Position numbers and translations under genes: made by a program. Below the pieces are notes generated by a model. It was not told the DNA's origin. It worked only from the letters and a program-made list of their open reading frames with translations, and did not search any database. This document shows, one piece after another, positions 1-64,000 of a stretch of 64,000 nucleotides of DNA; within the stretch, counting starts at the first letter, position 1; each line of letters opens with the position of its first letter. The stretch comes from Methylobacterium sp. Leaf104 (lineage in GTDB: Bacteria > Pseudomonadota > Alphaproteobacteria > Rhizobiales > Beijerinckiaceae). The stretch lies in contig NZ_LMMZ01000037.1 of NCBI RefSeq assembly GCF_001422885.1, positions 188,105-252,104 of the forward strand, in the 5' to 3' direction.

Positions 1-1
1 C

Positions 2-151
2 CTCGACTGGACCCCGCAGGATCGCGCCGCCGCGACGGCCCACCAGCCTTATCACGCCCCCGACGCACCACGTCCGCGGGTCCAGGCTTCGGCGTCCGAG
101 CGCCCGCCCCTGCGCACGCCCCTGCCGAGCCGGCAGCGCCAGACCACCTGA
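2..151 (+). CDS. C-terminal fragment of an unidentified protein
   Basis: An open frame runs in from the left edge and ends at a TGA at 149-151, giving the last 49 residues of a protein whose start lies outside the window. The tail is rich in Pro, Arg, Gln and Ala, begins LDWTPQD and ends RQRQTT, and has no recognisable domain. Disordered tails like this are common on alphaproteobacterial envelope and DNA-handling proteins, so no function can be assigned. The next gene converges on it, 33 bases away. Confidence 0.45.
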   Translation, partial: LDWTPQDRAAATAHQPYHAPDAPRPRVQASASERPPLRTPLPSRQRQTT

Positions 152-184
152 AGGCGGCGCCGGCCGGCAACCGGCCGGCATGGC

Positions 185-526
185 CTATTCGGCGAGGTCG
201 AGGCGATGGCGCCCGGCGCGGTCGTCGATCTCGACGATCCAGAGGTCGTCGTCGAAGCGCAGCTCCTTGCCGAGCCTGATCTCCACGTCGGCGGGCGAGG
301 CCTCGCTGAGGAGGGCCACGAAGCGGCGGTCGCCGTCGCCTTCGGAATCGACCAGCGATTGCGGGGCCGGCCCGTAGAGATCGGCGCGGCCGTCGAGGCG
401 ATCCACCTTCACGAAGATCGCCCCCGCCTCGGGGGAGCCGCGCCGGCGCTGGACCGCGGCGATGCCCTCGATGTCGAGGCGGCGAAGATGGGCGGAGACC
501 CAGAAATCCGAGCGCAGGCGTGCCAT
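185..526 (-). CDS. DUF1491 family protein
   Basis: This is a 113-residue soluble protein. It matches the DUF1491 family through its opening (RLRSDFWVSAHLRR), the central GSPEAGAIFVKVDRLDG stretch and the following YGPAPQ motif; the family is confined largely to alphaproteobacteria and has about this length. Its biochemical role is unknown. It has no signal peptide or membrane segment. It lies just downstream of the peptidoglycan-binding gene on the same strand, with only about 30 bases between them, so the two are probably co-transcribed. Confidence 0.8.
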   Translation of the reverse strand: MARLRSDFWVSAHLRRLDIEGIAAVQRRRGSPEAGAIFVKVDRLDGRADLYGPAPQSLVDSEGDGDRRFVALLSEASPADVEIRLGKELRFDDDLWIVEIDDRAGRHRLDLAE

Positions 527-557
527 GCGCGGGTCTATAGCACGCCGCCCCGCCGGA

Positions 558-1277
558 TCAGCCCCGCGTCACCCCCGCCCGGGTGGCGAGCTCGCGGAAG
601 GTCCGCTGCGAGGGCTCGCCCTTCACCGGCAGCTTGCGGTCCCGCTCGAACTTCTCGATCGCCGCCCGGGTGCTCGCGCCCATCAGGCCGTCGGCCTTGA
701 GCGGCCCGTAGCCGAGCTTGACCAGGGCGCGCTGCGCCTGGGCGATCGACAATCCGCCGAGGCTCGCGACCGAGGCGGTGGTCTCGGCGCCCGCCGACTC
801 GCCGGATCTGATGAGCTCGCCGATGCCGTCCCGCGGCGCCTTGGCCGCACCTTCGGACCCGGCCGGCTCGTCCCTCGCCTCGGACCTGGCCACTTCGGAC
901 CTGGTCGCGTCCGCCTTGGCGACCTCCCCCTTGGCCACCTCCCCCTTGGCGACTGCGGAAGCCGGCGGCTTCGGCCCTTCGGCCGCGCGGGAGACCGTCG
1001 CATTCGGAGGAAGCTTCGGGAAGATCGGCGCGGGGTGGCGGCCCATCTGATAGCCCAGCGCGTTCAGGCAGATCATCGATACCGCGCCGAGGACGGCGGC
1101 GACCCCGAGCACCTCGCCGGGATGGCGCAGGACGGCGCGGCCGGCGCCTCCAGCCAGCGCGCTCAGTCCCGCCAGGCGGCCGGGGGGCGGGCGGCGCCGG
1201 GCCACGGGCCGCGCCTCGCGGGTGCGGGTCGGAACCACGATCTCTCGCTGGTCGCGGCGTGCGTGCGGCTCGCGCAT
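558..1277 (-). CDS. Membrane-anchored peptidoglycan-binding domain protein
   Basis: This 239-residue protein has four parts. A basic Arg/Pro-rich cytoplasmic N-terminus covers roughly residues 1-50. One membrane segment follows near 56-75 (VLGVAAVLGAVSMICLNALG). A low-complexity periplasmic linker built from decayed VAKGE/VARSE repeats spans about 110-150. The C-terminal domain is a PG_binding_1-type fold (LSIAQAQRALVKLGYGPLKADG, then STRAAIEKFERDRKLPV). The domain binds peptidoglycan in many hydrolases and regulators, but no catalytic domain is present here, so the protein may be a tether or scaffold. A hairpin separates it from the upstream histidine kinase gene. Confidence 0.75.
   Translation of the reverse strand: MREPHARRDQREIVVPTRTREARPVARRRPPPGRLAGLSALAGGAGRAVLRHPGEVLGVAAVLGAVSMICLNALGYQMGRHPAPIFPKLPPNATVSRAAEGPKPPASAVAKGEVAKGEVAKADATRSEVARSEARDEPAGSEGAAKAPRDGIGELIRSGESAGAETTASVASLGGLSIAQAQRALVKLGYGPLKADGLMGASTRAAIEKFERDRKLPVKGEPSQRTFRELATRAGVTRG
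880..960 (-). repeat. In-frame 12-15 bp tandem repeat in the linker of the peptidoglycan-binding protein
   Basis: Units resembling ttggccacctccccc and cggacctggccactt are repeated in tandem with decay. They encode VAKGE-, VAKAD-, VARSE-type units in the periplasmic linker. Length variation here would change the linker without shifting the frame. Confidence 0.7.
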
Positions 1278-1308
1278 CGGATCTCCTCAGGGCTGGTCGC
1301 AACGGCGT

Positions 1309-1335
1309 CCGGGCCTCGCGCGATGCGAGGCCCGG
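1309..1335 (-). terminator. GC-rich hairpin between the kinase and the peptidoglycan-binding gene
   Basis: A perfect 11-bp stem (ccgggcctcgc paired with gcgaggcccgg) closes a 5-nt loop. It lies after the kinase stop codon and before the next start on the minus strand. No T-run follows, so it could be a Rho-assisted terminator or an mRNA-stability element. Confidence 0.5.
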
Positions 1336-1366
1336 GCCGCCCGGTGCTGGCAGGATTCCGGCGCGC

Positions 1367-3364
1367 TCATCCGACGCGCCGCAAGGGAACGTAGCTCTCG
1401 CGCACCGGCTCGGGGCTCGATTCGAACAGGCCCATCGGCCGGCGCATCGGCACGGGACCGTCCTTGGCGGCGGCGACGAGGCTGCCGCCGGCGATCGGCG
1501 AGCGCAGGCGGGTGCGGATGGTCGCGGCCGGGATGGCACCGGTGGTGGCCCGGCACTCGCGCGGGAGGGTGACGGTGATCGTGGTGCCCTCGCCGCGGGT
1601 GCTCTCGATGAGGATGGCGCCGCCATGCAGGCCGACGAGGCCCTGCACCACGGAGAGACCGAGGCCGGTCCCCTCGTGGGTGCGCTCGTAGCCGCCGGCA
1701 CATTGGTAGAAGGGGCTTCCGACGCGGGGCAGGTCGGCCTCGCTGATGCCGATGCCCGTATCGGCGACGATGAGGTCGAGGTGCTTGCCCGAGCCGCGCA
1801 GGCCGACCTCCACCCGCCCGCCGCGCGGGGTGAACTTCAGCGCGTTCGACAGGAGGTTGATGAACATCTGCCGGCAGGCGCGCATGTCGGCGGTGATCTC
1901 CACCGGGGCGGCGCTGGCGTCGCGCACCAGGGTGATGCCGGCCTGGTCGAACTTGAGCTGCATGAGGGTGCAGCAGGTCTGGACCAGGGCCGAGAGGTCG
2001 AAGGGCTCCGGGGCGTAGTCGAAGTGGCCGCTCTGGATGCGCGACATGTCGAGGAGCGTGTTCACCACTTCCAGCAGGTGCTGGCCGGAATTGCGGATGA
2101 TGCCGGCATATTCGCGGGTGCGCTCGGGATCGGTGGCGATGCCGCCCTCCCCCGACAGCACCTCGGAGAACCCGATGATGGCGTTCAGCGGCGTGCGCAG
2201 CTCGTGGCTGACATTGGCGAGGAAGCGGCTCTTCACCTCGTCGGCGCGCTCGGCCTCGGCGCGGGCCTGCTCCAGCTCCTCCGCGTGGCGGCGATGCTCG
2301 GTCACGTCGCGCGTCACCGCGACGACGCTCGACTGCAAGCGGCCGGGCACGGCCGTCTCCGCCGCCTGCTCGTCGATCCGGTGGATGCGCATCTCGGCGA
2401 AGATGACCCGGGACGCGCCTTCGGCGCGGGCGGTCGCGAAGTCGAGGTGCAGGCGGAACTGCACCCGCGCCGGACGGCCATGGGCGGCGACGTCGCTCAA
2501 AGCCTGCAGCAGGAGGGGGCGGTCACCGACATGGACCCGTTCGAGCAGGCCGTGGCCGTGCAGGGCCGTCGGCTCGGCGCCGAGGAAGCGGCTGGCCGAG
2601 GCGCTGGCGTCGAGGACGCGGCCGTTGTGGTCGTGCCACGTCACGAGGTCGTCGATCGCCGAGAGCAGCATGCGGTCGCGGCGCTCGTTGTCGCGCAGGC
2701 GGGCGAGCCAGCGGCCTTCGTGCCGGAAATGTTCGAGGGCCTGGGCCGCGATGTGCCCGATCGCCGTGATCGCGAAGACCGGCATCGCCAAGGCCCGCGA
2801 CCATTCGGGCAGAGGCGTGCCCTCGGTGAGGGGCGGCAGCACGGCCACGGCCAGCGCGCCCAAGGCCGCGACGATGGCGGCCGCCAGGGTGGCGCGCCGC
2901 GAGCCCGAGACCACGGCCTCCAGGGGAATCGCCACCAGCCAGATCGCGGCGGCGGAATTGGCGCCTCCGGTCATCATCGCGAGGCAGACCACCACGCCGG
3001 TGAGGCCGGCCGAGGAGATGGCGTGGGCGAGCCAGAGAATGCCGGTGCGGGAGAGGAGGACGGCGGCGAAGACCGGCAGCATCAGGCTGGCGATCGCCAG
3101 GGCCTCGACGCCGGTCGGAACCCCGCGCAAGACGAGGTAGGGCGGCAGCCCCAGCATCATCATCAGGCCGGTGGCGAGGCGGGAGACGAGGAAGCGCTCG
3201 TGCCGGAAGCGCACGCCGCCATCCTCTGTCACCGACTCATGGACGAGCCCGGTGAGGCGGACATCGATGAGGGAAGCCAGGGCACCGTAGATACGCAATA
3301 CCGACACGCACAGCGCGGACGATGACCCGACGGCCACCCCGACGCCCCTTGGCTCGACGAACAC
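1367..3364 (-). CDS. Membrane PAS-domain sensor histidine kinase (DivJ/PleC/PdhS-type)
   Basis: This is a 665-residue hybrid-less kinase. Residues about 60-210 form a bundle of five or six membrane helices. A PAS domain spans about 228-355, a short coiled coil follows (AEELEQARAEAERAD), and the kinase core comes last. His387 sits in [16 protein letters not shown], the N box is INLLSNALKF (Asn503/507), G1 is DTGIGI at 535 and G2 is GTGLGL at 565. This HisKA subtype is typical of alphaproteobacterial cell-cycle kinases that signal to DivK and PleD. A DivJ-like architecture (N-terminal membrane bundle plus PAS) fits best, but identity was not tested. The start is a GTG at 3364; the first 40 residues are weakly supported and a later start is possible. 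Confidence 0.8.
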   Translation of the reverse strand: MFVEPRGVGVAVGSSSALCVSVLRIYGALASLIDVRLTGLVHESVTEDGGVRFRHERFLVSRLATGLMMMLGLPPYLVLRGVPTGVEALAIASLMLPVFAAVLLSRTGILWLAHAISSAGLTGVVVCLAMMTGGANSAAAIWLVAIPLEAVVSGSRRATLAAAIVAALGALAVAVLPPLTEGTPLPEWSRALAMPVFAITAIGHIAAQALEHFRHEGRWLARLRDNERRDRMLLSAIDDLVTWHDHNGRVLDASASASRFLGAEPTALHGHGLLERVHVGDRPLLLQALSDVAAHGRPARVQFRLHLDFATARAEGASRVIFAEMRIHRIDEQAAETAVPGRLQSSVVAVTRDVTEHRRHAEELEQARAEAERADEVKSRFLANVSHELRTPLNAIIGFSEVLSGEGGIATDPERTREYAGIIRNSGQHLLEVVNTLLDMSRIQSGHFDYAPEPFDLSALVQTCCTLMQLKFDQAGITLVRDASAAPVEITADMRACRQMFINLLSNALKFTPRGGRVEVGLRGSGKHLDLIVADTGIGISEADLPRVGSPFYQCAGGYERTHEGTGLGLSVVQGLVGLHGGAILIESTRGEGTTITVTLPRECRATTGAIPAATIRTRLRSPIAGGSLVAAAKDGPVPMRRPMGLFESSPEPVRESYVPLRRVG

Positions 3365-3628
3365 TCGACTGAGGCGAACGTCGCAGAGCCGACTTAAGCG
3401 AGTCTTGCGCTAGACAGTCCGATTGTCTCCGCATGCTTTCCGGGACGTAACCGTGACCGGTCGCCGAGACAGACCTTTTCGGGGCATGACACGAAAAAGC
3501 CTCGAAATGCATCGCGCTAAGCTTGTGTTCACCATTCCGGCGCTTTGCGGGCGACGGGTCAAGCGGTCTTTACCGGTCGCCCGCGACGGTCGGCGCGCCT
3601 CCCGCAGGGGCGCGTCCGGGCCAGACCC

Positions 3629-3952
3629 ATGTCATTCCTCATCCGTGCCGGCCTGGTGATCGGCGCCCTGTCCTGGCTGGCACTCCAGCGCCAGGGCGAG
3701 TCTCTGCCGGCGGGGCCGGCCGCCGCCGGCGCGGCCGCGGCGGCCTGGGACGCCCTTCCCGCCGAAATGCGTGACGCGGCCTTGCGCGAGGGCGCCGCCG
3801 AGATCGGGCGGCGGGCCGGCCAGACGCTCGCCGCGTCCGCGATTTCCCGTGACACCTTGTCGGAGAGTGACAGGAAAGTTCCCTGGCGGGGCGCGCAAAG
3901 CCACGCTGATCGCGCTAGGCATGCGGAGCGCGGGGAACGCACGGCCCCGTGA
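3629..3952 (+). CDS. Small membrane-anchored protein of unknown function
   Basis: This predicted 107-residue protein begins MSFLIRAGLVIGALSWLAL, a single N-terminal membrane segment or uncleaved signal. It continues with an Ala/Gly-rich stretch and a helical region (WDALPAEMRDAALREGAAEIGRRAGQTLAASAIS). I chose the ATG at 3629 because the hydrophobic segment follows it directly; the upstream in-frame extension is basic and shadow-like. No family was recognised. It lies immediately upstream of cydB on the same strand, where a cydA would normally be, but it is far too short and lacks any cytochrome bd subunit I motif. Confidence 0.5.
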   Translation: MSFLIRAGLVIGALSWLALQRQGESLPAGPAAAGAAAAAWDALPAEMRDAALREGAAEIGRRAGQTLAASAISRDTLSESDRKVPWRGAQSHADRARHAERGERTAP

Positions 3953-3992
3953 TGCGGTAGGCGATTCGCAGCGCGGACGAGGGACGTAGCGG

Positions 3993-5039
3993 ATGTTCGG
4001 CTTTGGAATGGAATACGAGGGCGCGGCCTTCTGGCTGCCACTCGTCTGGGCCGCGCTGCTCGCGGTCGCGGTGGCGATGTACGTCGTCATCGACGGGTTC
4101 GACCTCGGGGTCGGCATCCTGTTCACGGCGGCGCGGAAGGGCAACTGGCGCGACCGCATGATGCTCTCGGTCGCCCCGATCTGGGACGGCAACGAGACCT
4201 GGCTGGTCCTCGGCGGCGGCGGGCTGTTCGCGGTGTTCACCGTCGCCTACGCCATCCTGCTGCCGGCCCTCTACATCCCAATCATCCTGATGCTGATCGC
4301 CCTGATCTTCCGCGGCGTCGCCTTCGAGTTCCGATTCAAGGCCAACCGCTCGCAGTTCGTCTGGGACTACGCCTTCCATTACGGCTCCCTGGTGGCGACC
4401 TTCGCGCAAGGCATGGTGCTCGGGGCCTTCGTCCAGGGCTTCAAGGTCGAGGGTCGCGGCTTCTCCGGCGGCACCATGGACTGGCTCACCCCCTTCAGCG
4501 TGCTGACCGGAATCGGCCTCGTCTGCGGCTACGGCCTGCTCGGCGCGACCTGGTGCGTGATGAAGACCTCGGGCGAGCTCGAGATCTGGGCCCGGCGCAA
4601 GAGCCTGCAGTTCCTGGCCGCCACCATCGTGTCGATGGCGGTGGTGAGCGCCTGGGTGCCGTTCCTCGGGCTCGACATCCAGTGGCGCTGGATCTCCTGG
4701 CCGAACATCCTCTACGTGGCGCCCGTGCCGATGGTGACGGCCCTCGTCGCCTGGGGCATCTTCCAGGGCATCCGCGACGGTCGCCACGTGGCGCCCTTCC
4801 TCCTCACCATCGCGCTGTTCCTGCTGGGCTTCCTCGGCCTCGCCATCAGCCTGTTCCCCTACATCGTGCCGCCGCACTACACGATCTGGCAGGCGGCCAA
4901 CGCGGTCAGCGCCCTGCAATTCGCCCTCGTCGGCTACGCCGTGGTGATGCCCCTGACCCTCGCCTATACCGGCTACGCCTACTGGGTCTTCCGGGGTAAG
5001 GTGGCGGAGGACATCGAATCCGGGGGCTACGGGCATTGA
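3993..5039 (+). CDS. cydB: Cytochrome bd-type (cyanide-insensitive) quinol oxidase subunit II
   Basis: This 348-residue integral membrane protein has about eight or nine helices. It carries the conserved CydB opening (LPLVWAALLAVAVAMYVVIDGFDLG), followed by APIWDGNETWLVLGGGGLFA and FRGVAFEFRFK. In bd oxidases subunit II pairs with the haem-carrying CydA to oxidise quinol and reduce oxygen in the inner membrane. It is full length. The stop overlaps the TTG start of the DUF2474 gene by four bases (TTGA), so the two are translationally coupled. No cydA lies next to it, which is unusual because cydAB or cioAB normally form one operon. Confidence 0.93.
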   Translation: MFGFGMEYEGAAFWLPLVWAALLAVAVAMYVVIDGFDLGVGILFTAARKGNWRDRMMLSVAPIWDGNETWLVLGGGGLFAVFTVAYAILLPALYIPIILMLIALIFRGVAFEFRFKANRSQFVWDYAFHYGSLVATFAQGMVLGAFVQGFKVEGRGFSGGTMDWLTPFSVLTGIGLVCGYGLLGATWCVMKTSGELEIWARRKSLQFLAATIVSMAVVSAWVPFLGLDIQWRWISWPNILYVAPVPMVTALVAWGIFQGIRDGRHVAPFLLTIALFLLGFLGLAISLFPYIVPPHYTIWQAANAVSALQFALVGYAVVMPLTLAYTGYAYWVFRGKVAEDIESGGYGH

Positions 5040-5158
5040 GCGGGCGCTCGTCCGCCGCCAAGGGCCGCCGGCTGCTCTGGTTCGTCGCGTTCTATGCCGC
5101 CAGCCTCGTGACCTTCACGGCGCTGGTCTACTTCCTGCGCGCCATCGTGAAGGGGTGA
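5036..5158 (+). CDS. DUF2474 single-helix small protein, probable bd-oxidase accessory subunit
   Basis: A 40-residue reading frame starts at a TTG that overlaps the cydB stop. After a basic SGRSSAAKGRR head comes a single membrane helix (LLWFVAFYAASLVTFTALVY) and a short FLRAIVKG tail. The pattern RxxWFVxxxxxSLxxxxxxxYxLR is that of DUF2474, whose genes sit directly after cydB/cioB in many Proteobacteria. By position and topology they are thought to act like CydX as a small oxidase subunit. The overlap and the family match together outweigh the unusual start codon. Confidence 0.75.
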   Translation: MSGRSSAAKGRRLLWFVAFYAASLVTFTALVYFLRAIVKG

Positions 5159-5219
5159 CCGGCGCCCCGGTTCCCGGTGAAGGCGCCGCCCGGACGCCCC
5201 ATTCCGGCAGGCGCGGGAT

Positions 5220-5244
5220 GGGGTGAGGCCTGTGGGCTCACCCC
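5220..5244. terminator. Hairpin between convergent DUF2474 and dgcA genes
   Basis: An 8-bp stem (ggggtgag with ctcacccc) surrounds a 9-nt loop and overlaps the dgcA stop codon. It lies between the two convergent transcripts and could terminate either. There is no T-tract. Confidence 0.4.
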
Positions 5245-6224
5245 CACAATGCGGGCTCGGGCGGGTGGATCAGGCTGCCCTCGAAGCGCAGGGCCGGCTC
5301 CCGGTCGCGGGCCAGCAGGAGCGGGCCGTCGAGGTCGACGTACTCCGCGTGGTGGGCGAGCAGCATGGCGGGCGCCATGGCGAGGGACGTGCCGACCATG
5401 CAGCCGATCATCAGGGAGAAGCCGCGCGCCCGCGCCTCGTGGGCCAGCATCACTGCCTCGGTCAGGCCACCGGCCTTGTCGAGCTTGATGTTGATGGCGT
5501 CGTAGCGCCGGCTGAGGGCGTCGAGGCCGGCGCGGTCGTGCAGGCTCTCGTCGGCGCAGATCGGGATCGGCCGGCCGATCTCGGCGAGGAGCGCGTCCTC
5601 CCCGGCGGGCAGGGGCTGCTCGATCAGCCGGACATCGGCGGCGACGCAGGCCGCGAGGTTGGCCTCGATCGTGTCCGGGCGCCAGGCCTCGTTGGCATCC
5701 ACGATAAGACGGGACTCGGGCGCGCCGCGCCGCACGGCGGCGATCCGCTCGGGGTCGCCGGCGCCGCCGAGCTTCACCTTGAGGAGCGGCCGGTGGGCGG
5801 CCTTGCGCGCGGCCGCCTCCATGCTCTCGGGATCGCCGAGGCTGAGGGTGTAGGCGGTGGTGGCCACCTGCGGCGCGGACAGGCCGGCGATGGCGAAGGC
5901 GGGGCGCCCGAGCTGCTTGGCCTCCAGGTCGAACAGGGCGCAGTCGAGGGCGTTGCGCGCGGCCCCGGCCTTCATCCCGACCTGCAGGTCGGCCCGGGTC
6001 GCCCCCATGGCGATCGCCTCGGCATGATCCTGAATCAGCGCGACGACGCTCTCCACGGTCTCGCCGTAGCGGGCATAGGGCACGCACTCGCCGCGCCCGG
6101 CCCGGCCCTCCGCGTCGGTGACGGTGGCGACGACCACCACCGCCTCGGTGCGGCTGCCCCGCGCGATGGTGAAGGCGCCCGCGATCGGGAAGCGCTCGAC
6201 CGCGACGTCGAGGCGCCGGGTCAC
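5238..6224 (-). CDS. dgcA: N-acetyl-D-glutamate racemase / dipeptide-epimerase-like enolase superfamily enzyme
   Basis: This 328-residue protein is an enolase-superfamily member of the muconate-lactonising/dipeptide-epimerase type. It shows the catalytic KVK pair (LLKVKLGG), metal ligands in VDANEAW, EQPLP and CADES, and the second catalytic lysine in NIKLDKAGG. Alone it would be called L-Ala-D/L-Glu epimerase. Directly downstream of a DUF1611 gene, it matches DgcA, the N-acetyl-D-glutamate racemase of the D-glutamate pathway. The GTG start overlaps the dgcN stop by four bases (GTGA). Substrate specificity is inferred from the pairing. Confidence 0.8.
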   Translation of the reverse strand: MTRRLDVAVERFPIAGAFTIARGSRTEAVVVVATVTDAEGRAGRGECVPYARYGETVESVVALIQDHAEAIAMGATRADLQVGMKAGAARNALDCALFDLEAKQLGRPAFAIAGLSAPQVATTAYTLSLGDPESMEAAARKAAHRPLLKVKLGGAGDPERIAAVRRGAPESRLIVDANEAWRPDTIEANLAACVAADVRLIEQPLPAGEDALLAEIGRPIPICADESLHDRAGLDALSRRYDAINIKLDKAGGLTEAVMLAHEARARGFSLMIGCMVGTSLAMAPAMLLAHHAEYVDLDGPLLLARDREPALRFEGSLIHPPEPALWG

Positions 6225-7264
6225 GCGCTCGCCCCCGTGGTCGCGGGCGGGAATTCGGCGACGATCCGGTCGACGATCTCCTCCACGCCGAAGCGGACCG
6301 GGTCTGTGGCCGGCAGGTCGTGCGCGCGGGCGAGGTCGGCGAGGAGCGTCCGGGCCGCCCCCTCCTCCAGGTCCTGGGTGTTGACGGCGATGCCCACCGG
6401 ACGGATGTCCGGGTTGGTCAGGCGTCCGAGCTGGACCGTGAGATCGATCACCTGCCGGATGCTGGGCAGCGGGTGCTGGACGCCGCGCATGGTCGTCCGG
6501 GTCGGCTCGTGGCAGACCACGAAGGCATCGGCCTGCGCCCCGTGCAGCAGCCCGAGGCTGACGCCGGCGAAGGAGGGGTGGAACAGCGAACCCTGGCCCT
6601 CGAGCAGGTCCCAGTGGTCCGGAGCGGCCGCGGGCGCGATCCACTCGACGGCGCCGGAGATGAAATCGGCCACCACCGCGTCGATGGCGACGCCGCGCCC
6701 CGAGATGAAGACGCCGGTCTGGCCGGTGGCGCGGAAATCCGCGTCGAGCCCGCGCTCGCGCATGCCGCGCTCCAGGGCGAGCACGGTGTACTTCTTGCCC
6801 ACCGAGCAGTCGGTGCCGACGCTGAGCAGGCGGCGGCCGGGCCGCCGGCTGCCCTTGCCGGTGGCGAAGGTCTCGGAGGTGTGGCGCACGTCGTGGAGCC
6901 GGCGGCCGTTCCGCTCGGCGGCCTCGGAGATCGCCGGCACCGCCCCGAGGCGCGCATGCAGCCCGCTGGCGATGTCGAGTCCCGCCTCCAGGGCCGAGAC
7001 GACCTCGGCGATCCAGTGCTCCGGCAGGACGCCGCCGGCATTGGCGACGCCGATCACCATCGTGCGGCAGCCCTTCGCGACGGCCTCGGCCAGGGTGAGG
7101 TCCGGGATCCCGAGATCGGCGGCGCAGCCCGGCAGGCGCAGCTGGCCGACGCACCACTCGGGACGCCAGTCCTTGATGCCGTAGGCCGTCTTGGCGGCGA
7201 GGCGATCGGGCACGTCGCCGAGGAACATCAGGTAGGGCGTCTCGATCTGCATCGCGTCACTCAT
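6221..7264 (-). CDS. dgcN: D-glutamate N-acetyltransferase DgcN (DUF1611)
   Basis: This 347-residue DUF1611 protein carries a P-loop-like motif near residues 149-160 (VGTDCSVGKKYT). Other conserved blocks include MVIGVANAGG, QTGVFISGRG, EGQGSLFHPS and VCHEPTR. DUF1611 enzymes paired with an enolase-type racemase are the DgcN proteins that N-acetylate D-glutamate so it can be racemised and re-enter L-glutamate metabolism. I chose the ATG at 7264 because it begins the conserved MSDAMQIETPYLMFLGD region. It overlaps dgcA and is divergent from the GST gene. Linkage to cell-wall D-Glu recycling is inference. Confidence 0.82.
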   Translation of the reverse strand: MSDAMQIETPYLMFLGDVPDRLAAKTAYGIKDWRPEWCVGQLRLPGCAADLGIPDLTLAEAVAKGCRTMVIGVANAGGVLPEHWIAEVVSALEAGLDIASGLHARLGAVPAISEAAERNGRRLHDVRHTSETFATGKGSRRPGRRLLSVGTDCSVGKKYTVLALERGMRERGLDADFRATGQTGVFISGRGVAIDAVVADFISGAVEWIAPAAAPDHWDLLEGQGSLFHPSFAGVSLGLLHGAQADAFVVCHEPTRTTMRGVQHPLPSIRQVIDLTVQLGRLTNPDIRPVGIAVNTQDLEEGAARTLLADLARAHDLPATDPVRFGVEEIVDRIVAEFPPATTGASA

Positions 7265-7438
7265 CGGCCGAGGATGGACCCCTCGCCTCCTCCTATGCGC
7301 GATGATCACGGCGCTGCCAAATCGTGCAATCCGCCGGCATTCGCCGGCAGAACGGGCTTGCGGGCCGGCGCGATGTCGGGTGTGGTCGCCGGACGATAAG
7401 AGACGGATAAGATTCCGCGAAGAGGAAACGTTGCGCGC

Positions 7439-8083
7439 ATGAAGATGTACGGCAATTGGCGCTCGGCCGCGGCCTTCCGGGTCCGGGTCGCGCTCAATCT
7501 CAAGGGCATCGCCTACGAGGAAGTCTTTCTCGACCTCGACGCCGGCGAGCAGTTCAACCCGGACTTCCTCGCGATCAACCCGCAGGGCGCGGTGCCGGCC
7601 TTCTTCGATGGCGACGGTCCGCCGCTGATCCAGTCGCTGGCGATCCTCGACTATCTCGAGGACATCCATCCGGCCACGCCACTCCTGCCGAGCCAGCCCC
7701 GCGAACGCGCCCGCGCCCGCTCCCTGGCCCAGGTCGTGGCCTGCGACACCCATCCGCTCTACGTGCCGCGGGTGCGCAACTTCCTGATGGAGACCTACGA
7801 CCTGCCGCGCGAGCGCATGCTCGGCTTCGTGCGCCACTGGATGGCGAGCGGTCTGAAGACCCTGGAGACCCGCCTCACCGGGGAGCCCGGCACCGGGCGC
7901 TACGCGCAAGGGGACGCCGTCAGCCACGCCGATCTCTGCCTGGTCAGCCTCTGGGTCGGCACCGGCATCTTCGGTGTCGACACCGCGCCGTTCCCGACCG
8001 TGCGCCGGATCGCCGAGGATTGCCTCGCCCAGGACGCCTTCGCCCGGGCGCATCCCCTGCGCCAGCCGGGCGCACCGGCGTGA
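7439..8083 (+). CDS. maiA: Zeta-class glutathione S-transferase / maleylacetoacetate isomerase
   Basis: This 214-residue protein has an N-terminal thioredoxin-fold GST domain (about 1-80) and an all-helical C-terminal domain. It keeps the zeta-class pattern around the active-site loop (RSAAAFRVRVALNLKG), the cis-proline NPQGAVPAF and the QSLAILDYLED glutathione-binding segment. The usual zeta SSC triplet reads S-A-A, so glutathione activation would depend on the first serine. MaiA isomerises maleylacetoacetate in tyrosine and homogentisate breakdown. No other gene of that pathway is nearby, so a general zeta-GST role is equally possible. Confidence 0.75.
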   Translation: MKMYGNWRSAAAFRVRVALNLKGIAYEEVFLDLDAGEQFNPDFLAINPQGAVPAFFDGDGPPLIQSLAILDYLEDIHPATPLLPSQPRERARARSLAQVVACDTHPLYVPRVRNFLMETYDLPRERMLGFVRHWMASGLKTLETRLTGEPGTGRYAQGDAVSHADLCLVSLWVGTGIFGVDTAPFPTVRRIAEDCLAQDAFARAHPLRQPGAPA

Positions 8084-8188
8084 CGGGAATAGCGGTCGTT
8101 TTCTAATCCTTCTAAGCTCCAACGCGGGATGAACATGCGTCGCCCGTCGTGGGGGCACGTATCCGCGGCACACGAGGACCTCAGAGAC

Positions 8189-9520
8189 ATGGTACCGGGC
8201 GAAACCGAGGACACATTACACCGCATCGTAGTCGTTGGCGGCGGCGCGGCGGGCCTGCAGCTCGCCACGAAGCTGGGAGACAAGCTCGGTCGCACGCAGA
8301 AGGCCCACGTCACCCTGGTCGACCGGGCCCGGACCCACATCTGGAAGCCGCTGCTGCACGAGGTCGCCGCCGGCAGCCTCGATGTCGGACACCACGCGGT
8401 CGACTACCTGCACCATGCCCACCGGCACCATTTCCGCTACCGCATCGGCGAGATGACCGGCCTCGACCGCGCCAAGCGCGTGATCCACCTCGCGGCCAGC
8501 CACGACACCGAGGGGCGCGAGGTCACGCCCGTGCGCGAGATCCCCTACGACACGCTGGTGATGGCGGTGGGCTCCACCACCAACGACTTCGGCACGCCCG
8601 GCGTGCAGGAGAACGCCATCGCCCTCGACACCCAGGGCCAGGCGGTGCGCTTCCACCAGCGCCTGATCAACGGCATGCTGCGCGCCCACACCCAGCCGGG
8701 TCCGGTGCGGCCGGGCCAGCTCCACGTCACGGTGATCGGCGCCGGCGCGACCGGCACCGAGCTCGCCGCCGAGCTCCACCGCACCACCCGCGACGTGGCC
8801 GCCACCGGCCTCGACCGCATCGACCCGGCCAAGGATCTGAAGATCACCCTGGTCGAGGCGGCGAGCCGCATCCTGCCGGCGGTGCCGGAGCGGATGTCCC
8901 GGGACGTCATGGTGCTGCTCGACAAGATCGGCGTCGAGGTCCGCACCGGGGCGCGGGTCACGGAAGTCCGGCCCGACGGCGTCCAGCTCGCCGATGGCGG
9001 CTTCATCCCCTCCGAGCTCGTGGTCTGGGCGGCCGGCGTGAAGGCGCCGCAGTTCCTGCACGAGATCGGCGGCCTCGAGACCACGCGCAACAACCAGCTC
9101 GTGGTGACGCCGACCCTGCAGACCACCCGCGACCCGGACATCTTCGCGATGGGCGACTGCGCCTACCTGGTGGAGAAGGGCTCCGACACGCCGATCCCGC
9201 CCCGCGCCCAGGCCGCGCACCAGCAGGCCTCGCACCTCATCAAGATCATCCCCGACAAGATGGCCGGCAGGCCCCTGAAGGCCTTCAAGTACCGCGACTT
9301 CGGCTCGCTGGTCTCGCTGGGCGAATACTCCACCGTCGGCAGCCTGATGGGATTCATCAAGGGCAAGAACATGTTCATCGCCGGGCTGTTCGCCCGGATG
9401 ATGTACCGTTCGCTCTACAAGATGCACGAGCAGGCCCTGCACGGCACGGTGAAGACGACCCTCGACGCGGTCGCCCGGGCGCTGACCCGGCGCACCGAGT
9501 CACGCGTGAAGCTGCACTGA
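8189..9520 (+). CDS. ndh: Type II NADH:quinone oxidoreductase (NDH-2)
   Basis: This is a FAD-dependent, non-proton-pumping NADH dehydrogenase of 443 residues from this start. It has the FAD-binding Rossmann motif (RIVVVGGGAAGLQLA), the NADH-binding motif (VTVIGAGATGTELAAEL), the FAD ribityl motif (IFAMGDCAYL) and the quinone-site AQAAHQQA. A C-terminal amphipathic segment would attach it to the inner face of the membrane. The frame stays open to an ATG at 8129, but the ATG at 8189 has an AGGA Shine-Dalgarno-like sequence and lies closer to the fold. It may feed electrons to the bd oxidase encoded nearby. Confidence 0.88.
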   Translation: MVPGETEDTLHRIVVVGGGAAGLQLATKLGDKLGRTQKAHVTLVDRARTHIWKPLLHEVAAGSLDVGHHAVDYLHHAHRHHFRYRIGEMTGLDRAKRVIHLAASHDTEGREVTPVREIPYDTLVMAVGSTTNDFGTPGVQENAIALDTQGQAVRFHQRLINGMLRAHTQPGPVRPGQLHVTVIGAGATGTELAAELHRTTRDVAATGLDRIDPAKDLKITLVEAASRILPAVPERMSRDVMVLLDKIGVEVRTGARVTEVRPDGVQLADGGFIPSELVVWAAGVKAPQFLHEIGGLETTRNNQLVVTPTLQTTRDPDIFAMGDCAYLVEKGSDTPIPPRAQAAHQQASHLIKIIPDKMAGRPLKAFKYRDFGSLVSLGEYSTVGSLMGFIKGKNMFIAGLFARMMYRSLYKMHEQALHGTVKTTLDAVARALTRRTESRVKLH

Positions 9521-9542
9521 GCACAGCTGGGAAGCGATCGGC

Positions 9543-9869
9543 ATGTTTCTCGACATCGTCAAAGCGGTGCAGCAGCGCAATCCGGCGCTCGGCTCCTACG
9601 TCCTCGTCCTGCGCGGCGACTCCCGGGCGCGCGACGCGGCCGATCCGAGCCGCCTCACGGCCGAGGCGGAGGCCTGGCTCGCCGAGCACGCGCCGGGGGC
9701 GAAACTGTCCGAGGAGAAGATCCTGCTGTCGCCCTATCCCGGCGGAATGCCGGCGGACCGGGCCGTCACCGTCCTGGCCTTCGCGGATGCCCGCCACCTG
9801 GCCGCCTTCGCCACGACCTGGACGGCCGATCCGGAGCCGGAGGAGGCAGAGGCGCCGATGCCGGATTAG
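9543..9869 (+). CDS. Hypothetical 108-residue soluble protein
   Basis: A small acidic protein (MFLDIVKAVQQRNPALGSYVLVLRGDSRARD...) begins 22 bases after the ndh stop, so it is probably co-transcribed with it. There is no signal peptide, membrane helix or familiar motif. The middle (KILLSPYPGGMPADRAVTVLAFADARHLAAF) suggests an alpha/beta fold. Strand bias and codon pattern are those of a real gene, and a strong hairpin follows. Function is unknown. Confidence 0.6.
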   Translation: MFLDIVKAVQQRNPALGSYVLVLRGDSRARDAADPSRLTAEAEAWLAEHAPGAKLSEEKILLSPYPGGMPADRAVTVLAFADARHLAAFATTWTADPEPEEAEAPMPD

Positions 9870-9910
9870 GCATCGCCTCCGGATCCGGCATCGCCCGGTG
9901 CGTGCGCCGC

Positions 9911-9950
9911 CCCTCCCCCCAGGCGGGCCGGGAGACCCGCCTGCGGAGGG
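9911..9950. terminator. Bidirectional hairpin between ndh operon and O-antigen ligase-like gene
   Basis: A two-part stem pairs ccctcc with ggaggg and caggcggg with cccgcctg around an 8-nt loop. It sits in the 88-bp gap between convergent genes. There is no T-run, as is common at this GC content. Confidence 0.6.
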
Positions 9951-9957
9951 ACACGCC

Positions 9958-11235
9958 TCAAGGGTACGAGCGTCCGTGCCACCCTCGCCCGGCGGTCAGC
10001 CAGCGCAGCCGTGCCGCCTCCAGGCCCCAGATCATGCCCAGCATCATGTAGACGTGACGCCACTTCTCGATATCGATCTGGAAGGCCTGCAGGAAGAACA
10101 TCAGCAGGGCCGGGAAGACGATCTGGGCGTGCCGGCGATAGGGCGTGTCGCGGCGCATCAGGCGGAAGCCGACGACGCTCGTCGTCAGGACGAGGCCGAT
10201 GAAGGTGACGCCGGCCAGCCAGCCGCCATTGGCGAAGCTGCCGATGAAGGTGTTGTGCGGCTCCAGGGCGAAGATCAGGCGCCAGCGCAGGGGGCCCATG
10301 CCGAGGGGCTCGTCGACCAGCATGCCGAGGCCGCGCATCTGGTTGCCGAAGCGGCCGGTCTCGCCGGTGTCGTAGTCCTGCGTGACCGCGGCGCGCTTGG
10401 AGAACATCTCCGCGGTGTCGCCGATCGACAGCAGGCCGACGATGGCGACCGCGGTGGCGACGAGGGCCAGCACCGTCAGGGTGACGATGCGCCGGCGCAG
10501 GCGCGCCGAGGGCGTCGTGGCGTAGACGCTGCCGACCATCACGGCGACGGCGATCAGCGTGCCCGCCCAGGATCCGCGCGAGAACGACAGGAAGATACCC
10601 GCCACGATCACCATCAGGATCGCCGAGGCGAGAATCGGCCGCCGGCTCGTGCCGAGGAGCAGGCCGTGCATGAGGTAGAGGGCGCCCAGCGTCAGGAACG
10701 AGCCGAAGACGTTCGGGTCCTGGAAGGTGCCCGAGGCGCGGCCGTACTTGTAGAACAGGTCCTCCGTCGGGATGTAGCCGAAATAGCCGACGATGCCGAA
10801 GGCGCTCGACAGGAGACAGCTCGCCACGAAGGTCTTGAGGGCGAGCTCCATCCGCGTCTGCGTGTCGTCGGAGAACAGCATCGCGAAGAACACGCCGGTG
10901 ATCGCGAGGTAGGCGAGCTGGATCGTCCAGGTCACCGGCAGCGGCTGGTCGACATAGGGCAGCAGCGCCACCGTGATCGCACTGACGTAGAGGATCAGCA
11001 GCCAGAGCAGCGGCACCATGCCCCGGTGCAGGCGCAGGCCGAGGCAGAGCCAGAGCACGATGGTGGGGATCGCCACCACGTCGTAGGGCGAGGTGTCCGA
11101 GAAGGCGAAGCAGGCGAAGAAGATGAAGGCGACGAGGAGCAGCGTCGCGAGGCGCCGGAGCACGTGTAGGACGGGGATCTGGGCCCAGGCTCCCGCCTGC
11201 CAGCGCGCGGCGCCGGGTGCCATCGTGAACGCCAT
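9958..11235 (-). CDS. O-antigen ligase / Wzy-type polymerase family membrane protein
   Basis: This 425-residue polytopic protein has about ten to twelve helices. A large loop contains the Wzy_C-family signature GMGPLRWRL...PHNTFIGSFANGGWLAG. Members polymerise or ligate undecaprenyl-linked glycans on the periplasmic side. It could act on LPS O-antigen or on an exopolysaccharide; no other export gene is adjacent. It lies on the same strand as, and 109 bp downstream of, murD, where dcw clusters usually carry ftsW. It is not an FtsW/SEDS protein: the SEDS motifs are absent. Confidence 0.78.
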   Translation of the reverse strand: MAFTMAPGAARWQAGAWAQIPVLHVLRRLATLLLVAFIFFACFAFSDTSPYDVVAIPTIVLWLCLGLRLHRGMVPLLWLLILYVSAITVALLPYVDQPLPVTWTIQLAYLAITGVFFAMLFSDDTQTRMELALKTFVASCLLSSAFGIVGYFGYIPTEDLFYKYGRASGTFQDPNVFGSFLTLGALYLMHGLLLGTSRRPILASAILMVIVAGIFLSFSRGSWAGTLIAVAVMVGSVYATTPSARLRRRIVTLTVLALVATAVAIVGLLSIGDTAEMFSKRAAVTQDYDTGETGRFGNQMRGLGMLVDEPLGMGPLRWRLIFALEPHNTFIGSFANGGWLAGVTFIGLVLTTSVVGFRLMRRDTPYRRHAQIVFPALLMFFLQAFQIDIEKWRHVYMMLGMIWGLEAARLRWLTAGRGWHGRSYP

Positions 11236-11344
11236 GCACTCAACCCATCACCGCGCCGCCGACAGGGCGGGACCGCGCTACACGCGATCGATGGGAGGCG
11301 AGAATGATTGAGAATTTGGATGGCGATTCGCGTGGCGCAGGCCT

Positions 11345-12706
11345 TCAGGGCAGCGCGCGCACCAGATTCCGGAATTGATCCCCACGATCCTCGAAGCTCC
11401 GGAACTGGTCGTAGGAGGCGCAGGCCGGCGAGAGCAGGACCACGGGCTCCTGCGCCCCCGACGCGGCGGCCGCCTCGGCGGCCTTCGCGGTGGCGACCGC
11501 GAGCGTCCCGCAGGCCGTGCAGGGCACCCGGCCCTCGAGGGTGGCGGCGAAGGCCTCGCTCGCCGCGCCGATGAGGTAGGCGTGCGCCACGCGCCCGAAG
11601 AGCGGCGCCAGGGGCGCGATGCCGCCCTCCTTGGCCTTGCCGCCGAGGATCCAGTGGATGTCGTGGAAGGCGGTCAGCGCCTTCTCAGTGGAATCCGCGT
11701 TGGTGGCCTTCGAGTCGTTGACGAAGAGCACGCGCCCGCGCCGGCCGACCTCCTCCATGCGGTGGGGCAGGCCGGGGAAGCTGCGCAGGCCGGCGACGAG
11801 TTCGGCGTCGCCGATCCCCAGGGCACGGACGCAGGCGGCGGCCACGGCCGCGTTCTGCCAGTTATGGGCGCCCCGCAGGGAGCCGATCCCGGTCAGATCG
11901 ACGATCGGCGTGCCGTCGACGTCGAACACCCTTCCGTCGCGGGCCGACAGGCCGTCGAAGCCCGTCTCCGGCGTCCCGACATGGATGCGCACGGTCGGCC
12001 CCGTCCGCGCATCGGCGATGGCCCGGCTGAGCGCGTCGTCGACGCCGACGATGGCGCGGTCCGCGCCCGCCACCAGCCGCTGCTTGATGGCGGCGTAGTC
12101 GGCCAGGGTGCCGTGGCGGTCGAGATGGTCCGGCGTGATGTTGAGGAGGATGCCGAGGCTCGGGTCGAGGCTCGGCGTCAGGTCGATCTGGAACGAGGAC
12201 ATCTCGATCACGTGGATCCGGTCCGGCGCGGGCGGCGCCAGGGACAGGATCGCGGTGCCGATGTTGCCGCCCATCTGCACGTCGCGGCCCGCCGAGGCCA
12301 GGATGTGGGCGATCAGCGCCGTGGTGGTCGACTTGCCGTTGGTGCCCGTGATGGCGACGAAGGGCGCGCCCGGCGCCAGCGCGCGGCGTTCCTGGCAGAA
12401 CAGTTCGATATCGCCGATGACCGGGATGCCGGCCTCCGCGGCCTTCTCCACGGTCCAGTGCGGGGCGGGGTGCGTCAGGGGCACGCCGGGGGCGAGGACG
12501 AGGGCCGAGAACCCGGTCCAGTCGGCCTCGCGCAGGTCGAAGACGGTGATGCCCTGGTCACGGGCACGGCCGGTGCTCTCCGGGCTGTCGTCCCAGGCGA
12601 GCACGTCGGCGCCGCCGGCGATCAGGGCACGGACGGTGGCGAGGCCGGAACCGCCGAGGCCGAACAGGGCGACCTTCTGGCCGGCGAAGCTGGTGACGGG
12701 CGTCAT
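11345..12706 (-). CDS. murD: UDP-N-acetylmuramoyl-L-alanine--D-glutamate ligase
   Basis: This 453-residue Mur ligase adds D-glutamate to UDP-MurNAc-L-Ala in the cytoplasm. It has an N-terminal Rossmann-like domain ([12 protein letters not shown]), the central ATP-binding motif ([15 protein letters not shown]) and the C-terminal domain with [10 protein letters not shown]. Length is normal. It is ten bases downstream of mraY and is the last peptidoglycan-precursor gene of this cluster. ftsW, murG and murC do not follow. Confidence 0.96.
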
Positions 12707-12716
12707 GGGAACGGGC

Positions 12717-13802
12717 TCAGCGCAGCTTCAGGGTGGCGAGGCCGGCCAGCGCCAGGATCACGGCGATGATCCAGAACCGGATCACGACCTGCGGCTCCTT
12801 CCAGCCCTTCTGCTCGAAATGGTGGTGAATGGGCGCCATGCGGAAGACCCGCTTGCCCGTCAGCTTGAACGAGGCGACCTGGATGATCACCGACATCATC
12901 TCCAGCACGAACAGGCCGCCGACGATCGCGAGAACGATCTCGTGCTTGGTCGCCACCGCGATGGTTCCGAGAAGGCCGCCGAGCGCGAGGGACCCGGTAT
13001 CGCCCATGAAGACCTGGGCGGGGGGCGCGTTGAACCAGAGGAAGCCGAGCCCCGCCCCGATCACCGCGCCGCAGACCACCGCGAGCTCGCCGGTGTCGCG
13101 GACGTAGTTCACCTGCAGGTAGCCCGCCGTGAAGACGTTGCCGACGAGGTAGGCGATGACGCCGAAGGTGCCGCAGGCGATCATCACCGGCACGATGGCG
13201 AGGCCGTCGAGGCCGTCGGTCATGTTCACCGAGTTGCCGGCGCCGACGATCACGAAGGCGGCGAACAGCACGTAGAACCAGCCGAGGTTCAGGAGGGCGT
13301 CCTTGAAGATCGGGAAGGCGAGCTGGTTCTGCAGGGTGGGCGCCGAGTAGACCGAGATCAGCACGCAGGCCGCGATGGCGATGCAGGCCTCGAGCACCAG
13401 GCGGAACTTGCCCGAGAAGCCCTTGTGCGACTGCTTCGTCACCTTGAGGTAGTCGTCGTAGAAGCCGATCGCGCCGAAGCCGAGCGTCACCGCCAGGGTG
13501 ACCCAGACGTAGTGGTTGCGCGGGTTGGCCCAGAGCAGGATCGCCACCACGCAGCCGGCCAGGATCATCAGGCCGCCCATGGTCGGCGTGCCGCGCTTCG
13601 TCAGCAGGTGCGATTGCGGGCCGTCCTCGCGGATCGGCTGGCCCTTGCCCTGGCGCAGGCGCAGCAGGGAGATGATCAGCGGCCCGAACCAGAACACGAA
13701 CAGGCCCGCCGTGAACAGCGCGCCGCCGGTGCGGAAGGTGATGTAGCGGAAGACGTTGAGGGCGGAGACGGTGCCGCTCAGGTCCGACAGGAGATACAGC
13801 AT
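12717..13802 (-). CDS. mraY: Phospho-N-acetylmuramoyl-pentapeptide-transferase
   Basis: This 361-residue inner-membrane enzyme with ten predicted helices makes lipid I from UDP-MurNAc-pentapeptide and undecaprenyl phosphate. The catalytic Asp pair is in [12 protein letters not shown], the nucleotide and metal loop in [13 protein letters not shown] and [11 protein letters not shown], and the family histidine motif in MAPIHHHFE. It is complete. The 86-bp gap from murF is the largest within the cluster up to murD. Confidence 0.96.
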
Positions 13803-13888
13803 CCAGCACCTGGCCGTGGTTCAGTTCGGAACTCGGCCGGAGGCTCAGGGGCGCGCGTCGCCCCTCCCCGGCCGTGATGAAGGTCGCC

Positions 13889-15379
13889 TCAGCGCGCGGC
13901 GGCGTGCGGCGGTTCGGCTTGGGCGTTCGCGTAACGGGCTTTGAGCGCTTCGACAATCCGGCCCATACGGATGCTGTTCGAACCCTTCACCATCACGGCG
14001 TCCCCGGGACGCAGGACCGAGAGCACGGGTTCGAGCAGATCGGCGGAGGTCGCCGCCGAGGCGCCGCGGCGGCTCACCGGCAGGGCTTCGAAGAGGTTGC
14101 GCATCAGCGGCCCGGCCGTGAAGACGAGATCGACCTTGGCGGCCTCCACCGGCCCGGCGAGGTCGCGGTGGTGGGCCTCGCCCTCGGGTCCGAGCTCCAG
14201 CATGTCGCCCAGCACCGCGATGCGGCGCCCGCGCGGGCCGGTCTCGATGCCGGCCAGGGTCGCCAGGGCGGCGCGGATCGAGGCCGGGTTGGCGTTGTAG
14301 CTCTCGTCCACCAGGAAGGCCTCGCCCTCCCCGACCGCCAGGGCCGTGCGCTCGCCGCGGCCGACCGGCGGCCGCAGGGCCGCCAGCGACAGGGCCGCGC
14401 GGGCGAGGTCCGCCCCGAGGGCATGCACCACCGCCATCACGCCCAGCGAGTTCATGGCCGTGTGCCGGCCCGGCGTGCCGAGCTGGTAGGTCACCGGGAT
14501 GCCCATCACCACGGCATCGACCACCGAGAGGTCGGGCCGCAGCACGATGCGCTGGGCGCGCACATCCGCCTCCGGATGCTCGCCGAAGGTGACGACCCGG
14601 CCGGCCCGGGAGGCCTGGGCGTGGGCGAGGAGGCGCGCGTAGTTCGGGTTGTCGCGGTTGATGATGGCGGTTCCGCCCACCTTCACCCCCGAGAAGATCT
14701 CGCCCTTGGCGTCGGCGATGGCCGGGAGCGAGGCGAAGTGCTCGATGTGCACGGGCTCGACGGTGGTGATCAGGGCGATGTCGGGCTGCACCATCGCGGT
14801 GAGCGGCACGATCTCGCGCGGGTGGTTCATGCCGATCTCGAACACGCCGAACTGCGTCTCGGCGGGCATGCGCGCCAGGGTCAGGGGCACGCCCCAATGG
14901 TTGTTGTAGGAGGCGATGGAGGCGTGGGTCGCCCCCTGCGCCGAGAGCACGTGGCGCAGGGCCTCCTTGGTCCCGGTCTTGCCGACCGAGCCCGTCACCG
15001 CGACGATGCCGGCCTCCGTGCGCGCCCGGGCCGCGGCGCCGAGCGCCCGCATGGCGTCGAGGACCGGATCCTCGCCCGCACCCGAGACGGCCAGGACCGG
15101 CCCGGCGCCCGCGAAGTCCCGTGCCCTGTCCGCCGCGACGACGGCCGCGCCGGCCCCGCGCTCCAGGGCGGCGGCGACGAAGTCGTGCCCGTCCCGGGCC
15201 TCGCCGCGAATGGCGAAGAACAGGTCGCCCGGCTCCAGCGTGCGCGTGTCGATCGAGGCGCCGGCGATCGGCCTGGCCTCGCCCAGCAGCCTGCCGCCGG
15301 TGGCGGCCTCCAGGGCGTCGGGCGTCCAGAGCGGGGTCGTCCAGAGCGGGGTCGTGGCGGGCGGGGTGTTGTCGGTCAT
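13889..15379 (-). CDS. murF: UDP-N-acetylmuramoyl-tripeptide--D-alanyl-D-alanine ligase
   Basis: This 496-residue Mur ligase adds D-Ala-D-Ala to complete the muramyl pentapeptide. The ATP-binding loop is AVTGSVGKTGTKEAL, followed by YNNHWGVPLTLARMP and GMNHPREI, then VDESYNANPASI in the C-terminal domain. The ATG overlaps the murE stop by four bases. The extreme N-terminus contains the short duplication TTPLWTTPLWT, caused by a 15-bp tandem repeat. The usual family start is close to the second copy, so the duplication is probably functionally neutral. Confidence 0.95.
   Translation of the reverse strand: MTDNTPPATTPLWTTPLWTPDALEAATGGRLLGEARPIAGASIDTRTLEPGDLFFAIRGEARDGHDFVAAALERGAGAAVVAADRARDFAGAGPVLAVSGAGEDPVLDAMRALGAAARARTEAGIVAVTGSVGKTGTKEALRHVLSAQGATHASIASYNNHWGVPLTLARMPAETQFGVFEIGMNHPREIVPLTAMVQPDIALITTVEPVHIEHFASLPAIADAKGEIFSGVKVGGTAIINRDNPNYARLLAHAQASRAGRVVTFGEHPEADVRAQRIVLRPDLSVVDAVVMGIPVTYQLGTPGRHTAMNSLGVMAVVHALGADLARAALSLAALRPPVGRGERTALAVGEGEAFLVDESYNANPASIRAALATLAGIETGPRGRRIAVLGDMLELGPEGEAHHRDLAGPVEAAKVDLVFTAGPLMRNLFEALPVSRRGASAATSADLLEPVLSVLRPGDAVMVKGSNSIRMGRIVEALKARYANAQAEPPHAAAR
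15324..15353 (-). repeat. Perfect 15-bp tandem duplication at the murF N-terminus
   Basis: Two identical copies of gtccagagcggggtc lie end to end (15324-15338 and 15339-15353). They encode the repeated TTPLW unit of MurF and keep the frame. Confidence 0.9.
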
Positions 15380-16851
15380 GCTGAGCGTTCCGCGATCGCA
15401 GCCCGGAGGACGTCGTGGTCCGAGAAGGGCAGGACCTGTGACCCCACGATCTGGCCGGTTTCATGGCCCTTGCCGGCCACCACCAGCACGTCGCCGGGCT
15501 CCAGCGCCCGCACGGCGGTGCGGATCGCCTCGGCCCGGTCGCCGATCTCCACGGCGCCCAGCGCGGCGGCCAGGATCGCGGCCCGGATCGCGGCGGGATC
15601 CTCGCTGCGGGGATTGTCGTCGGTGACGATGACGGCGTCGGCCTTCCCGGCCGCGATGGCGCCCATGATCGGGCGCTTGCCCGTGTCGCGGTCGCCGCCG
15701 CAGCCGAAGACGAGGCGCAGGCGGCCCGTCGCGAAGGGGCGCAGGGCCGTCAGCACGCCGTCGAGGGCCTCAGGCTTGTGGGCGTAGTCGACGAGGCAGA
15801 GGCCGCCATTGGCCTCGCCGATGCGCTCCATCCGGCCCGGAACCCCGGTGAGGTGTTCGAGGGCGGCGATCACGCCCGGGCGGTCGGCCCGGCCCGCGGG
15901 CGTCGCCAGCACGAGGCCGGCGGCCAGCAGCGCGTTCTCGACCTGGAAGCCGCCGACCAGCGGCAGGCGCACGGTGTAGTCCTGCAGCCGGCCCGATGGA
16001 CCGGGCGCCTGGAGCGCGAGGTGCTGGTGGAAGCCCTCGGTCCGCGCCGAGATCAGCCGCACCGTGTCGCCCTTCGACCCCGTGGTGTGGACGTCGAGGC
16101 CGCGGGCCGAGGCGGCCGCCACGACGATGTCGGCATAGGCGCCGTCGAGGTTGACGACCGCCGGGATGCCGGGCTGCGCCAGGGTCGTGAACAGCCGCAG
16201 CTTGGCCGCCAGGTAGTCGTCCATGGTGGCGTGGTAGTCGAGATGGTCGCGCCCGAGATTGGTGTAGCCCACCGCGGCGAGGGCCACCCCGTCGAGGCGG
16301 CGCTGCTCGATCCCGTGGGAGGAGGCCTCCATCGCCAGGTAGTCGATGCCGTCCTCGGCGAGCCGCGCCAGGGTGGCATGCAGGGTCACGGGGTCGGGGG
16401 TGGTCAGGGAGCCGTAGCTGGCGCCCCGGTTGGTGACGATGCCCACCGTGCCGAGGCTCGCCGCCTCGGCGCCGAGGCGCGCCAGGATCTGGCGCACGAA
16501 ATCCGTGACGGAGCTCTTCCCGCTCGTCCCCGTCACCGCCACGACCTCGGTCGGCTGCCGGCCCGAGAAGGACCGCGCCGCGAGGGCGAGGCTGCGGCGC
16601 ACATCCGCCACGGCGATGTAGGGCACGCTCGCGTCGAGCCCCGCCGGCCGTTCGCCCTCGCCCACCACCGCGACGGCGCCGGCCGCCGCGGCCTTGCCGG
16701 CGAAGCGGCGGCCGTCGGCGGCGGTGCCCGGCACGGCGACGAAGACGAAGCCCGGCGCGACGGTTCGCGAATCCGCCGTGAGGCCCGAGACCGGCAGGCC
16801 AGCGCTGGCCTCCGCCTCGGGGAAGAGTCCGCCGAGGGTCGGCCCGCTCAT
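15376..16851 (-). CDS. murE: UDP-N-acetylmuramoyl-L-alanyl-D-glutamate--2,6-diaminopimelate ligase
   Basis: This 491-residue Mur ligase has the ATP loop AVTGTSGKSSVTDFV and the carbamylated-lysine region YTNLGRDHLDYH. The DNPR motif (VTDDNPRSEDP) marks meso-diaminopimelate, rather than lysine, as the amino acid added. This places the organism among DAP-type Gram-negatives. The start overlaps the ftsI stop by four bases and its end overlaps the murF start, so the three genes are translationally coupled. Confidence 0.96.
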   Translation of the reverse strand: MSGPTLGGLFPEAEASAGLPVSGLTADSRTVAPGFVFVAVPGTAADGRRFAGKAAAAGAVAVVGEGERPAGLDASVPYIAVADVRRSLALAARSFSGRQPTEVVAVTGTSGKSSVTDFVRQILARLGAEAASLGTVGIVTNRGASYGSLTTPDPVTLHATLARLAEDGIDYLAMEASSHGIEQRRLDGVALAAVGYTNLGRDHLDYHATMDDYLAAKLRLFTTLAQPGIPAVVNLDGAYADIVVAAASARGLDVHTTGSKGDTVRLISARTEGFHQHLALQAPGPSGRLQDYTVRLPLVGGFQVENALLAAGLVLATPAGRADRPGVIAALEHLTGVPGRMERIGEANGGLCLVDYAHKPEALDGVLTALRPFATGRLRLVFGCGGDRDTGKRPIMGAIAAGKADAVIVTDDNPRSEDPAAIRAAILAAALGAVEIGDRAEAIRTAVRALEPGDVLVVAGKGHETGQIVGSQVLPFSDHDVLRAAIAERSA

Positions 16852-18794
16852 CGCCCGTCCACCTGCGTGGCGTGGTAGGCGCCGAGCTTCACCATCAGGG
16901 GGAAGGGCTTCACCGGCGGATCGAATTGCGGCGGCAGGCCGAGGACGGGGGCGACGCGCTCGATCACCCGGCCGGTGACGACGCCGGAATTCCAGGCCGC
17001 GGTGGCGTAGCCGCCGGATTCCGGCAGGCCCTGGGGCTCGTCCATGATGGTGACGAAGAGGTATTTCGGATTGTTCATCGGGGCCGCGGCCATGAAGGTC
17101 GTGAACAGGCGGTTCTTCACGTAGCGCCCGTGGATCACCTTCTCGGCGGTGCCGGTCTTGCCGCCGACGTAGTAGTACGGGATCGCGGCCTTCTTGGCCG
17201 AACCCTCGACGGCGTTGAGGCGCATGATGAAGCGCATCGCCTCGCTGGTCTCGGGCTTGAGCACGCGGGTGGCCTTGGCCATCGCCTCCTCGGCGGTGGT
17301 CTTGAGGAAGGTGGGCGTCATCAGGAAGCCGCCATTGGCGATGGCCGCCACCGCCGCCGTCGCCTGGATCGGCGCCACCGCGAGGCCGTGGCCGAACGCG
17401 ATGGTGATGGTGTTGATCTCGGTCCAGCGCGCCGGGACGATGGGCTCGGCGCTCTCGGGCAGCTCCGTGCGCATCCGGTCGGTCAGGCCCATCTTCTTGA
17501 GGAAGGCCTTGTGGCCCGGCACGCCGATGCCGAGGGCCATCTTGGCCGAGCCGATGTTCGACGAGTGGGTGAACACCTCCGGCATGGTGATGACGCGGTT
17601 GGTGCCGTGGTACTCGTGGATCTTCTGCCGGCCCCAGTTCAGCACGCCGCCGCGGGTGTCGAAGGTCGAGTTCACGTTGAACTTGCCGGAATCGAGGGCC
17701 ATCGCGAGGGTCATCGCCTTGAAGGTCGAGCCCATCTCGTAGACGCCGACATTCATGCGGTTGATGCGGTCGGGGTTGAGCGCGTCGGCCGGATCGTTCG
17801 GGTCGAAGTCCGGCAGCGAGGCGAGCGCGATCACCTCGCCGGTCTGGACGTCGAGGATCATGCCGGCGGCGGCCTTGGCCTTGAAGTGGTCGAGGCCCCA
17901 GGCGAGCTCGTCCCGCACGGCGAACTGCGCCCGCAGGTCGATGGAGAGCTGGATCGGCTTGAGGTCGGTCTGCTTGGCCACGAGGCCGAAATCGTTGAGC
18001 GCCTTGTTGCCCTGGTTGTCGATGTACTTCTCGATGCCGGCGATGCCGATGTTGTCGAGGTTGGTCACGCCGAGGATGTGCGCGGCCGCGACCCCGTTCG
18101 GGTAGACGCGCTTGTGGTCGGGCAGGAAGCCGACGCCCGGGATGCCGAGGCGATGGACCTCGGCCTGCTGCTTCGGGGTGATCTCGCGCTTGACCCAGAC
18201 GAAGCCCTTCTTGGTGGAGAGCTTGGCGCGCAGTTCGGTGGCGTTGATCTGCGGCAGCACGGCGGTGAGGAGTTCGACCGCCTCGTCCTTGTCGTAGATG
18301 TTGCGCGGCTCGGCGAAGATCGAGACCGTGCGGATGTCGGTGGCCAGGATCTCGCCGTTGCGGTCGACGATGTCCGGGCGGATCGCCGTGGTGGCGGCGG
18401 CCGCGATCCGGCGGTCGCCGTTATCCGCCTCCGGAAAGGCGGCGCCCAGGATCAGGCGCCCACCGATGGTGGCGAAGACCAGCGTGAAGGCGAGGCCCAC
18501 GAGGCCGACGCGGGTATAGGAGCGCTCGATGGCGAGGTGGAACATCGCCCGGACGTTGCGGACGATCCACTGGCGCTTCGACGTCGGCGGCGGCGCGAGG
18601 CCCTCGACCGACGGCTCCAGCCTGGTCCGCTCGACCCGGATCGCCTCGGGCGTCGCGGCCTCGGCGGACACGGCCTCGTGCGGCGCGCCGGCCTCGGCGG
18701 CCGGGTCGGAGGCATGGGTCGGCTCGGCCGGAGGATGGGAATCGGCGGACTGGATCGAGCCCTGGCCGGGCGGCGGGACTTCGGACACGGGCAC
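16848..18794 (-). CDS. ftsI: Septal peptidoglycan transpeptidase FtsI (PBP3)
   Basis: This is a class B penicillin-binding protein of 648 residues. A Pro/Glu-rich cytoplasmic tail of about 90 residues precedes one membrane helix (VGLVGLAFTLVFATIGGRLIL). The pedestal domain and transpeptidase domain follow. The active site shows STFK (Ser nucleophile), SSN (THSSNIGSAK) and KTG (VGGKTGTAEK). It cross-links septal peptidoglycan with FtsW in the divisome. I chose the GTG at 18794, which overlaps the ftsL stop by one base (TAGTG). The long cytoplasmic tail is typical of Hyphomicrobiales FtsI. Confidence 0.93.
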   Translation of the reverse strand: MPVSEVPPPGQGSIQSADSHPPAEPTHASDPAAEAGAPHEAVSAEAATPEAIRVERTRLEPSVEGLAPPPTSKRQWIVRNVRAMFHLAIERSYTRVGLVGLAFTLVFATIGGRLILGAAFPEADNGDRRIAAAATTAIRPDIVDRNGEILATDIRTVSIFAEPRNIYDKDEAVELLTAVLPQINATELRAKLSTKKGFVWVKREITPKQQAEVHRLGIPGVGFLPDHKRVYPNGVAAAHILGVTNLDNIGIAGIEKYIDNQGNKALNDFGLVAKQTDLKPIQLSIDLRAQFAVRDELAWGLDHFKAKAAAGMILDVQTGEVIALASLPDFDPNDPADALNPDRINRMNVGVYEMGSTFKAMTLAMALDSGKFNVNSTFDTRGGVLNWGRQKIHEYHGTNRVITMPEVFTHSSNIGSAKMALGIGVPGHKAFLKKMGLTDRMRTELPESAEPIVPARWTEINTITIAFGHGLAVAPIQATAAVAAIANGGFLMTPTFLKTTAEEAMAKATRVLKPETSEAMRFIMRLNAVEGSAKKAAIPYYYVGGKTGTAEKVIHGRYVKNRLFTTFMAAAPMNNPKYLFVTIMDEPQGLPESGGYATAAWNSGVVTGRVIERVAPVLGLPPQFDPPVKPFPLMVKLGAYHATQVDGR

Positions 18795-19222
18795 TACCTC
18801 GAAGTCGTGGTCGGGGTTCTGGTCGTGGTGGTGCGCGGCGTGACGCTGCCGGTGGTGCGCGGCTCGTCGCCGCCGCGGCCCGCCGTCGGCTTCTCCTTCG
18901 GCGTCGCGGTGGCGGCCAGAAGCCGGCCGATCTCGTCGCCGCGGTCCGGGCGCGCCGGCAGGTCGGCGAGGCGCCCGAGATGGGCGGTGCCGATGGGCTC
19001 CAGGGCGAGGTAGCGCTCCACCGCCGCCTGGAGCCGGTCCGGCCGGGTCAGGAGCTGCCACTCGGCGCGCAGCACCGCGATGGCCTGGCGCTCCTTCTTG
19101 AGCTGGGTCTGGGCCTTCGAGACCTGCCCGGCCTGGTAGAGCGTGTCGTACTTGATCGAGTAGGCGTAGATCGCCGAGCCGATCAGGCCGAGCACCGCGA
19201 TCAGGTTGAGCAAACGGATCAC
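18794..19222 (-). CDS. ftsL: Cell division protein FtsL-like
   Basis: This 142-residue bitopic protein has one N-terminal membrane segment ([22 protein letters not shown]) and a periplasmic coiled coil ([22 protein letters not shown]). A disordered Arg/Thr-rich tail follows. Position between rsmH and ftsI and this topology identify FtsL, which links FtsB and FtsQ to the FtsWI synthase. Sequence conservation in the family is low. The GTG start at 19222 overlaps the rsmH stop by four bases. Confidence 0.85.
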
Positions 19223-20250
19223 CGGCGCGCTCCTCCGCTCCGACCTGTCCGCGCCGGCAGCGCGGCCAGGGTCTCGATGGCGGCCAGGGGGGCGGGCACG
19301 GGGGCGTCCGTGCGTTCCACCGCGCGCAGCTTGGCCGAGCGGGCGCGGGGATTGGCGGCGGTCTCGGCCTCGGTCGGCAGCACCGGACCCTTGGTCACGG
19401 CCGCGAAGCTGCGCGGCGCCGGCGCCTCCAGGCTCGGCAGGTGGCGGGAGGCCTGGGCCGCCCGGCCGCTGCGGGCCGAGAAGAACTGCTTCACGATCCG
19501 GTCCTCCAGCGAATGGAAGGTGACCACCGCGAGGCGGCCGCCGGGCTTGAGGATCTGCTCGGCGGCGTGGAGCGCCTGCACGAGCTCGCCGAGCTCGTCG
19601 TTCACCGCGATGCGAAGGCCCTGGAAGGTCCGGGTCGCCGGATGGATGCCGCTGGCCGGATCGGCCCAGACCACGCTGGCGACGATCTCGGCGAGGGCCG
19701 CGGTGGTCTCGATGCGGCCTTTCCGGCGCGCCTCGATGATCGCCCGGGCGACGGCGCGGGAGCGGCGCTCCTCGCCGTAGTGGAAGATGACGTCGGCGAG
19801 GTCGGCTTCCTCGGAGTCGTTGACGAGGTCCGCGGCACTCGGCCCGGCGCGTTCCATGCGCATGTCGAGGGGGCCGTCGTTGCGGAAGGAGAAACCGCGC
19901 TCGGGCTGGTCGATCTGCATCGACGAGACGCCGATATCGAGCACCACCGCGTCGGCCGAAGCGTGACCCGCCGCGCGGACGCAGGCGTCGAGGCTGCCGA
20001 ACCGGCCCGGCACCAGGGTCAGACGGCCGCCGGCCTCGGCCACCAGGGGCGCGCCGCCCGCGATGGCGCCGGGGTCGCGGTCGATCGCCAGAACGTGAAC
20101 GGCCGGGTCGGCGCCGAGCATCGCCCGGGTGTAGCCGCCGGCCCCGAAGGTGCCGTCGACGGCAAGCGCCCGACCCGGCAGGTCGAGGGCGTCGAGGACC
20201 TCCGCGAGAAGGACGGGAACGTGCGGTGCCCCGTCGACGGATCGGCTCAC
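19219..20250 (-). CDS. rsmH: 16S rRNA (cytosine1402-N4)-methyltransferase RsmH
   Basis: This 343-residue SAM-dependent methyltransferase (MraW family) modifies the ribosomal P site. Motif I is [14 protein letters not shown], and later blocks include [20 protein letters not shown] and [16 protein letters not shown]. It is the first gene of the dcw cluster here. I chose the GTG at 20250 because family conservation starts right after it ([15 protein letters not shown]); the open frame upstream is not conserved-looking. mraZ, which usually precedes rsmH, is absent from the next 500 bp. Confidence 0.94.
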
Positions 20251-20763
20251 CCGCGCCTCGCGGGGGGCGCGCGTCACCGGGCGATTCCGGCGCGCGGCGG
20301 TCGCGCGGTCGAGGGAGCGGCGGGAATGAGCGAGGGTTCGACCGGATCGAAGCGGCGCATGCGTCCCTTCCACGGGGCTGGAGCACGCGAGCGCGGCTCG
20401 GAGAGACGGGGCGTCTCCGGGTCGACGCGTGACGCGACCGCGCATGCGGACACCGGCCTGCCTGGGACAGGCTGCGTCCGTCGATCCGAAAATCGCCGTT
20501 GACGGGATGAATCGGGGTACCATGGGCCTCTGAGCGCCGTCAACGAACCTGGCCGAGGGGGAGCGGCTCCCGAGGATCAGACCTCAGCAAGGTTAACCGA
20601 GCGTAAGTTTTCGCTCTCAAAGCGGTTTCCCGATGCGCGACGGCGCCTCCGCGACCCTGCGACACCGAAGGGGCCACGGGGGGCGCTCCGGCACCTGCGA
20701 TGCGCTGCCGCCGCGGGGGCGGGCGGCCCGGTCGGAGACCCGGCGCCCGCGGGGGAGCCGTGG
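20251..20763 (-). promoter_or_regulatory. Long leader upstream of the dcw cluster, weak promoter candidate
   Basis: About 510 bp without a convincing gene. On the minus strand a TTGACG box at 20543-20538 is followed 18 bp later by a poor -10 (TACCCC at 20519-20514). A small hairpin (gagcg, 8-nt loop, cgctc) lies near 20592-20609. The remainder next to 20700-20760 is GC-rich inverted sequence just after the RNase P RNA 3' end and may terminate it. Confidence 0.3.
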
Positions 20764-21178
<415 letters not shown>

Positions 21179-21184
21179 GCGCGG

Positions 21185-21213
21185 ATGTGCGCCGCGCGCG
21201 GGCCGGGGGTCAA
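21185..21213 (-). promoter_or_regulatory. Candidate rnpB promoter
   Basis: The minus strand has CTTGAC(C) with the TTGACC hexamer at 21213-21208. After a 17-bp spacer comes a weak -10, GCACAT, at 21190-21185. This would start transcription at about 21178, the 5' end predicted independently from the RNA's terminal helix. Confidence 0.5.
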
Positions 21214-21360
21214 GGCCCATTCCCCGCGGGGCCTGCCCGCCGGAGCGGCATGGCGAGATTTTGGCCTCGCGCCTTGCGGGCGGCACGCCTCGCGCCAGGT
21301 CTCCCAGGCCGGCGCCGGGCGAGCCCGGCGTCACCGTCTGCGAAGGATCAGGAGGAAGCG

Positions 21361-21534
21361 ATGGCGACGAACGACACGGCCTGGACGCTCGAATCCGTCC
21401 AGCAACTCACCGAGATGGCCCGCGAGGGCATCCCGGTCTCGGTCATGAGCCTCAAGCTGCGCCGGCCGATCGAGATCGTGGCGGCCAAGCTGAGCCAGCT
21501 CGGCATCACGCCCGCGCCCGAGACCGGCGCCTGA
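21361..21534 (+). CDS. 57-residue helix-rich protein, function unknown
   Basis: The ATG at 21361 is preceded by a strong Shine-Dalgarno (AGGAGG, about 6-7 bases upstream). The product runs MATNDTAWTLESVQQLTEMA..., then a predicted helix-turn-helix-like pair (EGIPVSVMSLKLRRPIEIVA, AKLSQLGI). The spacing resembles the DNA-binding helices of small alphaproteobacterial regulators such as GcrA, but no family was confirmed. It is divergent from rnpB and followed by a double hairpin terminator. Confidence 0.75.
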   Translation: MATNDTAWTLESVQQLTEMAREGIPVSVMSLKLRRPIEIVAAKLSQLGITPAPETGA

Positions 21535-21540
21535 GGCGAC

Positions 21541-21599
21541 CGGACGGGCGGCCCCGCGCGGGGCCGCCCGTCCGCTCCGGGGGACTGAGTCCCCGGGAG
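21541..21599. terminator. Double hairpin between the 57-residue gene and gloA
   Basis: The first hairpin has a perfect 15-bp stem (cggacgggcggcccc with its complement, 21541-21574). A second near-perfect one follows (ctccgggggac with gtccccgggag, 21575-21599). They separate two convergent genes and could terminate both. Confidence 0.75.
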
Positions 21600-21600
21600 C

Positions 21601-22041
21601 CTACCAGGAGCCGGTGTTCTCCATCGAGGACCAGGGCTCCTGCGGCGGCTTGGCCGGCCCCTTCTGCAGCAGCTCGATCGAGATGCCGTCGGGGGACTTC
21701 ACGAAAGCCATGTTGCCGTCGCGCGGCGGGCGGTTGATCGTGATCCCGGCCGCCTGCAGCTTCGCGCAGAAGGCGTAGATGTCGTCGACCTCGTAGGCGA
21801 GGTGGCCGAAGTTGCGCCCGCCCGAATAGGTCTCCGGGTCCCAGTTGTGGGTCAGCTCGATCACGGGGGCCTGGGTCTCCCGGGCGGTGCCGGCATCGTC
21901 GGGAGCGGCCAGGAACACCAGGGTGAAGCGGCCCTTCTCGTTGTCGGTGCGGCGCACCTCCTGCAGGCCGAAGGTGTTCACGTAGAAGTCGAGGGCACGG
22001 TCGAGATCCGCGACGCGGACCATGGTGTGTAGGAAGCGCAT
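21601..22041 (-). CDS. gloA: Lactoylglutathione lyase (glyoxalase I)
   Basis: This 146-residue vicinal-oxygen-chelate enzyme converts the methylglyoxal-glutathione hemithioacetal to S-lactoylglutathione. It shows the opening [20 protein letters not shown], the metal-ligand regions [19 protein letters not shown] and the C-terminal [12 protein letters not shown]. Size is typical of the bacterial Ni/Co-dependent form. It stands alone, convergent with the 57-residue gene and divergent from pepN. Confidence 0.92.
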
Positions 22042-22172
22042 GGGCTGGGGCTCTCCGAGGGATCAGCGCCTATCTGGTCCGGCGCGGCCACGCGTCAACG
22101 AGCCTGGGGTCGCGCGCGTTGCGCCGCCGCCGCGCACCCCGCACAGTGACGCCCTGACCTCGAGGAGCCCGC

Positions 22173-24803
22173 ATGCGCACCGAAACCCCGATCGCGATCC
22201 GCCTGGAGGATTACCGCCCCAGCGACTACCGGATCGGCACGGTGGCCCTCGACGTCGCGCTCCATCCCACCGCCACCCGGGTCCGGGCCACCCTGAGCCT
22301 GGCGCCGAATCCGGTCGGACGCCCGGGTGCGCCCCTCGTCCTCGACGGCGAGGACCTCGTGCTGGAGCGCCTCAGCCTCGACGGCGCCGTCATCGATGCG
22401 GACGCCTACGCCGTCTCTCCCTCCGGCCTGACCCTGCACCGGCCTCCGGCGGGACCCTTCACCCTGGAGATCGAGACCCGGATCGACCCCAGCGCCAACA
22501 CCAAGCTGATGGGGCTCTACCGCTCGAACGGGGTCTACTGCACCCAGTGCGAGGCCGACGGCTTCCGGCGGATCACCTATTTCCTCGACCGGCCGGACGT
22601 GATGGCGGTCTACACCACGCGGATCGAGGCCGATCGCGACGCGGCGCCGGTGCTGCTCGGCAACGGCAACCTCGCGGAATCCGGCGGGGCCGGCCCCGGG
22701 CGGCACTACGCGATCTGGCACGACCCCCACCCGAAGCCCGCCTACCTCTTCGCCCTGGTGGGCGGGCGCCTCGATGCCGTCCGGCGCCCCTTCACCACCA
22801 GCGAGGGCCGCACGGTGGAGCTCGCCGTCTACGTCGAGCCGGGCAAGGCGGCGCGGGCCGACTACGCCCTCGACGCGGTGGCGCGCTCGATGACCTGGGA
22901 CGAGACCGCCTTCGGCCGCGCCTACGACCTCGACGTCTTCAACGTGGTCGCGGTCTCCGACTTCAACATGGGCGCGATGGAGAACAAGGGCCTCAACATC
23001 TTCAACGACCGCTACGTCCTCGCCTCGCCCGAGACCGCCACCGACGCGGACTACGCCGCCATCGAGGCGATCATCGCGCACGAGTACTTCCACAACTGGA
23101 CCGGCAACCGCATCACCTGCCGCGACTGGTTCCAGCTCTGCCTCAAGGAGGGCCTGACGGTCTTTCGCGACCAGGAATTCTCCTCCGACATGCGCTCGCG
23201 CGCCGTGCACCGCATCGGCGAGGTCCGCACCCTGCGGGCGCGGCAATTCCCCGAGGATGCCGGGCCGCTGGCCCACCCGGTGCGGCCGCGCCAATACACC
23301 GAGATCAACAACTTCTACACGGCCACCGTCTACGAGAAGGGCGCCGAGATCGTGCGGATGCTGCGCACGCTCCTCGGCGCGGAGGCCTTCCGGGCCGGGA
23401 TGGACCGGTACTTCACCGACAATGACGGCCGCGCCGCCACGGTGGAGGATTTCCTCGCCGCCTTCGCGGCCAGTTCGGGCCGCGACCTGTCCGCCTTCGC
23501 GCGCTGGTACGAGCGCCCGGGCACGCCGCGGGTGGCGGTGCAGGGCAGCTACGATCCGGAGGCGCGGACCTACCGCCTCGCCCTCCGCCAGAGCCTGCCC
23601 GGCGCCCCCGACGCCCCGCCCCTGGTGATCCCCGTCCGCCTCGGCCTCGTCGGTCCGGACGGCCCCCTCGATACGCCGGCGAACGACCGGGTCCGGGACG
23701 GCGTGTTCGTGCTCGACCGGGCGAGCGACGGCCTCACCTTCACCGACGTCCCCGTCCGCCCCGTGCCCTCGCTGTTCCGCGGCTTCTCCGCCCCGGTGCG
23801 GGTCGAGATCGAGATGACGGATGCCGACACGCTGACGCTGCTGCGCCACGACATCGACCCGTTCAACCGCTGGCAGGCGGCCCAGAGCGTCGCCATGCGC
23901 CTGCTCGTGCAGGGGACGCGCTCCGGCACCCTGGCGGATGCCGGCGCCGCCGGCTTCGGCCAGGCGCTCGCCGGGTTCCTGGAGGCCGAGGCCCTCGCCG
24001 ACCCGGCCTTCGCCGCCCTGATCCTCGTCCTGCCGAGCGAGGCCGACGCGGCCAACGAGATCGCCAGCGAGATCGACCCGGACGCGATCCACCGCGCCCG
24101 GCACGCCCTGCGCCGCGCCCTCGGCACCCGCCTGGAGCCGCAGCTCCTCGGCCTGCGCGACGCCCTCGCGGAGGCCCCGGGCACGCCGTTCAGCCCCGAT
24201 GCCGCAGCCGCCGGCCGGCGCGCCTTCCGCAACGCGGCCCTCGACCTCGTGGCGGCGGCCGATCCGGAAGCCGCGACGCGGCTCGCCCTCCACCAGATGG
24301 AGACGGCGACGACGATGACCGACCGGCTCGCCGCCCTCGCGGTCCTGTCCCAGGTGCCCGGCGCCGAGCGCGAATCGGCGCTCGCGCGATTCGCCGAGGC
24401 CTACCGGGCCGAACCCCTCGTCCTCGACAAGTGGCTGGCGATCCAGGCCGGGATTCCCGAGGCCGGAACGCCGGACCGCATCCGCGCCCTGCAGAATCAC
24501 CCCGCCTTCTCGATGACCAATCCCAACCGGGTCCGGGCGCTGATCGGCAGCTTCAGCCTGGGCAATCCGACCCAGTTCAACCGACCGGACGGCGCCGGCT
24601 ATGCCCTTGTGGCGGAGGCGGTTCTGGCCCTCGACAGGACCAACCCGCAGGTGGCCGCACGCCTGCTCACGGCCTTCGGATCGTGGCGGATGATGGAGCC
24701 GGGGCGCCGCGAGGCGGCCGAGTCCACATTGCTGAAAATTCGCGCTGTTGCCGGACTGTCACGGGACGTCGGCGACATCCTCGACCGGACGCTTGCCGGC
24801 TAG
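22173..24803 (+). CDS. pepN: Aminopeptidase N (M1 family)
   Basis: This 876-residue cytoplasmic zinc aminopeptidase has an N-terminal saddle domain, then the catalytic domain with the exopeptidase motif GAMEN. The zinc site is HEYFHNWTGNR (HExxH), with a second glutamate about 19 residues on in LKEGLTVFRDQ. An Ig-like domain and a helical C-terminal domain follow. It removes N-terminal residues from peptides during protein turnover. Length and motifs match the E. coli PepN subfamily. A 193-bp gap separates it from the downstream kinase on the same strand. Confidence 0.95.
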   Translation: MRTETPIAIRLEDYRPSDYRIGTVALDVALHPTATRVRATLSLAPNPVGRPGAPLVLDGEDLVLERLSLDGAVIDADAYAVSPSGLTLHRPPAGPFTLEIETRIDPSANTKLMGLYRSNGVYCTQCEADGFRRITYFLDRPDVMAVYTTRIEADRDAAPVLLGNGNLAESGGAGPGRHYAIWHDPHPKPAYLFALVGGRLDAVRRPFTTSEGRTVELAVYVEPGKAARADYALDAVARSMTWDETAFGRAYDLDVFNVVAVSDFNMGAMENKGLNIFNDRYVLASPETATDADYAAIEAIIAHEYFHNWTGNRITCRDWFQLCLKEGLTVFRDQEFSSDMRSRAVHRIGEVRTLRARQFPEDAGPLAHPVRPRQYTEINNFYTATVYEKGAEIVRMLRTLLGAEAFRAGMDRYFTDNDGRAATVEDFLAAFAASSGRDLSAFARWYERPGTPRVAVQGSYDPEARTYRLALRQSLPGAPDAPPLVIPVRLGLVGPDGPLDTPANDRVRDGVFVLDRASDGLTFTDVPVRPVPSLFRGFSAPVRVEIEMTDADTLTLLRHDIDPFNRWQAAQSVAMRLLVQGTRSGTLADAGAAGFGQALAGFLEAEALADPAFAALILVLPSEADAANEIASEIDPDAIHRARHALRRALGTRLEPQLLGLRDALAEAPGTPFSPDAAAAGRRAFRNAALDLVAAADPEAATRLALHQMETATTMTDRLAALAVLSQVPGAERESALARFAEAYRAEPLVLDKWLAIQAGIPEAGTPDRIRALQNHPAFSMTNPNRVRALIGSFSLGNPTQFNRPDGAGYALVAEAVLALDRTNPQVAARLLTAFGSWRMMEPGRREAAESTLLKIRAVAGLSRDVGDILDRTLAG

Positions 24804-24996
24804 CAAGTCCCTGAAGGGAATCGGCTTTTCACCGGCCCGAGGCGTCGAATCCGCGCCTCGGATTCGCGCCGGGAGTCAAGCGTGGCCGGAAAAAACGCGT
24901 GGACAAAACCCCGGCGGAAATGTTGAATCGTATACGATTCGAAACGCGGATCGGCCCGCGTTCCCGGTGCCAAAATCCCAACGGCGGAGTAAGTCC

Positions 24997-27387
<2,391 letters not shown>

Positions 27388-28054
27388 GATCGCGGGGCCG
27401 AATCGATCGCCCGCATCGGATGCGATCCGGTCCTCTCAACGGTGATCCCGTTTCGCAGGGACGCTCGACCCAGCCCTTCTCTCCCTTGCCGGGAGGAGTT
27501 GGGGGCGGCTGGGCGATTCGCGACCAGCGGAGGCCGGCGGAACCACCTCCATTCCCGATCTCTCCCCACAAGGCGAGTGGAACCCGCCTCGACTTCGCGC
27601 GCATCGTCGTGAAGGCCTGGACGGCGTTCGGCGAGGCGCTCGGACAGCCATGCTGCATCTCCTCGGAGGTCACACACCCGACCCTGTCCCACTCCGTCCA
27701 GGAAAGGGGACCCGCGCTGCGAGCGCGATACCGGCATCCGGGCTTCCTCGGCTGTCATCAACGGCGATGTTCGATGTGCAAGGTGGGCTGTGCCGAGACG
27801 CGACGGCGCTCCCTCTCTTGGAAGGAGAGGAGTCCCGCGCTCGACCCTTCCGCCTTCGATGGGCGGGTTCGGCCTCGGCATCTCATCCCGGCAACGCATC
27901 CGCGCGGCGTGGCGGTTGACGGGATGAGCCGGTCGAAGGACCGGAATCGGATGTCGGCGCCCAGGGCTGAACCGCGACCGGCCCCCGCTCCTGGAAGGAG
28001 AGGGCCGGGGCGAGGTGTGAGACCCCTCCGAACGATCCCCCGGCCCGGCCCCCC
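27388..28054. repeat. 667-bp gap made of degenerate short inverted repeats
   Basis: No gene is supported here. At least four related segments are visible: near 27475 (ttctctcccttgccgggagg), 27700 (cactccgtccaggaaagggg), 27806 (tctcttggaaggagagg) and 27986 (gctcctggaaggagaggg). Each forms an imperfect CTCC...GGAG hairpin followed by a GC-rich cccgcgc or ggccggggcg tail. They look like decayed members of a dispersed REP-like family. Short open frames in the gap lack start signals and codon bias. Confidence 0.6.
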
Positions 28055-30976
28055 TCAGCCCGCCATCGCCCGCTCGAACAGCGCCCGGATCCCGGTGCGC
28101 GTCTCGTCCAGCTGGGCGATGAGGCGGTTCGAATCCGGGGCGCCCATGGCGACGGCGAGGCGGGACAGGGCCACCGGCGAAGCCTCGGCCGGGTCGCCCT
28201 CCACCATCAGGCGCTGCCAGTGCAGCACGTCGTCGAACTGGCGATAGGCTTCGACCAGGCGCTCCGCGTCAGGCCGGGCGAGGTCGCCGTGCTCGGCGGC
28301 CTCGGCGAACACCGCGCAGGCGCCGAAGCCGACGAGGCCGGGCCGGCGATGGGCCTGCCCGAGCACCAGGGCCTGGGCCAGGAAGTCGAGGTCGAGGAGG
28401 CCGCCGGGGGCGAGCTTGAGGTCGAGGGGGCCGCGATGGCCCTTCTCCCGCTCGACGAGGCCGCGCATCTCCCGCACCGCGCGCCGGACCTCGCCGGGCG
28501 CGCGCGCGCGACCCACCACCGCGCGGATCTCGGCCGCGAGCTCGGCGCCGAGGCCGGGATCGCCGGCGATCACCCGGGCGCGGGTCAGGGCCATGTGCTC
28601 CCAGAGCTCGGCCTCCTCCGCGTGGTAGCTGCGGAAGCTGCGCCACTGCACGGCCACCGGTCCCTGGCCGCCGCCGGGGCGCAGGCGCAGGTCGACCTCG
28701 TAGAGGTGCCCACGCCGGGTCGGCACCGTCAGGGCGGCGACGATGCGCTGGGCGAGCCGGTTGTAGGCCACCGCCGCGTCGAGGGCTTTCGGGCCGGCAC
28801 TGGTGCGGTCCTCCGGGTCGAAATCGTAGATCAGCACGAGGTCGAGGTCGGAATCCGCGGTGAGCTGGCGCGAGCCGAGCCGGCCGAGGCCGAGCACCGC
28901 GAGGCGCCCCTTCGGCACCGCCCCGTGCTCGGCGAAGAAGCTCTCCGAGACCCGCTCGACGGTCACCGCGATCACCGCGTCGGCGATGCCCGCGAAGGCG
29001 CGGCCGGCCTCCTCGGGCGAGAGGATGCCGGAGAGGAGGCGGGCGCCCGTGAGGAAGCGCAGCTGGCGGGCGGCGTCGCGCGCGCGGTCGAGGAAGTCCT
29101 CGTGGTCGCTCGCCTGGCCGAGGCGGGCGCGGACCTGCAGCGCCAGGGCCTCGGCGTCGGTGCTGGGATCGGCGAAATCCCGGTCGATCACCGCGTCGAG
29201 GACGTGCGGGCTGAACGCGACGGTCTCGGCGAGCCGCGGCGCGGTGCCCAGGAGGTCGGCGAAGAGCAGGCGCAGGCGCTCGTTCGAGCGCAGGATCGTC
29301 AGGAGTTCCAGGGCCGCCGGCATCCGAGCGAAGGCCCGGTCCAGGGTGTCGAGGGCCGCGTCCGGGTGGGCGGTGCCGCCCAGCGCCTGCATCAGCACCG
29401 GCACCAGCTCGGTCAGGACCTCGCGGGCGCGGGGCGTCCGCACCGCGGGGCGCCGGCCGAAATGCCAGCCGCGCACCGTCTCCACCGCCCGCTCGGGCTC
29501 GCGGAAGCCGAGCTTGGCCAGGGTCGCCAGGGTGCCCGGGTCGTCGCCGGTGCCGCTGAACACGAGGTCGCCGACCTCCGAGGACAGGTCGGGCTCGGCC
29601 TCGAACAGCAGGGCGTAGTGGCCCTGCACCCGGCGGGCGTGGTGGAACAGGGCCGCCTCGAAGGCCGCCCGCGTCGGAAAGCCCGCGAAGCGCGCGAAGC
29701 GGTCGAGCTCGTCGGCCTCGCTCGGCAGGCGCTGGGTCTGCTCGTCGCGCAGCATCTGGAGGCGGTGCTCGATGGTGCGCAGGAAGCCGTAGGCCGCCGT
29801 GAGGTCGTCGCGGGCGGTGGCGTCGATCCAGCCGTCGCGGGTCAGGCCGTCGAGCATCGCCACGGTGCCGCGCCCGCGCAGCTCCGGTCGGCGCCCGCCG
29901 AAGACGAGCTGCTGGGTCTGGACGAAGAACTCGATCTCGCGGATGCCGCCGCGCCCGAGCTTGATGTCGTGGCCCGCCACCGCGATCGTGTCGTGGCCGC
30001 GCACGGCATGGATCTGGCGCTTCATCGCGTGCACGTCGGCGATGGAGGCGAAGTCGAAGTATTTCCGCCAGACGAAGGGGCGCAGATTCGCCAGGAAGGT
30101 CTCCCCGGCCGGGATGTCGCCGGCGATCGCGCGCGCCTTGATGTAGGCCGCCCGCTCCCAGTTCTGGCCGAGGTTCTCGTAATAGAGGTAGGCCGCGTTC
30201 AGCGAGAGCGCCGCCGGGGTCGAGCCCGGGTCCGGGCGCAGGCGGTAATCGACCCGGTGGACGTAGCCGTCGGCGGTGCGCTCCTGCAGCAGCTTGGCCA
30301 TGCCCTGCGCCAGCTTGGTGAAGAACGGCGTCGCCGGCAGGTCGGGCTTCAGGGGCGCGGTCTCGGGATCGAAGAAGACCACGAGGTCGATGTCGCTGGA
30401 ATAGTTCAGCTCGCCGGCCCCGTGCTTGCCCAGCGCCAGCACGATCAGGCCCGAGCCGGCCTGCGGCGCGTCCGCGTCGCGGGGCAGGAAGCGCCCCGCC
30501 GCGGCGGCCTGGAGCAGCATGGCGTCGGCGGCCGCCCGCACCGAGGCGTCGGCGAAGTCGGAGAGCGCCCGGGTCACCGTGGCGAGCGGCCAGAGCCCGC
30601 CGATATCGGCCAGGGCCACGAGGAGGGCGTGCTCCGCCCGGTTCAGCCGGAGGTGCCGCGCCGCGGCGTCGAGATCGGGCTCGCGCCCCGCCGCGAGCTG
30701 CCGGGCGATCAGCGCCGCCAGGGCCGCTTCCGGCTCGGCCTCGGCGAGGGCGACGAGGCGCTCGGGCGCCCGCGCGACCAGCTGCCAGAGGAACGGCGAA
30801 TGGTCGGCGAGGCCGAGGAGCAGCGCCCGCAGGGGGGCGTCGAGGAAGCCGGGGGGCAGCGCGGGCTCGATCTCGGCGAGGCGCGCCGCGGCGGCCCCGG
30901 GATCGGACAGGACGGGCGCGGCGGACAGGCGCGCGCGAAGGCTGCGGCGCGGCGCGTCGTCGGCGGCCTGGTTCAT
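28055..30976 (-). CDS. glnE: Bifunctional glutamine synthetase adenylyltransferase/deadenylase
   Basis: This 973-residue enzyme adds AMP to, or phosphorolytically removes it from, glutamine synthetase in response to GlnB. It has two nucleotidyltransferase halves. The N-terminal deadenylase shows GKHGAGELNYSSDIDLVVFFD, and the C-terminal adenylyltransferase shows GLGRLGSRQLTADSDLDLVL. Helical linkers and GlnD_UR_UTase-like regions lie between. Size and domain order are normal. It is three bases downstream of the histidine kinase stop, so nitrogen control may share a transcript with this two-component system. Confidence 0.96.
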   Translation of the reverse strand: MNQAADDAPRRSLRARLSAAPVLSDPGAAAARLAEIEPALPPGFLDAPLRALLLGLADHSPFLWQLVARAPERLVALAEAEPEAALAALIARQLAAGREPDLDAAARHLRLNRAEHALLVALADIGGLWPLATVTRALSDFADASVRAAADAMLLQAAAAGRFLPRDADAPQAGSGLIVLALGKHGAGELNYSSDIDLVVFFDPETAPLKPDLPATPFFTKLAQGMAKLLQERTADGYVHRVDYRLRPDPGSTPAALSLNAAYLYYENLGQNWERAAYIKARAIAGDIPAGETFLANLRPFVWRKYFDFASIADVHAMKRQIHAVRGHDTIAVAGHDIKLGRGGIREIEFFVQTQQLVFGGRRPELRGRGTVAMLDGLTRDGWIDATARDDLTAAYGFLRTIEHRLQMLRDEQTQRLPSEADELDRFARFAGFPTRAAFEAALFHHARRVQGHYALLFEAEPDLSSEVGDLVFSGTGDDPGTLATLAKLGFREPERAVETVRGWHFGRRPAVRTPRAREVLTELVPVLMQALGGTAHPDAALDTLDRAFARMPAALELLTILRSNERLRLLFADLLGTAPRLAETVAFSPHVLDAVIDRDFADPSTDAEALALQVRARLGQASDHEDFLDRARDAARQLRFLTGARLLSGILSPEEAGRAFAGIADAVIAVTVERVSESFFAEHGAVPKGRLAVLGLGRLGSRQLTADSDLDLVLIYDFDPEDRTSAGPKALDAAVAYNRLAQRIVAALTVPTRRGHLYEVDLRLRPGGGQGPVAVQWRSFRSYHAEEAELWEHMALTRARVIAGDPGLGAELAAEIRAVVGRARAPGEVRRAVREMRGLVEREKGHRGPLDLKLAPGGLLDLDFLAQALVLGQAHRRPGLVGFGACAVFAEAAEHGDLARPDAERLVEAYRQFDDVLHWQRLMVEGDPAEASPVALSRLAVAMGAPDSNRLIAQLDETRTGIRALFERAMAG

Positions 30977-30979
30977 GCC

Positions 30980-32392
30980 CTACCCTCCCGTCGGATCTCC
31001 GGCCGGCAGGGTTATCACGACGGCGAGCCCGGGGGCATGGTCTTCCAGCGCCAGCGTGCCCTGGTGCAGGCGCACCACCGCGTTGACGAGGCTGAGGCCG
31101 AGGCCGAAGCCGGGCCGCGAGCGCGCCTCTTCCAGCCGGACGAAGCGGTCGAGCACCCGACCCCGCGCCTCGCTGGGGATGCCGGGGCCGGAATCGGCCA
31201 CGCAGAGGCGCAGGGCCTCGCCCGCCCGCGCGGCGCTGAGCCGGATCTCGCCGCTCGGCCCGCCATACTTGACCGCGTTGTCCACGAGGTTCGCCAGCGC
31301 CTGCCCGATCAGCTCGCGGCTGCCGCGCAGGATCAGCGGCGCGCCCTCCGTCTCGACGTGCAGCGTCAGGCCCTGCTCGGAGGCCAGGGGCTCGTAGAGC
31401 TCGGCCACGGCCTGGACCACGGCGGCGACGTCGAAGGTCTGGAAGTCCTCGCGGGCGTTCACGCCCTCCAGCCGGGCGATCATCAGGAGGGCGTTGAAGA
31501 TCCGGATCAGCCCGTCGCTCTCCTCGATCACCCCCTCCATCGCCGTGCGCAGGGCGTCCGGCGTCTCGGCGGTGCGCAGGGCCTCCTCGGCCCGGTTGCG
31601 CAGGCGGGTCAGGGGCGTCTTGAGGTCGTGGGCGATGTTGTCGGAGACGTCGCGCAGGCCGCGCATCAGCTCGCCGATCCGCTCCAGCATGGCGTTGAGG
31701 TTGCGCGCCAGCCGGTCGAGCTCGTCGCCGGTCCCCGCCACCGCGAGGCGTCCGTCGAGGTCGCCGGCCATGATCCGGCGGGTGGTCTCGGTCATGGCGT
31801 CGACGCGCTTCAGCACCCGGCTGGCGATGAACCAGGCGCCGAACACGCCGAGGAGCACCACGAGTCCCACCGACGAGCCGAAGGTCCGCACGATCACCGC
31901 GCGCAGCCGGTCGCGCTCGGCCACGTCCCGCCCGACGAGGAGCCGGAAGCCCCCGGGCAGGACGAAGATCTGCATGATCGCCCGGTGCTCGAGGGTCTGG
32001 GTCCCGCCGATGCGGGCGTAGTTCGCCTCGGTCTGGCCCGGGTCGACGATGAGCCCGGTGGGCAGGGCGTCGATGTTGCCGACGATGCGCTCGCCGGCCG
32101 CGTTGGTGACGAGGTAGAGCGAGGCCCCCGGCTCGCCGGCCCGCCGCTCCACCGCCGAGATCAGCCGCCGCAGGCCGCCGAGCTTGTACTGCTCGGACAG
32201 GCCGTTGATCTCGGCCTCGATGGTGGAGACCATCTGGTCGTCCAGCGCCCGGCTGGCGTTCCAGGCGACGTAGCCCAGCGCCAGCAGCGCGAAGGTCGCG
32301 AACACCACCAGATAGGCGAAGGACAGCTTGAAGGCCGTCGTGCGGAACAGATTGCCGAGGCGCCCGGCCGGGGCGTCGTCGAGGGGCGTCAC
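30980..32392 (-). CDS. HAMP-domain sensor histidine kinase
   Basis: This 470-residue kinase has transmembrane helices at about 21-43 and 172-192 around a periplasmic sensor of about 130 residues. A HAMP domain follows (about 190-248), then HisKA with His255 in NIAHDLKTPLTRLRNR and a HATPase domain (LVDNAVKYGG, DSGPGIP, GFGLGLSLV). It is the cognate partner of the OmpR-type regulator encoded just upstream, whose stop it overlaps by four bases. Ligand is unknown. The pair precedes glnE in several Hyphomicrobiales, but no specific name is justified. Confidence 0.88.
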   Translation of the reverse strand: MTPLDDAPAGRLGNLFRTTAFKLSFAYLVVFATFALLALGYVAWNASRALDDQMVSTIEAEINGLSEQYKLGGLRRLISAVERRAGEPGASLYLVTNAAGERIVGNIDALPTGLIVDPGQTEANYARIGGTQTLEHRAIMQIFVLPGGFRLLVGRDVAERDRLRAVIVRTFGSSVGLVVLLGVFGAWFIASRVLKRVDAMTETTRRIMAGDLDGRLAVAGTGDELDRLARNLNAMLERIGELMRGLRDVSDNIAHDLKTPLTRLRNRAEEALRTAETPDALRTAMEGVIEESDGLIRIFNALLMIARLEGVNAREDFQTFDVAAVVQAVAELYEPLASEQGLTLHVETEGAPLILRGSRELIGQALANLVDNAVKYGGPSGEIRLSAARAGEALRLCVADSGPGIPSEARGRVLDRFVRLEEARSRPGFGLGLSLVNAVVRLHQGTLALEDHAPGLAVVITLPAGDPTGG

Positions 32393-33099
32393 GAGGCCGT
32401 GCCGGGGCCGCGCGCCTCGTCGACCCGCAGCACGTAGCCGGTGCCGCGCACGGTGTGGATGATCGGGTGCTCGAAATCCTTGTCCACCTTGGCCCGCAGG
32501 CGCGAGACGTGGACGTCGATGACGTTGGTCTGCGGGTCGAAATGGTAGTCCCAGACATGCTCCAGCAGCATCGTCCGGGTCACGACCTGGCCGGCATGGC
32601 GCATTAGGTACTCGAGCAGGCGGAATTCGCGGGGCTGCAGCACGATCTCGTGGCCGGCGCGGGTGACGCGGTGGGACAGGCGGTCGAGTTCGAGGTCGCC
32701 GACCCGGTAGGCCGTGGCCTCTACGACCGCCCCCGGCCCGGCCCGGCGGCGGGCCAGCACCTCGGCCCGGGCGAGCAGTTCGGAGAAGGCGTAGGGTTTG
32801 GGCAGGTAGTCGTCGCCCCCGGCCCGCAGGCCCTTCACCCGGTCGTCCACCTGGCCCAGCGCCGAGAGGATCAGCACCGGCGTGGTCACGCCCTGCTCGC
32901 GCAGCGAGCGGATCAGGGATAGCCCGTCGAGCTTGGGCAGCATCCGGTCGACGATGAGCACGTCGTAATCGCCCTCCTGCGCCAGGGCGTAGCCGTCGAG
33001 GCCGTCCGAGGCCTGGTCCGGCACGTGACCGGCCTCGCGGAAGGCCTTGACCAGATACGCGACCGCCTCGCGGTCGTCCTCAATGATGAGCAGACGCAT
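32389..33099 (-). CDS. OmpR/PhoB-family response regulator
   Basis: This 236-residue regulator has a receiver domain (1-120) with acidic residues Glu7-Asp8-Asp9, phospho-acceptor Asp51 (LIVDRMLPKLDG) and Lys102-Pro in YLPKPYAF. The winged-helix DNA-binding domain (about 135-228) carries LQPREFRLLEYLMRHAGQVV and HTVRGTGYVLR. The ATG at 33099 is chosen because the receiver fold begins there; the open frame extends upstream without conserved sequence. It is first in an operon with the kinase and glnE. Confidence 0.9.
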   Translation of the reverse strand: MRLLIIEDDREAVAYLVKAFREAGHVPDQASDGLDGYALAQEGDYDVLIVDRMLPKLDGLSLIRSLREQGVTTPVLILSALGQVDDRVKGLRAGGDDYLPKPYAFSELLARAEVLARRRAGPGAVVEATAYRVGDLELDRLSHRVTRAGHEIVLQPREFRLLEYLMRHAGQVVTRTMLLEHVWDYHFDPQTNVIDVHVSRLRAKVDKDFEHPIIHTVRGTGYVLRVDEARGPGTAS

Positions 33100-33229
33100 G
33101 GGACGGAGTGATAGGGTCTCGCCCGTCCGCGGGAAACCGCCTTGTCCGGCAACGCCCATGCCGCATCCCTCCGCGCTGGATCGATGGCCGGAAGAGTGGG
33201 GCGCCGCGCCTTGCACGACGCTGGCGGAA

Positions 33230-33249
33230 ACATGACGCTTTGGTCATGT
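33230..33249 (-). terminator. Hairpin downstream of the DUF3016 gene
   Basis: A 7-bp stem (acatgac with gtcatgt) has a 6-nt loop and, on the minus strand, is followed by TTT. It lies 36 bases after the DUF3016 stop and ahead of the response regulator promoter region. Confidence 0.5.
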
Positions 33250-33284
33250 CTCGGGTCGCCGGAAGCGGGTCCTGAGAGGCGGGC

Positions 33285-33827
33285 CTAGTCCGGGCGCGGC
33301 CCCGCGCCGCCGGCCCGGGCGGAGAGCCGGGTGCGGGCCCAGTCGCGCAGCAGGGCCTCCTCGTAGCCGAAGCTCCCGCTGGCGGCCGCGGCGCGGGCGC
33401 CGAACAGGAAGTTGATGTCGGTCAGGCGCTCCTCGCCCGCGGCGAGGCGGCGGCCCCCGCGCCGCAGATCGTAGCGCAGGCGGATCGCCGGCGGGGTGGC
33501 GTCGCTGACGATGCGCAGACCCGAGGGGATGTTCAGGTCCGGGCGCACGAAGCCGGCCCGGTCGATGTCGAGGACGTCCACGGAGAGGGTCTCGTCCGGT
33601 CCCATCACGCGCAGGGCGGAGGCCTCGATGATCCGCCGGATCTCGGCCAGCGTGCCGCGCAGGCCGGGACCCGCGCCGAACCGGTCGTCGGCATCGGTGT
33701 AGCGCTCGGGCGCCACGAAGCGGACGGCGACCCGGGCGGGTTCCGCCGCGCCGTCTTGCGCCCAAGCGGCATTCCCCAGCCCCGCGCCGATCAGCAGCGC
33801 GAGCCCCGCGCGGCGGAAACGGCTCAC
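33285..33827 (-). CDS. DUF3016 domain periplasmic protein
   Basis: This 180-residue protein has a signal peptide (RAGLALLIGAGLGNAAWAQDG, with cleavage likely after AWA). The mature part opens VAVRFVAPERYTDADD and continues with SVDVLDIDRAG, which matches DUF3016. Function is unknown. The GTG start is one base beyond the stop of the DUF2244 gene, so the two are coupled. The end (GYEEALLRDWARTRLSA) is the conserved tail of the family. Confidence 0.75.
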   Translation of the reverse strand: MSRFRRAGLALLIGAGLGNAAWAQDGAAEPARVAVRFVAPERYTDADDRFGAGPGLRGTLAEIRRIIEASALRVMGPDETLSVDVLDIDRAGFVRPDLNIPSGLRIVSDATPPAIRLRYDLRRGGRRLAAGEERLTDINFLFGARAAAASGSFGYEEALLRDWARTRLSARAGGAGPRPD

Positions 33828-33828
33828 C

Positions 33829-34365
33829 TCAATAGCCCTTCTTCACCTGCGCCAGGGCGCGGGTGAGGCCGTCGGCGATGACCTCGCGCTCGGGCGGCGA
33901 GGCGTCGCGGGCGACCACCACGAATTGCCGGCGGGATTCGAGGGTCAGCGTCTGCATGCCGTACTCGTCGTCCTCGACCCGGGTGAGCTTGGTCCAGAGC
34001 GGGTTGAAGCGCCATTCCCGGCGCTCGCCGCGATGGGTCACCCGGGCGAGCATCACCTCGATCGGGGTGATCACCACCTCCTCGAAGGAGCGCCCGCGCC
34101 GGAAGCTCGCCTTCAGGGCCACGTAGAGGGCGATCATGTCGAGGCCGAAGAAGCCCGCCACCGGCCAGAAGCCGGCCCGCACGCAGGCGACCGAGGTGAC
34201 GAGGGAGACGACGCAGCACCCGATCATCACGTTGCGGAAGCCGTCGGGGCTCAGGGATTGGTGCGGCCGGATGGTGGCCTGGAACACAGGCCGGTCCATG
34301 CTGTCGGGATCGAGGCCGTCCGGATGCCGGCCGATCGGAGGGACGTGGTCATTGCCGCTCGCCAT
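33829..34365 (-). CDS. DUF2244 domain membrane protein
   Basis: This 178-residue protein has two adjacent membrane helices near residues 40-90 (MIGCCVVSLVTSVACVRAGF, then PVAGFFGLDMIALYVAL). A cytoplasmic or periplasmic beta-rich domain with EWRFNPLWTKL follows; this is the DUF2244 pattern. It is an integral membrane protein of unknown function found in alphaproteobacteria. I use the ATG at 34365; the frame extends to 34413 but would then run into the nth gene on the other strand. nth is divergent, 20 bases away. Confidence 0.8.
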   Translation of the reverse strand: MASGNDHVPPIGRHPDGLDPDSMDRPVFQATIRPHQSLSPDGFRNVMIGCCVVSLVTSVACVRAGFWPVAGFFGLDMIALYVALKASFRRGRSFEEVVITPIEVMLARVTHRGERREWRFNPLWTKLTRVEDDEYGMQTLTLESRRQFVVVARDASPPEREVIADGLTRALAQVKKGY

Positions 34366-34385
34366 GCGAGGAATATAACGCAGGG

Positions 34386-35120
34386 ATGCCGAGCCGACAG
34401 CCGACCAGAACACGGAAATCGCCGATCTCCGCGCGGCTCGCCGCGCCGATCGTCGCAGCGGCGCCCGCCACGCCGGACCCCGTGGGCCCGGACACCGTCG
34501 CGGAGATCTTCGCGCGGCTCAGCGCGGCCAACCCGGAGCCGCGCGCCGAGCTCGAATTCCAGAACCCCTTCACCCTGCTGGTGGCGGTGGTTCTGTCGGC
34601 CCAGGCCACCGACCGCAGCGTCAACCTCGCCACGGCCCCGCTCTTCGCCATCGCGGACACGCCGGCGGCGATGCTGGCCCTCGGGGAGGAGCGGGTGCGC
34701 GACTTCATCCGCACCATCGGGCTGTTCAACACCAAGGCGAAGAACGTCGTCGCCCTGTCGCGGATCCTGGTGGAGCAGCACGGCGGCGAGGTGCCCCGCG
34801 CCCGCGAGGCCCTGGAGGTGCTGCCCGGAGTCGGCACCAAGACCGCGAGCGTGGTCCGCAACGTCGCCTTCGGCGAGGAGACCATCGCGGTCGACACCCA
34901 CATCTTCCGGGTCTCCAACCGGATTCCCCTCGTGGTCGCCCCCACCACCGACAAGGTCCAGGCCGGGCTCGAGGCCATCGTGCCCGCCCCCTACCGGCTC
35001 AACGCCCATCACTGGCTGATCCTGTTCGGCCGCTACATCTGCAAGGCCCGCAAGCCCGAATGCTACCGCTGCCCGATCGCCGACCTGTGCCGCTTCCCGG
35101 CCAAGACTTCTGCTCCATGA
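34386..35120 (+). CDS. nth: Endonuclease III
   Basis: This 244-residue DNA glycosylase/AP lyase removes oxidised pyrimidines. It has the helix-hairpin-helix LPGVGTKTASVVR with its catalytic lysine, the catalytic aspartate in VDTHIFRVSNR, and the [4Fe-4S] cluster ligands Cys-x6-Cys-x2-Cys-x5-Cys near the C-terminus (CKARKPECYRCPIADLC). The first 40 residues are a non-conserved basic extension. The last codons and stop lie inside the first unit of a 20-bp tandem repeat array. Confidence 0.95.
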   Translation: MPSRQPTRTRKSPISARLAAPIVAAAPATPDPVGPDTVAEIFARLSAANPEPRAELEFQNPFTLLVAVVLSAQATDRSVNLATAPLFAIADTPAAMLALGEERVRDFIRTIGLFNTKAKNVVALSRILVEQHGGEVPRAREALEVLPGVGTKTASVVRNVAFGEETIAVDTHIFRVSNRIPLVVAPTTDKVQAGLEAIVPAPYRLNAHHWLILFGRYICKARKPECYRCPIADLCRFPAKTSAP

Positions 35121-35218
35121 GCAAGACGCCGGCTCCGTGAGCAAGGCTTCTGCCCCATAAGACTTCTGCCCCATGACCGAGACTGCGGCTCCGTGAGCGA
35201 GACGCCGGCCCCATGAGG
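35103..35218 (+). repeat. Six-unit 20-bp degenerate tandem repeat at the 3' end of nth
   Basis: Consecutive units: aagacttctgctccatgagc, aagacgccggctccgtgagc, aaggcttctgccccat (16 bp), aagacttctgccccatgacc, gagactgcggctccgtgagc and gagacgccggccccatgagg. The consensus is roughly rAGACknCkGCyCCrTGAgC. Two alternating sub-types (ttctg with cat, and ccgg with cgt) suggest expansion as a 40-bp dimer. Unit 1 contains the nth stop codon. Confidence 0.9.
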
Positions 35219-35504
35219 ACGACCTGTCCTTAGTGAGCGCGTCCCGCGCCCGCCGAGCCGGGCGGCGCGGCCTCACCCGGCCCCGTCGCCCTTGCGTCCG
35301 GAGCCGGCTCCGAATTATCACCCGGCTTCCCTCAGGGCGGCATGGGTCCCATCCGGCCAGCGCGTTGTGCTGCCAGCCGCCTTCGGGTAGTTTGCGCCAC
35401 GGTCGGGGAGGCTTTCGACGTACGACGTGTCTCTCGGCCCGGCCCCACAGATGGGCCGCCACGCCGCGGATTCCGCATCGTTCGCTCGCAAGGAGTCACG
35501 GCCC
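35219..35504 (+). promoter_or_regulatory. purC upstream region
   Basis: With the repeat array this makes about 385 bp without a gene. I see no riboswitch. A loose promoter candidate is TTGTGC, 17 bp, TAGTTT near 35363-35391. The purC Shine-Dalgarno (AAGGAG) lies just upstream of the ATG. Confidence 0.3.
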
Positions 35505-36299
35505 ATGGACTTCCTCAAACCACGGTACACGCCTATGAACCGCCGCCGTCGCATCTACGAGGGCAAGGCGAAGGTCCTCTACGAGGGTCCGGAGCCGGGA
35601 ACGCTCATCCAGCACTTCAAGGATGATGCCACCGCCTTCAACGCGCAGAAGCATGATGTCATCGACGGCAAGGGCGTGCTGAACAACCGGATCTCCGAGT
35701 TCGTCTTCCAGCACCTCAACGACATCGGCGTGCCCACGCACTTCATCCGCCGCCTCAACATGCGCGAGCAGCTGATCCGCGAAGTCGAGATCATTCCGCT
35801 CGAAGTGGTGGTGCGCAACGTCGCCGCCGGCTCGCTCGCCACCCGCCTCGGCCTTGAGGAAGGCACGCAGCTGCCGCGCTCGATCATCGAGTTCTACTAC
35901 AAGAACGACGCGCTCAACGACCCGATGGTGTCGGAAGAGCACATCACCGCCTTCGGCTGGGCGACGCCGCAGGAGATCGACGACATCATGGCTCTGGCCA
36001 TCCGGGTCAACGACTTCCTGTCCGGGCTCTTCCTCGGCGTCGGCATCCGCCTCGTCGACTTCAAGATCGAGACCGGCCGCCTCTGGGAAGGCGACATGAT
36101 GCGCATCGTCGTCGCCGACGAGATCTCCCCGGATTCCTGCCGCCTGTGGGACATCAAGTCGTCGGACAAGCTCGACAAGGACCGCTTCCGCAAGGATCTC
36201 GGCGGCCTGATCGAGGCCTATACCGAGGTCGCCAAGCGCCTCGGCATCATGTCCGAGAACGAGAAGGTCCAGACGGGCGGTCCGCGCCTCGTGCAGTAG
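35505..36299 (+). CDS. purC: Phosphoribosylaminoimidazole-succinocarboxamide synthase
   Basis: This 264-residue SAICAR synthetase couples CAIR and aspartate with ATP in de novo purine synthesis. Motifs include [15 protein letters not shown], the [11 protein letters not shown] loop, [13 protein letters not shown] and VDFKIETGR with [21 protein letters not shown]. The ATG at 35505 follows AAGGAGT with good spacing. Residues 1-8 are a short extension before the conserved [12 protein letters not shown]. In most alphaproteobacteria purS and purQ come next; here they are 10.3 kb away. Confidence 0.96.
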
Positions 36300-36305
36300 G
36301 GGGCC

Positions 36306-37973
36306 TCAGCGCAGCTCGACCGGGCCGGCCTCGGGCCAGCCGGGACGCAGCCGCGCATAGGTGCCGAGATGGGGGTCGAACCCCGGGTGATAATGGGGGT
36401 CCTGCGCCAGCAGCGGCCCCCATCGCTCTTTGAAGGCCCTGACCTCGCGCCCGTGGCGCTCCCGCGCGGCGGGCGTCCAGCGCCGGCTCGCGGCCTCGTC
36501 GTGGCGCAGCACCGCCCCCGGAACGAACAGCGTGCGGTAGCCCGCCGCCCCGAGGCGCAGGCACAGGTCGACGTCGTTGAAGTCGACCGCGAAGGCCCCC
36601 GCATCGAAGCCCGCCACCGCAGCGAACTTGCGCGCCTCCACCACGAGGCAGGCCGCCGTGACCGCCGCGACCTCGCGGGTCGCCCGCAGGCCGGCGAGGT
36701 AGCCCGGTGCGTCCCCGGGAAAGAATCGGTGCGCATGGGTGACGAGCCCGCCCGGCCCGAGCAGCACGCCACCGTGCTGGATGCGGCCGCGCCCGTCCAG
36801 GAGCTTGGCCCCGACCGCTCCCACATCCGGCCGCAGGGCCTCGCGCACCAGGCGCTCCAGCCAGTCCGGATGCAGGGCCGCGACGTCGTTGTTGACGAAG
36901 GCCAGGACCTGCCCCCGCGCCTCCGCGGCGGCCCGGTTGTTCATGCCGGCAAAGTCGAAGGGGCCGGGACAGGGCACGATCCGCGCGAGGCCGCGTGCCG
37001 CCAGGTCCCGGAAATACGCCAGGGTCTCGGGTTCGCGACTATCGTTGTCGCAGATCAGAATCTCGCGATCCGGCCAGTCCGTCTGCTCGACGAGGCTGGT
37101 GACGCAGGTCCGCAGGAGATCGACCCGGTCCCGCGTCGGCACGATGAGGCTGACGCGGGGGCACCTGTCGGGGAGCGGATGCGCCAGATTCAGCACGCCG
37201 TCGGGCTCGACCCGGATGGCGACGGCGCGACCGCCGCTGCGGTCGAGACTCCGGCGCAGGGTGGCGGCGCGTCGCTCCGGCGTGTCCGGCGAGGCCGCCG
37301 CGCTACGCGACAGGACGCGCGGCAGGTGCCCGATCGCCCCGCGCCCGAAATGCCCGGTGACCCGCAGGGTCAGGTCGAGGGCGTCGGTGACCGGCCCCTC
37401 CGCGGCGGTGATCGCGGCGAGGGCCGAGGCCCGGACCGCCAGCACCGGGCCGATGTAATCCACCGCCTGCGCGTAGTCCGGATCGAAGGCCGGGCGCAGC
37501 AGGGGCATCGCCATCCCGCTCTCAAGTTCCAGCAGCGCGTCGCCGTAGACGAGCTGGTGCGCCGGGTTCCGCGCGAAGGCCTCGGCGAGGCGCGCGGTCG
37601 CGCCCGGCACCACGGCATGTCCCGGCGCCGTGAGGACGAGGATGTCGGCGCCGGTCGTTCGATTCGCCGCCAGTTCCGCGATCGACGGGACCAGGGCGGT
37701 CTCGCCCGGACCCGCCTCGCCCGCGACGGCGGTCGCCCGCAGGAGCCGGCCTTGCGCCGCCGGACCGCAGAGGAGCCCCGCATGGTCGAGGCCGAACAGG
37801 GCGGCGCCGGCCTGGGCGGCCCGGACGCGCTTGCCCGCCAGCCGCGCCCGCAGGATCGCCATCCCCTCCGCCGGATGGCGGAGCAGGAGCGCGGCGGCCC
37901 GCCGCCAGCGCGTCCGGGCCGGGCTTGCCGCCGCGCCCGCGAAGGCGAGCGCCGGGTCGCCCTTCCTATTCAA
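36306..37973 (-). CDS. GT2-family glycosyltransferase (copy 1 of a tandem pair)
   Basis: This 555-residue protein has a divergent N-terminal region followed, from about residue 270, by a GT-A glycosyltransferase domain. The domain shows VSLIVPTRDRVDLLRTCVTSL, the DNDS variant of the nucleotide-sugar motif (LICDNDSREPETLA), VLAFVNNDVAALHPDWLERLVR and FAVDFNDVDLCLRLGAAGYRT. These match rhamnosyltransferase-like enzymes of polysaccharide assembly. The TTG start overlaps the stop of the upstream paralogue by eight bases. It probably acts on LPS or capsule; donor and acceptor are unknown. Confidence 0.8.
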   Translation of the reverse strand: MNRKGDPALAFAGAAASPARTRWRRAAALLLRHPAEGMAILRARLAGKRVRAAQAGAALFGLDHAGLLCGPAAQGRLLRATAVAGEAGPGETALVPSIAELAANRTTGADILVLTAPGHAVVPGATARLAEAFARNPAHQLVYGDALLELESGMAMPLLRPAFDPDYAQAVDYIGPVLAVRASALAAITAAEGPVTDALDLTLRVTGHFGRGAIGHLPRVLSRSAAASPDTPERRAATLRRSLDRSGGRAVAIRVEPDGVLNLAHPLPDRCPRVSLIVPTRDRVDLLRTCVTSLVEQTDWPDREILICDNDSREPETLAYFRDLAARGLARIVPCPGPFDFAGMNNRAAAEARGQVLAFVNNDVAALHPDWLERLVREALRPDVGAVGAKLLDGRGRIQHGGVLLGPGGLVTHAHRFFPGDAPGYLAGLRATREVAAVTAACLVVEARKFAAVAGFDAGAFAVDFNDVDLCLRLGAAGYRTLFVPGAVLRHDEAASRRWTPAARERHGREVRAFKERWGPLLAQDPHYHPGFDPHLGTYARLRPGWPEAGPVELR

Positions 37974-39858
37974 GGTCTTCCCCGAACGTCGTCAGGGTCA
38001 GCGCCGGATGGTAGTAGGGATCGTGCCGGATGGTGTCGCGCCAGCGTTCCACGAAGCGGTCGGCCTCCTGCTCGAAGCGCTGCCGCGCCGCGCCCACCGC
38101 CGGCCCGCGGCTGGTCGATTCGAGATGGGCCATCACCGCCCGCGGCGTCCAGATCGTCCGGTAGCCGGCCGCCGCGAGGCGCAGGCAGAAGTCGACGTCG
38201 TTGAAGTCGACGGCGAAGGCCTCCGCGTCGAGCCCCCCGACCGAATCGAACTTGGCCCGCCCGACGGCGAGGCACGCCGCGGTGACGGCCGACACCTCGT
38301 GGGCGACCCGCATCCGGCCGAGCATCCCGGGCGTGTCGGCCGGGCGCCGGCGCAGGATGTGGCCCGCCCGTCCGCCGAGCCCGACCACCACGCCGGCATG
38401 CTGCAGGGTCCCGTCGGCGTAGAGGAGCTTCGCCCCGACCGCTCCGATCTCCGGCCGGCAGGCCTGGCGCACCAGCGCCTCCAGCCAATCCTCGCGCAGC
38501 ACCGCGACGTCGTTGTTCAGGAGGACCAATACGTCGCCCCGGGACCCGGCGACCCCCGCATTGATCATCGCCGAGAAGTTGAACGGCCCCGGACAGGACA
38601 GGATGCGGACCCGTGGATCCCGCCGCAGATCCTCGTAATGGGCCAGCACCGCCGGATCGGTCGAGCCGTTGTCGACGATGACGAGTTCGATCGCCGGATA
38701 GGCCGTTCCGTTCAAGACCCCGTCGGCGGCCACCCGGATCAGCTCCAGGCGATCCCGGGACGGGATGACGACGCTGACCAGGGGCGGTGGCTCGGGCAGG
38801 TCCCAGAGCAGGTCGGAGCCGGACGGGTGCGCCTCGACCCGGGCCGGGATGCGGGTCTCGGCGAGGTGAGCCTGGAGAATCGCGGCGTGACGCTCGGCCG
38901 AATCCGGCGACGGGGGCGCCGCGCGGGAGAGAAGGCGGGGCACATGCGCGACCTCGTCGCGACCCACATGGTATACCGCCGCGAGCACGAGGCGGGTCGC
39001 GAGCGTATCCGGCTCCCCGAGCGGCGTGGTCCGGAGGCGCTCGAGCAGGCCTCCGGCATAGAGGGTCGGTGTGCCGGAATAGGCCGTGACGAGCGCCAGA
39101 TCGGGGCTCCAGTCCGGCTTCAGGGCCGCCTTCGCTCCCGCGCCCTCCATCCAGGCATCCGCGTAGACCATCTGCGGCCGGCCCGGCTCCGCCAACGTCC
39201 GCACCAGGATCGCCAGGGCATCCGGATCGAGTCCGTCACCCGGCGTGAGCAGCGCCAAAGCGTTGTCTCCGTTCAGGAAATCACCGACGCGGCCGAAGGC
39301 CGGCCAGGTGGTCTGCTCGATCCGCGCATCGTCCGAGGCGACGGCGCATCCCGGTTCCGACCAGCCGACGACGAGGCTCCAGGCCGTGAAGCTCTGCGCC
39401 TCCAGGCCGCGGATCGTCGCCGCGACCCGCTCCGCCGCCTCCACCCGCGCCGGCATCACCAGCCGGATTGACGGCCCCGACGGTATCGGAGCGCGATCGC
39501 GGCGGGCGCGCGCGGCCATCCAGGCCTCGGCCTTCGCCATCGGCGTCACGGCGCAGCTCCCCCGGAGGATGTCGCGCATCCGCCGCTCGTTGCCCCTAAG
39601 CCTCTGATATCCCGCGGAGATCGCTCGAAGGGGCCGCTCGCGCAGACACTCCGCGAAGACGCTTGCCTCCGACCGAAGGCCGACCCGCTCCAGCACGAAC
39701 CCGCCGCGTTCCGCGACGGCGAGATCGATCGCGGCGGTATCGGGCGGCAGGTAGCCGAGCCAGGTCCCCGTCCCCTGCCCCGCCCCCGGTAGGACGAAGA
39801 CCTCGCGCCGTCCGTCGTCGCGGGTCAGCCGCAGCAGCGGCCGCAGCGCATCGGCCAC
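37966..39858 (-). CDS. GT2-family glycosyltransferase (copy 2 of a tandem pair)
   Basis: This protein is 630 residues from a GTG with a strong AAGGAG site. The C-terminal GT-A domain has VSVVIPSRDRLELIRV, IVDNGST, VLVLLNNDVAVLREDWLEALVR and FAVDFNDVDFCLRLAAAGYRT, clearly paralogous to the next gene. The middle carries a second, degenerate GT-like region (FLNGDNALALLTPGDGLDPDAL). The same frame continues open for 49 codons upstream to a TGA at 40008, and that stretch completes what looks like a conserved beta-rich N-terminal domain but contains no ATG, GTG or TTG. The true start is therefore uncertain. Confidence 0.78.
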   Translation of the reverse strand: MADALRPLLRLTRDDGRREVFVLPGAGQGTGTWLGYLPPDTAAIDLAVAERGGFVLERVGLRSEASVFAECLRERPLRAISAGYQRLRGNERRMRDILRGSCAVTPMAKAEAWMAARARRDRAPIPSGPSIRLVMPARVEAAERVAATIRGLEAQSFTAWSLVVGWSEPGCAVASDDARIEQTTWPAFGRVGDFLNGDNALALLTPGDGLDPDALAILVRTLAEPGRPQMVYADAWMEGAGAKAALKPDWSPDLALVTAYSGTPTLYAGGLLERLRTTPLGEPDTLATRLVLAAVYHVGRDEVAHVPRLLSRAAPPSPDSAERHAAILQAHLAETRIPARVEAHPSGSDLLWDLPEPPPLVSVVIPSRDRLELIRVAADGVLNGTAYPAIELVIVDNGSTDPAVLAHYEDLRRDPRVRILSCPGPFNFSAMINAGVAGSRGDVLVLLNNDVAVLREDWLEALVRQACRPEIGAVGAKLLYADGTLQHAGVVVGLGGRAGHILRRRPADTPGMLGRMRVAHEVSAVTAACLAVGRAKFDSVGGLDAEAFAVDFNDVDFCLRLAAAGYRTIWTPRAVMAHLESTSRGPAVGAARQRFEQEADRFVERWRDTIRHDPYYHPALTLTTFGEDLE

Positions 39859-40012
39859 CGGATCTCCTTGGTAGATCAGGACAATCCAGCATCCACGCGC
39901 GGTCTCGGCCAGCCGCAGCCGCCGGTCGAACAGCGGATCGTCGGTCGCTTCGAGGGCGAAGGCGACGGCGCGTCCGGATGCGGTCAGGACGTCACCCGCA
40001 CAGGCTCAACGT

Positions 40013-40675
40013 TCACTCGGCCGCATCCGTGACCGGTGCCGCGACGCGGTCCTCCGAGGTGTTGGCCAGTGCGGGCTTCTTCTTGCGCGGCGCGGCCTTC
40101 GGTGGCGCCCCCCCGAGCCGGACCTCGATGTCGTAGTCTCGGGACATTGCCGCCGGGACGAGGAGATTGTCCTCGACGAAGGAGAACAGGCCCTGGGCCG
40201 CTCCCGACGCCACCGCGACCGACACCCGGTGAACGCGCGACACGACGACCTTGTCCCCCGCCTTGATGCTGATCGTGACCGGCGCATCGAAGCGGCCCGC
40301 CTTGCCGGCCGGCCCAAGCAGAACCTGTCCTTCGACGCCGACCTTCACCGACACGGAGCCGTCCTGAATCTTGGCGCATTCCCTGGCGAGGCGCCCGATG
40401 GTGACCTGATGGCGGAGGCTGGTGCTGTCGCCGGCCCGGCCCGCATAGGACTGGATCGCCGCGCCGCCTTCGGGCACCGCCACGGTCGGGCAGTAGGGCG
40501 GATCGGTGTCGGCGGGCTGCGAGGGCGGCACAGTGGTACCGCCGTATTTCAGCATGTTCGTGAAAAAGTTGCCCTCTTCCGCAAAGGTGCCGCCGGTCCC
40601 GAGAGCGCTCGCCGCGAGGGCCGTCGCCAGCACCAATCCGAACCGCCGCCACCCCTTCACCTTGCCCAGATCCAT
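40013..40675 (-). CDS. Secreted protein of unknown function
   Basis: This 220-residue protein from the ATG at 40675 has a signal peptide (WRRFGLVLATALAASALGTGGTFAEE). Its mature part begins EGNFFTNMLKYGGTTVPPSQP and contains DPPYCPTVAVPEGGAAI, followed by a beta-rich domain. The C-terminal tail is Lys/Ala/Pro-rich (PPKAAPRKKKPALANTS). It is probably periplasmic or surface attached. No family was recognised. It precedes the glycosyltransferases on the same strand and follows the IalB gene by about 55 bases, so a small envelope operon is plausible. Confidence 0.65.
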   Translation of the reverse strand: MDLGKVKGWRRFGLVLATALAASALGTGGTFAEEGNFFTNMLKYGGTTVPPSQPADTDPPYCPTVAVPEGGAAIQSYAGRAGDSTSLRHQVTIGRLARECAKIQDGSVSVKVGVEGQVLLGPAGKAGRFDAPVTISIKAGDKVVVSRVHRVSVAVASGAAQGLFSFVEDNLLVPAAMSRDYDIEVRLGGAPPKAAPRKKKPALANTSEDRVAAPVTDAAE

Positions 40676-40730
40676 GCCGAGATCCCGCTCTCTTCGCATC
40701 ATCGGTCCCATCCGCGTCCTGCGGCGCCCG

Positions 40731-41294
40731 TCACTTCAGGCTGTCGAATCCCTGCCCGAATCCCTTCATCGACAGCGGAATGCCGACGCCTTCCTCCGGT
40801 GTCTGGAAGACGATGAAGGTCGCCTGGGCGCCGCCGCTGAACTGCTTGATGAGCCCCTCATCCATCACGACCTCGGCAACGCAGCCCGTCGTGAGGCAGC
40901 GGACGAAGCCGGCCCGGCCGACATCGGTCTTGTCGATCTTGAGGCCGAGGCCCGAGGGCAGCAGGACGCCGAGGGGCGCGACCACGCGCAGGAGATAGCC
41001 GCGATTGTCGGCCGTCTTCAGCACGATGACGACCAGGGTGAGGTTCGGCCGGTCTTCGGCCGCGAGGTACTGCACCAGGGCGCACTGCTCGGCCTTGGCG
41101 CCCGCCGGGGTCTCGCAGCGGAGCTGCCAGTCGCCAAAGGTGTTGCGAACCATGCCCTGAGCCGCTGCCTCGTCGGGACCCAGGCCGGCGAACAGGATCG
41201 CTCCACCGAGCAGGCCCGCCGCGACACCCCGGGCGACCAGGCCGCGTGCACGCTGCACCATTCCTCGAAACCCCACGCGACGACCCTTTCGCAT
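40731..41294 (-). CDS. Invasion-associated locus B (IalB) family protein
   Basis: This 187-residue exported protein has a basic N-terminus and signal helix (ARGVAAGLLGGAILFAGL). The mature domain contains NTFGDWQLRCET, the diagnostic W-x-L-x-C pattern of IalB, and later CLTTGCVAEVVMDEGLI, giving cysteines that could form disulphides. Bartonella IalB is linked to erythrocyte invasion, but the family is widespread in free-living Hyphomicrobiales, where it is taken as a general envelope protein. No specific role can be deduced here. Confidence 0.85.
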   Translation of the reverse strand: MRKGRRVGFRGMVQRARGLVARGVAAGLLGGAILFAGLGPDEAAAQGMVRNTFGDWQLRCETPAGAKAEQCALVQYLAAEDRPNLTLVVIVLKTADNRGYLLRVVAPLGVLLPSGLGLKIDKTDVGRAGFVRCLTTGCVAEVVMDEGLIKQFSGGAQATFIVFQTPEEGVGIPLSMKGFGQGFDSLK

Positions 41295-41453
41295 GGCTCG
41301 CCGCCCCGCGAACCGTTAACGGAAAACTCGGGTGTTCCGACCATGCTGGGCCATCGAATGTCAAGCGAAGGCCGGCCTTCGGGAACCGACTATCGCGCCG
41401 CGCGTACAGCCTCTAGTGCTGACCGCCACGCTTGCCCGCCAACGGACCGATCC

Positions 41454-41831
41454 ATGCGACTGCGCGCCCCACTCCTCATCGCTACCCTCGTCATCGCGGG
41501 ACCGGTTGCCGCCGAACCCCTGCCGGTGGGCGAGACGACCTACATCGAGCGCTCCCTCAACCGGGACGGCCCCCTCGTTGTCGAGCATCGACCCATAGCG
41601 CACACACCCGGCGGCCGCCGTGGCGGAAGCTCTGCCGAACTCGCAGGTTTCTGCCGCGACGGCGGCATCATTCGCCGCCGCGACGAGTTCGGCCAGCCGG
41701 TGATCCTGCGCCAGCGCGAGATCTGTGACAGCGTCGCGCCGCGCACGCTGAACCCAGGCGACGTCGACCCGCGTCCGACTTGGCCGGCGGAGCAGGTCGA
41801 GCGCAGCCGGGCTCTTCGCGTCCGCGGCTAA
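41454..41831 (+). CDS. Small exported protein of unknown function
   Basis: This 125-residue protein begins MRLRAPLLIATLVIAGPVAAEP, a signal peptide with an AxA cleavage site. The mature part is polar with two cysteines (AGFCRDGGIIRRRDEFGQPVI and REICDSVAPRTL), which could form one disulphide. No homologous family comes to mind. It is convergent with the YgjP-type metallopeptidase gene, only seven bases apart. Confidence 0.6.
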   Translation: MRLRAPLLIATLVIAGPVAAEPLPVGETTYIERSLNRDGPLVVEHRPIAHTPGGRRGGSSAELAGFCRDGGIIRRRDEFGQPVILRQREICDSVAPRTLNPGDVDPRPTWPAEQVERSRALRVRG

Positions 41832-41838
41832 GGGACCG

Positions 41839-42573
41839 TCAGCCGTACCTGTGTAGGCTGGCGCCGTTGCGTTTCAGCCACCGCTCGGCCTCGTCCACGT
41901 GCGGGCAGAGCGAGCCGACAAGGGACCAGAACCGTGACGAGTGGTTCATCTCGCGAAGATGGCCCATCTCGTGAGCGACGAGGTAGTCGAGCACCAGCGA
42001 TGGGGCGAGGATCAGCCGCCAGGAGAAGTTTAGCTCGCCACGAACCGTGCAGGAGCCCCAGCGACTCCGGGTGTCGCGTAAAGTGATGCGGGTCGGCCCC
42101 TGGCCCAACTTCTCGGTGTAGCGGGCTACGGCCTCGGTCAGATCGCGTCGCGCCTCGCGCTGAAGGAACTCTGTCACCCGTCGGGCGATGTGCGGTGCGT
42201 CACAGGCGACCGACAGAACGGGCTCGTCTGCCAGGATCTCGAGCCGGGCGATCCCGCTGCGGCGCTCGCGATGCACGATTCTGTGCGGAACGCCTCGGAT
42301 CGGGAGCAGGGCATCAGCCACGAACAGCACGCGCTCGGGCATCCGCGCCAGGCGCGCCGCGATCCAACCACCGTGGCTGATTGCGAACGTCCGGGCGACG
42401 CCGACCGAAGTCCGTGTCGGAAGGGTCATCACCACGTCGCCGGTGGCGCTGGAGACGCGAAGGGTCAGGCGGCGCGCGGCCGGCCGGCGACGCAACAGGA
42501 CGCGAAGAGTCTCGCCCTCATGCACGATGTCGAGGTGATCCGGGTCCGCCCCGCGCAGCAATGCCAAACGCAT
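41839..42573 (-). CDS. YgjP-type (DUF45/M48-like) metallopeptidase
   Basis: This 244-residue protein has the zinc motif HEMGH (VAHEMGHLREMNHSSRFW) and the conserved family block DTRSRWGSCTVRGELNFSWRLILAP. This is the DUF45 family typified by E. coli YgjP, whose substrates are poorly known. There is no signal peptide, so it should be cytoplasmic. It is followed on the same strand by nothing close and preceded by phaZ at a 57-bp distance. Confidence 0.88.
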   Translation of the reverse strand: MRLALLRGADPDHLDIVHEGETLRVLLRRRPAARRLTLRVSSATGDVVMTLPTRTSVGVARTFAISHGGWIAARLARMPERVLFVADALLPIRGVPHRIVHRERRSGIARLEILADEPVLSVACDAPHIARRVTEFLQREARRDLTEAVARYTEKLGQGPTRITLRDTRSRWGSCTVRGELNFSWRLILAPSLVLDYLVAHEMGHLREMNHSSRFWSLVGSLCPHVDEAERWLKRNGASLHRYG

Positions 42574-42629
42574 GAGACCAGCTTAACCGCTGTCGCGCGC
42601 CTTCGCCATCGATCCGCGCGCCCTCATCC

Positions 42630-43937
42630 TCAGGGGGGCGATCCGAGCCGATCCGCTTCGGGCTGCTGCCGGATCGCCGCCCAGTCGCGGTCGGAATCCG
42701 CCATCTCGCGGACGAAGGCGGCGATCCGAGGCGCGATGATGGTGCGGTAGCGCGAACCGTTGAAGACGCCGTAATGCCCGACTCCCTTCTGCAGGTGATA
42801 GGCTTTCCGCTCGGATGGAAGGTTCGGCGTGAGATCCAGGGCGGCCTGCGTCTGTCCAACCCCGGAGATGTCGTCATTCTCACCCTCGATCGCGAGGATG
42901 GCGCAGGTACGGAGCGCACCGAGATCGACGCGGGCACCCCGATGAATCATCGTCCCTTTCGGCAAGGCGTGATCGACGAAGACCGTCTGCACTGTCTGCA
43001 GATAGAACTCGGCCGTGAGGTCCATCACGGCGAGGTACTCGTCATAGAACTCGCGGTGCCTCTCCGCCGAATCACCGTCTCCCCGAACAAGATGGTCGAA
43101 CATCTCGGCATGCGCGTTGACGTGGCGGTCCAGGTTCATCGCCATGAAGCCTGAGAGCTGAAAGAAGCCGGGATAGACGCTGCGCCATACGCCCGGATAG
43201 CCGGCAGGAACCGTGGTGATGCAGTTGCGCTCGAACCAAGCGGTTCCACGCTCCTGCGCCAGGCAGTTCACCGCGGTGGGCGAGCGCCGGGTGTCGATGG
43301 GACCGCCCATCAGCGTCATCGAGCGCGGCACCGGCGCATAGCCCTGCGCCTCCATCACGGCGATCGCAGCGAGCACCGGTACGGCCGGCTGACACACGGC
43401 CATGACATGGAGATCCGGACCGAGGTCGCGGAACATGTCGATGAGGTAGTCGATGTAGGAATCGAGATCGAACCGCCCGGCTCCGATCGACACCATGCGG
43501 GCGTCGGCCCAATCGGTGATGAAGACCTGATGGTCCGGAAGCATGGCTTCCACGGTACCGCGCAGAAGCGTGGCGTAGTGACCCGACATCGGCGCGACGA
43601 TGAGGAGCTTGGGCTGCGGCTCTGCGGGGCCGCGCACGAAACCCCGGTCGAAGGTGATGACGCGGCAGAAGGAGCGCTCCCACACGACACGCTCACTTAC
43701 CGGTACGTTCGTTCCATCAACGGTGGTGCTGGAGAAGCCGAAGGTGGGCTTGCCGTAGCGTCTGGTCACCCGCTCGAACATCTCGCAGGCCGCCGCCATC
43801 GAGCGGGCATAGGGCGTGTAAGCGAGTGGGTTGGCAGGGTTCAGCAGGCTGTGCTTCGCAACATCCGCAACGAGGCGCGCCGGCGTCGTCATCAGGCGGG
43901 CGGCCTCGTACCAGAGATAAGACAAGTTCACGGACAA
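42630..43937 (-). CDS. phaZ: Intracellular polyhydroxyalkanoate depolymerase
   Basis: This protein of about 435 residues is an alpha/beta hydrolase of the short-chain PHB depolymerase type. The nucleophile elbow uses cysteine (MAVCQPAVPVLA) rather than a GxSxG serine, which is typical of intracellular PhaZ. The opening LSYLWYEAARLMTTPAR and VFITDWADARMV are family hallmarks, and GVGHYGVFNGSRY carries the likely catalytic histidine. It mobilises stored polyhydroxybutyrate. The frame starts at a TTG (43937), but the GTG at 43931 has better Shine-Dalgarno spacing. It is divergent from actS. Confidence 0.9.
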   Translation of the reverse strand: MSVNLSYLWYEAARLMTTPARLVADVAKHSLLNPANPLAYTPYARSMAAACEMFERVTRRYGKPTFGFSSTTVDGTNVPVSERVVWERSFCRVITFDRGFVRGPAEPQPKLLIVAPMSGHYATLLRGTVEAMLPDHQVFITDWADARMVSIGAGRFDLDSYIDYLIDMFRDLGPDLHVMAVCQPAVPVLAAIAVMEAQGYAPVPRSMTLMGGPIDTRRSPTAVNCLAQERGTAWFERNCITTVPAGYPGVWRSVYPGFFQLSGFMAMNLDRHVNAHAEMFDHLVRGDGDSAERHREFYDEYLAVMDLTAEFYLQTVQTVFVDHALPKGTMIHRGARVDLGALRTCAILAIEGENDDISGVGQTQAALDLTPNLPSERKAYHLQKGVGHYGVFNGSRYRTIIAPRIAAFVREMADSDRDWAAIRQQPEADRLGSPP

Positions 43938-43960
43938 ATCCCCCTTGCGCCGGCTATAAT
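43931..43960 (+). promoter_or_regulatory. Candidate actS promoter
   Basis: A perfect TATAAT at 43955-43960 is preceded by CGGACA (4 of 6 match to TTGACA) with an 18-bp spacer. It points towards actS and overlaps the start of phaZ on the other strand, leaving a leader of about 155 nt. Confidence 0.45.
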
Positions 43961-44121
43961 TGGTCCGAGCCTCAAAAAATGCGCATCCTGCCGGACGCCG
44001 TCCAGATTGATCCCGGCGGATTCGGTCGGAACGATTTAGCGCAAGAGCGTCAGCGGCAGGAGCGCATGACGGTGGCCCAAGGGATAGACGCGAGACAGCC
44101 GGGCCCTATCGTTTTCCTGAC

Positions 44122-45507
44122 ATGATCGACATGAGCACCAACGGCTTCGTCCGCGACGCACGGCACCTGCGTCTCGACACCTTCGTGCGGCTGCGATGGC
44201 TCGCGATCACCGGGCAGAGCGCGGCTGTCGTCGGGGCGCAGTTCGGGTTGGGGCTGCCACTGCCCTTCGGCTGGTGCTTCCTCGTGATCGCCACCTCGTC
44301 CTGGCTGAATCTCGCGCTGCGCATTCGGTTTCCCGCGAGCTACCGCTTGAGCGACGACTCCGCGGCCCTGCTCCTCGCCTTCGACATCGTCCAGCTCGCC
44401 GCCCTGCTGTTCCTCACAGGTGGATTACAGAACCCGTTCTCGCTGCTGTTCCTCGCCCCGGTGCTGATCTCAGCGACCGCTCTCCCGCCCGAGCGGACTC
44501 TAGCGTTGGGGCTCCTGGCGATCGGCCTCGCGACCCTGCTCGCCTTGGTCCACCGTCCCCTACCCTGGTTCGCCGACGGACGGCTGGAACTGCCGTTCCT
44601 GTATATATCAGGCATCTGGACCGCGATCCTGCTCGGCACCGCCTTCACCGGCGTCTACGCCTGGAAGGTCGCGGAGGAGACGCGCCAGCTCGCGCAGGCC
44701 CTTGCCGCCACGGAACTCGTGCTGGCGCGCGAGCAGCACCTGTCGCAGCTCGACGGCCTCGCCGCCGCTGCCGCTCACGAACTCGGTACGCCACTCGGCA
44801 CGATTATGGTGGTGACGAAGGAACTGACGCGTCAGCTGGCGACCACCGCGAGCCCCTCCGTGAGGGAAGATCTGGCGCTTCTGCGCGATCAGGTCGACCG
44901 CTGCCGCGGCATCCTCTCGAAGCTGACATCGCTCGACAGCGACGAGGCCGGATTTCTGCAGACGGTCAGCCTCAGCCACCTCGTCGAGGAATTGGTCGAA
45001 CCTCAGCGCGCCCTGGGCATCATCCTCGACGTCTCGAACAGGGGTGAAGGTCCCGAGCCGGCCTGCCGACGCAACCCAGGCGTCATGTTCGGGCTCGCCA
45101 ACATTGTCGACAACGCCGTCGACTTCGCGACGGACCGCGTGATCATCGAGGCACGTTGGACCCTGGAGCGGGTGTGGCTCGAGATCCGGGACGACGGACC
45201 GGGCTTCTCCAGCGAAGTTCTCCTCCGCGCTGGCGAGCCCTACGTAACGACCCGAAGCCCGGATCGCTCGCGAAGCCCTGACAGCACCGGAGCGGGCCTC
45301 GGGCTTGGTCTTTTTATCGCGAAGACCCTGATCGAACGCTCCGGCGCGCAGTTGACGTTGTCGAACGTCTCACAACACGAGACGACGGGTGCCGTCGTAA
45401 GGATCAGTTGGGCCCGTCACATCTTCGAGCGGGGCGCGCTGACGGTCGATCATGCGCAATTGAGTCGTGGGCAACCCCTGACGGAGACCGGTGCGACACC
45501 TATATGA
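44122..45507 (+). CDS. actS: Redox sensor histidine kinase ActS/RegB/PrrB
   Basis: This kinase of about 460 residues has six membrane helices (residues 25-185). It carries the quinone-binding heptapeptide GGLQNPF (100-106) and the phosphorylated His219 in AAAAHELGTPLGT. The redox-responsive cysteine Cys261 is in LLRDQVDRCRGIL, and the HATPase domain follows (DNAVDFA, DDGPGFS, GLGLGLFIAKTL). The family senses the ubiquinone pool and oxygen, and phosphorylates ActR/RegA to switch respiration, carbon and nitrogen fixation genes. All sensing residues are intact. Initiation could be at the second Met (44131). Confidence 0.93.
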   Translation: MIDMSTNGFVRDARHLRLDTFVRLRWLAITGQSAAVVGAQFGLGLPLPFGWCFLVIATSSWLNLALRIRFPASYRLSDDSAALLLAFDIVQLAALLFLTGGLQNPFSLLFLAPVLISATALPPERTLALGLLAIGLATLLALVHRPLPWFADGRLELPFLYISGIWTAILLGTAFTGVYAWKVAEETRQLAQALAATELVLAREQHLSQLDGLAAAAAHELGTPLGTIMVVTKELTRQLATTASPSVREDLALLRDQVDRCRGILSKLTSLDSDEAGFLQTVSLSHLVEELVEPQRALGIILDVSNRGEGPEPACRRNPGVMFGLANIVDNAVDFATDRVIIEARWTLERVWLEIRDDGPGFSSEVLLRAGEPYVTTRSPDRSRSPDSTGAGLGLGLFIAKTLIERSGAQLTLSNVSQHETTGAVVRISWARHIFERGALTVDHAQLSRGQPLTETGATPI

Positions 45508-45561
45508 GGCGCAGACCAAAACCCTATCGAGGATCACTCGAAAACTACGGAGGAGCGTCGG

Positions 45562-46164
45562 ATGCTGACGCAAACTGGAACAACGGCGCCGGGTGCCGAC
45601 ATCGCTCAGCTTGCCGACAACGACCCCCTGGCCGCTTTCAGCGATCGCTCGCTGCTGATCGTCGACGACGACAAGCCGTTCTCGACCCGACTTGCCCGTG
45701 CCATGGAGATGCGCGGTTACGAGGTACAGGTTGCCGAGAGCGTCGCCGAGGGCGTCTCGATGGTGGATGTACGCCCGCCCGCCTTCGCTGTGATCGACAT
45801 GCGCCTCGGGGATGGAAATGGCCTCGACGTGATCGCGCGTCTCAAGGAGCGCCGGCCCGACGCGCGCGGCGTCATCCTGACCGGCTACGGCAATATCGCA
45901 ACGGCGGTCACGGCTGTGAAGCTCGGCGCCTTCGATTACCTCGCCAAGCCAGCCGATGCCGATGAGATCCACGGCACCCTGATGGCGCAACCGGGCGAGC
46001 GGGCCGACCCGCCGGAAAACCCAATGTCCGCGGACCGCGTGCGCTGGGAGCACATCCAGCGGGTCTATGAACTCTGCGGACGCAATGTCTCGGAGACGGC
46101 ACGCCGCCTGAACATGCATCGACGTACGCTTCAGCGCATCCTCGCCAAGCGCGCGCCGCGCTGA
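45562..46164 (+). CDS. actR: Response regulator ActR/RegA/PrrA
   Basis: This 200-residue two-domain regulator has a receiver (about 28-145) with DDD at 35-37, phospho-acceptor Asp79 in FAVIDMRLGDGNG and the lysine in YLAKPAD. A Fis-type helix-turn-helix (residues 160-196, VYELCGRNVSETARRLNMHR) is nearly invariant in this family. It is encoded 54 bases after actS. The receiver-HTH linker has the usual proline-rich PPENPMSADRVRWEHI sequence. Confidence 0.94.
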   Translation: MLTQTGTTAPGADIAQLADNDPLAAFSDRSLLIVDDDKPFSTRLARAMEMRGYEVQVAESVAEGVSMVDVRPPAFAVIDMRLGDGNGLDVIARLKERRPDARGVILTGYGNIATAVTAVKLGAFDYLAKPADADEIHGTLMAQPGERADPPENPMSADRVRWEHIQRVYELCGRNVSETARRLNMHRRTLQRILAKRAPR

Positions 46165-46283
46165 GCTTCGACAAGAAGACGCGGGCGGCGTTGCGCGACC
46201 GGTCCGGTTCGCGCTACGTCAGCCCGCATCCATCTTGGCGCCGGGTCTACTCCCGTGCGAGGCCGTAGCGGGGCGACACTGCA

Positions 46284-46520
46284 GTGAATACGCGGAATCT
46301 CATTACCATTTTGAGCATGATGGTGCTCGTCGGCACGGAGGTCTTTGCGGTCGCCATCGCGGCGGGTTGGGCCCTCGCCGGTCTGTTCGACCTCGGCGAC
46401 ACGGTCGGCCACGTGCTCATGGCCCTGTTCAGCCTTTTCGCGGCCTGGGTGATGCTTCAACTCTGGCGTCGCGCCACCAGCATCGAGCCGTTGCGCGAGA
46501 CGGACCCGAGCGCACGCTGA
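46284..46520 (+). CDS. Small two-helix membrane protein
   Basis: This 78-residue protein starts at a GTG. Two hydrophobic helices (ITILSMMVLVGTEVFAVAIA and VLMALFSLFAAWVMLQLW) are joined by a Gly/Asp-rich turn (ALAGLFDLGDTVGH). No family was recognised. It lies between actR and purS and is followed by a clear hairpin terminator, so it may be the last gene of the actSR transcript. Confidence 0.6.
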   Translation: MNTRNLITILSMMVLVGTEVFAVAIAAGWALAGLFDLGDTVGHVLMALFSLFAAWVMLQLWRRATSIEPLRETDPSAR

Positions 46521-46549
46521 GCGAAAACTATCGTTCCGGGGATTATGAG

Positions 46550-46570
46550 CGGCCCCCTCGGGGGCCGTTT
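46550..46570 (+). terminator. Intrinsic terminator after the small membrane protein gene
   Basis: A perfect 7-bp GC stem (cggcccc with ggggccg) has a CTCG loop and is followed by TTT. It sits 30 bases after the stop codon and directly before a purSQ promoter candidate. Confidence 0.8.
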
Positions 46571-46574
46571 CGCG

Positions 46575-46603
46575 TTGCTTGCCCGGCGTTTCCCGATTAT
46601 CCG
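46575..46603 (+). promoter_or_regulatory. Candidate purSQ promoter
   Basis: TTGCTT at 46575-46580, a 17-bp spacer and TATCCG at 46598-46603 sit just after the terminator and 34 bases ahead of the purS ATG. This implies purS-purQ are transcribed separately from the actSR region. Confidence 0.4.
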
Positions 46604-46636
46604 CAGTGTGCCCCGACAGCAGACGAGTCCAGATTC

Positions 46637-46876
46637 ATGAAAGCACGCATCATCGTCACCCTGAAGACCGGCGTGCTGGACCCGCAGGGTAAGGCGATCG
46701 AGGCAGCCCTGACGTCGTTCGGCCTGGCCGGCATCGACAGCGTGCGCCAGGGCAAAGTCTTCGACGTGGAGATTGCGGGCGCGGATCGGGCGGCGGCCGA
46801 GGCGACATTGAAGAGCGCCTGCAAGAAGCTGCTCGCCAACACCGTCGTCGAAAACTACGCCATCGAGATCGCCTGA
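46637..46876 (+). CDS. purS: Phosphoribosylformylglycinamidine synthase subunit PurS
   Basis: This 79-residue small subunit of FGAM synthase (MKARIIVTLKTGVLDPQGKAIE...VFDVEIAG...LLANTVVENYAIEI) matches the PurS family in length and throughout. PurS bridges PurQ and small-type PurL so that ammonia can pass from glutaminase to synthetase. Its stop overlaps the purQ start by one base. Confidence 0.95.
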   Translation: MKARIIVTLKTGVLDPQGKAIEAALTSFGLAGIDSVRQGKVFDVEIAGADRAAAEATLKSACKKLLANTVVENYAIEIA

Positions 46877-47556
46877 TGCGTGCCGCCATCGTTGTCTTTC
46901 CTGGCTCCAACCGCGACGGGGATGTCGCCCGGGCTTTGACCCAGTCGGGTGCCGAGGTCGTAAAGGTCTGGCACGCGGACACCGAGTTGCCTGCAGGAAC
47001 CGATTTGGCTGTTCTCCCGGGTGGGTTCTCGTATGGCGACTACCTGCGGTGTGGCGCCATCGCGGGGCGTGCGGCCGCTATGGACGCGGTTCGGGCCCAC
47101 GCCGCTCGCGGCGGCTTGGTTCTGGGCATTTGCAATGGCTTTCAGATCCTGTGCGAATCGGGTCTGCTGCCCGGTGTCCTGATGCGGAATGTCGATCGGC
47201 GCTTCATTTGCCATCGCCAACTGCTACGCGTGGAGCGCGCCGATACAAGATTCACCTCCGCCTATACCAAGAATCAGGTCATCGACGTCTGCGTGGCCCA
47301 TGGTGAGGGCAACTACTTCGCCGATCCAGGCATCATCGCGCGCCTCGAGGGCGATGGTCGGGTGGCGTTCCGCTACTCCGACGCCGACGGGAAGCTGACG
47401 GTCGATGCGAACCGCAACGGCTCGCTGAACTCCATCGCGGGCATCTACTCCGAAAAGCTCAACGTCCTCGGCCTGATGCCGCATCCGGAGAACTTCGTAG
47501 AGGATCTCGTCGGTGGAACGGACGGACTAGGCCTGTTCACGAGCCTCGCCGCCTAG
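46876..47556 (+). CDS. purQ: Phosphoribosylformylglycinamidine synthase subunit PurQ
   Basis: This 226-residue class I glutamine amidotransferase supplies ammonia for FGAM formation. The nucleophile cysteine is in LVLGICNGFQILCESGLLPG, the oxyanion region in VLPGGFSYGDYLRCGAIA, and the catalytic His-x-Glu in GLMPHPENF. It is complete. purL does not follow in this window; the next gene is on the opposite strand. Confidence 0.96.
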   Translation: MRAAIVVFPGSNRDGDVARALTQSGAEVVKVWHADTELPAGTDLAVLPGGFSYGDYLRCGAIAGRAAAMDAVRAHAARGGLVLGICNGFQILCESGLLPGVLMRNVDRRFICHRQLLRVERADTRFTSAYTKNQVIDVCVAHGEGNYFADPGIIARLEGDGRVAFRYSDADGKLTVDANRNGSLNSIAGIYSEKLNVLGLMPHPENFVEDLVGGTDGLGLFTSLAA

Positions 47557-47569
47557 CTTGCCGCCGCGT

Positions 47570-47597
47570 CCGTCGTTCCGTGGTTGGGGAACGACGG
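47570..47597. terminator. Bidirectional hairpin between purQ and apt
   Basis: A perfect 10-bp stem (ccgtcgttcc with ggaacgacgg) has an 8-nt loop and lies in the 49-bp gap between convergent genes. Confidence 0.7.
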
Positions 47598-47605
47598 ATC
47601 GGGCC

Positions 47606-48151
47606 TCAGTGCCCGTCGAATTCCATCAAGGTCCGGACCGGTACATCGAGGTCGCGCAGCTTCTGTGCGCCGCCGATCTCCGGCAGGTCGATGACGAAGC
47701 AAGCCGCCACCACCTCGGCTCCGATCCGGCGCAGCAGATTCACGGCCGCGCAGGCCGTGCCGCCGGTGGCGATCAGGTCGTCCACGACAAGCACACGGTC
47801 GCCCGGCTTGATCGCGTCGACGTGAATTTCCATCTCATCGGTGCCGTATTCGAGCGCGTAGGCGATCGACACGGTCTTGTGCGGCAGCTTGCCCTTCTTC
47901 CGAATCGGCACGAAGCCGGAGGAGAGCTGGTGCGCTACCGCGCCGCCGAGGATGAAACCCCGCGCCTCGATGCCCGCCACCTGATCGATCCGGCCGCCTG
48001 CATAAGGGTGAACCAGCGCGTCGACCGCGCGACGGAACGCGCGCGGGTCGCTCAGCAGCGTTGTGATGTCACGAAAGACGATCCCGGGTTTCGGGTAATC
48101 CGGGATCGACCGGATCGAGTCCTTCAACGCGATGTGGCGGCGGGTTTCCAT
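47606..48151 (-). CDS. apt: Adenine phosphoribosyltransferase
   Basis: This 181-residue type I phosphoribosyltransferase salvages adenine to AMP with PRPP. It shows the family opening [22 protein letters not shown], the base-recognition region [14 protein letters not shown] and the PRPP-binding loop [17 protein letters not shown]. Length is typical. It is convergent with purQ, so salvage and de novo purine genes share a terminator region. Confidence 0.95.
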
Positions 48152-48201
48152 ACGGGCGGCCCTTGTCGAGGAGAGTGGAAGCGAGGAGGACTCGGTCCCC
48201 C

Positions 48202-48996
48202 TCAGGCGTTGGCGCGGCGCAGGAGCTTCACGAGTTCACCATGCAGGACTTCGTTGCCGCAGGCCACCGACCGGGCGGCCAATGGCTCGGCACCGCCATC
48301 GGCACTGGTGACGAAGCCGCCAGCCTCGCGCACCAGGATGATTCCCGCAGCGATGTCCCAGGTCTGCAGATCGCGCTCCCAGTAGAGGTCGGAGCGACCG
48401 CAGGCCACGTAAGCGAGGTCGAGAGCGGCCGAGCCGAAGCGGCGGGCACCTCCTGTTACGGCCATCACGGCGGCGACCTCGCGCAGGAGCTTCGGGTGAT
48501 CGCCTCGGCCGAGATAGGGCGAGCCGTAGGCGACCAGGGCATCGGCCATATCGGTCCGCCCGGAGACGCGAAGGCGGCGGTTGTTCAGGTAGGCACCTTT
48601 GCCGCGCTCGGCGACGAAGAGCTCGTCCTTGGCCGGATCGTAGATCACGCCGGCGACGATCTGGCCCTCGCGCTCCAGACCGACCGAGATGGCGAAGTGC
48701 GGGATACCGTGAAGGAAGTTCGTGGTACCGTCGAGAGGATCGACGTGCCAGGTGTGGCTCTTGTCCGCCCCCTCGACGTTGCCGGATTCCTCCAGGATGA
48801 GCCCATAGCCTGGCCGCGCCTTCATCAACGCATCCTTCAGGACTTCCTCGGCCTTGCGGTCGGCTGCGGAGACGAAGTTTCCGGGACCCTTACGGGAGAC
48901 CTGCAGGTTCTCGATCTCGCCGTAATCGCGCTTGAGGCCGCGGGCCGCCTTGCGCACGGCGTCGACCATGACGGTCATGAGGGGTGAGCTGATCAT
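48202..48996 (-). CDS. suhB: Inositol monophosphatase family protein (SuhB-like)
   Basis: This 264-residue Mg-dependent phosphatase shows the family's metal site [19 protein letters not shown] and the C-terminal [15 protein letters not shown] motif, with the first ligand in ILEESG. Members hydrolyse inositol or other sugar monophosphates. SuhB itself also acts in ribosome and RNA biogenesis in E. coli; which role applies here cannot be read from the sequence. It is upstream of apt on the same strand. Confidence 0.87.
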
Positions 48997-49112
48997 CGAT
49001 CTTCAGGTCCAGGCCGATTCAAAGAACGTTGGTTCGAGAAACATCCGGCGCGGCCATAGCACGTTTGCGCGCCGGCTCACCCCTGTCGAATGCGGGTCTG
49101 CCCTACGGGCTG

Positions 49113-50138
49113 CTAATTGACCTTCGCGCGATCGGCCGCAAGAGCCTCGGCGCGCTGGCGCTCCGTCGGCTCCAGACCCTTCAGGTTTTCGTCGAGCCAG
49201 GGGTCCGACAATCCCTGCGCCGAGGCAGCGAGATTCCAGGCCGCCGCCTCAACCAAGTTCTTCTGAACGCCGCGCCCAACCACGAACAGTCGCGCGATCC
49301 GATTCTGAGCGATGGCGTTCCCACGAGCAGCGGCGTGCTGGAAGTAGCGCGCGGCGCGCGTCTCATCCTTCGGCAGGCCGGTGCCGTTGAAGAGAAGGAT
49401 GGCGAACTCGACCTCGCCGGCCAGATCGCCGTTATCCGCCGCCCGCCGGAACCATTCGGCGGCCTGGGTCGAATCCTTGGTCACGCCGCGACCCTGCAGG
49501 TAGAGGACCCCGAGATCGTGCTGTGCGGCGCCGATCTCACCGTCGGCCGCCTTGCGGAACAGGGTGGCGGCCCGGGCCTGATCCGGGTCGGTGCCGGTGC
49601 CCAGGAGGATCAGCGCAAGGTTGTAGGCTGCGGTCGTGTCCCCCTTCTCGGCGGCTTTCTCCAGCCATTGCCGCCCGGCTTTCATGTCCTTGGCGCCCCC
49701 ACGCCCGTCGATGGACATCAGGCCGAGCGACGCCATCGCGTGCACGTCGCCCTGCGCAGCTGCGAGGCGGTACCATTCGGCTGCCTTCACCGGGTCCTGC
49801 TTGAGGCCGAGACCCTGATTGTAGAGTTCGCCCAGCAGCGTCATCGCCGCCGCATCCTTCGGATCGGCCGCGATCCGCTTCGTCGCCTCGCGGAATGCAG
49901 TCGTGTACTGACCGCGCTGGTAGGCGCCGAAGGCCGTATCCGCCGGCTTGTCGCTGGGCTTCGCCATGAAGGGCACGGACCGCATGGCATTCGGGGAGTA
50001 GGGTGTCGGCAGTTCCTTAAGGGGTGCCGAGAACACCTCGCGTGTCGCGGGCTTCGCCGCTTCCGGCGACAGCGACGACGCAGCGTAAACCTCGCCGAGA
50101 CCGAAGATCAGCGCCGTGAGGCTGAGCGCCACTCTCAC
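49113..50138 (-). CDS. Exported Sel1-repeat protein
   Basis: This 341-residue protein has a signal peptide (MRVALSLTALIFGLGEVYAASS) and about six Sel1-like tetratricopeptide repeats from residue 90 on. The repeats have the consensus AxxWYRLAAAQGDxxAxxxLGxLYxxGxGVxxD. Such solenoids mediate protein-protein contacts in the periplasm, often in envelope stress or polysaccharide pathways. Its start overlaps the stop of the thiE-like gene by four bases, which couples the two. Confidence 0.85.
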   Translation of the reverse strand: MRVALSLTALIFGLGEVYAASSLSPEAAKPATREVFSAPLKELPTPYSPNAMRSVPFMAKPSDKPADTAFGAYQRGQYTTAFREATKRIAADPKDAAAMTLLGELYNQGLGLKQDPVKAAEWYRLAAAQGDVHAMASLGLMSIDGRGGAKDMKAGRQWLEKAAEKGDTTAAYNLALILLGTGTDPDQARAATLFRKAADGEIGAAQHDLGVLYLQGRGVTKDSTQAAEWFRRAADNGDLAGEVEFAILLFNGTGLPKDETRAARYFQHAAARGNAIAQNRIARLFVVGRGVQKNLVEAAAWNLAASAQGLSDPWLDENLKGLEPTERQRAEALAADRAKVN

Positions 50139-50797
50139 GCGGTCGCCTCCCGGACGGCGGCCACCTGCATCTGGATGGCGCCGACGTCGGCGGTCTCGCC
50201 GATCCAGAGGGTACTTTCCAGCCCGAGGAACTCGGCGCCCGTGGCCAGGAGCGGACCGACCTGATCCGTTGCATGCGCGACAGCGATGCAGGGTGTCTCG
50301 AAGATCTCAGTCCACCAGCCGGCCCGGTCTAGCACCGTCTCGGCATCCGGCGCCATGCCGTCAGCGTAGAGACCGCCGAACATCACGTAGTCGACACCGG
50401 CCTCGCCGGCCTCCATGGCCGCGTGCTTCTGCTCGTGCCCACCTGCGCCGAGGATGCGTCCGTCGGCGAGGCGCTCACGCAGATCACGCAGATCACCGTC
50501 TCGCGCCTTGTCCAAGTGAATCCCGTCGGCCCCGCCGCGCGCCGAGACGCTGACAAGGTCGCCGGCAAAGCCTGAGCAGGCGACGACCATAGCGGCACCC
50601 GCATCCTGAGCCACCGGCGCCAGACGCTTGACCAAATTGACGAGGCTGCGTTCGTCGGCCGGGGCTAGGCGTAGGATGACGGCGGCGACATCGCCGGCCA
50701 TGCAGGCGGCGGTGATCGCGGCGGCGAGCGCTTCGGCGTCACCGGCCTCGACCTGGTGGGGACTGAGCAGAGCGAGGCGGGTGCGGGGTTCCGACAT
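50135..50797 (-). CDS. Degenerate thiamine-phosphate-synthase-like TIM-barrel protein
   Basis: This 220-residue protein follows the ThiE fold pattern, including GGADGIHLDKARDGDL and AGEAGVDYVMFGG. Catalytic signatures are not conserved. The strand-2 R-E-K motif reads VILRLAPADE, the pyrophosphate-binding P-T-x-T-K loop after the GxGP strand reads GGLYADGMAPDAE, and the terminal GGI phosphate loop reads AHATDQVG. It is thus unlikely to be a normal TMP synthase. It lies between fba and the Sel1 gene. Similar thiE-like genes sit beside fba in other Hyphomicrobiales, hinting at a role tied to sugar phosphates. Confidence 0.7.
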   Translation of the reverse strand: MSEPRTRLALLSPHQVEAGDAEALAAAITAACMAGDVAAVILRLAPADERSLVNLVKRLAPVAQDAGAAMVVACSGFAGDLVSVSARGGADGIHLDKARDGDLRDLRERLADGRILGAGGHEQKHAAMEAGEAGVDYVMFGGLYADGMAPDAETVLDRAGWWTEIFETPCIAVAHATDQVGPLLATGAEFLGLESTLWIGETADVGAIQMQVAAVREATA

Positions 50798-50816
50798 ACG
50801 GTGTCCTTCAGACGCC

Positions 50817-51890
50817 TCAGCTCGCAGCGCCGATCTTCGGATCGAGAGAGCCATTGGCGTAGCGCTTGGCCATGGTGGCCACGGAAACCGGGCGGATCTT
50901 GGAACCCTGGCCAGCGGTGCCAAACTCTTCGAAGCGCTGCCTGCAGAGCTTGGTCATCGCTTCCATGGCGGGCTTCAGGTACTTACGCGGATCGAACTCG
51001 GCCTTGTTCTCGGCGAGGATCTTCCGGATCTGACCGGTCATCGCCATCCGGTTGTCGGTGTCAATGTTGATTTTGCGCACACCGTGCTTGATGCCGCGCT
51101 GGATCTCCTCGACCGGCACGCCCCAGGTCGGCTTCATCTCGCCGCCGTACCGGTTGATGATGTCCTGGAGGTCCTGCGGCACCGACGAGGAGCCGTGCAT
51201 CACGAGGTGGGTCGTGGGCAGGCGGCGGTGGATCTCCTCGATCACGTTCATCGCCAAGACGTCGCCGTCAGGCTTGCGCGTGAACTTGTAGGCGCCGTGC
51301 GAGGTGCCCATGGCGACGGCGAGGGCGTCGACCTTGGTGGCCTCGACGAACTTCACGGCCTCGTCGGGATCGGTGAGGAGCTGGTCGTGGCTAAGCACGC
51401 CCTCGGCACCGTGGCCGTCCTCGGCCTCGCCCTGACCGCTCTCCAGAGACCCAAGTACGCCGAGTTCGCCCTCGACCGAAACGCCGGCCCAATGGGCCAT
51501 CTTGGTGACGTTGCGGGTGATCTCGACGTTGTAGTTGTAGTCGGCAGGGGTCTTGCCGTCCGCCTTGAGCGATCCGTCCATCATCACCGAGGTGAAGCCG
51601 TACTGGATGGCGGTGGCGCAGGTGGCTTCATCGCTGCCATGGTCGAGGTGCATGCATACCGGGATGTGGGGATAGATCTCCACGAGGCCGTCGATGAGCT
51701 TGGCCAGTACGATGTCGTTGGCGTAGGCGCGCGCGCCCTTGCTCGCCTGCAAGATCACCGGAGAGTCGGCCGCATCCGCCGCCGCCATGATGGCGAGGCC
51801 CTGCTCCATGTTGTTCAGGTTGAACGCGGGCACGCCGTACTCATGCTCGGCGGCATGATCCAGGAGCTGCCTCAGGGTGATGCGGGCCAT
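50817..51890 (-). CDS. fba: Class II fructose-bisphosphate aldolase
   Basis: This 357-residue zinc aldolase cleaves or forms fructose 1,6-bisphosphate (and probably sedoheptulose 1,7-bisphosphate in methylotrophs and autotrophs). Zinc ligands lie in [20 protein letters not shown] and the later GTSHGAYK and HGSSSVP segments, and the phosphate-binding NIDTDNR motif is present. The ATG at 51890 follows GAGGAG. The frame extends further upstream without conserved sequence. It is in the same direction as pgk with a 198-bp gap. Confidence 0.96.
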
Positions 51891-52088
51891 GGGTTTCTCC
51901 TCAGATACGAATGCCGCGAAGGCGATCCGCCAACCGACGCGCCAGGGGGCGCAATCCTTCCGATTTCGTTCGTCTTTTCGGATCTTTGCCGGTCCGTTGC
52001 AACTCTCGCAGGACAGCAATCCGGGGACGCGGCGCGGTGTCGGAGGACGTAGGCCGTCCTCCCGGATTTCACCGCGTCGCGACTGCGG

Positions 52089-53291
52089 TCAGCCCTTGGC
52101 GCGCAGGGCCTCGACGCCGGGCAGTTCCTTGCCCTCGAGCCATTCGAGGAATGCTCCGCCGGCCGTGGAGACGTAGGAGAAGGTCTCGCCCACGCCCGCA
52201 TGGTTCAGGGCCGCCACCGTGTCGCCGCCACCAGCCACCGAGACGAGCTTACCGGCCTTGGTCCGCTCGGCCGCATGCTGGGCCGCCGCCACGGTGGCGG
52301 CATCGAATGGCGTCAACTCGAAGGCGCCGAGCGGACCGTTCCAGACCAGGGTCGCGGCCTCGTCGATGGCTGCATTGATCTCGGCCACCGAGGCAGGGCC
52401 GGCATCGAGGATCATGCCGCCGTCCGGCACGGCATCGACCGACACCGTCTGGTACGCTGCGTTCGCCTTGAACTCGGAGGCCGAGACCGCGTCGACCGGC
52501 AGGATGATCCGGCACTTGGCCGCCTTGGCCGCCTCGACGATGCGCAGGGCGGTATCGGCAAGGTCCTTCTCGCAGAGCGATTTGCCGACAGTCTTGCCCT
52601 GCGCGTGCAGGAAGGTATTGGCCATGCCGCCGCCGATGACGAGCATGTCGACTTTCGCGACGAGGTTCTGAAGGAGGTCGATCTTCGAGGAGACCTTGGC
52701 ACCGCCGACGAGGGCGATGACCGGACGAGTCGGGGCTTCCAGGCCCTTGGTCAGGGCGTCGAGTTCGGCCTGCATCAATCGACCGGCAAAAGCGGGCAGC
52801 AGGTGGGCAAGCCCTTCCGTCGAGGCGTGCGCCCGATGCGCGGCCGAAAACGCCTCGTTGACGTAGAGGTCGCCGTTCACGGCCAGCTGCTCGGTGAAGA
52901 CCTTGTCGTTCTTCTCCTCGCCGGCATGGAAGCGGGTGTTCTCGAGGAGGAGGACGTCTCCGTCCTTCAGGCGCGCGACGGCATCGGCCGCGGCCGGGCC
53001 GACGCAATCCTCGGCAAAGGCGACCGAGAGGCCGAGCTTCCGGCTCAAGGTCTCCACGACAGGCTTCAGCGACTCGGACGCGACGGGCTTTCCTTTCGGA
53101 CGCCCAAAATGCGCCAGCAGCACCACGCGGCCGCCCTTGTCGGCGATCTCGGCGATCGTCGGCACGATCCGCTCGATACGGGTGGCGTCGGTGACGCGTT
53201 CACCCTCCATCGGTACGTTCAGGTCCACGCGAAGGAGCACGCGCTTGCCCTGAAGCGGGCCGGCATCGTCGAGGGTGCGGAAAGCGGTCAT
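52089..53291 (-). CDS. pgk: Phosphoglycerate kinase
   Basis: This 400-residue enzyme transfers phosphate between 1,3-bisphosphoglycerate and ADP. It shows [10 protein letters not shown], the substrate-binding [26 protein letters not shown], the hinge [13 protein letters not shown] region and the ADP-binding [12 protein letters not shown]. The ATG at 53291 begins the conserved region. It is downstream of the coiled-coil gene by 37 bases, so gap, the coiled-coil gene and pgk may form one transcript. Confidence 0.97.
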
Positions 53292-53328
53292 CGGGGCCTT
53301 GGCTCTGGTCGGGCGGGACGAGTCTGGA

Positions 53329-53805
53329 TCAGCGCGGCGGCAGCATCGCATCCAGGTGGAAGCGCTGAGCGGCGATTGTCAGTGCGACCGTGAGGACTGC
53401 AGTGATGATCGCGGTGAGCACGAGAGCACCGGAGCCGGGAAGACCGCGAGTGCGGTCGGCGATGGCACGGACTTCGCTGCGGAGGGCGGAGAGGTCGCTC
53501 TGGCGGGCTGCCTCGTTCATGCGGCCGGCGGCACCTTCGACCTTCTCCTCGACGCGGGACAGCAATGCCTCGGAGCGCGCATACTTGTCCTCGATCCGCG
53601 AACACTTGTCCTCGATCCGGGCCAGCTGATCGCTACTCGGTCCGTTGCCGTGCGCCGGGAGAGGTGCGGCCTTGCCGATCAAGACCGGATCTGCCGGAAC
53701 CGAACCGGCGGGGGCCGTAGCCGGCGCGGGCGCCGGCGACGGGGGTGCTGAAGTGCCTGGAATGAAGTCGCGTCCGGTGGGGGAGGTCTCTGTCATGTCA
53801 GGCAC
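53329..53805 (-). CDS. Coiled-coil protein with C-terminal membrane anchor
   Basis: This 158-residue protein starts with a Pro/Ala-rich tail (about 1-55). A coiled coil follows, carrying the direct repeat [20 protein letters not shown], then a helix ending in IADRTRG. A single C-terminal membrane helix comes last ([20 protein letters not shown]). No family was recognised. Its place between gap and pgk is shared by small unknown genes in related genomes. The short repeat at DNA level suggests recent internal duplication. Confidence 0.65.
53583..53624 (-). repeat. 21-bp direct repeat inside the coiled-coil gene
   Basis: Two adjacent 21-bp copies, both beginning acttgtcctcgatccg (53583-53603 and 53604-53624), encode the repeated RIEDK heptad of the coiled coil. 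Confidence 0.8.
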
Positions 53806-53867
53806 ACCATGCTGGTCGTCGCGTGGTCTTCGGGAACCTTCGAACCGTCAGAAGTCGGTGAAGCGGC

Positions 53868-54875
53868 TCAGAGCAGCTTGCCCATGGCCACGGCCGTGTC
53901 GGCCATGCGGTTCGAGAAGCCCCATTCGTTGTCGTACCACGACAGGATGCGCACGAAGGTGCCGTCCATGACCTTGGTCTGGTCGAGATGGAAGGTCGAC
54001 GAGTGGGGGTCGTGGTTGAAGTCGATCGAGACGTTGGGCTGATCGGTGTAGGCCAGCACGCCCTTGAGCGGACCGTCGGCGGCGGCACGGATCGCGTTGT
54101 TGATCTCCTCGACTGTGGTCTGGCGCTTGGCCGTGAAGACGAGATCGACAGCCGACACGTTGGGGGTCGGTACACGGATCGAGGTGCCGTCGAGCTTGCC
54201 CTTCAGCTCCGGCAGCACCAGGCCGACAGCCTTGGCCGCGCCGGTGGATGTCGGGATCATCGAGAGTGCAGCGGCACGGGCCCGGTAGAGATCCTTGTGC
54301 ATTTGGTCCAGCGAGGGCTGGTCGTTGGTGTAGGAGTGGATCGTCGTCATGAAGCCGCGCTCGATCCCGACGAGATCGTTCAGCACCTTGGCCACCGGCA
54401 CGAGGCAGTTGGTGGTGCAGGAGGCGTTCGAGATGACGAGGTGGTCGGCGGTCAACTTGTCGTGGTTGACGCCGTAGACCACCGTCAGGTCGGCTCCGTC
54501 GGCAGGGGCCGAGACGATGACGCGCTTGGCGCCGGCGTCAAGGTGGGCCTTGGCCTTGTCCTTCGACGTGAAGATTCCGGTGCACTCGAGGGCGATGTCG
54601 ACACCGAGCTCGCGATGGGGCAGCTCGGCCGGATTGCGCACGGCCGTGACCTTGATGCGTTGGCCGTCGACAACGATGAATTCGCCGTCGACCTCGACCT
54701 TGGCGTTGAAGCGGCCGTGGATCGAATCGAAGCGCAGGAGATGGGCGTTGGTCTCGACCGGGCCGAGGTCGTTGATCGCCACCACCTCGATGTCCTTGCG
54801 GCCGGCCTCGTGGATGGCGCGCAGGACGTTGCGACCGATGCGTCCGAACCCGTTGATGGCAACCTTCACCGACAC
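53868..54875 (-). CDS. gap: Glyceraldehyde-3-phosphate dehydrogenase, type I
   Basis: This 335-residue NAD-dependent GAPDH has the Rossmann opening [18 protein letters not shown], the catalytic cysteine in [17 protein letters not shown], the catalytic histidine in [10 protein letters not shown] and the C-terminal [12 protein letters not shown]. The GTG at 54875 is chosen because the fold starts within three residues and the product has the standard length. A longer in-frame reading upstream is not conserved. tkt, which precedes gap in several relatives, is not present; the upstream neighbour is divergent. Confidence 0.96.
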
Positions 54876-55335
54876 AGCGTGAGTCCTTCCCATAATCAGG
54901 CGCCGGCCACGCAGCACCCTCCAGCATGATGATCGTCGCGGCGTGCCCGACGGGCAGGCCTCGATCTGTTGCCCGCTCTGTGCGAGTCCCGATTGAACGA
55001 CAGATGAACTGCCGCGCAGGCCCGGGCGCGCGATCGCAGCCGAAGACCGGAAGGAAGCGCGCGGCGCGACGCTGACCAAGTTGGCGGACAGGGGCCTGTC
55101 CTCTCGCCTGATCGCGTCACGGGTTGCCGTATAGCCGGTCTGCGGGCGGGCGGTCTCTAACATGGTGACAAATCGCGGCAAAGGTTACATGGCACGCCAC
55201 ACGGGGTGGATAACCCTTTCCCGGTGGATACCCTGTCCCATCCCGGCATGGCGCAGGGGCGTCCGTCCGGTAAAACCGAAGTCCCGCTTAGCGTTCGGCC
55301 GGTGGAACGTTGTTGAAGAAAAGGGGCATTCATCC
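54876..55335. promoter_or_regulatory. Divergent promoter region between gap and the DUF4164 gene
   Basis: This 460-bp gap has no supported gene. It must hold the gap promoter on the minus strand and the DUF4164-zapA promoter on the plus strand. A direct repeat, ggtggataaccctttcccggtggatacc-like (two ggtggata copies near 55206 and 55223), lies on the zapA side. No clear -35/-10 pair stands out. Confidence 0.3.
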
Positions 55336-55617
55336 GTGAGCCAGACCATCGATCTGGCGCTGCAGCGCCTGGAGGCCGTGCTCTCCCGCCTGGAGGTCGC
55401 CGTCACCCAGCGCTTCGAGGCCGAGCGTGACCCGAGCGACCTCGAGACCGAGCTGGCGATCATGGGTGAAGATCGGGCGCGACTCGCCGCCGAACTCGAT
55501 GCCGCGAGCGCCCGCCTCGCCGAAGTCGAGGCGACCGCCGCAGATGTCGACCACCGCCTCGGGCGGGCGATCGATGCCGTCGAGGGCATGCTGGCCCCGT
55601 CCCACGGCAGCCGCTAA
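55336..55617 (+). CDS. DUF4164 coiled-coil protein
   Basis: This 93-residue protein starts at a GTG (SQTIDLALQRLEAVLSRLEV...). It is almost wholly coiled coil, with heptads through LETELAIMGEDRARLAAELDAASARLAEVEA and a C-terminal IDAVEGML. This is the DUF4164 pattern, found in Hyphomicrobiales directly upstream of zapA. It probably acts with ZapA or FtsZ, but that rests on gene order alone. Confidence 0.8.
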   Translation: MSQTIDLALQRLEAVLSRLEVAVTQRFEAERDPSDLETELAIMGEDRARLAAELDAASARLAEVEATAADVDHRLGRAIDAVEGMLAPSHGSR

Positions 55618-55652
55618 CCCATGAAATCCAACGCTTCAGCGATCCGAAACCG

Positions 55653-56012
55653 ATGCCTCAGATCAACGTCACCATCGACGGCAAGAACTACCGGATGGCC
55701 TGCGCCGACGGCGAGGAGGCACACCTTACCGCCCTCGCCGAGGGGCTCGACGGACGCATTACCGAGATGCGCCGATCCTTCGGCGAGATCGGTGACATGC
55801 GCCTCCACGTGATGGCGGCTCTGATGCAGGCGGATGAATTGCAGGAAGCGCAGGGGCGTCTCGCTGCCCTGGAGCAAGAGGTCGCCGCCCTCCGGGCGAC
55901 GGTGGAAACGGGCGAGTCCTTGCGTGCGGCCGAGGAGGAACGGCTCGCGGAAGGCCTGGTGCGTTGCGCCGAGCGGATCGAGCGCCTCGCGCATGTCATT
56001 TCCGCGGGGTGA
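55653..56012 (+). CDS. zapA: Cell division protein ZapA
   Basis: This 119-residue protein opens MPQINVTIDGKNYRMACADGEE, the beta-hairpin head of ZapA, followed by HLTALAEGLDGRITEMR and a long C-terminal coiled coil. ZapA tetramers bundle FtsZ filaments at the division site. It sits 35 bases after the DUF4164 gene and directly before the 6S RNA. Confidence 0.92.
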   Translation: MPQINVTIDGKNYRMACADGEEAHLTALAEGLDGRITEMRRSFGEIGDMRLHVMAALMQADELQEAQGRLAALEQEVAALRATVETGESLRAAEEERLAEGLVRCAERIERLAHVISAG

Positions 56013-56034
56013 AACCGCAGCGGCCGGAATTCCG

Positions 56035-56173
56035 CCAGGCGACGAGGCGCCCCCCTGGCGCTCCCCGTAGGCCGACGCTACATGGGGATAGCGGGGCTGC
56101 CGGGTCCGTCAGGAGAACTTTTCCCCGGGGCCTTATCGACTCCCCAGGGAGCTGTCCCTGGCCTCGTCCCTGG
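56035..56173 (+). ncRNA. ssrS: 6S RNA
   Basis: The zapA-fau gap is the standard location of 6S RNA, which mimics open promoter DNA and binds RNA polymerase holoenzyme. The ends pair: ccagg-c-gacgaggc (56035-56048) with gcctcgtc-cctgg (56161-56173). Inside lies a GGTCCGTCaggaGAActtttCC segment that resembles the E. coli 6S right-hand stem (GGTCCGTCCGAGAAGCC), facing CCCC/GGGG helices around a large internal loop. Exact ends may be a few bases further out. Confidence 0.75.
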
Positions 56174-56237
56174 ACTTGGCCAACACGGCGCCCACCTACA
56201 TTGTAGGTTTCCCGGGATCGACACTCCAACGGCTCAC

Positions 56238-56846
56238 GTGGCTCCGCACTCAGACCCCTTTCCCGCCGGACATGCCATCTCCGCCCACAAGGCGGCTCTT
56301 CGGGCCGAGGCCCTGGCCCGCCGCGACGCCCTCCCCGAGGAGGATCGCCGTACCGGCTCGGTGCGCATCGCCACGACGGTGATGGCCATCGGCGCACTGG
56401 CCGAAGCCGGGATCGTCGGAGCGTTCTGGCCGATCCGCAGCGAGGTCGATCCTCGTCCGCTCGCTCGCCTGCTATTCGCGCGCGGACAGCGCATCGCCCT
56501 GCCCAAGGTCACGCCCGAGGGACTCGTCTTTCGCGAATGGCGCGAAGGCGAGACGCTGGTCGCTGGGCGCTTTGGTCTCAGCGAACCGAACGACGTCCTG
56601 CCGCCCCTCGATCCCACGGCGTTGATCGTCCCGCTGGCGGCCTATGACCGACGCGGCCATCGCATCGGCTACGGACGCGGCTACTATGACCAGGCCATCG
56701 AGCGCCTGTCCCGGAATGGTCCGGTGCTGACGATCGGCGTGGCCTTTTCGGTCCAGGCGGTGGATGAAGTCCCCTCTGAGCCGCACGATCAGCCGCTCGA
56801 TCATCTCGTCACCGAAGCGGGCCCGGTTCCGCTGATACGGACCTGA
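56238..56846 (+). CDS. fau: 5-formyltetrahydrofolate cyclo-ligase
   Basis: This 202-residue enzyme converts 5-formyl-THF to 5,10-methenyl-THF with ATP. It has the N-terminal KAALRAEALARRDAL, the central FWPIRSEVDPRPL, and the ATP-binding motif GYGRGYYDQAIERL (G-x-G-x-G-Y-Y-D). The GTG at 56238 is chosen because upstream in-frame sequence falls inside the 6S RNA. It lies next to zapA and 6S RNA, as in many Proteobacteria. Confidence 0.9.
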   Translation: MAPHSDPFPAGHAISAHKAALRAEALARRDALPEEDRRTGSVRIATTVMAIGALAEAGIVGAFWPIRSEVDPRPLARLLFARGQRIALPKVTPEGLVFREWREGETLVAGRFGLSEPNDVLPPLDPTALIVPLAAYDRRGHRIGYGRGYYDQAIERLSRNGPVLTIGVAFSVQAVDEVPSEPHDQPLDHLVTEAGPVPLIRT

Positions 56847-56855
56847 CTTTCCGCG

Positions 56856-57677
56856 ATGCGCATTCTCTTTCTCGGCGATGTGGTGGGCCGTCCCGGCCGC
56901 ACCGTCATCTCGGACCGTCTTCCCGCCCTCCGCGAGCGCTGGCGCCTCGACTGCGTGGTGATCAACGGCGAGAACGCCGCCGGCGGCTTCGGCCTCACGG
57001 AAGCGATCTGCGACGAACTCCTTCAGGCGGGGGCCGACGCGGTGACCCTCGGCAACCATTCCTTCGATCAGCGCGAGGCCCTCGTCTTCATCCAGCGCCA
57101 GACGCGCCTCGTGAGGCCTGCGAACTATCCGCCGGGCACTCCGGGTCGAGGCGCTACCGTGGTGGAGACCCATAAGGGCGCCCGCGTCCTCGTCCTCAAC
57201 GTCATGGGCCGCCTCTACATGGACGCTCTCGACGATCCGTTCGCCTCGGCCGAGCGCGAACTCTCAGCCTGCCCCCTCGGCGCCGTGGCGGACGCGGTCA
57301 TCGTGGACGTACATGCCGAGGCGACCAGCGAGAAGCAGGCCTTCGGCCACTTTCTCGACGGCCGTGCCAGCCTGGTCGTGGGTACCCACACCCACACGCC
57401 GACCTCGGATCACAGGATCCTGCCTGGCGGCACCGCCTACCTCTCGGACGCCGGCATGTGCGGCGACTACGATTCGATCCTGGGCATGCAGAAGGACGAG
57501 CCACTGCGCCGTTTCCTGCAGAAAACGCCGGGTGCTCGTCTCGAAGCGGCTCAGGGCGAGGGCACGCTCTGCGGCATCGCGATCGAGACCGACGACGCGA
57601 CGGGCTTGGCGAAGAGCGTTGCCGCCGTGCGCCTCGGGCCGCATCTGGAGGAGACCTGGCCGCGGGCGTGGGATTAG
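56856..57677 (+). CDS. YmdB-type (TIGR00282) metallophosphoesterase
   Basis: This 273-residue metallophosphoesterase has metal-binding blocks MRILFLGDVVGRPGR, VINGENAAGGFGLT, TLGNHSFDQ and VVGTHTHTPTSDHRILPGGTAYLSDAGMCG. Bacillus YmdB hydrolyses 2',3'-cyclic nucleotides, in particular cAMP, and affects biofilm behaviour. It follows fau by nine bases, the same arrangement as in other alphaproteobacteria. Confidence 0.9.
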   Translation: MRILFLGDVVGRPGRTVISDRLPALRERWRLDCVVINGENAAGGFGLTEAICDELLQAGADAVTLGNHSFDQREALVFIQRQTRLVRPANYPPGTPGRGATVVETHKGARVLVLNVMGRLYMDALDDPFASAERELSACPLGAVADAVIVDVHAEATSEKQAFGHFLDGRASLVVGTHTHTPTSDHRILPGGTAYLSDAGMCGDYDSILGMQKDEPLRRFLQKTPGARLEAAQGEGTLCGIAIETDDATGLAKSVAAVRLGPHLEETWPRAWD

Positions 57678-57815
57678 CCGGCGCAACGGGCAACCATCCA
57701 CGGCCCGACGCCACTGGCGACTTGATCGGTGCCGAACCACCCTGCAATGTGCCGGCGCGTCCGCGCGCTCGCTGCGCCGGGCCGCCAGTTCCGCGTTGAG
57801 AGTGTGCCCGAGCCG

Positions 57816-58811
57816 ATGGCGACCCCACCCGCACCCGCGACGATCGCCAAGCCAGGCATCTATCTCGTCCGGATGCTGGTCTTCCTGATCCTGGTCGGGT
57901 TCCTCGCCTTCGTCCTGTTCCGTCAGATCACGCCGGCCTTCCTGGCCAATCCGGGATTGAACGGGCTCATCCTCGGCGTCCTGCTCATCGCCGTCCTGCT
58001 CGCTTTCGGGCAGGTGGTGCGGCTCTATCGCGAGGCGAACTACGTCAACGCCGTCGCGGCCGGCGAGAGCCCGGGCCGGCCGCCGTCCCTGATGGCACCG
58101 CTGGCACCCGCCATCGCCGCCCGGCACGACGGGACGACCCTGCCCACCAACCGTGCCTTCCTCGACACCGCGGCAGCCCGCCTCGACGAGGGCCGGGAGA
58201 TCCTCCGCTACGTCTCGGGTCTCCTCATCCTGCTGGGCCTCCTCGGCACGTTCTGGGGCCTCATCGACACACTGAGCGCGGTCGGCTCGGTGATCAGGAC
58301 CATGCGTGGCGGCGGCGAGGCCGCGGCGATGTTCGACGAGTTGAAGAACGGCCTCGCGGTGCCACTCTCCGGCATCGGCCTCGCCTTCTCGGCCTCCCTG
58401 TTCGGCCTCGCGAGCTCGCTGATCATCGGCTTCCTCGACCTGCAGGCCGGGCAGGCGCATGCGCGCTTCCACAACGAGCTGGAGGACTGGCTCCTCTCCG
58501 GCGAAATACCGCAAGGTCGTGTCGAGGTCGCGGCCCCGGCGAAGGCGCAAGCCGCGCCACTTCCGACACAGGACCCGGCCAGCGCCCGCGAACTGAAAGA
58601 GGCCGTGGACCGCCTGACCAGCGTGGTGGCGGAGGGCGCCAACGGGCGGGTCGCCACCCAGGCCATGACGAATCTGGCGGAAGGCATCCAGGGGCTCGTG
58701 CAGCACATGCGGGCCGAGCAGCAGATGATTCGCGACTGGGTCGAGGCGCAGGCGACCCGCGAGCGCGAGCTGAAGCAGGTGCTCGAGCGCCTGGGCCGCG
58801 AGCGGACCTGA
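57816..58811 (+). CDS. MotA/TolQ/ExbB-like proton channel protein
   Basis: This 331-residue protein has helices near 14-35, 45-65, 130-155 and 185-210. The last two carry the stator-family signatures GLLGTFWGLIDTLSAVG and VPLSGIGLAFSASLFGLASSLIIG. A cytoplasmic coiled tail follows (about 250-331). It resembles MotA, TolQ, ExbB and ZorA. It precedes a MotB-like gene by one base and no flagellar genes are nearby, so it is likely one half of a non-flagellar ion-driven complex. An upstream GTG (57804) could also serve as start. Confidence 0.8.
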   Translation: MATPPAPATIAKPGIYLVRMLVFLILVGFLAFVLFRQITPAFLANPGLNGLILGVLLIAVLLAFGQVVRLYREANYVNAVAAGESPGRPPSLMAPLAPAIAARHDGTTLPTNRAFLDTAAARLDEGREILRYVSGLLILLGLLGTFWGLIDTLSAVGSVIRTMRGGGEAAAMFDELKNGLAVPLSGIGLAFSASLFGLASSLIIGFLDLQAGQAHARFHNELEDWLLSGEIPQGRVEVAAPAKAQAAPLPTQDPASARELKEAVDRLTSVVAEGANGRVATQAMTNLAEGIQGLVQHMRAEQQMIRDWVEAQATRERELKQVLERLGRERT

Positions 58812-58812
58812 G

Positions 58813-59826
58813 ATGGCCTCGACGCGCGGTCGCCGCGACCGGAGCCTGAACGTCTGGCCGGGATACGTCGACGCCCTGGCGACGCTGCTGCTCGCCGTCG
58901 TCTTCCTGCTCACGATCTTCGTGGTCGGCCAGTTCTTCCTGTCCCAGGAGCTCAGCGGCCGCGATTCGGTGCTGACCCGCCTCAACCGCCAGATCTCCGA
59001 CCTGACGGAGCTGCTGGCCCTCGAGCGCTCGACCCGAAAGACGCAGGAGGAGCAGGCCTCGTCGCTGCGCAGCACCCTGCTGGGAACGCAGGCCGAGCGG
59101 GACCGCCTGAAGTCCCAGGCCGAGGCGTCGGAGAGCTCGGCCGGGCGCCAGGGCGAGGTCGACCGGCAGTTGGCGGCGGAGCGGGCGAACACGGCCCGGG
59201 CCGTCTCGCAGATCGACCTGCTGAACGAGCAGATCGCGGCGATGCGGCGGCAGCTCGCGGCGCTGGAGGATGCCCTCGCCGCATCCGAGACCCGGGACCG
59301 CGAGAGCCAGGCCCGAATCGCCGATCTCGGCAGCCGCCTGAACGTGGCCCTTGCCCAGAAGGTGCAGGAGCTGGCGCGGTACCGCTCGGACTTCTTCGGC
59401 CGCCTGCGCCAGATCCTCGGCAACCGGCAGGACATCCGCATCGTCGGCGACCGCTTCGTGCTGCAATCCGAGGTGCTGTTCCCGGCCGGCTCCGCCAGCC
59501 TGAAACCGGAGGCCGGTCCCGAGCTCGACCGCATCGCCGGCGCGATTCTCGACCTCGCCAAGCAGATCCCGGCCGACATTCCCTGGGTGCTGCGCATCGA
59601 CGGCCATACCGATGCCCGGCCGATCGCCAGTGCGCAGTTCCCGTCGAACTGGGCTCTCTCGGCGGCGCGCGCCATTGCGGTGGTCCAAGCCATGGTCGCC
59701 AAGGGCATCCCGCCCCAGCACCTCCTCGCGGCCGCCTTCGGCGAGTTCCAGCCCATCGAGGCCGGCACCACCGAGGAGGCCTATGCCCGCAACCGCCGCA
59801 TCGAGATGAAGCTCACCGAGCGCTGA
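58813..59826 (+). CDS. MotB/OmpA-domain stator partner with long coiled coil
   Basis: This 337-residue protein starts SLNVWPGYVDALATLLLAVVF: one N-terminal membrane helix with the channel aspartate Asp20, equivalent to Asp32 of MotB. An unusually long periplasmic coiled coil spans about 45-190 (LTRLNRQISDLTELLALERST...). The C-terminal OmpA domain (about 205-337) has LFPAGSASLKPEAGPELDRI, RIDGHTDARPI and NWALSAARAIAVVQ for peptidoglycan binding. With the preceding gene it should form a proton-driven stator anchored in the wall. Function is unassigned. Confidence 0.83.
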   Translation: MASTRGRRDRSLNVWPGYVDALATLLLAVVFLLTIFVVGQFFLSQELSGRDSVLTRLNRQISDLTELLALERSTRKTQEEQASSLRSTLLGTQAERDRLKSQAEASESSAGRQGEVDRQLAAERANTARAVSQIDLLNEQIAAMRRQLAALEDALAASETRDRESQARIADLGSRLNVALAQKVQELARYRSDFFGRLRQILGNRQDIRIVGDRFVLQSEVLFPAGSASLKPEAGPELDRIAGAILDLAKQIPADIPWVLRIDGHTDARPIASAQFPSNWALSAARAIAVVQAMVAKGIPPQHLLAAAFGEFQPIEAGTTEEAYARNRRIEMKLTER

Positions 59827-59835
59827 GCCTGCGTC

Positions 59836-60213
59836 TCACTTCACGATCCGGTCGAGCCGGTTGTTGACGAAGAAGTACAGCTCCTTCGCACCGGGCTCGT
59901 TGTAGAGCACCTGCACCTCGCGGCCGGCGCGCCCCTCTCCCACCAGCACATCGGTGGGTGGCTTGCCCTTCAGCCGGACGAGGTCGCACTCGCCGATGCC
60001 GATCTCGATCGCGGCGGCTCCGACCGGTGCCGGCGCGGTGCAGGTCCCCTCCCCGGTCAGGACCGGACCCTGGAAGGTCGGTGCCGGCACGGGCTTGGGC
60101 AGGGCGACCGGGATCGGAGCGGGCGCCGCGCGCTCGGTGCTGGAACAGGCGGACAGGCCACCGGCCGCCAGAGCAGCCAGCACGATCAGGCGCGGTCGTT
60201 TCGAAACGGGCAA
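59836..60213 (-). CDS. Small lipoprotein
   Basis: This 125-residue protein starts at a TTG, which is preceded by GAGGA at good distance. The signal peptide RLIVLAALAAGGLSAC ends in the lipobox LSAC, so the cysteine is lipidated. The mature domain (FQGPVLTGEGTCTAPAPVGAAAIEIGIGECDLVRLKG) is conserved-looking and ends in a basic RLDRIVK. No named family. It lies 10 bases downstream of the carboxypeptidase gene and converges with the stator pair. Confidence 0.7.
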   Translation of the reverse strand: MPVSKRPRLIVLAALAAGGLSACSSTERAAPAPIPVALPKPVPAPTFQGPVLTGEGTCTAPAPVGAAAIEIGIGECDLVRLKGKPPTDVLVGEGRAGREVQVLYNEPGAKELYFFVNNRLDRIVK

Positions 60214-60223
60214 GGCAGGATCC

Positions 60224-61777
60224 TCAGCGCTGAGCGGGATTCCGCGCGCTGAGCGCGGCCGCGTAGAGAGCCGCCGCGTCCCGATGGAACGCGGCGCGCG
60301 AATCGGGCCGGGAATAGAACATGTGACCACCCGGGTACACGGCGAGGTCGAGGCGTCCGCCGCCATAGGCCGGCATCTGGTCGATCAGGAGCTTCGACGC
60401 GAAGTACGGTGTGACGAGGTCGGTGTACCCATGGGCGACCAGCACGCGCATGTTGCCGTCGAGGGCCAGCACGCCGCGCAGGGCACCGAGGGATTCGGGC
60501 GCCGAACGCCCTCCACCCCAGGACCAGCCTCGGTTCACGGCGCCGTTGAGCAGTTCGTAGCGCAGGTCCGGCACCCGGTAGTTCAGGGTGTCGTTGTAGA
60601 GCGCGATCATCGCGCTGGTCAGCGGGGCTTGAAGCCCGGTGAGCAGCGGATCCTCGAAACCCGAATGGGCGGCATTGGGGTCGGGGTCCCAGCCGGTCAC
60701 GCCGGTGTCGTAGGCACTGGCGACCCGCCCGGTGTCTCGGCCGATCTCGCGCTGGACGCTCTGGCCGGAGAGCCGCCCGGCCTGGCGCCGGACGAAGCTC
60801 GGGTCGAGCCCGGTCAGGGCGCCGACCCGGTCGCCCAGCCGTGCCACGGCGGCGCCGTCGGACGGCCCCTTGAGGAGATCGGCGAGGTACGGTCCGGTGG
60901 CATAGGCCTCCGCGTCCGCCATGGTCTCGCGCGTCGGCGTGCCGCCCGCCCGCTCGATGGCCGCGGCGGCAAAGGACGGCAGCTTGATCACGTGGCCCCA
61001 GGGCGTGGTGCGGGGCGCCTGCAGCCAGGCGAAGTCGAGCACGGGCGAGAGCAGAACCATGCCGGACAGACCGACGCCGATCTCCTCCTGGAGCTTCGAG
61101 GCGATCAGCGGCCCCCGAAAGCCACCGTAGCTCTCGCCCACGTAGAATTTCGGCGCCGCCATGCGGTCGTTGGTCCGCAGCCAGCGGGCGATGGCCGAAG
61201 CGAGCACGGACGCATCGGCATCGACGCTCCAGTAGCGCTTGGCGTCGCCATCGGCCGCACGGCTGTAGCCGGTGCCCACGGGGTCGATGAACACGAGGTC
61301 GGTGAAGTCGAGCCAGGTCCCGTCGTTCGGCACCAGGCCGATCGGCGCCGAGGGGCTGATGCTGGCGCCTTCTACCGGCAGGCGCCAGGGCCCGATCGCC
61401 CCGATATTGAGGTAGGCCGACGCGGCGCCCGGTCCGCCGTTCACCGCAAAGGTCACGGGGCGGGCCGAGTCGCTCTTCTTGCCGCCTGCCGGGCTGGCCA
61501 GCGTGTACGCGATGAAGGCGATCTCCGCCTGGAGCTTCCCGGCCTCGTCGACGAGCGGCAGGCTTCCGGCCCGGGCGGTGAAGGCGAGCGCTCGACCGTC
61601 CGGCAGCGTGACGCTGTGCTCGGTGACGGCGTCCGCCGGGAGTTTCCCACCCTGGGTGCCGCGGGGCTCGGGCGCCTTTCGTGCTTCGGCCGGCCGCTCG
61701 CCCTGCGGTGCAGGTTGCGCCTGAAGCGGCGGTGCGGCGAGAAGCAGGGCCGCGAGGCCGATGGCGAGACGTCTCAT
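60224..61777 (-). CDS. Exported S10-family serine carboxypeptidase
   Basis: This 517-residue protein has a signal peptide (MRRLAIGLAALLLAAPPLQAQ) and a full alpha/beta-hydrolase peptidase domain. The substrate loop is FAVNGGPGAASAYLN, the serine is in GESYGG (FYVGESYGGFRGP), the aspartate is near LDGNMRVLVAHGYTDLVTP and the histidine is in YPGGHMFYSR. DPVGTGYS is also diagnostic of S10. It should act in the periplasm on C-termini of peptides. It is first in a likely operon with the lipoprotein. Confidence 0.88.
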   Translation of the reverse strand: MRRLAIGLAALLLAAPPLQAQPAPQGERPAEARKAPEPRGTQGGKLPADAVTEHSVTLPDGRALAFTARAGSLPLVDEAGKLQAEIAFIAYTLASPAGGKKSDSARPVTFAVNGGPGAASAYLNIGAIGPWRLPVEGASISPSAPIGLVPNDGTWLDFTDLVFIDPVGTGYSRAADGDAKRYWSVDADASVLASAIARWLRTNDRMAAPKFYVGESYGGFRGPLIASKLQEEIGVGLSGMVLLSPVLDFAWLQAPRTTPWGHVIKLPSFAAAAIERAGGTPTRETMADAEAYATGPYLADLLKGPSDGAAVARLGDRVGALTGLDPSFVRRQAGRLSGQSVQREIGRDTGRVASAYDTGVTGWDPDPNAAHSGFEDPLLTGLQAPLTSAMIALYNDTLNYRVPDLRYELLNGAVNRGWSWGGGRSAPESLGALRGVLALDGNMRVLVAHGYTDLVTPYFASKLLIDQMPAYGGGRLDLAVYPGGHMFYSRPDSRAAFHRDAAALYAAALSARNPAQR

Positions 61778-61817
61778 GGCGTTTCCTCTCGGCGATCGTT
61801 GGAAGGCGGCAGCGCCG

Positions 61818-62288
61818 TCAGGCCTTCTTCTGCCAGCGGCCGTCGTCGTCCTGCTGCCAGTAGGCGATCGCATGTCCGGCGGCCTTCGCCTCCTTCCACT
61901 GCTCGCGGGCGCGCAACAGGGCATCCTGGTCGGTGCCTTCGAACAGCACGCAGATGCGGGCGTAATCGGCGGCGTCCGAGGGCAGATCGGCGCCTTCGAC
62001 CAGGAAGCGGATCGACGCGGCGTTCGGGTTGGTGTCCTTCAGGGTCAGCACGACCGGCTGGCTGGCCGCATCGACGTCGCGATCGGTCCCGTGCGGCAGG
62101 AAGCTGTCGTCGCTGTAGGTCCAGAGCTGGTCGTCGAGGGCCTGAAGCCGCTCCTCGCTGGCGGCCTGAATCGCCGCGCGCCACTGGCGCTCCAGCGAGC
62201 GCTCCAGCAGGTTCGGCAGCACCGTCTCGAGGGGCTGGTTCTGGAGATGGTAGAACAGGATCTCGGTCACACCCTGCAAGGTAGTCAT
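61818..62288 (-). CDS. holC: DNA polymerase III subunit chi
   Basis: This 156-residue protein begins TEILFYHLQNQPLETVLPNLLERSLERQWRAAI, the conserved opening of alphaproteobacterial HolC, and ends YWQQDDDGRWQKKA. Other blocks are LDDQLWTYSDDSFLPHG and PNAASIRFLVEGA. Chi links the clamp loader to SSB during replication. I chose the ATG at 62288, which gives the conserved start. Confidence 0.92.
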   Translation of the reverse strand: MTTLQGVTEILFYHLQNQPLETVLPNLLERSLERQWRAAIQAASEERLQALDDQLWTYSDDSFLPHGTDRDVDAASQPVVLTLKDTNPNAASIRFLVEGADLPSDAADYARICVLFEGTDQDALLRAREQWKEAKAAGHAIAYWQQDDDGRWQKKA

Positions 62289-62460
62289 ACGCTGCGCCAA
62301 AGCCAGCGGCATCGCCTTCCACCGCGCCGCTTCCGGCGTGCGGACCCGCGCGTGAAAACCGCGCAGGCGCCTCCCGGGAACAGAACCGGCGGCACGCCCG
62401 TGAGTAAGCGTTCGAGGACGCCGACGGCGATCCGTGCGAACGGGCAGGGAATTGGACAGG

Positions 62461-63474
62461 ATGCGACACCGGAAGGCGCTGCGCGATCAGGTCATGGTCA
62501 TCACCGGGGCCTCGAGCGGCATCGGTCTCGCGACCGCCCGCATGGCCGCGAAGGCCGGGGTCCGGGTCGTCCTGGCGGCGCGCAGCGGCGAAACCCTCGG
62601 GCGCATCGCGCAGGAGATCGAATCCCAGGGCGGTCACGCCGTCGCAATCGCGGCCGACGTCGGCAAGCGCGCCGATGTCCAGGCCGTCGCGGATCGCGCG
62701 ATCGCGGCCTTCGGCGGCTTCGACACCTGGGTCAACGTGGCCGGCCTGACCATCTACGGGCCGCTGAGCAAGGTCTCCGATGCCGACCACGAGCGCCTGC
62801 TCCAGACTAATTTCTGGGGCACGGTCTACGGCGCGCTGATCGCGGCCGATCATCTGCGTGCGCGGGGCGGCAGTATCATCAACATCGGCAGCGTGGCCAG
62901 CGACCTCGCCTTCCCGTTCCAGGGCATGTACTGCGCCAGCAAGCACGCGATCAAAGGGTTCACCGACGCCTTCCGGATGGAGCTGGTCGACGAGGGCGCA
63001 CCGATCTCGGTGACGCTGATCAAGCCCACCTCCATCGATACGCCGTTGCCCCACCGCGCGCGCAACTACATGGACCGTGAGCCGAGTCTGCCGCCCCCGG
63101 TCTACCGGCCGGAGGAGGTGGCGCGCGCGATCCTGCACGCCGCCGTGCATCCCGAGCGGGACATCGTGGTCGGCGGTAGCGGCAAGGCCCTGACCAGCCT
63201 CAAGGAATTCTCTCCCGGCACCTACGACCTGCTGGCGCCCGCGATCATCGCTTTTCAGAAGCGCCGCGAGCCCCCCCGCGACCCGGACGGTGCGCTGTAC
63301 GCACCGGGACAGGACGGCGAGACGCACGGCGATCAGCCCGGCCACGTCCGGCGCACCAGCGTTTACACGCGGACGTCCCTCCACCCGGCCGCGACGGCGG
63401 TCCGACTCGGCCTGGGGCTCGCCGCGACCGCCTTTCTCGCTCGGCAGAACCGGCGCCGCCGGCGCTCGCTCTGA
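62461..63474 (+). CDS. Short-chain dehydrogenase/reductase with C-terminal extension
   Basis: This 337-residue SDR has the nucleotide-binding motif VITGASSGIGLATA, NVAG, the catalytic Ser in NIGSVASD and YCASK (Tyr-x-x-x-Lys). Beyond residue 250 is an extension not needed for the classical fold, ending in a basic, hydrophobic tail (LGLGLAATAFLARQNRRRRR) that could be a membrane anchor. Substrate is unknown. Its stop overlaps the next gene's start (TGATG). Confidence 0.85.
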   Translation: MRHRKALRDQVMVITGASSGIGLATARMAAKAGVRVVLAARSGETLGRIAQEIESQGGHAVAIAADVGKRADVQAVADRAIAAFGGFDTWVNVAGLTIYGPLSKVSDADHERLLQTNFWGTVYGALIAADHLRARGGSIINIGSVASDLAFPFQGMYCASKHAIKGFTDAFRMELVDEGAPISVTLIKPTSIDTPLPHRARNYMDREPSLPPPVYRPEEVARAILHAAVHPERDIVVGGSGKALTSLKEFSPGTYDLLAPAIIAFQKRREPPRDPDGALYAPGQDGETHGDQPGHVRRTSVYTRTSLHPAATAVRLGLGLAATAFLARQNRRRRRSL

Positions 63475-64000
63475 TGGAGCTCGGACCCGTCGCCAGCCCG
63501 GTCGGGCGCATCTCGCCGAGTGTCGCCGCGCGCCTGGTCCCGCGTTCGACCATCGATCTGCACGACGGCCGGACGCTGGCCTATGCCGAGGCCGGACAGG
63601 GGCCGGCCCTCGTGATCATTCACGGGACGCTGATGTCCCTGGAGGACATGTGGCTCGGGCCGGTGCCGCATCTCGCCGAGCATTTTCGGGTCATCGCCGT
63701 CGACCGCCCGGGCCATGGCTTTAGCCGGCGCCAGGGCATCGCCGATGCGCATTCCTGGCGGCAGGCCGCCTTGATCCGCGACGGCGTGCGGGCGCTCGGC
63801 CTCGAGCGGCCAATCATCGTCGGCCATTCCTTCGGCGGGGCGGTGGGTATCGCCTACGGCCTGCAGTTTCCGGACGAGATCGCGGGTGTCGTCGCGCTGG
63901 CGCCGATCTGCTTTCCCGAGCCCCGGCTCGAGCACCTGCTGTTCGGCCCCCGGGCGGCTCCGGGTGGCGGCCTCGCCTCGGCGCTCCTCGGACGCTCCGT
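63474..64000 (+). CDS. Alpha/beta hydrolase (truncated by the window edge)
   Basis: The first 175 residues of an alpha/beta hydrolase are present. They show LVIIHGTLMSLEDMW (oxyanion region), VIAVDRPGHGFSRR and the nucleophile elbow IVGHSFGGAVGIAYGL. The remainder lies beyond the right edge. The ATG overlaps the SDR stop (TGATG), so the two are coupled and may act in one pathway. Substrate cannot be inferred. Confidence 0.85.
   Translation, partial: MELGPVASPVGRISPSVAARLVPRSTIDLHDGRTLAYAEAGQGPALVIIHGTLMSLEDMWLGPVPHLAEHFRVIAVDRPGHGFSRRQGIADAHSWRQAALIRDGVRALGLERPIIVGHSFGGAVGIAYGLQFPDEIAGVVALAPICFPEPRLEHLLFGPRAAPGGGLASALLGRS

Follow-up and report, generated by a model that had tools for sequence, protein, structure and literature searches.

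A ThiE-like protein encoded in a glycolytic gene block of Methylobacterium sp. Leaf104 very probably has no thiamine phosphate synthase activity, and we consider it a likely pseudoenzyme that derives from ThiE and is maintained for some function other than thiamine phosphate synthesis. Its gene, of 220 codons for amino acids, occupies positions 50135..50797 on the minus strand of the window, by which we mean the whole 64,000-nucleotide stretch analysed (contig NZ_LMMZ01000037.1, positions 188,105 to 252,104). The active site has been lost, the gene is under selection and decayed copies persist in genomes without detected thiamine synthesis genes; taken together, this suggests that the protein probably has another job. 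That this job is a selected, non-catalytic one is the reading we favour by a little. The window gene is a decayed member of a ThiE subfamily of Alphaproteobacteria that is commonly encoded beside gap, pgk and an aldolase gene. Nearly the whole active site has been lost in the examined members of the window's order (Rhizobiales), with at least one further loss elsewhere.

The gene was delimited by its open reading frame, its match to PF02581 and the scoring of its active site, and runs from an ATG at 50797 to a stop codon at 50137-50135. Its neighbours on the minus strand were assigned from open reading frames and profile matches. They are the upstream fba (class II fructose-bisphosphate aldolase, 50817..51890), pgk (phosphoglycerate kinase, 52089..53291), gap (glyceraldehyde-3-phosphate dehydrogenase, 53868..54878, start codon not fixed), a Sel1-repeat gene (49113..50138) and an inositol monophosphatase-family gene (48202..48996), which gives the block the order gap, pgk, fba, ThiE-like gene, Sel1, inositol monophosphatase, apt. 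The original prediction placed the gene at the right coordinates, 19 bases from fba and overlapping the Sel1 gene: the gap from the fba stop spans 50798-50816, and the Sel1 gene starts with a GTG at 50138, which gives a 4-base overlap (GTGA). Scanning 47500-55200 for promoters and terminators returned none on the strand of the ThiE-like gene. The Sel1-repeat protein (49113-50138) has five repeats and, by eye, a signal-peptide-like N-terminal stretch, and may therefore leave the cytoplasm.

Profile searches confirmed the predicted ThiE fold pattern, as the protein matched the TMP-TENI superfamily (PF02581) with an E-value of 6.8e-21 and 74.9 bits, above the cut-off of 27. Against the ThiE equivalog TIGR00693 it scored 44.4 bits, below the cut-off of 145.1. 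Its best NCBIfam match was NF005080 / PRK06512 (119.5 bits vs. a cut-off of 218), although this cut-off says little because it is reached in none of 289 genomes of the class. When a profile of 20 proteins from the order was compared with structures, ThiE 1xi3 was the best match (3.3e-18); the values for ThiE 1g4t and TenI 1yad were 3.1e-14 and 2.6e-07, respectively. The TenI model NF005819 had no match to the ThiE-like protein at an E-value of 1e-3. An AlphaFold2 model of the window protein, built with 12 Methylobacterium orthologues, had a pLDDT of 54.7 and a pTM of 0.47, and a scan of viral contigs for more distant relatives yielded none.

To describe the active site we scored 13 positions on an alignment to Bacillus subtilis ThiE, in whose structures they have active-site roles. 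Two of the 13 are kept in the window protein, R59 and D93. Compared with B. subtilis ThiE, QFREK has become ILRLA, the N-D pair A-D (with the D aligned across an insertion), the Q and D of GQED K and R, the S of GVS G, T-E-T-K D-G-M-A and the G-I of GGI H-A. Inspection of the whole protein by eye revealed no shifted T-x-T-K or GGI. The R-E-K, P-T-x-T-K and GGI motifs are altered, as had been proposed. Residue roles for B. subtilis ThiE were not found in the parts of PMC3144219 and PMC1819393 that were available.

The same scoring gave a median of 13 positions kept in 17 other ThiE proteins (nine with 13, six with 12, one with 11 and one with 7) and a median of one, ranging from zero to three, in 52 proteins from the order. 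Catalytic columns conserved in the class retain their residue in 0.11 of the order proteins, compared with 0.63 for the other class-conserved columns (11 vs. 63 columns, Mann-Whitney p 1e-5; the columns are not independent, and the class is represented by its well-scoring copies). The loss concentrates in the active site. The Sinorhizobium meliloti orthologue, which is annotated as a thiamine phosphate synthase, keeps one of the 13 positions, and the warning that an automatic thiE label would mislead is borne out by it. Counting the ThiE-like gene as thiE would produce false thiamine-synthesis calls in this large order, to which soil and plant bacteria belong.

The source genome contains two further ThiE-family genes, as well as ThiC and ThiG. 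One of the two (C37:126546-127076) scored 170.5 bits, exceeded the TIGR00693 cut-off with 151.3 bits and overlaps an open reading frame that by eye is ThiD-like; a search for a canonical thiE elsewhere in the genome, which had been suggested as a check, was thus successful. The other (L002, C1:635346-635879) scored 142.4 bits, fell under the TIGR00693 cut-off with 115.2 bits and adjoins ThiG. It keeps seven of the 13 positions, the N-D pair being missing, and may be TenI-like rather than ThiE.

ThiC was present in 65 of the 120 order genomes that were at least 95% complete. Judged by eye, each of these 65 also matched PF02581 with an E-value of at most 4.2e-41, which is the range of canonical copies. 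In 11 order genomes the operon-linked copy was the sole ThiE-family gene. Neither ThiC nor ThiM was found in any of these 11, and ThiG was represented by a single chance-level match of 21.8 bits, under the cut-off. All of the nine ThiC-less genomes with a canonical ThiE that we picked by eye for comparison had ThiM. No route to thiazole phosphate that avoids both ThiG and ThiM is known to us, and with neither gene detected, the operon-linked protein of the 11 genomes should lack a ThiE substrate. This comparison left out G433, which has an operon-linked copy, a part match of 27.8 bits and no ThiC, and G389 is not among its rows. An active site that is altered and still makes thiamine phosphate would agree with the fold family and with the public annotation of relatives. 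We regard this as very improbable, given that two of 13 positions are kept, that ThiC, ThiG and ThiM all went undetected in 11 genomes that have kept the gene, and that the window genome already has a canonical ThiE.

Outside the order, ThiC was not found in any of the seven genomes that had a decayed copy as their single PF02581 gene, among 20 loci that we picked down the NF005080 list and searched for ThiC only. All seven ThiC-positive genomes of the class that were chosen by eye for having the operon-linked copy as their single PF02581 gene kept 13 of 13 positions, and four of them had a strong ThiG match; G124, which is 68% complete, was excluded from this set. ThiC and intactness do not correspond one to one, since G067, G147 and G242 have a single intact copy and no ThiC. 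The window-type gene is not tied to thiamine genes.

The nearest named relatives are from Methylobacterium (89% in the best segment), and 58 of 61 relatives gave a match in a protein search, a number that may include canonical ThiE as well as the window-type gene. At all 42 loci examined in the genus, from 30 of the 37 genomes of the relatives search (source genome included) and 12 others, the ThiE-like gene is preceded by fba and followed by Sel1; no locus for the alignments was obtained from G047 or from seven genus genomes of the relatives search. Across the order, a gap, pgk or aldolase gene lies upstream at 39 of 53 loci and Sel1 downstream at 50, and none of the loci is without both. At 14 of the 53, a glycolytic gene upstream was absent within the flank covered, which was 1.5-3.5 kb and in some cases ended with the contig. 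Sel1 is therefore a steadier neighbour in the order than the glycolytic genes. In S. meliloti, Sel1 and inositol monophosphatase genes come after the ThiE-like gene, and no glycolytic gene was found within 4.5 kb upstream. Together with the 14 order loci, this shows that linkage to glycolytic genes is not obligatory. When 13 order genomes were searched with a profile, two had strong matches, G361, G353, G389 and G442 had divergent ones (83-91 bits), and that of G043 was weak; the copies in these last five are each located beside Sel1. In this search G050 had the canonical gene only, and five genomes of 1.3-1.4 Mb had no match.

A plasmid of Methylobacterium aquaticum (pMaq22A_1p, NZ_AP014705.1, 1.57 Mb) carries the whole block of gap, pgk, fba, ThiE-like gene, Sel1, inositol phosphatase and apt at about 1-7278, and the ThiE-like protein encoded there has just 47% identity to that of the window and an acidic low-complexity insert. 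On Paracoccus ferrooxidans plasmid pFER4 (CP038202.1, 4288-4899), a relative annotated as thiamine phosphate synthase is located next to guaA, away from glycolytic genes. Within the genus, the search reported one in-match TGA in one copy (G029:C28:29488-30132), and another match (G036:C1:6569604-6570193) was divided between two overlapping stretches whose frames differ, which may reflect a frameshift or a sequencing error.

Beyond the window's order, at least one known neighbour was present at 35 of 39 best-scoring loci and at 13 of the 20 chosen down the score-ranked list; at the other seven, none of the neighbours sought was detected. The neighbours of the subfamily often include gap, pgk, an aldolase, Sel1, EF-P and inositol-phosphatase genes. 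An intact copy in Sphingomonas parapaucimobilis, for instance, lies in the order gap, pgk, aldolase, thiE, efp, inositol monophosphatase. The window gene fits this description, with gap, pgk and fba upstream, Sel1 downstream and K124, H125, E132, W161, W162, F190 and W198 present. The linkage to gap-pgk-fba that had been pointed out is thus real and common, but by itself it does not suggest a glycolytic phosphate-ester substrate: in other orders this neighbourhood also contains copies with a full active site, which means that the linkage does not track the loss. A different substrate, as had been proposed, would have to be accommodated although the phosphate-binding positions scored are mostly gone.

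The state of the active site varied within the subfamily. Among the 39 best-scoring loci of the class, a set biased by choice, 31 keep all 13 positions, seven keep 12 and one (L056) keeps four; the last is counted here and was excluded from the class conservation columns. The 20 loci picked down the list comprised eight with 13 of 13 positions and 12 with zero to seven, which shows that copies outside the window's order are often decayed too. We accordingly rejected the notion that copies outside the order are all intact, which had been drawn from the biased best-scoring set. Three of these loci, in G095, G182 and G254, keep seven, five and six of the 13 positions and still match PF02581 at 37-41 in -log10 E, and their sequences look like half-decayed intermediates. 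Intact and decayed copies also occur within one genus, where G340 keeps 13 positions and G126 keeps three.

In a tree built without the 13 columns, these two copies were joined (100/97), and at least two changes between the intact and decayed states were needed, with the starred branches forcing two. Two losses are a floor, because long branches may falsely gather decayed copies. In a tree of 117 rows, other ThiE formed a side of their own (100/99) and the order copies grouped with one another (96/59); the bootstrap was not settled in either tree. The tree without the 13 columns indicates that the active site has been lost at least twice.

What survives the loss of the active site is, as read from the alignments, the marks of the subfamily. 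Fourteen columns are conserved in the intact copies and in the order and not in other ThiE, among them R/K124, H125, A127, M128, E132, F140, W161, W162, F190 and W198. In the window, all on the minus strand, the subfamily-specific stretch K124-H125-A-A127-M128-...-E132 is encoded at 50402..50428, the pair W161-W162 at 50312..50317 and W198, present in 85% of the 52 order proteins, at 50204..50206. E132 and W161 were found in 52 of 52. H94 (50516..50518), which corresponds to His107 of B. subtilis ThiE, is shared with canonical ThiE and present in 92%. Most decayed copies of other orders among the 20 loci keep the subfamily letters as well. These retained residues may form a binding face, or may have only a barrel-packing role.

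The median dN/dS over Methylobacterium pairs (Nei-Gojobori, pairs with dS 0.05-1.2, not independent) was 0.128 for the ThiE-like gene (68 pairs), 0.149 for Sel1, 0.104 for pgk, 0.054 for gap and 0.037 for fba. Distances between ThiE-like proteins were 1.5 times those between canonical ThiE proteins of the same 18 genomes. The window gene is under purifying selection and is less constrained than canonical ThiE. This bears on whether the gene could be a relict whose protein does nothing and which is retained only to space the operon or to couple translation with that of Sel1, a reading that we think improbable. The 4-base overlap with Sel1, the faster change relative to canonical ThiE and the split match in G036 would suit such a relict, but its dN/dS is near that of pgk and below that of Sel1, E132 and W161 are invariant in the order proteins, and the gene is kept at order loci where no glycolytic neighbour was detected and at class loci where none of the neighbours sought was. 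In the 18 genomes, the rank correlation of distances was 0.58 with Sel1 and 0.66 with canonical ThiE (partial correlations 0.25 and 0.46). These figures are no sign of a Sel1 partnership, as the distances tie the ThiE-like protein to Sel1 no more than to canonical ThiE.

Purifying selection would also be expected of a new enzyme on the ThiE barrel that acts on another small molecule with re-invented active-site residues. His94 at the barrel mouth and K/R124-H125, which follow the strand carrying Ser130 of ThiE, could be such residues. We saw no near-invariant new polar residue in the order apart from those common to intact copies, however, the best order-only columns being Q64 (0.88), R87, G119 and G131 (0.71) and D at position 81 (0.69). 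We consider a new enzyme rather unlikely.

We instead conjecture that the window protein acts without catalysis by binding a partner or ligand, possibly through H94, K124-H125, M128, E132, W161-W162, F190 and W198, and that this role may have begun in the glycolytic/EF-P gene neighbourhood. A regulatory role, as had been proposed, may also be served in this way. Against such a role, no partner or ligand emerged from the analysis, and the co-evolution figures show no special tie to Sel1. A more specific and more tentative scenario is that the ancestor had two jobs: it would have been a thiamine phosphate synthase with a second function, based on R/K-H...E/WW/W and linked to the glycolytic and EF-P neighbours. 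Catalysis would then have been lost repeatedly, both in the order of the window and, separately, in one or more other families, with the second job kept even where thiamine synthesis is not apparent. Separate loss with the signature kept, as seen in the 20-locus sample and the tree without the 13 columns, makes this two-job ancestor more likely, although we still put it somewhat below even.

What appears new here is a probable pseudoenzyme branch, or several such branches, of the operon-linked ThiE subfamily. Repeated loss with a retained signature is more surprising than a single loss, and the subfamily provides a natural experiment, in which intact and decayed copies occupy the same kind of locus, once within one genus, and share residues that remain after the active site has gone. 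No paper on the ThiE-like gene was among the matches listed from open-licence PMC papers, which for part of the searches were the best 15 of 28, 15 of 641, 12 of 16 and 10 of 5,213. In the parts of two papers that were available, S. meliloti thiE2 has raised expression in a tolC mutant (PMC2912261), and Gluconobacter thiE1 was retained despite the loss of thiOSG, thiC and thiD (PMC8474910); either may or may not be the ThiE-like gene.

Among known systems, TenI (PDB 1yad, named as regulatory protein TenI) has a related fold, but the window protein has no match to NF005819 and its gene lies outside any thiamine cluster. NF005080 / PRK06512, annotated as thiamine phosphate synthase, is the top NCBIfam match and is also matched by the intact copies of other orders, whereas the window protein scores under the cut-off of 218, like every match in the 289 class genomes. 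From ThiE itself (PF02581, TIGR00693; PDB 1g4t, 1xi3) the window protein differs in its two of 13 active-site positions, its 44.4 vs. 145.1 bits and its lack of a tie to thiamine genes, while the fold family, the structure matches of the order profile and the kept His107 are shared with it.
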